NCBI GenBank assembly: GCA_003644925.1
Contig: QNDS01000010.1
Location: 1 to 32,070, forward strand
Length of the DNA: 32,070 nucleotides
DNA from: Candidatus Fermentibacterota bacterium
GTDB taxonomy: Bacteria; Fermentibacterota; Fermentibacteria; Fermentibacterales; JCC-6
Reading direction: 5' to 3'
The notes beneath the pieces are model-generated. The model saw nothing but the letters and a program-made list of their open reading frames with translations. It ran no database searches and was not told where the DNA came from. The translations under genes were made by a program, and so were the position numbers. Within the stretch, counting starts at the first letter, position 1. Each line of letters starts with the position of its first letter. Below, in pieces: positions 1-32,070 of the stretch.

Positions 1-913
1 AAATGGCCTGATCCGTCATCGTTCCATAAACAATATCACCTCCAAGCCCGGTGTAGTCCTCCTGATCTATTGTGTGCAGGAGAGCGAAGTTCATGGTGAA
101 GGTGACCGGATTCAGTGTATCATTCTCGGCATAGTACTTCTGAATGGAAAAGATTCCGCTTGCTTCGACTTCTTCTAAAGAGAGAGGAGGGGGATCTTGA
201 TTTTCGAGCCTGTGCTGAGTGTATACATTGGGAATGTAGTCATCCCAGAGAAGCGTATCTTCCACCGAATGTCGCCGCTGCTGAGAGTTTGCTTCGTCGT
301 AAACCTCGTAGAACCATAGAAGGTCATGCTCATCTGCACTCTCAGCCAGTTCTCCAATTGTTACTCCAATGGAATAATCGGGATCATCATAATACAGTGA
401 TTCCGCTGTTGTATACTGTTCTATAGAATCAAAATCAGCATTACTCCTGGCAAAACAGTAATCCGAGGTGAGAAGTGAATCACTGTTCCGAAACCAGTAC
501 CTGAACTCCGGGTCTCCCCAATGCTTGAGGTACTGCATAACTTCGCCCGGACAGATGGAGTAGTACATTCCCGCACTGTCGCAGAGAGACATAAGGTTTT
601 GATTAGTAGTATGTGAGGCAGTACCGTCGAAGTTCACGGCATCGAAATTAAGCCATGACAATTCGCAGAGAAGTTCTATTGTTGTGTATTCAAAAGAGGC
701 ATATGAACCAACTATCCTCATGGCAAGTGTAGGTATGTCATTATCCGAGGGAGTGTCTGCAAGTGCTGTGGAGACGAAGATCAACGAGAATATTAAGATT
801 ATTATTCGAAAACGGGGGAGGTGCCATAATTGTGTCCTTTCCAGCGCGGAAAAGGATATTCTTGTCTGGCAGGATTCCTTACTGCGCAGTGTATTAGAAT
901 GATATTCATTCAT
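1..913 (-). CDS. Hypothetical secreted protein, C-terminus truncated by the left window edge
   Basis: Manual reverse-strand translation is open from ATG at 913 to position 2: MNEYHSNTLRSKESCQTRISFSALERTQLWHLPRFRIIILIFSLIFVSTALADTPSDNDIPTLAMRIVGSYASFEYTTIELL...LLHTIDQEDYTGLGGDIVYGTMTDQAI. Contains a signal-peptide-like stretch (FRIIILIFSLIFVSTALA). Absent from the ORF track because no stop lies inside the window. Confidence 0.75.
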   Translation of the reverse strand, partial: MNEYHSNTLRSKESCQTRISFSALERTQLWHLPRFRIIILIFSLIFVSTALADTPSDNDIPTLAMRIVGSYASFEYTTIELLCELSWLNFDAVNFDGTASHTTNQNLMSLCDSAGMYYSICPGEVMQYLKHWGDPEFRYWFRNSDSLLTSDYCFARSNADFDSIEQYTTAESLYYDDPDYSIGVTIGELAESADEHDLLWFYEVYDEANSQQRRHSVEDTLLWDDYIPNVYTQHRLENQDPPPLSLEEVEASGIFSIQKYYAENDTLNPVTFTMNFALLHTIDQEDYTGLGGDIVYGTMTDQAI

Positions 914-924
914 AACCTACTATG

Positions 925-954
925 AGAATACATCCCTATTTTAGTGAATGTCAA
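925..954 (-). promoter_or_regulatory. Candidate sigma70-type promoter for the left-edge secreted protein
   Basis: On the minus strand: TTGACA (949-954) - 18 nt - TATTCT (925-930), just upstream of ATG at 913. Confidence 0.4.
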
Positions 955-1072
955 GGGAATCTAAGTGAGCAGATATAGCCCTGAGCGATCAGTTTAGAAT
1001 TTAGTTCATGCTCTCGGACACATTGTTTCCCATTTGTTACATCCTTGCGATTATGGTGATCTTAAGTTTATC

Positions 1073-1117
1073 TCATCCTTCAGAAAAGTTCCAAATGCGT
1101 CTATTGCGGGGTACCAT
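1073..1117 (+). repeat. Direct repeat copy A
   Basis: tcatccttcagaaaagttccaaatgcgtctattgcggggtaccat; its 32-nt core (1086-1117) matches 2854-2885 with one mismatch; the whole 45 nt matches with 5 mismatches. Confidence 0.9.
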
Positions 1118-1126
1118 GCAAAGATA

Positions 1127-1154
1127 AGGTCGCTGGAACAGATTCCAGCGGCCT
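1127..1154 (+). terminator. Strong stem-loop downstream of repeat copy A (terminator-like or repeat-associated hairpin)
   Basis: AGGTCGCTGGAA-caga-TTCCAGCGGCCT, 12-bp stem with one G:U, followed by attttc. Confidence 0.55.
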
Positions 1155-1214
1155 ATTTTCAAAGTGTCAGAATTGACCTGTCCTGTTTAAGAGTTGAGTA
1201 TGCCAACATCGATC

Positions 1215-1243
1215 TTGACTAGAATCACTAATTAGAGCATAGT
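1215..1243 (+). promoter_or_regulatory. Candidate promoter of the AbiEi/AbiEii operon
   Basis: TTGACT (1215-1220) - 17 nt - CATAGT (1238-1243) upstream of the antitoxin start at 1289. Confidence 0.45.
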
Positions 1244-1265
1244 ATGTCCAACAATAGTGGACATA
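1243..1265 (+). promoter_or_regulatory. Candidate operator: 23-bp inverted repeat
   Basis: TATGTCCA-acaatag-TGGACATA, perfect 8-bp arms, touching the predicted -10 and located before the antitoxin start. Confidence 0.55.
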
Positions 1266-1288
1266 GGTGTATGTAATTAGAGGAGATA

Positions 1289-1945
1289 ATGATCGATTTC
1301 ATCACAGCGCTTCGAAGCAAGGTAACAGGTGAAGTTTTTGATTTCCAGGTTCTCATGGATGTTCTTAGCATCTATCGTAAGCCAAGAGATGTCGTTACCA
1401 GACTGCTTGCAGGCGGGATCATAATACGTATCAAGAAGGGGCTTTATTGCTTTGGAGATGCCCTTCGACGAAGACCTGTCAGCCGAGAGTACGTTGCTAA
1501 TCTGATTTACGGACCATCATATGTCAGTCTTGAATATGCAATGCACTACCATGGTCTGATTCCCGAACAAGTCCACACAGTAACTTCTGTAACCAGCAAG
1601 CGATCCAGAGGATTCGATACTCCTCTGGGTGAGTTCTCCTATAGAATGCTCAGTAAAGATCGCTATGCAGTAGGGCAAATACTGGATTCAACCGAGGAAA
1701 CGGCTTTCCTGATTGCTACTCCGGAAAAAGCTCTGATCGATAAGGTTTGGACGGATAGCAGATTTGATGGCACTCGGATATCAGAATTCCAGGAGTATCT
1801 TATTGATGATTTGCGAATTGAGATGGACAGACTCGGAGAGCTGGACAGCAATCTCATGCGAGAAATCTGCAAAGTATATGACTCAGCCAAGATACGTAAT
1901 CTCATGATCTATCTGAAGAGAATCTGGGGTGCTAATAATGCATGA
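1289..1945 (+). CDS. AbiEi-family (type IV TA) antitoxin / transcriptional regulator
   Basis: 218 aa; N-terminal winged-helix-like region (LLAGGIIIRIKKGLYCFGDALRRRPVSREYVANLIYGPSYVSLEYAMHYHGLIPEQVHTVTSVTSKRSRGFDTPLGEFSYR) and ATPEKALIDKVW typical of AbiEi; RBS aggaga; overlaps an AbiEii gene. Confidence 0.85.
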   Translation: MIDFITALRSKVTGEVFDFQVLMDVLSIYRKPRDVVTRLLAGGIIIRIKKGLYCFGDALRRRPVSREYVANLIYGPSYVSLEYAMHYHGLIPEQVHTVTSVTSKRSRGFDTPLGEFSYRMLSKDRYAVGQILDSTEETAFLIATPEKALIDKVWTDSRFDGTRISEFQEYLIDDLRIEMDRLGELDSNLMREICKVYDSAKIRNLMIYLKRIWGANNA

Positions 1946-2804
1946 AGCGATACGATCCATGATGGACGGTTACAGATGTACAACTTTTGCTGATTACAAT
2001 AATGCCCTTCGGGACATATTCCAGCGATTGGCTTTATTGGGACTCTGGCGAAGCAAATTCTTTGAGCATGCAGCATTCTATGGCGGTACTGCTCTGAGGA
2101 TGCTGCATGGGCTCGATCGATTCTCTGAGGATTTGGATTTTTCTCTGCTCAGCTCTTGCCAATCCTTTTCGATGGAAGCTTATGGAGAAGCTCTTCGCAA
2201 GGAGATCGATAGCTTCGGATTCGAAGTAGAGTTTGAGAGTTCAAAGAGCTCAAGAGCGGGAAAGATAGAGTCCGCCTTCCTGAAGACCAATACCTACAAG
2301 CAGTTAATAGCTATAGACGCAGGTAAGGAATTACTAAGTGGTTTTCACTCCGGGAAGTTACTGAAAATCAAACTGGAAGTGGATATCGACCCTCCAGGAG
2401 GATTCGAGACTGGTACGCAGTACATTCTTCAACCAATCCCCTTCCCGGTTCGCGCATATAACCTTCCCGATCTGTTCGCAGGTAAGCTGCATGCGGTTCT
2501 CTGCAGGAAGTGGCGCATACGAGTGAAAGGCCGTGACTGGTATGATATGGTCTGGTATGCTGGTCATCATCCAGAGGTCAACCTCAGCCATCTCGAGATC
2601 AGAATGAAGCAATCAGGTGACTACTCTGAAGGGGATAAGCTGACAATATCGAAACTCCGAGATCTTCTTTTAGAAGCAATTGATGAGTTGAACATTAATC
2701 TGGCTCAAGAGGACATATCTCGTTTCATTAGTGATCCAAGAGAGCTGGATGTCTGGTCGAAGGATTTCTTTCAGCATGTGATAAAACGCATCAAACCGAT
2801 TTAA
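1938..2804 (+). CDS. AbiEii/AbiGii-family nucleotidyltransferase toxin
   Basis: FYGGTALRMLHGLDRFSEDLDFSLL (GGTAL...RxSEDLDF nucleotidyltransferase motif) and later KLHAVLCRKWRIRVKGRDWYDMVWY typical of AbiEii; ATG at 1938 overlaps the antitoxin stop (ORF track extends to GTG 1929). Confidence 0.9.
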   Translation: MHEAIRSMMDGYRCTTFADYNNALRDIFQRLALLGLWRSKFFEHAAFYGGTALRMLHGLDRFSEDLDFSLLSSCQSFSMEAYGEALRKEIDSFGFEVEFESSKSSRAGKIESAFLKTNTYKQLIAIDAGKELLSGFHSGKLLKIKLEVDIDPPGGFETGTQYILQPIPFPVRAYNLPDLFAGKLHAVLCRKWRIRVKGRDWYDMVWYAGHHPEVNLSHLEIRMKQSGDYSEGDKLTISKLRDLLLEAIDELNINLAQEDISRFISDPRELDVWSKDFFQHVIKRIKPI

Positions 2805-2840
2805 AGAGTTCCAGTCGACTTCCCTGAGAACGCGCGAGTT

Positions 2841-2885
2841 TCATCCTCTGGATAAGTTCCAAATGCGTCTATTACGGGGTACCAT
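2841..2885 (+). repeat. Direct repeat copy B
   Basis: tcatcctctggataagttccaaatgcgtctattacggggtaccat; same orientation as copy A, 1768 bp downstream. Confidence 0.9.
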
Positions 2886-2886
2886 T

Positions 2887-2930
2887 AGGGACGGAGGTAA
2901 TTGGAAAATTCAATTACCTCCGTCCCTTTT
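2887..2930 (+). terminator. Perfect 17-bp inverted repeat hairpin with short T tract (terminator-like or REP-like palindrome)
   Basis: AGGGACGGAGGTAATTG-gaaaatt-CAATTACCTCCGTCCCT then TTT; starts 1 nt after repeat copy B. Confidence 0.7.
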
Positions 2931-3006
2931 CAGTTACGAGAGATTTCTTAACACATTTCTTCCACAGGTTGTTTCATGCCGCTGTTTTATCCATATTTAT
3001 TATTCA

Positions 3007-5529
3007 ATGAAAATGAAAAAGTCAGGTATTTCAATCGGATCATTGCGTTTTCAGGTATGGAAGCAGCTGATACTAGCCATCCTCCTTATCACCGCAGTCC
3101 TCTATCTGTACGATGGTTACAAGAGAACAAGAAGATCAGCCCTTGAAAGCTACTCCACACAGCAGATGATATATGCCAGCCAGATAGTCAACGATGTCCA
3201 TTTCAAATTCGAACTTATCAGGAATGTTCTTGAACTGTGGAGCAGTTCAGGGGAGATTGTGTACATATCCGATGAAACGCTGTTCTGCATGGAAAGAATT
3301 CTTGCTGCCCACAGCAGTTACATATCCGGGGTCACCCGGATGGATGAAAATGGAATCATACGCGTAACAGTACCGTTTTACGAAGGAACTACGGGTGCTG
3401 ACATATCCTATCAGAGTCATATACAGCAATTAATGGAGCTTCATTGCGCAGTACTCAGCGATGCCTTCATGACGGTCCAGGGTTACTGGGCAATTGCGTA
3501 TCATGTTCCCTGTTTCGATAAAGAGCACTCTTTTCGGGGTTCTCTCGCTTTTCTTGTGCCCTTCCGCGAAATGTTTCGACAACTTTTTACCCAGCTTCTG
3601 CCGGAGAGCTCCACGATCCCGCTGGTTCTCGGCAGTGACGGCCTGATACTGTTCTCACCGCATGTAGAGCATGAGGGAAGGCACTATTCAGATGTCTTCC
3701 CGGTCGGCAGCGGTGAATTGAAGGTGGCAGATGCGGCATTCACCGGCATTACAGGTTACATCCTGACAGATTTCAGCACCTTTGTGGAGAATGAGGATCA
3801 ATCGGAGAATATGCTTTCAACGATCGTTCCCTTCGATTTCCAGGATGTATCATGGATGCTTATCCTCTCTGTTCCTGAGTCTGCCGTAATGAGGAACATT
3901 GCCGGATTGAGCAATAGATGGCTCTGGGGTATGCTGGCCATAATACTGCTGGCGCTGCTTTACAGCACGCTAAAAGTCAGAGTATGGATCACTTCGAAAG
4001 AAGAGAAGAAACGGGAAGACATCGCCCATCTTAAGAATGTTCTTATAAGAACTGTGAATCAGGCTCAGGAGATTATCGTAATTCTCGATAAAAGGGAAAA
4101 AGTGCTTTACGCCAACAGGGCGGCTGTAAAGATATCAGGTTTCGGCAAGGAATTCCTGGACAGCAAGATATCAAAGATTCCCTTCCAGGGTATAGAACCA
4201 GGCATAAGTGAGATAAGGAAGAAGGTTTTCCACAACGGTACCTGGAGTGGTGTTTGTAATGCCAGGGGTGCTAAGAACCGTTTTCTTAGGCTTGATTTAA
4301 CTGTTTCATCCGTCACTGACAGGGATGGAGCTATTACGAATTTTATAATCATCGCCAGGGATGTTACGGTGCAGGCAGAAATGGAGCGGAGACTTTTCCA
4401 GCAGCAGAAAATGGAGGCCATCGGCCAGCTGGCTGGAGGAATAGCGCACGATTTTAACAATCTCCTTGTCGGCATACTCGGTTATGCCGAACTTCTGAAG
4501 AAGCACCACTCAGAAGATGGTGATGTAGCGAAGTCTGCAGATGTTATCATCGCAGCTGTTCATCGGGGATCCGAGCTTACAAGGCAGCTTCTTGGATACG
4601 CTCGAATGGGTAAGCACCAGATAAACCGGATAGATATAGGCCAGTGTGTAAGGAACGTGAACGATCTGCTGAAAAGGACTCTTGATCAGCGAATAAAGGT
4701 CGTACTCAATCTTGAAGAAGGGATATATATAAAAGGAGATTCATCCCAGATAGAGCAGGTTATCCTGAATCTCGCCGTAAATGCCAGGGATGCCATGCCG
4801 GAGGGTGGAGAGTTGAAGTTTTCACTCAAACGGGAAATCATACCCGCGGAAATAATCGGCGGGCAGCAGGAAGGCAGCCCGGTGGAACTCGCAGTACTGG
4901 AAACGGCTGACACCGGGACTGGTATTCCAGTTGAGAACCACGAGAAAATATTCGAACCGTTTTTCACTACAAAAAATGAAGAGGGAACTGGCATGGGGCT
5001 GGCAACGGTATACGGAATCATCGCGAATCATGACGGATGGGTTGATGTTGACAGTCAACCCGGCAAAGGGGCAGTATTTTCAGTTTACCTGCCCCTAGAT
5101 AATACTGATGAAAAAGATGAGGATGAAGAGCCATGGCTGCCAGAGAGAGCATCAGACGGGCTGGGTCATACAGTTCTTGTTGTGGATGATGAATCAACTG
5201 TTGTGGAAACAGTGACCGAACTTCTCTCGGAGGTCGGGTACACTGTGATACCTGTTCCCAACGGAGTAAGAGCTGTTGAAGTGTTCTCTTCAGACCCTGA
5301 TGGATTCGATGCGGTAGTGCTGGATCTATCCATGCCGGAAATGGACGGGAAGGAGTGCTTTAAAATGCTCCGTGATATCGATCCGGATGTTAAAGTCATC
5401 CTCATTACCGGATTCAGTAGAGATGGAAGGGTTCAGGAACTGCTTGATATGGGCGTGAAGGGATTCCTTCAGAAACCTTTCCGTTTGAAGAAACTTGCTG
5501 CGGCACTTACAGACCTGATAGAATCATGA
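3007..5529 (+). CDS. Hybrid sensor histidine kinase (TM - periplasmic sensor - TM - PAS - HisKA - HATPase_c - REC)
   Basis: LAGGIAHDFNNLLVGILGYAEL H-box, VILNLAVNARDAMP N-box, DTGTGIP / GTGMGLATVYGI G-boxes, C-terminal REC (VLVVDDEST...VVLDLSMPEMDG...KPF). Start at 3007 preferred because codons upstream to 2863 cross a direct repeat and a palindrome. Confidence 0.92.
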   Translation: MKMKKSGISIGSLRFQVWKQLILAILLITAVLYLYDGYKRTRRSALESYSTQQMIYASQIVNDVHFKFELIRNVLELWSSSGEIVYISDETLFCMERILAAHSSYISGVTRMDENGIIRVTVPFYEGTTGADISYQSHIQQLMELHCAVLSDAFMTVQGYWAIAYHVPCFDKEHSFRGSLAFLVPFREMFRQLFTQLLPESSTIPLVLGSDGLILFSPHVEHEGRHYSDVFPVGSGELKVADAAFTGITGYILTDFSTFVENEDQSENMLSTIVPFDFQDVSWMLILSVPESAVMRNIAGLSNRWLWGMLAIILLALLYSTLKVRVWITSKEEKKREDIAHLKNVLIRTVNQAQEIIVILDKREKVLYANRAAVKISGFGKEFLDSKISKIPFQGIEPGISEIRKKVFHNGTWSGVCNARGAKNRFLRLDLTVSSVTDRDGAITNFIIIARDVTVQAEMERRLFQQQKMEAIGQLAGGIAHDFNNLLVGILGYAELLKKHHSEDGDVAKSADVIIAAVHRGSELTRQLLGYARMGKHQINRIDIGQCVRNVNDLLKRTLDQRIKVVLNLEEGIYIKGDSSQIEQVILNLAVNARDAMPEGGELKFSLKREIIPAEIIGGQQEGSPVELAVLETADTGTGIPVENHEKIFEPFFTTKNEEGTGMGLATVYGIIANHDGWVDVDSQPGKGAVFSVYLPLDNTDEKDEDEEPWLPERASDGLGHTVLVVDDESTVVETVTELLSEVGYTVIPVPNGVRAVEVFSSDPDGFDAVVLDLSMPEMDGKECFKMLRDIDPDVKVILITGFSRDGRVQELLDMGVKGFLQKPFRLKKLAAALTDLIES

Positions 5530-5589
5530 CGATTATAACCTGTTCTGCATAAAGACCTTCAGGAAGAAGAACTGAAGAGAGAAGGCTGG

Positions 5590-7533
5590 ATGGATATGGA
5601 TAAAAACGAGAGGATACTTGCCGAACAGGCTCTCAGAGATAGCGAAGAACGCTACAGAACATTTGTTGAGGCATCTATGGATGCCATATATCTGGAATCC
5701 ATTGAAGGAGAGATTCTGGACTGCAATGAAGCAGCCTGTGAAATGCTGGGTTACCGGAAAGATGAGCTTATAGGGAAATCTGTCACCGACCTTCTGCCGA
5801 AAAACAAACGGTATCTGCTGCCGGAGATTGTTGATAAGCTTATGTCCGATGGTGAATCCTTTATTGAGGGTGAGAACCTCCGTAAGGATGGTACTACTGT
5901 TCCAGTAGAATCCAGAGCCCGTGTGATAGATACTCCCGCGGGAAAACGGGTTGTGGTTTACGTTCGGGATATCTCCAGGTGGAAACAGTCGGAAAAGGAA
6001 CTGATCGAAAGTGAGAAGCGTTTCCGATCTTTCATGGACCAGCTGCCTGGCGCAGTATTCCTGAAGGATTCGGATAGCAGATACATCTATATAAATCAAT
6101 TCATGAGAAAAGCATTCAATGCCGATGAAAGCTGGATTGGCAAACTAACCTCGGAATGCTTCCCCATGGAAGAAGCACACTCGCTGATCCGGCATGACCG
6201 GGATGCTTTCGATAAGAACTACATCATTGATGTTCAGAAAGTTGTTGATTCGGGCGGGAAAGAACGTATTTTTCAGATACACAAATTCAGGATCTCCAAG
6301 GGAGAGAGTGAAAACGACATGCTGGGGGGTGTCGGTCTTGACGTAACCGATCAACTTAACGCTGAGAAGGCAAGGGTGAAACTTGAAGCGCAGATTCAGC
6401 ATACCCAGAAGCTTGAAAGTCTTGGTGTTCTTGCAGGTGGTATAGCACACGATTTCAACAATATACTGATGGCCATACTCGGTTATGCCGATCTGGCACT
6501 TCTTGACACTTCCGCGGGCAGCCCGGTGGTACCCTCACTTCATGAGATCGAAAAGGCTACACGGAATGCAGCTGATCTGACCAAGCAGATGCTGGCATAT
6601 TCAGGAAAAGGGACATTCCAGATCATCAAGCTTGATCTTAACGAAATTATACGGGAGATGACACACCTGCTCGATATTTCGATATCGAAGAACGCTGTTA
6701 TCAAGTATGATCTGTACGACGGACTTCCAACCATTGAAGCTGACCCGTCTCAGATAAGACAGATCATTATGAACCTGGTAACAAACGCATCCGACGCGAT
6801 GGATAAGACAAGTGGCGTAATTTCAATAACGACCAACCATATGGAATGTGACAGTGAATATCTTTCCGCAGCTTTCATGAACGATCAGCTTCCAGATGGA
6901 AAATATGTTTACCTGGAAGTGTCCGATACGGGTAACGGGATGGACGAAGAAACCCTTTCAAAGCTCTTCGACCCCTTCTTCACCACCAAGTCTACCGGAA
7001 GGGGGCTTGGGCTTTCAGCGGTTCTCGGAATCATCCGCGGGCACAGGGGAACAGTAAAAGTATACTCGGAACTCGGGAAGGGTACTTCATTCAAAATACT
7101 CATTCCCTCAGTTGAAGGTGAACCGGAGCAGACAGCAGTATCAGATGAAAGCGAGCATGATGTTATCCAGAAAGGTACATTGCTTCTGGTAGACGACGAA
7201 TCATCCATTCGCGACATCGGGCAGACCATGCTTGAGAAAACGGGTTATACCGTGATTACTTCCTCAGACGGAAGGGAGGCGCTTGGCATTTTCAGGGAGA
7301 GACATGAAGAAATAGACTGCGTAATCCTTGATCTCACGATGCCGCATATGGATGGTGAAGAAACTTTCCGCGAAATGCGGAGGATACAGAGCGATGTATG
7401 CGTAATAATCTCCAGCGGTTATAACAGGCAGGATGTTACCCGGCGATTCACAGGTAAAGGGCTTGCAGGCTTTATACAGAAACCGTACAGGCTTTCGGAG
7501 CTTACTGCAAAGCTGAAAGAGGTTATTGATTGA
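5590..7533 (+). CDS. Hybrid sensor histidine kinase (PAS - PAS - HisKA - HATPase_c - REC), no obvious TM
   Basis: SEERYRTFVEASMDAIYLESIEGEILDCNEAACEMLGY PAS; LAGGIAHDFNNILMAILGYADLAL; REC TLLLVDDESSIRD...VILDLTMPHMDG. Confidence 0.92.
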   Translation: MDMDKNERILAEQALRDSEERYRTFVEASMDAIYLESIEGEILDCNEAACEMLGYRKDELIGKSVTDLLPKNKRYLLPEIVDKLMSDGESFIEGENLRKDGTTVPVESRARVIDTPAGKRVVVYVRDISRWKQSEKELIESEKRFRSFMDQLPGAVFLKDSDSRYIYINQFMRKAFNADESWIGKLTSECFPMEEAHSLIRHDRDAFDKNYIIDVQKVVDSGGKERIFQIHKFRISKGESENDMLGGVGLDVTDQLNAEKARVKLEAQIQHTQKLESLGVLAGGIAHDFNNILMAILGYADLALLDTSAGSPVVPSLHEIEKATRNAADLTKQMLAYSGKGTFQIIKLDLNEIIREMTHLLDISISKNAVIKYDLYDGLPTIEADPSQIRQIIMNLVTNASDAMDKTSGVISITTNHMECDSEYLSAAFMNDQLPDGKYVYLEVSDTGNGMDEETLSKLFDPFFTTKSTGRGLGLSAVLGIIRGHRGTVKVYSELGKGTSFKILIPSVEGEPEQTAVSDESEHDVIQKGTLLLVDDESSIRDIGQTMLEKTGYTVITSSDGREALGIFRERHEEIDCVILDLTMPHMDGEETFREMRRIQSDVCVIISSGYNRQDVTRRFTGKGLAGFIQKPYRLSELTAKLKEVID

Positions 7534-7567
7534 CCTTCGCAGTATCAGTATGTCATTTACACGGGGG

Positions 7568-7620
7568 GAGAACAGGTACAGAAGAACGGTCTTCTGAGGG
7601 TTCTCATTTTCATTTTCTTT
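7568..7620 (+). terminator. Probable terminator after the second histidine kinase
   Basis: Stem GAGAAC...GTTCTC enclosing CAGAAGA-acgg-TCTTCTG, followed by T-rich attttcattttcttt. Confidence 0.55.
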
Positions 7621-7679
7621 ATTTAGATTATGGTGTTGCTGAACCTGGGTTCTTAACTGCCCCGAAATGGGCAAAAAGG

Positions 7680-7719
7680 TCTCCTCGCATTCGCACTGTA
7701 AGCTGAGCGAATGAGGAGA
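7680..7719 (+). promoter_or_regulatory. Leader hairpin upstream of glutamate dehydrogenase
   Basis: TCTCCTC-gc-ATTCGC ... GCGAAT-GAGGAGA, inverted repeat with a 2-nt bulge, 12-nt loop, about 28 nt before the gdhA start. Confidence 0.4.
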
Positions 7720-7747
7720 TTATCTTTCATTTAGAGAGGAGTCTCTG

Positions 7748-9034
7748 ATGTCTGGTGGTAACTTCAATCCATTCAGGATGGCGCAGGAGCAGTTCGATAA
7801 AGTAGCTGACTACCTGGATCTTGATGATGGTGCAAGGGGGTTACTGAGAAATCCCATGCGGGAGTATCATTTCAATATTCCTGTTCGTATGGATGACGGC
7901 TCAGTTAAGGTGTTCAGGGGGTTCCGGTGCCAGCATAACGATGCCAGAGGACCATGTAAGGGTGGAATAAGATTTCACCCCCAGGAGACTATTGATACTG
8001 TCAGGGCATTATCCATGTGGATGACCTGGAAATGTTCGGTTGTGGACATTCCTCTCGGCGGCGGAAAGGGAGGAGTTATCTGTGATCCTCATAACCTTTC
8101 CATGCGTGAGCAGGAGCTGATCTGCAGAGGCTGGGTCCGACAGCTTGCCCGAAACATCGGACCCCTTCAGGACATTCCGGCTCCCGATGTAATGACAAGT
8201 CCCCAGCATATGCTCTGGATGATGGACGAATACGAAGCTATTACGGGTGCTCAATATCCCGGTGTGATCACAGGAAAGCCGGTAGGCATGGGCGGTAGTC
8301 TCGGCAGAACAGAGGCTACTGGTTTTGGTCTGATCTTTACAGTAAGGGAAGCTCTCAAGCAGATGAATATCAGGCCTGGGGACACAACGGCAAGTTTTCA
8401 GGGATTCGGTAACGTTTCACAGTACGCCATCAAGCTTTACAACCAGCTTGGGGGAACTGTGATCTGTGTATCCTCCTGGGACCAGGCTGACCAGAAGGCG
8501 TATGCCTTCCGCAGGAAAGATGGAATAGATCTTGACGAACTTCTCTCCATAACTGACAAGTTCGGCGGTATAGACAAGCAGAAGGCAGTTGATCTCGGAT
8601 ACGACATCCTCGATGGGGATGAGTGGATAGAACAGGACGTGGATATTCTTTTGCCGTGTGCCCTTGAGAACCAGATCAATGGGGAGACTGCCAACAGGAT
8701 AAGCAGCAGGGTGAAAATTATCGGTGAAGGAGCCAATGGTCCTACCACTCCCGAGGCGGACAAGATCATCGAGGAGAAAGGTATCTTCGATATACCCGAT
8801 TTCCTTGCCAATGCCGGCGGGGTAACCTGCTCATACTTCGAGCAGGTCCAGAACAACATGAATTACTACTGGACAAAGGATGAAGTACTGGGCAAACTTG
8901 ATCAGAAGATGACTGAGGCATTTGTTGCCGTCAGTGAACTTGCCTCCAAGAACAATCTCTATATGCGTGACGCTGCCTACATAATAAGCGTCAGCAAGGT
9001 GGTTGAGGCCTGCAGGGCCAGAGGCTGGATATAG
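7748..9034 (+). CDS. gdhA: Glu/Leu/Phe/Val family glutamate dehydrogenase
   Basis: 428 aa; RGFRCQHNDARGPCKGGIRFHP, MTWKCSVVDIPLGGGKGG, IPAPDVMTSPQHMLWMMDEY, SFQGFGNVSQYA, EGANGPTTPEAD are characteristic. Confidence 0.95.
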   Translation: MSGGNFNPFRMAQEQFDKVADYLDLDDGARGLLRNPMREYHFNIPVRMDDGSVKVFRGFRCQHNDARGPCKGGIRFHPQETIDTVRALSMWMTWKCSVVDIPLGGGKGGVICDPHNLSMREQELICRGWVRQLARNIGPLQDIPAPDVMTSPQHMLWMMDEYEAITGAQYPGVITGKPVGMGGSLGRTEATGFGLIFTVREALKQMNIRPGDTTASFQGFGNVSQYAIKLYNQLGGTVICVSSWDQADQKAYAFRRKDGIDLDELLSITDKFGGIDKQKAVDLGYDILDGDEWIEQDVDILLPCALENQINGETANRISSRVKIIGEGANGPTTPEADKIIEEKGIFDIPDFLANAGGVTCSYFEQVQNNMNYYWTKDEVLGKLDQKMTEAFVAVSELASKNNLYMRDAAYIISVSKVVEACRARGWI

Positions 9035-9056
9035 ATTCCGTTCTGATATGAAGAAG

Positions 9057-9088
9057 GGCGCCTGTTTACATCAGGCGCCTTTTTTTTA
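9057..9088 (+). terminator. Rho-independent terminator of gdhA
   Basis: GGCGCCTG-tttacat-CAGGCGCC followed by TTTTTTTT. Confidence 0.9.
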
Positions 9089-9101
9089 TTTATCGGTTAA
9101 T

Positions 9102-9962
9102 ATGGCAAATTGTTTATTCTGCTCGGATTTGCATGGAAGAACCCGCCGTTACGGGAAACTGTTCCGGGTGATAAGGGATGAGGAACCCGATGCGGTCTTT
9201 CTAGGAGGTGATCTGCTTCCCGGAGCTGTTCAGATCTTTTCAGCGAATTTTCCTCATAATAATTTTGTTACCGATTACCTCGCGGGTGAACTTACACGAA
9301 TCAGGGAGGATCAGGGAACAGCCTATCCGGAGATCTTCCTGATACTTGGAAATGATGATGGACGTTGCGAAGAGACTGCGATTATTGACGCAGAGGAACG
9401 CGGACTGTGGCATTACGTCCATAACAGGAAGCTCAGCCTGGGCTCGTTTCAGATCTACGGTTACTCCTTTGTACCTCCATCACCGTTCAGGCTGAAGGAC
9501 TGGGAGAAATATGATGTGTCCAGATACGTTGATCCCGGGTGTGTTCCTCCGGAGGATGGAATCCACACGGTGCCGGTATCGGATTATGAAATGCGCTATT
9601 CCACCATCAGTGATGACCTTGAGGTTCTTACGGATGGAGATGATCTTTCACGGTCAATAATGCTGTTCCATTCCCCGCCTTACAGGACGAATCTGGATCG
9701 GGCTGCACTGGACGGCAGGATGATCGACCATGCTCCTCTGGATGTCCATGTGGGGAGTATTGCCATTCAAAGGTTCATTAAGAGAAAACAGCCTCTTATC
9801 ACCCTTCACGGGCATATTCATGAATCCTCCAGGATCACCGGTAGCTGGATGGACAGAGAAGGAGGGACATTCATGTTCAGTGCGGCTCACGACGGCCCCG
9901 AGCTTGCTCTTATCAGATTCGATCCGGATGATCCCGAGTCGGCAACAAGGGAGCTGCTCTAA
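9102..9962 (+). CDS. Calcineurin-like metallophosphoesterase
   Basis: MANCLFCSDLHGR, AVFLGGDLLPG, LILGNDDG, LITLHGHIHES metallophosphoesterase motifs. Start set at ATG 9102 because the ORF-track start (9003) reads through the gdhA terminator. Confidence 0.85.
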   Translation: MANCLFCSDLHGRTRRYGKLFRVIRDEEPDAVFLGGDLLPGAVQIFSANFPHNNFVTDYLAGELTRIREDQGTAYPEIFLILGNDDGRCEETAIIDAEERGLWHYVHNRKLSLGSFQIYGYSFVPPSPFRLKDWEKYDVSRYVDPGCVPPEDGIHTVPVSDYEMRYSTISDDLEVLTDGDDLSRSIMLFHSPPYRTNLDRAALDGRMIDHAPLDVHVGSIAIQRFIKRKQPLITLHGHIHESSRITGSWMDREGGTFMFSAAHDGPELALIRFDPDDPESATRELL

Positions 9963-12900
9963 TCCTTTTTTTCCTTCATTGCAAGCGGGCGGGCGGGATC
10001 AGCTACTGAACCTATCTTGATAGCATAGGACTGTTTCTTCTTTATATCGCTGTCCGTAATGATGTGTACATCAAGAAGGTGTTCCGTTTTGAAACCGGTC
10101 CTGATGTAGTTTATCTCACATAGACAGACATCCCAACCGTGGAGATATGATGCCAGCAGTTCACGGCTTCTATCGTCGCTGTTCGTATGGATCAGAAGGT
10201 CTATGTCACTGCATGGACCTGCGGTTGCGTTCTTGGTGCTTCCGAAGAGGTAGATGCCCTTGACACCGTATTTATCCGGATCGATCTCCGAAGCCAGGTT
10301 TTCAGCCATTCGCTGTCTCCACAACCAGTGTTCATCAGGGTTGGAAACAGAGGTCAAGCGGGTATGCGGAAGCAGACCGGACTCTTCCTGACTGGAATCA
10401 TCCTCTGACACAAGATATGCAATGGCCTCGCCTTCGTCCCCACTCATCGCGATTCTCAGAATCCTCCCTCCCGTACTTGCTTTCACATCTATAACCTTCA
10501 CTACATGGTTCAGGTCGGTGCAGTCCGGAAGGAGTTGGCACAGAGCATTCTCACTCTCTTCAAAGAACTCTCTTTTGAAGATAACATTGCCTTCATCAGG
10601 ATAAAGAGGCAGATAGCGTATACCGGCTTCCACAAGATCCTGGAAGAAATGTGTTCCAAAGGAGAGATCCGGTACGTAGCTTCCCTTCCGGAATGCCATT
10701 TCTATGAGGGCTGCAGTATTATTGATATCGGAGTAGGTTACCTGTACGCCAAGCTTTATATCACCTCGGCTGCCCCATCTTCCCGGTCCCATAAGGACGA
10801 AGCTCTTCTTCGAAAGGATACTGTTCAATCTGCCTACGGTTTTTCCGACAGCTACCAGATCCTTCATTTCCTTCAGGCTGTCATACTCCATGGGATCCAC
10901 ATAAACTATATGCGCAATCTCGCGGATGAATCCGTCCGAGATATACTTATCAGCTGTAAAGAGAATATCATCCGGTTCCGGCCGTTCGGTAAGGTGAACA
11001 GCTTCAGTCTGTTCCCAGGAGCTCTGAGCCCTGCATTGAAGCAGATACAGGTTTTCACCATCGGCGGCGAACTCTATATCCACAGGGAAACCGCATTCCT
11101 TTTCCAGAAGAGCAAGGAGGTGTCTCATCGTTTTAAGAAAACCTGTTTTCGGGCTAAGCAGTCCTTCAAAGGTTGGAATCACAAAATCATTCTCGAAATC
11201 CGTTAGCCTGTTGACCTGTCTGATCATTCCATCTTTGTGGGCAGAGAATATTCTTGTGACCTGAGGATATTGCGACCCGTATTCCCGGATGATATCCTCC
11301 ACCTTTACCGTTTCAATCCGCTCCTCTTCCAGGTTGATCACATCCATGAATTTAGGGGCATATCTTACTGTTTCGTCCACGCTTGTGTTTACCCTGAGTC
11401 CGGGCTGTCCCGGAGCCGCCAGCACCGGGAAATCATCACCCAGGCGGTCTACAGCACGTGTCCCGAGACCCGGCACAAGTCTTATCAATCCATCTTTTGT
11501 CCTGATCCTTGCGGACCACCGGAATTCGTTCCTGCTGAAAGCTACCCCGCCGTAAGCGGGGAAATAGTACTTCCCGACCTTTGTGCCGATCACCTGCTGG
11601 ATCAGAATACCCATCTCCTCCTGGAAATCCAGCAGATTCCGCTCGTTCCTGTACTCGATAGCATCGGGGCCGAACATGGAGGCATACACTTCGGCAATTG
11701 CGTCCATGAGGGCTTCCAACCGTTCTTTTTTTGTACCCTTATTCGCGATGAACAGACTTTTGTATTTTCCGCTGAAGGCTGCTTCTATACTATCTTCAAG
11801 GAGGCTTGAACTTCGCACGATCAGAGGGTAATCACCGATCGAATCAAGTGTCATGGAGAGTCCCTGTGTCATCTCGGGGCTGAAAGCGCAATTCTTGAAG
11901 AGCTGGATCAGATTCGGGTACTCCAGCCTGATTTCACCCAGATATCTGTATCTGTATTCAAGGAGCTCTTCAAGGCGGTTGTGATGAACGAAATCGAGTA
12001 TTCCGTCGCTGCAGACATACCATGTTTCAGGGGTTCTGATTTCGGCGAGCAGCGGATCATCACTGCCTGCATTCTTGATTATCTTTTCAGCCATGAACAG
12101 TCCCGCGCCCTTCCCTCCAAGCTGTCCGTGACTTCTGGCGGGAATGATCAGGGAATTCGTCAGCTGATAGAAATCCTTGATTGAGATCAATTCTTTAAGA
12201 CGGCTTATATAGTCAAGCCTTCTGCTTACCAGCCTTCTTATCAGGGATACCTTCAGAGCATTCAGAACCGGTTTCGAAAGGGTCGCTTCCTCAGTTACAA
12301 TTCCCTTGTGGTCATCCATGGCCTGCAATATTTCGGGAAGAGAGCTGGCATGGTCATCCAGTACGTTGATAAGATGTTCTATCCTGTTCTCCCCGATCCA
12401 CCTCTGAAGCAGGCTAAGTATTTGCTCATCGCTTAAATCCCTTCCTGCGATAGAAAAGATTTCCTCAACAAGTTCGAAGCTGATATCGAACTGCTGTCTT
12501 GGGATCGGCTGGTTGATACCCAGATGGTCAAGGTCAGCATCCTGAGTGGAGGTCTGGCCAGCAAATCTGTTCAGCAGAGCCGTGGCATCGGTTATCCCTA
12601 TGAAGCTCATATAATTCAGAAGTCTTCTGGATAGCGTCTGGTATAGCTTCCTGTCCGTAATGAGAAGCATATCCAGAATAGCTCTCCAGGATTCTGATCC
12701 GTTTCGTACGTCGGAACTATCGGTGTCTTCCCCCTCGAACATCTGGGAAAGGCTGTCATGCAGAATTGTATGGCTTATTCTTCGGGCCAGCGTCTTTATC
12801 AGCTTTTTCTCTTCTTCAAGGAATGCACTGCCCTTCTCCAGTTCGGGTGCCCGGGCGGGATAGGAAACGGATATCTGCCCGACGATGCTGTCGTTGATAA

Positions 12901-13159
12901 CCAGATTCTCCGAGAGTTCAGGTCCACCCTCATGGTATGCTGTCGATGTATACTCATTGTTCCTGTAGATTATCCTGGCTCTGCAGTGAGCAGGGCTGTA
13001 CCAGCCCTGAGGCATAGATTCCGCGACCGCCTGAAGTTTCTTCTCGAGGGGGACATCGCTCATCAGGATTTCATCAGCCATATACAGACAATTAAGTTCC
13101 TTTGCTCTCTCCCGGAGGGAGTTCACCAGTATTTGAGAGTCACTTCCCTTATCAGTCAT
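9959..13159 (-). CDS. PEP/pyruvate-binding (PPDK_N-like) protein with N-terminal sensor-like region and C-terminal nucleotidyltransferase
   Basis: 1066 aa; N-terminal RERAKELNCLYMADEIL; ATP-grasp motifs LIVRSSSLLEDSIEAAFSGKY and FPVDIEFAADGENLYLLQCRAQS; GPGRWGS...GTHFF domain; C-terminal GIYLFGSTKN...SDIDLLIH nucleotidyltransferase motif. Confidence 0.85.
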   Translation of the reverse strand: MTDKGSDSQILVNSLRERAKELNCLYMADEILMSDVPLEKKLQAVAESMPQGWYSPAHCRARIIYRNNEYTSTAYHEGGPELSENLVINDSIVGQISVSYPARAPELEKGSAFLEEEKKLIKTLARRISHTILHDSLSQMFEGEDTDSSDVRNGSESWRAILDMLLITDRKLYQTLSRRLLNYMSFIGITDATALLNRFAGQTSTQDADLDHLGINQPIPRQQFDISFELVEEIFSIAGRDLSDEQILSLLQRWIGENRIEHLINVLDDHASSLPEILQAMDDHKGIVTEEATLSKPVLNALKVSLIRRLVSRRLDYISRLKELISIKDFYQLTNSLIIPARSHGQLGGKGAGLFMAEKIIKNAGSDDPLLAEIRTPETWYVCSDGILDFVHHNRLEELLEYRYRYLGEIRLEYPNLIQLFKNCAFSPEMTQGLSMTLDSIGDYPLIVRSSSLLEDSIEAAFSGKYKSLFIANKGTKKERLEALMDAIAEVYASMFGPDAIEYRNERNLLDFQEEMGILIQQVIGTKVGKYYFPAYGGVAFSRNEFRWSARIRTKDGLIRLVPGLGTRAVDRLGDDFPVLAAPGQPGLRVNTSVDETVRYAPKFMDVINLEEERIETVKVEDIIREYGSQYPQVTRIFSAHKDGMIRQVNRLTDFENDFVIPTFEGLLSPKTGFLKTMRHLLALLEKECGFPVDIEFAADGENLYLLQCRAQSSWEQTEAVHLTERPEPDDILFTADKYISDGFIREIAHIVYVDPMEYDSLKEMKDLVAVGKTVGRLNSILSKKSFVLMGPGRWGSRGDIKLGVQVTYSDINNTAALIEMAFRKGSYVPDLSFGTHFFQDLVEAGIRYLPLYPDEGNVIFKREFFEESENALCQLLPDCTDLNHVVKVIDVKASTGGRILRIAMSGDEGEAIAYLVSEDDSSQEESGLLPHTRLTSVSNPDEHWLWRQRMAENLASEIDPDKYGVKGIYLFGSTKNATAGPCSDIDLLIHTNSDDRSRELLASYLHGWDVCLCEINYIRTGFKTEHLLDVHIITDSDIKKKQSYAIKIGSVADPARPLAMKEKKD

Positions 13160-14844
13160 TTCAGTACTACCCCCAATCCTTTTCTGCCATCAATTTTTAC
13201 TGTTACTCCCTCTTCTATTTTCAGACAGCGGATATGTTCTGTCTCATGCACAATTTCACTTCCATCACTGATAATGTCCAGGTTAACCGGACCGTCAAGC
13301 GGTTCGTTCACAGAAAGATAACCCACGCCGAAACTGGAGAGATTGTGGAAAAAATGTGATCCCTGACTGAGTTCAACCCGCATTCTCGGTCCGGAGATCT
13401 CGATCATAGCTTCAGCGCCGGATATATGTCCCCAGGTTACAGGTATACCGAGCCATGGATCGGAGCTTCCCCAGCGGCCATAACCGATCAGCAGATACCC
13501 TTGGTTCTCTTTTGAGAGCTTCCTGTTAATTCCCGCAATCTCCGTTGCGATCTGCCTGGTTTTTGATGTGCTGAAAGATTCAGGCTTAACGTATACAACG
13601 TACTTTATTTCCTTAATGCCGTTGCCAAGAGCCCGGCGGGAGAAGGCCACAGTTCTCGCTCCCCGGATTTCCGCTTCCGGTATGTCCACCTCCTCTCTGA
13701 ATGAGGCTATGGGCCTAACCTGAAGCAGTCCGAGCGATGCGTCTTCCGATCGTCCCGGTCCCGTGACAGCGAATTCAATTTCCACAGGTCCATCCGCTTC
13801 TTCCGAGCATAGTTCAAGAACAGCGCGAACAGCATCGTTGAGGGGAATTACACGATCATCAAGAACCGGTGCGAAGTTAACCACTTTGGGGCCTTCTCTG
13901 CCGGTTCCGTGTACGAACCTGTCAGATTCAGGCAGATATGTTGATGCTACCAGCTTAAGCGTGTCATCGTAGTCAGCGTCTGCAAGAGGGGATGATATCA
14001 TGTACTCGGTTTCCGCAACAGGATCGTAAACAGTGATCTTTTCCATGTTTACCGCCCAGAACGTACTCTGAGTTCCTTTGAGAATATCGCCGGCTGAACC
14101 GAATGGAGGGGGCGCCTTGGGATTGGCGGGACTGTAGCTCCAGCAGAGCCCTCCGTCAACAATGCTCTTTCCGAGGCCAAGGGCCAGACTCACTACTCCA
14201 TCGGAAGGATTCGCTTTCCCGAATGCATAGTAGTTGAACGAGCGCGCCACTCCGGATATCAAGGGGTAGAACCTGTTGCCGTATCTCCTTCCGACTACTT
14301 TCTGAAGGATTACTGCCATCGTCTCTTCGGAGGCGGAGCCGCCTATCCCTCTGTGAAATTCCCTAGAATCACTGAAGTATGTGCTGGCCCAGACAAGTTT
14401 AACAGCTTCTATCAGTTTTCTGAAGCGTATCTCGTCCGACGGCTGATTGTTCGGGATCATTTTTGTCTGATATATACCGGCCAGTGGAGATTTTAGATCA
14501 TCCTCCAGGAGGCTTGAAGATCTGACCGCTACCGGTTCACGGGTTTTACCAACGAACTTCCAGAGTTCACCTGTCAGCCTCGGAGACATCTCTCCCCTGA
14601 TAAAAGCCATGGCAATTCTGTCATCAGAATCATTACCTTCAGCATAGGATACGAGATCGTTGCGTTGAACGAAATCCAGGAAGAACTCAGTAGTTATAAC
14701 CGAAAACTCCGGTACGGAAACGTGCATTGGAAACGATGCATTACTCCCGCGATCGAGCAGGCTTTCGATCATGCTCACCAGGCCGGATGCTTTCCCTCCG
14801 ATCCTGCTGTCGCCGTAGAATTCCGTACCTGGAACTTTCCTCAT
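13156..14844 (-). CDS. PEP-synthase-like PPDK_N/ATP-grasp protein without a phospho-His or PEP-binding domain
   Basis: 562 aa; GGKASGL, VAVRSSSLLEDDLKSPLAGIYQT, LLQVRPI (end of PPDK_N), then GYGRWGSSDPWLGIPVTW...SQGSHFFHNL shared with the downstream 1066-aa paralogue; ATGA overlap with it. Confidence 0.82.
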   Translation of the reverse strand: MRKVPGTEFYGDSRIGGKASGLVSMIESLLDRGSNASFPMHVSVPEFSVITTEFFLDFVQRNDLVSYAEGNDSDDRIAMAFIRGEMSPRLTGELWKFVGKTREPVAVRSSSLLEDDLKSPLAGIYQTKMIPNNQPSDEIRFRKLIEAVKLVWASTYFSDSREFHRGIGGSASEETMAVILQKVVGRRYGNRFYPLISGVARSFNYYAFGKANPSDGVVSLALGLGKSIVDGGLCWSYSPANPKAPPPFGSAGDILKGTQSTFWAVNMEKITVYDPVAETEYMISSPLADADYDDTLKLVASTYLPESDRFVHGTGREGPKVVNFAPVLDDRVIPLNDAVRAVLELCSEEADGPVEIEFAVTGPGRSEDASLGLLQVRPIASFREEVDIPEAEIRGARTVAFSRRALGNGIKEIKYVVYVKPESFSTSKTRQIATEIAGINRKLSKENQGYLLIGYGRWGSSDPWLGIPVTWGHISGAEAMIEISGPRMRVELSQGSHFFHNLSSFGVGYLSVNEPLDGPVNLDIISDGSEIVHETEHIRCLKIEEGVTVKIDGRKGLGVVLK

Positions 14845-15111
14845 TCCCGCTTTCCTTTCATGTTTGTTGCAGACAGACCGAAAGTATAACAGGGATCAGA
14901 GCGGGAAGGAAGGAAACCCCCTTATTCGGAAGTTATCGTATATTCAACTGAACCAGACAACCTTCACCTTATGGGTGATGGGGATACATATATGGAACAG
15001 AACCATTGCTTCGAATGTATATACTGTTAACGAATATGATTATGACAGGAACGAGAAGATGTTTGAAACGATAGAAACCGATTCCATTGCTTTTGCAAAG
15101 GGGGAAAATCC

Positions 15112-15780
15112 TTGATTGGACAGGTACTCGGTATCGTAGCCCGGGCCGATATTGTAACAAAGCTCATTCTTATAGTTATTGCTGTTCTCTCCGTCGGATC
15201 CTGGGCTGTGGCCATTGCAAAGATCCGGGAATTCAAGACGATACTCTCCTCTTCAAGAACATTCATGAATGCTCTGAGAACAACCGGAAGGGCGCCGGGC
15301 GGGGATTTCTGGAGCAGAAGCAGCGAAGTCGGACCCCTTGCCAGAATGTACGCCGAGGCGGGCAGGTTCCTTCAGAGAAGGCTTGACAGGGGGGTTGCTG
15401 AACCACTTTCCTCCGAGGAAGTAGGCAGCCTGACAAGCGCCCTCGAACGTGAGGCCGGGGAAGACCTGGCTCAGCGTGAACGTAATATCGGGCTGCTCGC
15501 TACGGTAACAAGTGTTGCGCCCCTGCTGGGGCTGCTTGGGACCGTATGGGGAATACTCTCAAGTTTCATCGGTATGAAGGAACTTGGAGTAGCCGACCTC
15601 AGCGCGGTTGGAGCGGGTATCGCAGCTGCGCTTACAACCACCGTTGCGGGACTTCTTGCAGCCATACCTGCAAATATCTTCCATAACTTCGTTGTGGGCA
15701 GGCTGAATTCTCTGGCGGGAGACATGGACAGATTTCTTTCAGAACTGGTTGATGTATGCAGGAGGGGAAGCCTGGAATGA
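15112..15780 (+). CDS. tolQ: TolQ / MotA-ExbB proton channel family protein
   Basis: 222 aa, TTG start; APLLGLLGTVWGILSSFIGM and AAALTTTVAGLLAAIPANIFHNFVVGRL typical; first gene of a tol-pal cluster. Confidence 0.93.
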   Translation: MIGQVLGIVARADIVTKLILIVIAVLSVGSWAVAIAKIREFKTILSSSRTFMNALRTTGRAPGGDFWSRSSEVGPLARMYAEAGRFLQRRLDRGVAEPLSSEEVGSLTSALEREAGEDLAQRERNIGLLATVTSVAPLLGLLGTVWGILSSFIGMKELGVADLSAVGAGIAAALTTTVAGLLAAIPANIFHNFVVGRLNSLAGDMDRFLSELVDVCRRGSLE

Positions 15781-16199
15781 TCAAAACCAGGTACAAACAG
15801 TTCTCCAGTATCAATATCACCAACCTGGTGGATGTTACCCTTGTCCTTCTGGTGATATTCATGCTGACCTCACCTGTTATGCAGAGGAGCGCAGACATTT
15901 CTCCCCCCGCGTCAAATGAGGGAAGAGTTCTAAGCAACCTCGATCCCTCCGAGTCGCTTGTGGTCGAAATAGACGCGTACGGTAATCTGTCCGTTTCTGG
16001 TGAAGCGGTTCTTATGGAGGATCTTTCCTCCCTGGCGGAGGCTGCTTATGCATCGGGCAGATCTGAAGCTTTCGTTCGGGCTGACCGTGATGTCAGATAT
16101 GAAGTGGTAGCCAATGCCCTTACAAAACTTGGCAGCGGAGGATACCTGAACATCGGGCTTATTCAGGAAAGCACAGGTAACAACAGTGAAATTCACTGA
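15777..16199 (+). CDS. tolR: TolR / ExbD biopolymer transport protein
   Basis: ININNLVD-like SSINITNLVDVTLVLLVIFMLTSPVMQ; ATGA overlap with tolQ stop supports start at 15777 (ORF track starts at 15756). Confidence 0.9.
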   Translation: MIKTRYKQFSSINITNLVDVTLVLLVIFMLTSPVMQRSADISPPASNEGRVLSNLDPSESLVVEIDAYGNLSVSGEAVLMEDLSSLAEAAYASGRSEAFVRADRDVRYEVVANALTKLGSGGYLNIGLIQESTGNNSEIH

Positions 16200-16893
16200 T
16201 ACAGAAGATCACGGTTCAAACAGATATTCACCACGCAGGTTTGATTACATTCTTGCCGGTGCAGGGCACCTTGTTATTCTGGTTATCGGTCTGATCACTT
16301 TCTCAAGCAGTGCCCTTGCGCCCACTGGAGGCGATGATGCTGTAATGGTAACAATGATAACTACAGCTTCCGCTGAAGAAGTCTCTCCAGCTGAGATTCC
16401 TGAAGAGATCCAGGAGGAGATTACAGAGGAGATCCCGGAAGAGATTCCTGAAGAGATCCAGGAGGAGATTACAGAGGAGATCCCGGAAGAGATTCCTGAA
16501 GAGATTCCTGAAGAAATCCAGGAAGAGATTCCCGAGGAAATTCCGCATGAGATTCCAACGGAGGAGAATCCTGCTCTGGACGAGGATTTTGCTTCCGTCA
16601 GCGGTGGGGGGGCAGCGGGGGCTGGCGCTCCGGGACCGGGAACCTACGAATCCAGAGTATTCAATGCCGTAAGAAGGGAATACAGGACATCAGTGGAACC
16701 CGAGCGATCCTACAGGATAATCCTGACCGTTGACCCCGACGGTACTACTACTGTTGAAGTAGTCAGGAAGAGCGGCACATCAGCCTTTGACAGAGCTGTA
16801 GAGAACGCCTTGCGCATAGCGCAGATTCCTCCCATGCCGCCGGGACGCAGCAATCCCGCGGTGATAAACATTGAATTCATAGGACCGGAGTAA
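16186..16893 (+). CDS. TonB/TolA-like energy-transducing protein with Glu/Pro/Ile repeat linker
   Basis: 235 aa, GTG start; N-terminal TM, EIPEEIQEEITEEIPEEI repeats, C-terminal TonB/TolA domain (YRIILTVDPDGTTTVEVVRKSGTSAFDRAVENALRIAQIPPMPPG). Confidence 0.87.
   Translation: MKFTDTEDHGSNRYSPRRFDYILAGAGHLVILVIGLITFSSSALAPTGGDDAVMVTMITTASAEEVSPAEIPEEIQEEITEEIPEEIPEEIQEEITEEIPEEIPEEIPEEIQEEIPEEIPHEIPTEENPALDEDFASVSGGGAAGAGAPGPGTYESRVFNAVRREYRTSVEPERSYRIILTVDPDGTTTVEVVRKSGTSAFDRAVENALRIAQIPPMPPGRSNPAVINIEFIGPE
16393..16488 (+). repeat. Tandem 48-bp repeat, two perfect copies, followed by degenerate units
   Basis: gagattcctgaagagatccaggaggagattacagaggagatcccggaa at 16393-16440 and 16441-16488, then partial/degenerate copies to about 16560. 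Confidence 0.95.
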
Positions 16894-16894
16894 A

Positions 16895-18082
16895 TTGAAA
16901 ATGTCATACATCGGAATTCTCCTGATGCTTGTAGCTGCAGCCTCATCCGCGGACAGTTTTATCCCCATGTCACCAGTGAGCGCGGAGTGTATTCCCGTTT
17001 CAGTAAGCGCTTCCGGAGACAGAGATCTCGTTGATATGGCATTGAATCAGCTTATTGAGGATATCGACTTCTCGGGATTGCTGATAACCTCTGATGAAGG
17101 GTATGCAGAAGCAGCCATCGAAGTGACACGCTCCCTCAGCGGAGTTGAGCTTCGAGCGGAGGTTAGATCCGGAGGAGAACCCCTTCTTGCAAGAAACTAT
17201 TCGGGAGAAAATATCTATTCGCTGGTTCATGCCTTTGCGGATGACCTTGTATACGACCTGACAGGCGAGGAAGGCATCGCCTCCACCTGGATAGCCTATG
17301 TAACAAGAACTTCATCAGGATACGCCCTTGGTGTGAAATCACAGGATCCAAGGAGCACCAGGACAGTGATGTCCGATGAGGATGTTATAACCACACCGGC
17401 CTGGTCTCCCGATGGTGATAGAATAGTATTTACATCGTTCCGGTCGGGTAATGCCGACCTCTGGTGCTACAGCTTTTCAGAATCCTCGGCGGAGAAGATA
17501 CTCAGTTTGCCGGGTCTGAATTCTTCTCCAGCATGGAGTCCAGGCGGTGAGGCCATAGCCCTGACACTTTCAATGAATAGGAATATTGATATTTACCTTC
17601 TCGATACTGCCACCGATGAAACGACCCGTCTGACGCTCAGAGGGTCAATTGAGACATCGGCAAGTTTCTCTCCGACCGGCAGGCAGATAGTATTCACAAG
17701 TGACAGGATAGGCTACCCTCAACTCTATATAATGGACAGCTCCGGCGGCACAGCCATCAGGGCTACAAGTTCTCATGGTTATTGCGACAGCCCCGCATGG
17801 TCACCTGACGGCAGCATGATAGCGTATACCGCCCAGACCGGACGGGATTTCCATATATTCGTCATGGACGCGGACGGCTCCGATATCCGCCAGGTCACTT
17901 TCCAGGGATCCCTTAACGAAGACCCTGTATGGGGGCCTACTGGAAGACATCTTGCTTTCAGCAGCGACAGAGATGGAGAGAGAGCCGTATATGTTTTAGA
18001 ACTCAATGGTCTTACAATAAGAAAACTGTCCGATAGAGGTTGCAGCTACTGCCCCACCTGGTCACCTCTTGGATTCAGATGA
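16895..18082 (+). CDS. tolB: TolB-like beta-propeller protein
   Basis: 395 aa (TTG 16895 or ATG 16901); repeated WSPDGDRIVFTSFRSGNADLW / FSPTGRQIVFTSDRIGYPQLYIMDSSGG / WSPDGSMIAYTAQTGRDFHIFVMDADGSDIRQVT WD40-like repeats; tol-pal context. Confidence 0.95.
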   Translation: MKMSYIGILLMLVAAASSADSFIPMSPVSAECIPVSVSASGDRDLVDMALNQLIEDIDFSGLLITSDEGYAEAAIEVTRSLSGVELRAEVRSGGEPLLARNYSGENIYSLVHAFADDLVYDLTGEEGIASTWIAYVTRTSSGYALGVKSQDPRSTRTVMSDEDVITTPAWSPDGDRIVFTSFRSGNADLWCYSFSESSAEKILSLPGLNSSPAWSPGGEAIALTLSMNRNIDIYLLDTATDETTRLTLRGSIETSASFSPTGRQIVFTSDRIGYPQLYIMDSSGGTAIRATSSHGYCDSPAWSPDGSMIAYTAQTGRDFHIFVMDADGSDIRQVTFQGSLNEDPVWGPTGRHLAFSSDRDGERAVYVLELNGLTIRKLSDRGCSYCPTWSPLGFR

Positions 18083-18120
18083 TCAAAGTTAACATCTTCT
18101 AGAAAAGGCGGGAGAGAACC

Positions 18121-18666
18121 GTGAAAACTAAACTTATGACGATACTGGCCTCTTCGATACTGATCGCCGCTGTGATATCCGTTTCCGGATGCAGGCCTGA
18201 TGACACTATACCCGATGGTCATGACTCGACCACTGTCGTTGTTATTGACCAGTTCCCCGATACCCTTGTCGGCGTCTGGGAGACGGATACCCTGTCAATG
18301 TCCACCGATATGCTTCTTATTCATCAGGAGCATCTGGAGGATATCTTTTTCGATTATGACAGTGACGTTCTTTCCGAAGATGCTCTGAGGATCCTTATGG
18401 AAGATGCTTCATACATAATGGAGACTGACGGTTTCAGGGTTCTTCTGGAAGGTCACTGCGACGAAAGAGGTACAATAGACTATAACCTTGCTCTGGGGGA
18501 GAACAGAGCGCTTGCAGTGTATAACTACCTCGATAACTACGGAGTTGATACCGACCGCCTGGAATACGTAAGCTACGGCAAGGAGAGACCTTTTGACCCT
18601 GCCCATACCGAGCAGGCATGGGGACATAACAGAAGGGCCCACTTTCGCGTTCTTCCAGGGAACTGA
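18121..18666 (+). CDS. pal: Pal peptidoglycan-associated OmpA-family lipoprotein
   Basis: GTG start; lipobox VSGC; FFDYDSDVL...LLEGHCDERGTIDYNLALGENRALAVYNYL...YGKERP OmpA-like domain. Confidence 0.95.
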   Translation: MKTKLMTILASSILIAAVISVSGCRPDDTIPDGHDSTTVVVIDQFPDTLVGVWETDTLSMSTDMLLIHQEHLEDIFFDYDSDVLSEDALRILMEDASYIMETDGFRVLLEGHCDERGTIDYNLALGENRALAVYNYLDNYGVDTDRLEYVSYGKERPFDPAHTEQAWGHNRRAHFRVLPGN

Positions 18667-18668
18667 TC

Positions 18669-19346
18669 ATGATGCGTTTAGTTATTGCGTCGATATCGGT
18701 TCTGCTGCTGTCTACAGGCTGTTTAGGTTTCTGGGTACATACACCTGCAGAGATAGAGGATATCAATGCCGATCAGCAGAAGATGCAGGATGAGATAGCC
18801 GCGCTCACAGGGGCTGTTGAAGACAATGAGGTGCTTTTAAGAGGTCTTCAGGCTCAATCGGGAACCAGAACAGCGGATCTTGTAGATCGCCTCTCCGCAC
18901 TTGCCGATGAACTTGATCTCGCACTGATGAGGCTTGGCACCAGTCCCGCCGTCACAGTTCAGGATACTTCTGCCGGACCCGATGCGCAGCTTCTATACAA
19001 TGAGGCGTACAGGCAGTTCCAGCAGGGGAGTTTTGAGATCTCGGCTGAGGGTTTTATGGAACTCCATGACAGATATCCGGCATCCTCACTTGCGGACGAT
19101 GCTCTTTACTACATGGCAATCTGCTGGGAAGAGGCCGGACAGTCACACCGGGCGATTGAAGATCTTGTTGCTCTATATTACATGTACCCCGATTCGGAAT
19201 GGGCACCCGGAGCTGTTTTCAGAGCAGCCGACATATACAATCTTCATGGAGCCCCCGGGGAGAGGGACAGACTATTCGACCTTCTGCTGCTTAGGTATCC
19301 CCGCAGTGATGAAGCAGCCCTTGCACGGGAACTGTATCCGGAGTAG
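18669..19346 (+). CDS. CpoB/YbgF-like TPR protein of the Tol-Pal system (predicted lipoprotein)
   Basis: Lipobox LLSTGC, coiled coil, then TPR (YNEAYRQFQQGSFEISAEGFMELHDRYPASSLADDALYYMAICWEEAGQSHRAIEDL) directly after pal. Confidence 0.88.
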   Translation: MMRLVIASISVLLLSTGCLGFWVHTPAEIEDINADQQKMQDEIAALTGAVEDNEVLLRGLQAQSGTRTADLVDRLSALADELDLALMRLGTSPAVTVQDTSAGPDAQLLYNEAYRQFQQGSFEISAEGFMELHDRYPASSLADDALYYMAICWEEAGQSHRAIEDLVALYYMYPDSEWAPGAVFRAADIYNLHGAPGERDRLFDLLLLRYPRSDEAALARELYPE

Positions 19347-19405
19347 AAGCGGAATGGCAGGTAATTAAGAGTCTCCGGCGTCCATTGTGATTATTCTCGG
19401 AAGCT

Positions 19406-19434
19406 TTGACGTAAAAACCATGTCAAGGCATATT
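19406..19434 (+). promoter_or_regulatory. Candidate promoter for tRNA-Leu (and possibly tig)
   Basis: TTGACG (19406-19411) - 17 nt - CATATT (19429-19434), about 26 nt before the tRNA. Confidence 0.5.
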
Positions 19435-19460
19435 CGAGCCTTACGCACATCAATATCGTT

Positions 19461-19546
19461 GCGGGAGTGGCGGAATTGGCAGACGCGCCAGATTTAGGAT
19501 CTGGTAAGCTTGACTTGTGGGGGTTCAAATCCCCCCTCTCGCACCA
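19461..19546 (+). tRNA. tRNA-Leu (anticodon UAG), CCA encoded
   Basis: Acceptor GCGGGAG/CTCTCGC+ACCA, anticodon arm CCAGA-TTTAGGA-TCTGG, long variable region, T arm GGGGGTTCAAATCCCCC. Confidence 0.96.
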
Positions 19547-19573
19547 TAACTCAGAAAACGGAAAGATTACTAA

Positions 19574-20854
19574 ATGTTTGAAATCATCAAGTCCGAAGAC
19601 AATAGAAGGACAGTTCTCTTCACCGAGTCGGCTGAAAAGATAAGCGGACTGTTCAGAAAAATTCGAAAGCAGATCTCCAAAGATCTTTCAATGCCCGGTT
19701 TCAGACCGGGTAAGGTTCCAAGGTCAATTATCGACAAACAGTACGGAAACATCATTCAGGCTGAAGTTGCGGACAGCGTAAGACAGCGTTTTACTTCAGA
19801 ACTTCTCGAGAAAGAGGATTGGGTACTCGATGATAAGGATCCGGAAGGTGAGATAGAACTGCCGGTAGATGGTGATGCTTACAGTTTTGAAATGACATTT
19901 TCTCTCTTCGAAACGCCGGAACCGGAAGGTACAGATGGCATAAAAATAGAGATACCCCCCCTCGACCTGGATGATGCTGTTGAGAAGACGATTGAATCAT
20001 TCCGCGAGAAATTGATCAGCTTCGACACAGTAGACAGGCCATCCGAGGATGGGGATCTTGTTCTGCTGGAAGCCTGTCCCGCTGGAAATACCGAAGAAAC
20101 ACAGAAGTTCAACGTTAGAATTGGAGAATCGCAGATAGGTGCCGGTTTTGATGAACTTGTTACAGGAGTAGTTCCCGATTTTGAATTCTCAGCAAGGATG
20201 GACAGAGACGCTTCCGAGGAAGGTCAGCCTCCTGTGCACAGGTTTCTGGTAACCGGGATCAAGTGTCCTGCTCTCCCGGACATTGATGATGAGTTCGCCG
20301 AAAAGGCTGCTGGTGTTAAGAATCTGGAGGAACTCAGAAGTAAGATCGAGGAGAGTGTCAGAGCCCGTTACGATCAGGAGATCGATTATCTCAAGGAGAG
20401 GTCTGTTATTGACAGCATCCTTGCAAGCAACCCCTTTACACCCCCCGGGTACATGGTTGAGAACCTTTCTAAGGATTACATAAACAGACTGGGGGAAGAT
20501 GCTCCGGGAGAGGAAACAGAAACAGCTGCAAAAGAGCTTGCGCTGAACAAAGTGCGTGAATTTCTCATTCTGCGAGCCGTTGCTGAAAAAGAGAAGATAG
20601 ATATAGGAGACGATCTTGTAGCGAAAGAAACCAGCTCCGAGGAATCGGAATCATCTGTCCGTGACAGATTGAGAACCAGAAAAGCTATGGAACTAATTCT
20701 GGATCGTGCTGATATTACTGAAAAGGAACCACAGAAAAACAGTGAGACTGCAGCTCATGAGGAAGACAGTCCGGATTCGTCATGGCGCTGGATACAGGTT
20801 GAAGATGCAGAACCGGAAACCTGTGACGAAACAGCCGGGAAGGGAAAATCCTGA
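19574..20854 (+). CDS. tig: Trigger factor
   Basis: 426 aa; [32 protein letters not shown] ribosome-binding signature (GFRPGKVP); directly upstream of clpP-clpX. Confidence 0.93.
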
Positions 20855-21441
20855 TGTCATCAATAGTACCTTTTGTTGTAGAGCGGGAAGGGAACAGAGA
20901 AAGATCCTATGATATCTATTCCCGTCTCCTGAAAGAACGTATCATATTCGTCGGCGATACACTCACCAACCAGTCCGCGAGCCTGATAGTAGCGCAGCTC
21001 CTGTTTCTGGAGGGAGAGGATTCCAAGAAGGATATCAATATGTACATAAGCAGCCCGGGAGGTCTTGTCTCCTCAGGGCTGGCAATATACGATACGATGC
21101 AGTTCATAAAACCACCAATGGCAACATTCTGTATGGGCACTGCAGCAAGTATGGCTGCCGTTCTTCTCGCTGCGGGAGCGAAGGGCAAGCGGAACATTCT
21201 TCCGCATGCCAGAGTTATGATACACCAGCCTATGGGCGGAGCTCAGGGGCAGGCCAGTGATATAGAGATACAGGCCAGGGAGATCCTTAAACTCAGGGAG
21301 AAACTGAATATCATTCTCGCAGGGCACACAGGACAACCTCTTGAGAGAATATCAAAGGATTCGGACAGGAATTTCTGGATGGATGCTCAGGAAGCAGTCG
21401 ATTACGGTATTGTAGACAACGTGCTTATATCCAGAAACTGA
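20854..21441 (+). CDS. clpP: ATP-dependent Clp protease proteolytic subunit ClpP
   Basis: [57 protein letters not shown] (Ser), [20 protein letters not shown] (His). Confidence 0.98.
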
Positions 21442-21452
21442 CGGAGTAAAGC

Positions 21453-22700
21453 ATGCCAAAAGAAAAAAAATGCTCGTTTTGCGGAAGGCCTATAGGCGAG
21501 GTTAAACAGCTGATTCAGGGTCCCGGAGTGCATATCTGCGATGAGTGCATAAGGTACTGCGGGGAGCTTGTTGATCTTGAAGATGACAATCAACTCGAAA
21601 TCCCTGAACTGGTGCAGGAAGAGCTTCCGATACCATCGAAGATCAAAGCTCAGCTGGATGAGTACGTTGTTGCTCAGGAACACGTTAAAAAAGTACTTTC
21701 GGTAGCTGTTTACAATCACTACAAAAGGCTCAGGACCATCAGGGAATCCCCCGAAATCGAACTTGAGAAAAGCAACATTCTTTTAATGGGACCTACTGGC
21801 GTTGGAAAGACTCTCCTTGCAAGGACACTTGCCAGAATTCTGGATGTTCCGTTTGCCATTGCCGACGCAACAACCCTGACCGAAGCGGGATACGTTGGAG
21901 AAGATGTTGAGAATATTCTTCTGCGTCTGCTTCAGGTAACCGATATGGATGTGGCAACTGCGCAGCAGGGCATCATCTACATTGATGAGATCGACAAGAT
22001 CTCCAGGAAGTCCGAAAACCCATCCATTACGAGGGATGTGTCGGGTGAAGGTGTACAGCAGGCCCTTCTTAAGATAGTGGAGGGTACCATTGCCAGCGTT
22101 CCGCCGCAGGGGGGAAGAAAGCACCCCTATCAGGATAATATTCTGATCGATACCAGCAATATCCTGTTTATCTGCGGGGGCGCGTTCAATGAACTTGAGA
22201 AAATAGTCGACAAGCGTCTCAGAAAAAGTTCCATAGGTTTCAACAGCACTCTTGATCCGCTGCACCATACGGAAACCAACATACTCTCGCGAGTGGAATC
22301 CCATGATCTTGTTAAGTACGGTCTTGTACCGGAACTCGTTGGAAGGTTACCTGTACTGGTGGTACTGGATGACCTGGATATTGAAGATCTTACAAAAGTG
22401 CTTACACAACCGAAGAATGCCCTTGTACGCCAGTACCAGTACCTCATTGAACTTGAGGGAGTTGAGCTGGAGTTTTCAGCGGGGGCTCTCGAAGCGGTGG
22501 CAGAGAAAGCCAAACAGGCCGGAAGCGGAGCGAGAGGACTGAGGTCAGTGCTTGAAGGGATCCTTCTGAATCCAATGTACGACCTGCCGGGTCTCCAGAA
22601 CGCTAGAAAACTCGTGATCTCACCGGAAGTTGTCAGAGGGGAAGCGCCGCCGAAGATCGTCAAGACCAGGAAGAAGAAGGAGTCCGGGAAAGCCGGTTGA
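21453..22700 (+). CDS. clpX: ATP-dependent Clp protease ATP-binding subunit ClpX
   Basis: Zinc finger [26 protein letters not shown]; Walker [30 protein letters not shown]. Confidence 0.98.
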
Positions 22701-22701
22701 A

Positions 22702-23268
22702 ATGTCCTCCCTCGATGTTAAGTTTTTAAGAAGCTGTCCGGGGCCTGAACACCTCCCATCGGACGGTCTCCCGGAGATCTGCTTCGCCGGCAGGTCGAAT
22801 GTGGGAAAATCGTCACTCCTGAACAAGCTCAGCGGGAATCATTCTGTTGCCAGGACAAGTTCCAGACCCGGATGTACGCAGTTTCTTAACCTCTTCTCCG
22901 TATCGGGCAGTTATTACATTGTTGATCTTCCCGGTTACGGGTATGCACGTGCTCCGCGGAAGAACCGCAGTGAATGGACTGGATGGATAGCTTCATATCT
23001 AATGGACAGAGTTGAACTCAGAGGTGTAGTTCTCCTTATCGATGCACGACATCCCTGCCTGCCCAACGATATGGAGATGGTGGAATTTCTCAAGGAGAGA
23101 GGCAGACCCTATATCATCGCTCTGACGAAATCAGACAAGCTCAAACGGGGAAAACTTGCGTCAGCCGTTGCAAAAGCACAGGATATGGGACCGGTCATAC
23201 CAGTTTCATCGATCACCGGTTCTGGTATAAGGGAACTTAAAAAATGGATCTATCAGGCGGTGGACTAG
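22702..23268 (+). CDS. engB: Ribosome biogenesis GTP-binding protein YsxC/EngB
   Basis: CFAGRSNVGKSSLLNKL, SSRPGCTQFLN, DLPGYGYA, TKSDKL. Start at ATG 22702 preferred over 22630, which overlaps clpX. Confidence 0.94.
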   Translation: MSSLDVKFLRSCPGPEHLPSDGLPEICFAGRSNVGKSSLLNKLSGNHSVARTSSRPGCTQFLNLFSVSGSYYIVDLPGYGYARAPRKNRSEWTGWIASYLMDRVELRGVVLLIDARHPCLPNDMEMVEFLKERGRPYIIALTKSDKLKRGKLASAVAKAQDMGPVIPVSSITGSGIRELKKWIYQAVD

Positions 23269-23298
23269 TATTCTGAATCAGTTCATGGAAGGAATCGC

Positions 23299-24573
23299 AT
23301 GCCAGCAACTATAATCATAGGGCTTCAATGGGGCGATGAGGGCAAGGGGAAGATGGTGGATCATCTTGCTGAAAACGTCGATGCCGTTGCCCGCTTCTCC
23401 GGAGGAGCCAATGCAGGGCACACTGTTGAGGCTGACGGGCGCAGGATTGCGCTGCACCAGCTTCCAAGCGGATTGCTGCGGCCGGATGTACTCGGCATCA
23501 TAGGATCCGCCTGCGTTCTCGACCCGGTTGCTCTCACAGAGGAAATCGAATCAATTGAGAAAGAGGGATTTTCCATTGCAGACAGGCTTACGATATCCGG
23601 AAAGGTGCATCTTGTTCATCCGGCAGGCAGGTATATTGAGAATATCAATGAGATCAGGCTTGGAAAAGCTGCGGTCGGAACAACAGGGCGTGGAATAGGC
23701 CCCACCTATGTGCGTAAATTCATGAGGAAAGGAATAAGGCTTGAAGATGCAGCTGTACCTGAGATATTCCGCGAAAAATCTGCTGTCATCACGGATGATT
23801 GCATAGAGCAGCTTGCGCTTTCGGCAGAACATGCCGGGTCCCTTTCGGAAGAGGTAGATCTGTTCAACCGTGAGTCCATCAGGCTTGTTGATCATGCAAT
23901 GGATGTATCGATGGTCATTTCCAGAATACTGGCATCCGAAGGCTCGATTCTGGCCGAGGGAGCACAGGGCTCTCTTCTTGATCCTGATCATGGAACTTAT
24001 CCATTCGTTACATGCGGTTCCTGCGTTGCCGGAGCGGCCTGCGTCAGTCTCGGCATTGGTCCTGTGATGATAGATGAAGTGGTTGGTGTTGTGAAAGCCT
24101 ACAGCACCAGAGTAGGGAACGGTCCCTTTCCTACAGAGCTGACCGGTCCCCTCGGGGAGAGGATAAGGGAGCAGGGCAATGAATACGGAGCCACCACCGG
24201 AAGACCCCGCAGGTGCGGATGGTTCGATGCCGTTCTGGCAAACTACACCGCCAGGATAAACGGGTGCACCTGGACAACGATTACTCTCCTTGATGTTCTA
24301 AGCGGTATTCCTGAACTTAAAGTCTGCAAGAAGTACGAACTTGATCCGGAGATCGACCTTACGCTCTTTGAAACAGGTGTAAGGCTTGGGAAACACATTC
24401 CAGTATATGAAACCCTGCCTGGCTGGGAGGAGGATATCAGGGGAGAACGGGAATGGGACGCACTGCCGGAAAATGCCAGAAATTACGTTCTGTTCATTGA
24501 AAAACTAACTGGTGTGCAGGTTAAAGCCATCTCTACAGGGCCTGCCAGAGAGGATCTGATCTGGAGAAAGTAA
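23299..24573 (+). CDS. purA: Adenylosuccinate synthetase
   Basis: IIGLQWGDEGKGKMVD, GGANAGHT, GTTGRGIGPTYVRK, EGAQGSLLDPDHGTYPFVT. Confidence 0.98.
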   Translation: MPATIIIGLQWGDEGKGKMVDHLAENVDAVARFSGGANAGHTVEADGRRIALHQLPSGLLRPDVLGIIGSACVLDPVALTEEIESIEKEGFSIADRLTISGKVHLVHPAGRYIENINEIRLGKAAVGTTGRGIGPTYVRKFMRKGIRLEDAAVPEIFREKSAVITDDCIEQLALSAEHAGSLSEEVDLFNRESIRLVDHAMDVSMVISRILASEGSILAEGAQGSLLDPDHGTYPFVTCGSCVAGAACVSLGIGPVMIDEVVGVVKAYSTRVGNGPFPTELTGPLGERIREQGNEYGATTGRPRRCGWFDAVLANYTARINGCTWTTITLLDVLSGIPELKVCKKYELDPEIDLTLFETGVRLGKHIPVYETLPGWEEDIRGEREWDALPENARNYVLFIEKLTGVQVKAISTGPAREDLIWRK

Positions 24574-24578
24574 CTCCG

Positions 24579-25931
24579 GTGCCCGAACTCTTCGATACCC
24601 ATTGCCACCTCTCTGATGAGCGGTTTTGCGATGATCTCGACAGGGTGCTTGCCTCTGCTGCAGAATCAGGTGTGACCGGATTTCTGGTTCCCGGCATATC
24701 ACTGGAGAGCAGCCGTAAGGCGGCTTTCCTTTGCGAAACCAGAGCCGGCGTATACGCGGCTGCGGGAATTCATCCGAACGAATTCGATTCGGATTATCCA
24801 GATGATTTCGCCGATATAGCAGAAATACTCCTCCGCCCCCGTGTGATAGCTGTTGGAGAAACCGGGTTGGATTTTTACCGGGAAAGGACTTCTGCTGAGC
24901 TTCAGATCAAGATGTTCCGCAATCATATCAGACTTGCAGAATCATTAGGATTAACACTTGTAGTTCACTCCAGAAATGCCGAAAGGGAGGTTCTTGATAT
25001 TCTCGGGAATGATGTTGCCGTCCCGGTTATAATGCACTGCTATACCGGACCTCCTGATGTTGCGCTGGAGGCTGCTCAAAGGGGATATTACATCGGGTTT
25101 GCGGGTCCTTTGACTTTCAGGGGGAACAACCGGCTGCGAGATCTTGCCGGATCGCTTCCGCCTGACAAAATCCTTATCGAAACGGATGCTCCTTATCTCT
25201 CTCCAGAGCCTCTCCGGGGGAGACGAAACGAACCTTCCAATGTTAAGTACATGGCCGATACCATTTCAGCAATATGGGACAGAGATCCGGCGCTGACCGC
25301 AGAAACACTTATGACTAATTCCCTGAAAGCTCTGCAGCTTGGACCATTTCAAAGAACAGACCTTGTATATTTGCTGTATGGGAATATTTATATGAACATT
25401 ACAGGCAGGTGTTCAAATCGATGCAGATTCTGTATTAAAGATAGAGCAGACGGTATCGGAGGCTACTACCTTGCACACCATGGAGAACCCCTCGAGGGGA
25501 GACTTGAATCCATTATTGAAACACTGAGCCCCAGTATGGGAGAAGAGCTTGTTTTCTGCGGATACGGTGAACCGACCATGAGACCTGAACTTCTAAGGAG
25601 GCTTGCCCGTAAGGCTGCAGGCAGAGGATTTTCCGTAAGGCTTAACACAAACGGGACCTGTTTATCGTGGCTTTCCCGTGAAGAAACAGTTTTGCTTCTT
25701 GAACCATTTGATGCTGTTAGCATCAGTCTGAACACTTCCTGCGCAGAGGAATACAATACTATCTGCCGCCCTGCGGACGGGAACGCATGGGACAGATTGA
25801 TGGAGTTCATTGAATTGGCGGGAAGGCTTGCTTTCGTCAGCCTCACCGCTGTAAGATATTCAGGTGTTGAAATAGAATCGGTAGAGAAACTGGCGAAGAC
25901 CCTGAGTTTGCCGCTTCGGATAAGAGGGTAA
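24579..25931 (+). CDS. TatD-family metal-dependent hydrolase fused to a TatD-linked radical SAM domain
   Basis: GTG start; N-term FDTHCHLSDERF...GETGLDFYRE...VIMHCYTG...LIETDAPYLSPEPLRG (TatD); C-term ITGRCSNRCRFCIKD (CxxxCxxC) and FCGYGEPTMRPELL (radical SAM), one open frame. Confidence 0.92.
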   Translation: MPELFDTHCHLSDERFCDDLDRVLASAAESGVTGFLVPGISLESSRKAAFLCETRAGVYAAAGIHPNEFDSDYPDDFADIAEILLRPRVIAVGETGLDFYRERTSAELQIKMFRNHIRLAESLGLTLVVHSRNAEREVLDILGNDVAVPVIMHCYTGPPDVALEAAQRGYYIGFAGPLTFRGNNRLRDLAGSLPPDKILIETDAPYLSPEPLRGRRNEPSNVKYMADTISAIWDRDPALTAETLMTNSLKALQLGPFQRTDLVYLLYGNIYMNITGRCSNRCRFCIKDRADGIGGYYLAHHGEPLEGRLESIIETLSPSMGEELVFCGYGEPTMRPELLRRLARKAAGRGFSVRLNTNGTCLSWLSREETVLLLEPFDAVSISLNTSCAEEYNTICRPADGNAWDRLMEFIELAGRLAFVSLTAVRYSGVEIESVEKLAKTLSLPLRIRG

Positions 25932-26746
25932 TGCTGACAACAGACTTGAAGAGGTATTTGAGTAGAACCGGATTCTATCCTAACAGAAATCTTGGGCAGA
26001 ACTTCCTCGTAAATGATTCCATAGCATCCAGAATCGCTGATGAAATCCCCGCGCAGGGCAGTGTTCTGGAGATTGGACCCGGATTCGGTTCTCTGACAGA
26101 GAAGCTTCTTCCCCGATCCGAATCACTGTCTGCAGTTGAGATATCAGGCAGAATGGCCTCATTCCTTCAACGGAGGTTCAGCGATGAACGACTTAACGTT
26201 ATCCGTGACGATTTTCTCAAGGTGGATCCATCGGAATTGCCCGGTTATCCATTCGTAACCATTGTCGGCAATCTTCCTTATTACATTTCCTCGCCTATCA
26301 TTTTCAGAATGATCGAACAGAGTTTCCGGCATGTTCAGAAAGCTGTTATTATGCTGCAGAGGGAGGTTGCAATTAGATTATCAACCCTTGACGGCGGCAG
26401 GGATTACGGTAAGCTTTCTCTGCAGATCTGGCCGATTTTTTCTGTAGAGAACCTTATCGATGTTTCTGCGGAGGATTTTTACCCCGTTCCAAGAGTTCTT
26501 TCAAGGGTAGTTGTTCTCAATCGCAGAAGCAGGCCCCTGATTCCCGAAGAGCTTTATGGTAGATTCAGAAGGATTGTTAAAGTGTCGTTCGCTATGAGGA
26601 GGAAAACAATTATCAACAACCTTAAACCGTTTCTGGGGAAAGATGAGGCTCTGAAACTCCTGGAGATATGCGATATCAACCCCTCATTAAGAGCAGAGCA
26701 GCTTCCTCCTGACCGTTTCGTTAAAATGGCGGAGGCTTTGCCGTGA
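25931..26746 (+). CDS. rsmA: 16S rRNA dimethyladenosine transferase KsgA/RsmA
   Basis: NLGQNFLVND, VLEIGPGFGSLTEKLL, VGNLPYYISSPI, MLQREVAIRL; TAATG overlap with upstream gene. Confidence 0.96.
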   Translation: MLTTDLKRYLSRTGFYPNRNLGQNFLVNDSIASRIADEIPAQGSVLEIGPGFGSLTEKLLPRSESLSAVEISGRMASFLQRRFSDERLNVIRDDFLKVDPSELPGYPFVTIVGNLPYYISSPIIFRMIEQSFRHVQKAVIMLQREVAIRLSTLDGGRDYGKLSLQIWPIFSVENLIDVSAEDFYPVPRVLSRVVVLNRRSRPLIPEELYGRFRRIVKVSFAMRRKTIINNLKPFLGKDEALKLLEICDINPSLRAEQLPPDRFVKMAEALP

Positions 26747-28566
26747 AAAGATCACTGATGCTTCTTGTATTTATGTTCGTCAGCCTCAGCGCTGTTACCA
26801 TCGGTTACGATATCTCGCTTGATCAGGTCAAGGACAAGATCAGTCTGATGAATTCCCTCTCTCTCTATCAACAGCTGACATCAAGGGTTTCTCTGAACGC
26901 GAACGCCTCTTTCAACGCTGAGAAGAACGAAGATCTGCACAGATTCATTGATGCGAGGAACGGTACTGCCAGCCTGACATTCACTCCTTTCCGCGGGATT
27001 GAACTTGGCGTCAATCTCGCCAGAAGTATCAGCTCCGAGGAGAAGAACGATGAGCTGATCAGGGATCGGCTCAGCAACACTACTTCCGGACAGATCCGGT
27101 ATACACCCGCATCCTGGCTTTCCGTTAATATCGGATTGGGAGCGCACTTTATAGATTACATGAATCCTTCGGGAGATAGCACCATAACAGGTCATGACGA
27201 GGGTGGTGTGACGAACGTTGATATCTCGATGAACAGAACGGTTTTTCCGGGAATGAGCGGGAGCGTTACCCTTGGTGAGCACAGAACACTTGGATATCAG
27301 AAGGATACCGGGAGCGATAACTTATCTCTCCGGATGAGCTACGATTTCCCCCGGAATTACGGAGGTGGAGGTCTTAGCGCCCAGGTCAGGGCGATGAAGC
27401 TTTTTACAACGTACAATGATTCCAATAGAACACAGAGACAGGACGACTGGTCCAGCAGTCTGTCACTGGTGGTTCCCACACCCTATGACAGGTTTTCCAT
27501 GGAGATATCTACCTCCTGGGATTTTTCTGACAGATTCTACGAATACGATGACCCCGATTCCGTGAGCGGTGAAGGGGATGTACTGGACAGGCAGCAGAGA
27601 TACCGGACCATATCATCCTCCCTCAGATACCAGATAATTGATAATCTGAGTCTGAACATGACCCTCTCCCGGGCCATCGACCGCGTAGATCAGAAGAGAA
27701 CCGCAACAGGTGTATCAACTTTGTTCAATACCTATTACGTTGATGATGACAGATTGTTCAGATCCAGTCTTGATTACACTCCCGGGTCAAGTAAGGTTTC
27801 GTTTTACAGGACGATCCAGCTTTTGAAACGTGATACTTACGGAACATGGACGGATGTATGGGGTATCGAACATAGAGATAATTACGATTATGATCAGCTC
27901 AGGGAGGTTCTGTCTCTCAGCGCTGAGATACCCCTCGGCAATCGAACCGTACTTAAGATGATCCTTCAGGGTCAGATCAGGGAAATTATTTACATCATGT
28001 CCGAGCAGTCAGGCAACAGTAAGAGGTCTTCCACCTACAGTATTGAGCCCAGTTTCAGTTACAATGCCGGAAGCAACTGGAAACTTGAGCAATCGGTTCA
28101 GATCAGCGCCGACTACACGACATTCCTTTTTCCGGAATGCTCAACAGCAGGATCGGATCTGCTCTTTCGAAGGATAACTACTGGTAGTTCTTTCCAGAGA
28201 GTCTCCGCGGACAGCACAACGCTGGGTCTGAATCATATCTTCCGTTTTCAGGATCAGGGCAGTTATGAGAGCTCCGTTTTCCAGAGATCCGAGGAGGTTA
28301 TCGGCAATACCATCAAGATCAACCTTGGATTTCATGTAGGCAATGGTATAGGTCTTACTCCAAGCTACGCCTGGGAGTATCAGAAGAGGAATTTTCTTTC
28401 TCAGAGTATACCTTCCCGTGTCGAGCACATACACCACGTAGGTCTGCGTACAAGAATGACCCTGAACGACGGAACCCTCTCTCTCAATGTAACCCGTTCC
28501 TTTTATTCAAGAGATGACCGGCAAAGTTACTGGAAGGCTACCGTCGGCCTTAACTATCAGTTCTAG
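26743..28566 (+). CDS. Predicted outer-membrane beta-barrel protein, function unknown
   Basis: 607 aa; GTG start with GTGA overlap to rsmA; signal peptide MKRSLMLLVFMFVSLSAVTIG; alternating amphipathic strands throughout; C-terminal phenylalanine (VGLNYQF). Confidence 0.75.
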   Translation: MKRSLMLLVFMFVSLSAVTIGYDISLDQVKDKISLMNSLSLYQQLTSRVSLNANASFNAEKNEDLHRFIDARNGTASLTFTPFRGIELGVNLARSISSEEKNDELIRDRLSNTTSGQIRYTPASWLSVNIGLGAHFIDYMNPSGDSTITGHDEGGVTNVDISMNRTVFPGMSGSVTLGEHRTLGYQKDTGSDNLSLRMSYDFPRNYGGGGLSAQVRAMKLFTTYNDSNRTQRQDDWSSSLSLVVPTPYDRFSMEISTSWDFSDRFYEYDDPDSVSGEGDVLDRQQRYRTISSSLRYQIIDNLSLNMTLSRAIDRVDQKRTATGVSTLFNTYYVDDDRLFRSSLDYTPGSSKVSFYRTIQLLKRDTYGTWTDVWGIEHRDNYDYDQLREVLSLSAEIPLGNRTVLKMILQGQIREIIYIMSEQSGNSKRSSTYSIEPSFSYNAGSNWKLEQSVQISADYTTFLFPECSTAGSDLLFRRITTGSSFQRVSADSTTLGLNHIFRFQDQGSYESSVFQRSEEVIGNTIKINLGFHVGNGIGLTPSYAWEYQKRNFLSQSIPSRVEHIHHVGLRTRMTLNDGTLSLNVTRSFYSRDDRQSYWKATVGLNYQF

Positions 28567-28577
28567 GAGGCTGAATA

Positions 28578-29198
28578 ATGAGAAAGCAACTCATCTTCGT
28601 ATTGTGCATCCTGGCACTTTCAGTTCTACTCTCATGCTCTTTCTTCGATCCTCGGGATCCGGCTGATCCTGATCCGGGGGGAGAAATTCCCTGGCAGCAG
28701 CCGTACTCCCCCGCAACAGTTGTGATCAACTTCGAAAGTGCAATGGAAGGAAGGTCCGTGGCTATGACCATGGCATGCTGCGATTCATCTTACATGTTCA
28801 TTGCCGATGGATCGGATACTACAGAATTTGCTAGCTCCTGGAATTTCAGCGGCTGGGATTACGGAGTTGAACAGAATACCATGATGAACATTTTTAACGC
28901 TGCTGAAGGAGATACACTGCCTGAGGACAGCCTTATTTCTGTGACGATGAACACCATATCATCCCTGCCTGATCCTGTTGCACCCGTAGATTCAGCCTTG
29001 ATCTATAGGGATTACGAGATAATTGCTGCGGGAAGTGAATACTGCGGATGGGACAATCCCGCCAAGGGACAGGTCCTGTTCTTAATGGTGGAAGACGATT
29101 ACGGATTGTGGTCAATGAAACGCTGGTATGATAACAGGTCGTACCCTCACATACCTGAATTCTATACCTGGGGAGTCGTCAAAGCAGCAGTTAGATAG
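28578..29198 (+). CDS. Hypothetical lipoprotein
   Basis: 206 aa; signal peptide plus lipobox MRKQLIFVLCILALSVLLSCSFF; RBS aggagg overlapping the upstream stop codon. Confidence 0.75.
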   Translation: MRKQLIFVLCILALSVLLSCSFFDPRDPADPDPGGEIPWQQPYSPATVVINFESAMEGRSVAMTMACCDSSYMFIADGSDTTEFASSWNFSGWDYGVEQNTMMNIFNAAEGDTLPEDSLISVTMNTISSLPDPVAPVDSALIYRDYEIIAAGSEYCGWDNPAKGQVLFLMVEDDYGLWSMKRWYDNRSYPHIPEFYTWGVVKAAVR

Positions 29199-29211
29199 TT
29201 TTGATAATACT

Positions 29212-29904
29212 GTGAAAAATCCAAGACAGGTGATGCTTGCAGGGAGGGCTAAGGTTTTTCAGGATCCTGGAGCATCGGTAACGACTGATACACTTCTTCT
29301 GGCTTCCTCTCTCCGTGCAGCACCTGGCTCGGTTATCGTAGATCTCGGCTGCGGCAGCGGAGGGGCATCCCTGTACTCTTCATCCTTAAATCCCGGCTGC
29401 AGATGGATCGGGATTGATATCCGGTACGATTCACTGAAGCTCATGAAAGTTTCAAGAGATCTGCAAGGCACTCCCGTGGATATCTCCGCGGTATGCTGCA
29501 GTCTTGAAACGGTACCTCTTGCTTTTTTGGAGGGTATTGCGGATGCAGTTATTACGAATCCTCCCTACGGCAGGGCGGGAGCGGTGAGGAGAAGTCCCAA
29601 TGTAGAAAGAGACAGATCGAGGAGAGGATCGGGATTACTTCTTTATCAGTTCATACGGGGAGCCGCTCACCTCCTGGCCCCCGGGGGGGATTTCCTGATC
29701 ATCAACAGACCTTCTTCGCTTCCTGCAATTCTGCCTGGCTGCAGGGCTTTCGGGATAAACCCGATTGCGCTGCAACCCGTTGGTTCCCCTGACAAGCCTG
29801 CTGAGCTCATTGTATTTCATGGCAGAAAAGGCTCCCGTGAAGAGCTGAAGATTCTTCCCCAGACGGAAGCTGAATCTCTGATAAGGTCAGCTCGATATAG
29901 TTGA
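29212..29904 (+). CDS. SAM-dependent methyltransferase, TrmN6-like (tRNA adenine-N6 type) by motif
   Basis: VIVDLGCGSGGASLYSSSLNPGCRWIGIDI (motif I) and AVITNPPYGRAGA (NPPY motif IV). GTG 29212 preferred over ATG 29128, which overlaps the lipoprotein gene. Confidence 0.75.
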   Translation: MKNPRQVMLAGRAKVFQDPGASVTTDTLLLASSLRAAPGSVIVDLGCGSGGASLYSSSLNPGCRWIGIDIRYDSLKLMKVSRDLQGTPVDISAVCCSLETVPLAFLEGIADAVITNPPYGRAGAVRRSPNVERDRSRRGSGLLLYQFIRGAAHLLAPGGDFLIINRPSSLPAILPGCRAFGINPIALQPVGSPDKPAELIVFHGRKGSREELKILPQTEAESLIRSARYS

Positions 29905-29929
29905 CATGAATCCAACAACCATAAATACT
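29901..29929 (+). promoter_or_regulatory. Weak candidate promoter upstream of the CotH-like gene
   Basis: Perfect TTGACA (29901-29906), 17 nt, AATACT (29924-29929), 4/6 to the -10 consensus. Confidence 0.3.
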
Positions 29930-30065
29930 TATATTGGATGTTAACTCTGGCGTTTGAGGTGCTTGTAAATGCTTCAAGGTAATGCCAAGTAGTAATAATC
30001 AAGTATCTACTCGCCACATATGATACGATCTTGTTGAATCCATTCGTATGCTGAAAGGATATTAA

Positions 30066-32070
30066 GTGGGATTTCTTCTTGGTGCTATGCTTTTGCTCAG
30101 TCAGCAGGGAATTCTGGATACATACAGCCTGCAAATGGATACGATACTGCTGGACAGCCTCTATTCAAACCCATATGCCGATTATCATTTTCCAGCTCTA
30201 ATCGTAACTGAGGCAGGCGCCTGCAGTTGTCTGGCGGGATTCAGGGGTGGCACTTCGCTCAATCTACCAAAGAAGAGCTGGAAATTTGAATTGTTCGACA
30301 ATACCCTCCTGAACGCCTCCCACATTCTTCTTGATGCCCAGTATCGGGATCTGACATTAATGCGGAATGTGCTTGGTCTTTATCTGACAGAACGGCTCGG
30401 TCGTCCCGCATCAATGACTGAACATGTGGAGTTATACGTAAACGACGAGTATTACGGTGTTTATGTCCAAGTAGAAAGAATTGATGAGTTTTTTTACGAT
30501 AGAAACAATCTGGGTTACGGTCCTCTCTTTAAATCTGTAAACCATCTAGGTAGATTTGCATGGCAACCGTCTGATACTCTTGGAACGACCGGATTTGAAT
30601 CAAAAAGAGGAAGCGAAGCGTATCTTCCACTGGTACGACAGCTAATTGATGCAGTAAATCTTTTTACACCGCTTTCAATAGATCAGGATGATTATCTTGC
30701 CTATGCTGCAGTCTCCATTGCCATTCTTGATGGTGATGCGCTTTCTAAGAATTACTACATTCATTTCACTCCAGAGGGCAAATGGCGGTTCTACCCGTGG
30801 GACAGAGACGCTACATTCGGCAATACCTGGAAAGGAGAATATCTACCAGGCTGGACTCAACTCAAATCGGTATACTGTTTTGAGAGATCGTCCTTGATCT
30901 CACGACTGTTAATGCAGGATGACTGCAGTACCCAGTTTGATGATTACTTCCTTCACGCTGGTGAGATTATGGCGGATGAACTGCCATTCATTATAGATTC
31001 CATTTTCTTGGACATCCAGGCAAGTGTCTTCGCTGATCCTCTTAAACAGGGTACAAACGATGAATTCGTTGAGGCTGTTGCTGTTCTAAGACAAGCTGTA
31101 ATTGATCGTGGACAATTTATCCCTGGAATTGCTGGTGCATATACGCCGCTTCATGTAGAAAGCATGTTGCTTTCTGAATGTGAATTCGAATCCGATGATG
31201 ATTCCGTTACTGTCACGATTGAGTTTTTAGAACCAGCTGCTCTTGCAAATCTCCACTATTGGAATGATGCAGTTGAAGTGAACTCCGTTGAAATGAATCA
31301 GGATGATCAGTTTGGATATGTATGGAGCCAGACAGTCAACTTTCCAGCGATATACGAGAATTTACTCTTCTCTGTAGGATCTAAAGCTCAAGTTGGTTCT
31401 GGAAGAAGCAATTCCTTTTCCTTCTATCCCCTTTATGGTCCACCCTCATCTATATCCAGGCGTGTCTGTGCTCCCTCAGCAAGGAGAAGCTCATGGCAAC
31501 TGGACTTCACTAAACTGGAAGTATTGTCTCCTGTCAGGTATACCCTCTTCCTCTGGAGCATCCCTGTGGTCAATACATCAGATGATTTGCAGGATCTTTC
31601 CCTCTGCGGTTTCCAGACAGGTGACCCTCCGGCACGGGTATTCGCTGGAGCAGGGACTATCGTAATCCCCGGGGATACAATCTACCTGACGAACGATCAG
31701 GCAATGCTGGAGCTGCTTTTGCCGGGGAAAACAATCGTAGGTGATTTCGTCATTGATTCACCGGCTAACACTGATCTGCTGCTTCTTGATCCATCCTGGG
31801 AAACAGAAATGCAGGTAACCTTAGAAGAGGAGAATCCATTCTATCAGTCGGGACTAGCTCTCAATGAGCTTATGGCGAAGAACGACACTACAATATCGGA
31901 TAATTATGGAGAATACGATGACTGGATCGAGATTACGAATACCGGATCAAACGATATAAACCTTTCAGGATATTACCTCACGGACGATGCTGCCGACCCG
32001 TTCAAATTCGCTTTCCCTGACACTGTGATACATCCGGGGGATTATTTCATCGTATGGGCAGATGATGATC
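30066..32070 (+). CDS. CotH-kinase-family protein with a C-terminal lamin-tail-like domain, truncated by the right edge
   Basis: Manual translation is open from GTG 30066 (in-frame TAA just before it; RBS-like aaagga) to 32070: GFRGGTSLNLPKKSWKFELFD...MRNVLGLYLTERLGR...VELYVNDEYYGVYVQVERID...ILDGDALSKNYYIHFTPEGKWRFYPWDRDATFGN (CotH), and LALNELMAKNDTTISDNYGEYDDWIEITNTGSNDINLSGYYLTDDAADPFKFAFPDTVIHPGDYFIVWADDD (LTD). Absent from ORF track for lack of a stop. Confidence 0.88.
   Translation, partial: MGFLLGAMLLLSQQGILDTYSLQMDTILLDSLYSNPYADYHFPALIVTEAGACSCLAGFRGGTSLNLPKKSWKFELFDNTLLNASHILLDAQYRDLTLMRNVLGLYLTERLGRPASMTEHVELYVNDEYYGVYVQVERIDEFFYDRNNLGYGPLFKSVNHLGRFAWQPSDTLGTTGFESKRGSEAYLPLVRQLIDAVNLFTPLSIDQDDYLAYAAVSIAILDGDALSKNYYIHFTPEGKWRFYPWDRDATFGNTWKGEYLPGWTQLKSVYCFERSSLISRLLMQDDCSTQFDDYFLHAGEIMADELPFIIDSIFLDIQASVFADPLKQGTNDEFVEAVAVLRQAVIDRGQFIPGIAGAYTPLHVESMLLSECEFESDDDSVTVTIEFLEPAALANLHYWNDAVEVNSVEMNQDDQFGYVWSQTVNFPAIYENLLFSVGSKAQVGSGRSNSFSFYPLYGPPSSISRRVCAPSARRSSWQLDFTKLEVLSPVRYTLFLWSIPVVNTSDDLQDLSLCGFQTGDPPARVFAGAGTIVIPGDTIYLTNDQAMLELLLPGKTIVGDFVIDSPANTDLLLLDPSWETEMQVTLEEENPFYQSGLALNELMAKNDTTISDNYGEYDDWIEITNTGSNDINLSGYYLTDDAADPFKFAFPDTVIHPGDYFIVWADDD

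Follow-up and report, generated by a model that had tools for sequence, protein, structure and literature searches.

What might be the role of two proteins that carry the ATP-grasp domain of PEP synthase and PPDK, but for which the remaining machinery of these enzymes is not apparent? This question is raised by two adjacent genes on a contig (G000:C10) from a Candidatus Fermentibacterota MAG, the complete contig being the 32,070-nucleotide stretch that we analyzed and refer to as the window. A first-pass annotation of the DNA considered the encoded proteins, here termed B and A, to be a coupled pair of ATP-grasp paralogs of unclear reaction. It mentioned neither the domain with an invariant histidine that both proteins share, nor the GAF-like N-terminus and nucleotidyltransferase of A, nor the linkage of the family to glutamate dehydrogenase (GDH). 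Taking these features together, we favor, with a rough probability of 0.5, the reading that B and A work as a regulatory pair of ATP-grasp/histidine phosphotransferases, from a large uncharacterized family, that controls glutamate formation. As such the pair is probably an undescribed switch for nitrogen assimilation.

A coupled gene pair from a widespread family

The layout of the locus is given in Table 1. Translational coupling of the two reading frames, as first annotated, is borne out by an ATGA at positions 13159-13156, read on the minus strand, in which the stop codon of B overlaps the start codon of A. Overlapping B-A pairs occur in several families, with the same 4-base overlap at family loci L027, L032, L033 and L085 and overlaps of 8-14 bases in other families. 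A and B are also paralogs as had been claimed, with 27% identity (E 1e-38) spanning the ATP-grasp domain and the domain that follows it, and a tree separates them into lineages that are older than the sampled families. The earlier idea that the two proteins may work as a hetero-complex gains from this coupling, which sequence comparison finds conserved across families.

Table 1. Features of the B-A locus and of the adjacent genes (window coordinates).
Feature	Position	Strand	Details
GDH, 428 aa	7748..9034	+	PF00208 E 4.9e-71, PF02812 E 1.7e-55; convergent with the A-B operon
Calcineurin-like metallophosphoesterase, 286 aa	9102..9962	+	ATG at 9102; PF00149 E 1.7e-9; 4-base convergent overlap with A
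Protein A, 1066 aa	9959..13159	-	GAF-like, helical, ATP-grasp, C-domain and nucleotidyltransferase, in this order
A MNT-like nucleotidyltransferase	10010..10339	-	residues 941-1050; G973-S974, D985-x-D987, D1030
A C-domain	10409..10972	-	residues 730-917; GRWGSRGD ... SFGTHFF; profile A1
A His837 codon	10649..10651	-	invariant, 169/169 relatives having the column
A ATP-grasp	11018..12127	-	residues 345-714; GGK350, R449SSSLLED, E696, Q708, R710
A helical region	12158..12691	-	residues 157-334; predicted model
A GAF-like sensor region	12722..13147	-	residues ~5-146; Foldseek: GAF-PHY 8w26, NifA GAF 8jrc, prob 1.0
B stop/A start overlap	13156..13159	-	ATGA; translational coupling
Protein B, 562 aa	13156..14844	-	PPDK_N-type ATP-grasp and His-containing C-domain only
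B C-domain	13159..13656	-	residues 397-562; GRWGSSD ... SQGSHFF
B His497 codon	13354..13356	-	candidate phosphoryl-accepting His; invariant; first residue of helix 497-504
B ATP-grasp	13705..14808	-	residues 13-380; GGK18, R108SSSLLED, E357, Q375, R377

A profile of the shared C-domain has matches in 104 of 385 sampled genomes, which are mostly MAGs from species that are not independent of one another. The tree splits the family into B, A and C lineages, and its subtypes include B (562-590 aa), A (~1060 aa), B' (~990 aa, with a receiver-like N-terminus), A' (~780 aa, lacking both the GAF domain and the nucleotidyltransferase) and a C-type of ~870 aa. Their N-termini are variable and sensor-like, being GAF, receiver-like or helical. 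Close named relatives, from the scan of one collection in which only Fermentibacterota were found, are Ca. Sabulitectum and Fermentibacteraceae. A tblastn search of plasmids added three Bacteroidota members, while neither C-domain motif was found in one Fusobacteriota protein that this search returned. Three divergent members (L137, L138 and L140; ~440-556 aa) have a duplicated GSHF loop, and each adjoins a conserved ~485-aa gene without a Pfam match; L137 itself has none at E<=0.01. Elsewhere in the genome of the window, a 700-aa frame (L212, G000:C90) contains the PPDK_N-like motif RCRSSTNNEDLPGF and has a weak PEP-synthase match, with none of the C-domain motifs that were searched for being found in it.

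Linkage of the family to glutamate synthesis

When the genes neighboring family members were clustered, GDH was the commonest partner. Outside of the window's order, 28 of 48 GTDB families have GDH near their member gene, mostly within about 350 bases, compared with none of 20 control loci centered on canonical PEP-utilizer genes (rough chance about 5e-42). Glutamate synthase GltB takes the place of GDH in three further families (L123, L125 and L127), and the nitrogen regulator NrpR adjoins members L117 and L118. The retrieved flanks contain no GDH in 20 of the 48 families (17 once glutamate synthase is counted), and therefore the GDH link is not universal. The type of GDH also follows the subtype, with A lineages mainly accompanied by 428-type enzymes and B' lineages by ~450-type enzymes. 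Additionally, all 17 genomes outside of the order with a GDH from the clade at least 67% identical to that of the window carry the family, against a background of 66/343 (hypergeometric 1e-13, calculated over related genomes that are not independent).

The linkage extends to Bacteroidota. For example, a Parabacteroides distasonis relative that is annotated only as a "PEP/pyruvate-binding domain-containing protein" is transcribed divergently from gdhA, and another GDH gene lies downstream. The protein with this annotation beside gdhA in Bacteroidota (WP_041525632.1) belongs to the same family as judged by its ATP-grasp domain and its GRWGSSD and SQGTHFF motifs; unlike the A/B pair, it is one protein of ~985 aa that is nearest to the B lineage and has no annotated function. 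A literature survey of PPDK_N, of how GDH is regulated and of the gdh locus in Bacteroides, which covered few subscription papers, turned up no description of the family and no characterized function for the pair.

Several other genes recur at these loci. Homologs of the metallophosphoesterase adjoin A in L077, L080-L082, L084 and L085. At L021, L023, L024 and L029, B'-type members and GDH are near NfnA-like (DHODB Fe-S) and NfnB/GltD-like (Fer4_20 and Pyr_redox_2) genes, which suggests a connection with the supply of NADPH to GDH. Directly upstream of GDH in the window are two tandem hybrid histidine kinases with CckA-like matches (2863-7533, plus strand), and kinases resembling them are found ahead of this locus in L030 and L031 as well.

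ATP-grasp domains and their relatives

A and B are members of the PPDK_N ATP-grasp superfamily. The PPDK_N landmarks that the first-pass annotation had read in both proteins correspond to matches of PF01326 to A (residues 346-725, E 2.2e-53, 182 bits) and to B (residues 14-385, E 2e-31, 110 bits), well above the gathering score of 27. The catalytic residues have not been lost: in an alignment of 89 sequences R108, E357 and Q375 of B are invariant and K18 and R377 are present in at least 90%. Binding of Mg-ATP by this domain is predicted with strong sequence support. Foldseek searches with predicted models matched the ATP-grasp domain of B to Rph, HpeI, PEPS and PPDK and that of A to Rph, HpeI and PEPS, the best matches being rifampin phosphotransferase and HpeHI (5hv1, 9goj). 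A sequence search against solved structures returned only the ATP-grasp domain of Rph and PEPS for A and no meaningful match for B. Assignment to a named enzyme through NCBIfam gave only sub-threshold matches; TIGR01418 (PEP synthase) scored 45 bits, far under its cut-off of 740 bits, and weak matches to the PPDK_N-type ligases PigC and RedH were confined to the ATP-grasp domain.

A and B thus resemble PEP synthase and PPDK (TIGR01418, TIGR01828) in having the ATP-grasp fold, its catalytic residues and a His-bearing domain that follows, but differ in having no PEP/pyruvate barrel and no detectable PF00391. Neither PF00391 nor PF02896 matches A or B even at E<=1, PF00391 matches only two other loci in the whole genome, and neither predicted model has residues left that could accommodate the PF02896 TIM barrel. 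The canonical phospho-His domain (GGxTSH) is ruled out at the profile level by these two PF00391 searches together with hhalign (probability <1%) and an alignment anchored on the ATP-grasp domain. By these tests, which agree with the first-pass annotation, A and B are neither PEP synthase, PPDK nor PF00391 proteins.

One rival explanation is that the pair constitutes a metabolic enzyme, whose ATP-grasp/His module acts on a small metabolite of glutamate metabolism, by phosphorylating or activating it, with GDH simply catalyzing a neighboring step. All of the structural relatives that were found (Rph, HpeI/HpeH, PEPS and PPDK) act on small molecules, linkage to GDH and GltB fits a pathway too, and the HpeHI two-component dikinase, which is split over two proteins with its ATP-grasp working as a separate subunit (PMC12167813), keeps this explanation alive. 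However, Rph and HpeHI have a substrate-binding domain and a canonical swivel, neither of which was detected in A or B. B is composed of the ATP-grasp domain and C-domain only, with no acceptor-binding domain, the family N-termini are sensor-like and variable, and A bears a nucleotidyltransferase. We favor regulation because the sensor domains are modular, B has no domain that could bind an acceptor and the family is linked to glutamate-forming enzymes; a new metabolic step is in our view unlikely though credible.

An invariant histidine in the shared C-domain

The same ~165-residue domain directly follows the ATP-grasp domain in A and B. It has no Pfam model (no match at E<=1) and is recognized by the pattern GRWGSxD...SxG[ST]HFF. 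Aligning 171 members of the family shows the SxG[ST]HFF His to be invariant in all 169 that have this column; the GRWGS Arg, G804 and E820 (numbered as in A) are likewise invariant. The second alignment, of 89 sequences, gave the same invariants, which in B are G456-R457, E482 and His497. In AlphaFold models of B (pLDDT 91.8, pTM 0.88) and A (pLDDT 82.8), the elements of the C-domain are ordered b-b-a-b-a-b-[SxG(S/T)H]-a-b-a-b-b with the His starting a helix, and we take this to be the strand and helix order of the PPDK/PEP-synthase phospho-His domain as well. The distance from LLQxR to the His is 127 residues in A and 120 in B, presumably near to the spacing in PPDK.

Sequence homology to the canonical domain was not detected. 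An hhalign search of the C-domain against a set of 22 canonical phospho-His domains gave no signal (probability <1%), the alignment anchored on the ATP-grasp domain had very low confidence over this region, and the Foldseek search with the B model listed no separate match for the C-domain. In the absence of an HMM-HMM signal, we regard the swivel assignment as likely rather than established. A phosphocarrier role of the C-domain with the His as putative acceptor has a good chance of being correct; probably the domain is a phosphocarrier that has either diverged very far or is merely analogous, and A and B may work like a His-swivel phosphotransferase. The earlier claim that both proteins lack phosphotransfer machinery holds for PF00391 but is doubtful as a general statement, as the same position is taken up by a domain whose invariant His lies at the start of a helix and whose order of elements matches. 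For a divergent PEP-utilizers mobile domain, the HMM-HMM comparison gave no signal, yet the invariant His and the same order of elements are present. If the carrier reading is true, this would be a new carrier-type domain for the PPDK/PEP-synthase fold group.

It is also conceivable, though distinctly improbable in our estimation, that the C-domain is not a phosphocarrier and that its invariant residues (GR, E and SxGxH) make up an additional catalytic site in a ligase-type ATP-grasp protein that works through an acyl-phosphate, for example to modify GDH or an amino acid. The undetectable homology to PF00391, the additional invariants G456-R457 and E482 beside His497 in B and the weak PigC and RedH matches fit such a ligase. 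Against it, these matches span only the ATP-grasp domain, and the C-domain follows directly after the ATP-grasp domain with the matching element order and its His at a helix start, as the phosphocarrier reading would have it.

Sensor and nucleotidyltransferase domains of A

A carries additional domains on both sides of this core. Its GAF-like assignment is structural, as the Pfam GAF model PF01590 reaches its cut-off only in homolog L028. At the C-terminus, PF01909 matches with E 3.7e-7 (30.9 bits vs 21), Foldseek returned HEPN-MNT 8xeh (8xeh_E, prob 0.98) and 2rff, and almost all of 22 A-type proteins retain the GS...DxD...D residues. By residues and predicted fold, this is an MNT-type nucleotidyltransferase with an intact active site. 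One A-type protein (L092:3904-6636) has lost the DxD (SKIEL) while keeping the GS and the third Asp. The domain resembles HEPN-MNT and type VII TA nucleotidyltransferases in fold and in these residues; unlike them, it is fused to an ATP-grasp protein, has no HEPN toxin and occurs in a nitrogen-metabolism context.

A defense or toxin-antitoxin role for MNT-bearing A, to which weak PADLOC matches (nucleotidyltransferase PDC-S09, E 2.8e-6; phosphoesterase PDC-S10) and an AbiEii gene elsewhere in the window might point, is dismissed as extremely improbable, given that B has no PADLOC match, no HEPN partner was seen and the GDH/GltB linkage is conserved across many families.

A model for control of glutamate formation

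In the regulatory reading that we prefer, the ATP-grasp domain would bind Mg-ATP and phosphorylate the His of the mobile C-domain (His497 in B, His837 in A), as occurs in PPDK, PEP synthase and rifampin phosphotransferase. Judging from neighborhood and modularity, the phospho-domain would then act on a protein partner, most likely GDH, or pass phosphate between B and A; a protein partner is proposed because neither B nor A has a small-molecule third domain. A would sense a ligand through its GAF-like domain, and its nucleotidyltransferase may add a second, AMPylation-like modification. The adjacent metallophosphoesterase could perhaps remove one of the marks, which is the weakest step of the model.

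The closest functional parallel is VadK (Rv1127c) from M. tuberculosis, a PPDK-derived protein that phosphorylates itself on His422 and adjusts the flux through its partner enzymes (PMC13400623). Like A and B, VadK has a PPDK-type ATP-grasp domain followed by a His domain, and it is a reported regulator of metabolic-pathway enzymes (PMC13400623). It differs in its descent from PPDK, with a His that aligns with that of PPDK (PMC13400623), whereas the C-domain of A and B is not PF00391-like. A and B, in turn, differ from VadK in being two coupled paralogs with GAF, nucleotidyltransferase and GDH linkage. In the best explanation, the pair would target GDH or its signals and be functionally VadK-like. 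We infer GDH as the target, which neighborhood alone does not establish.

GDH is a main entry of ammonia into biomass, and we know of no general bacterial GDH-modifying enzyme that has been established. The family, carried by roughly one in four sampled genomes (human-gut Bacteroidota among them), is a concrete candidate for such a modifier; it is annotated by its ATP-binding half alone and repeatedly lies beside GDH or glutamate synthase. More tentatively, there could be widespread post-translational control of ammonia assimilation, in which an ATP-grasp/phosphohistidine protein, often with a GAF and nucleotidyltransferase paralog, would reversibly modify GDH. If true, this would be the GDH counterpart of GlnE/GlnD control over glutamine synthetase.

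Other features of the window

The AbiEii nucleotidyltransferase toxin gene (1929-2804, plus strand; PF08843 E 3.6e-33) is overlapped by an upstream 218-aa ORF that occupies the antitoxin position and has no Pfam match. By sequence and arrangement, these genes (1289-2804, plus strand) are a type IV toxin-antitoxin-like pair. Further along the window, a single ORF (24579-25928, plus strand) encodes a TatD DNase domain (residues 1-251) fused to a radical SAM domain (residues 272-442).
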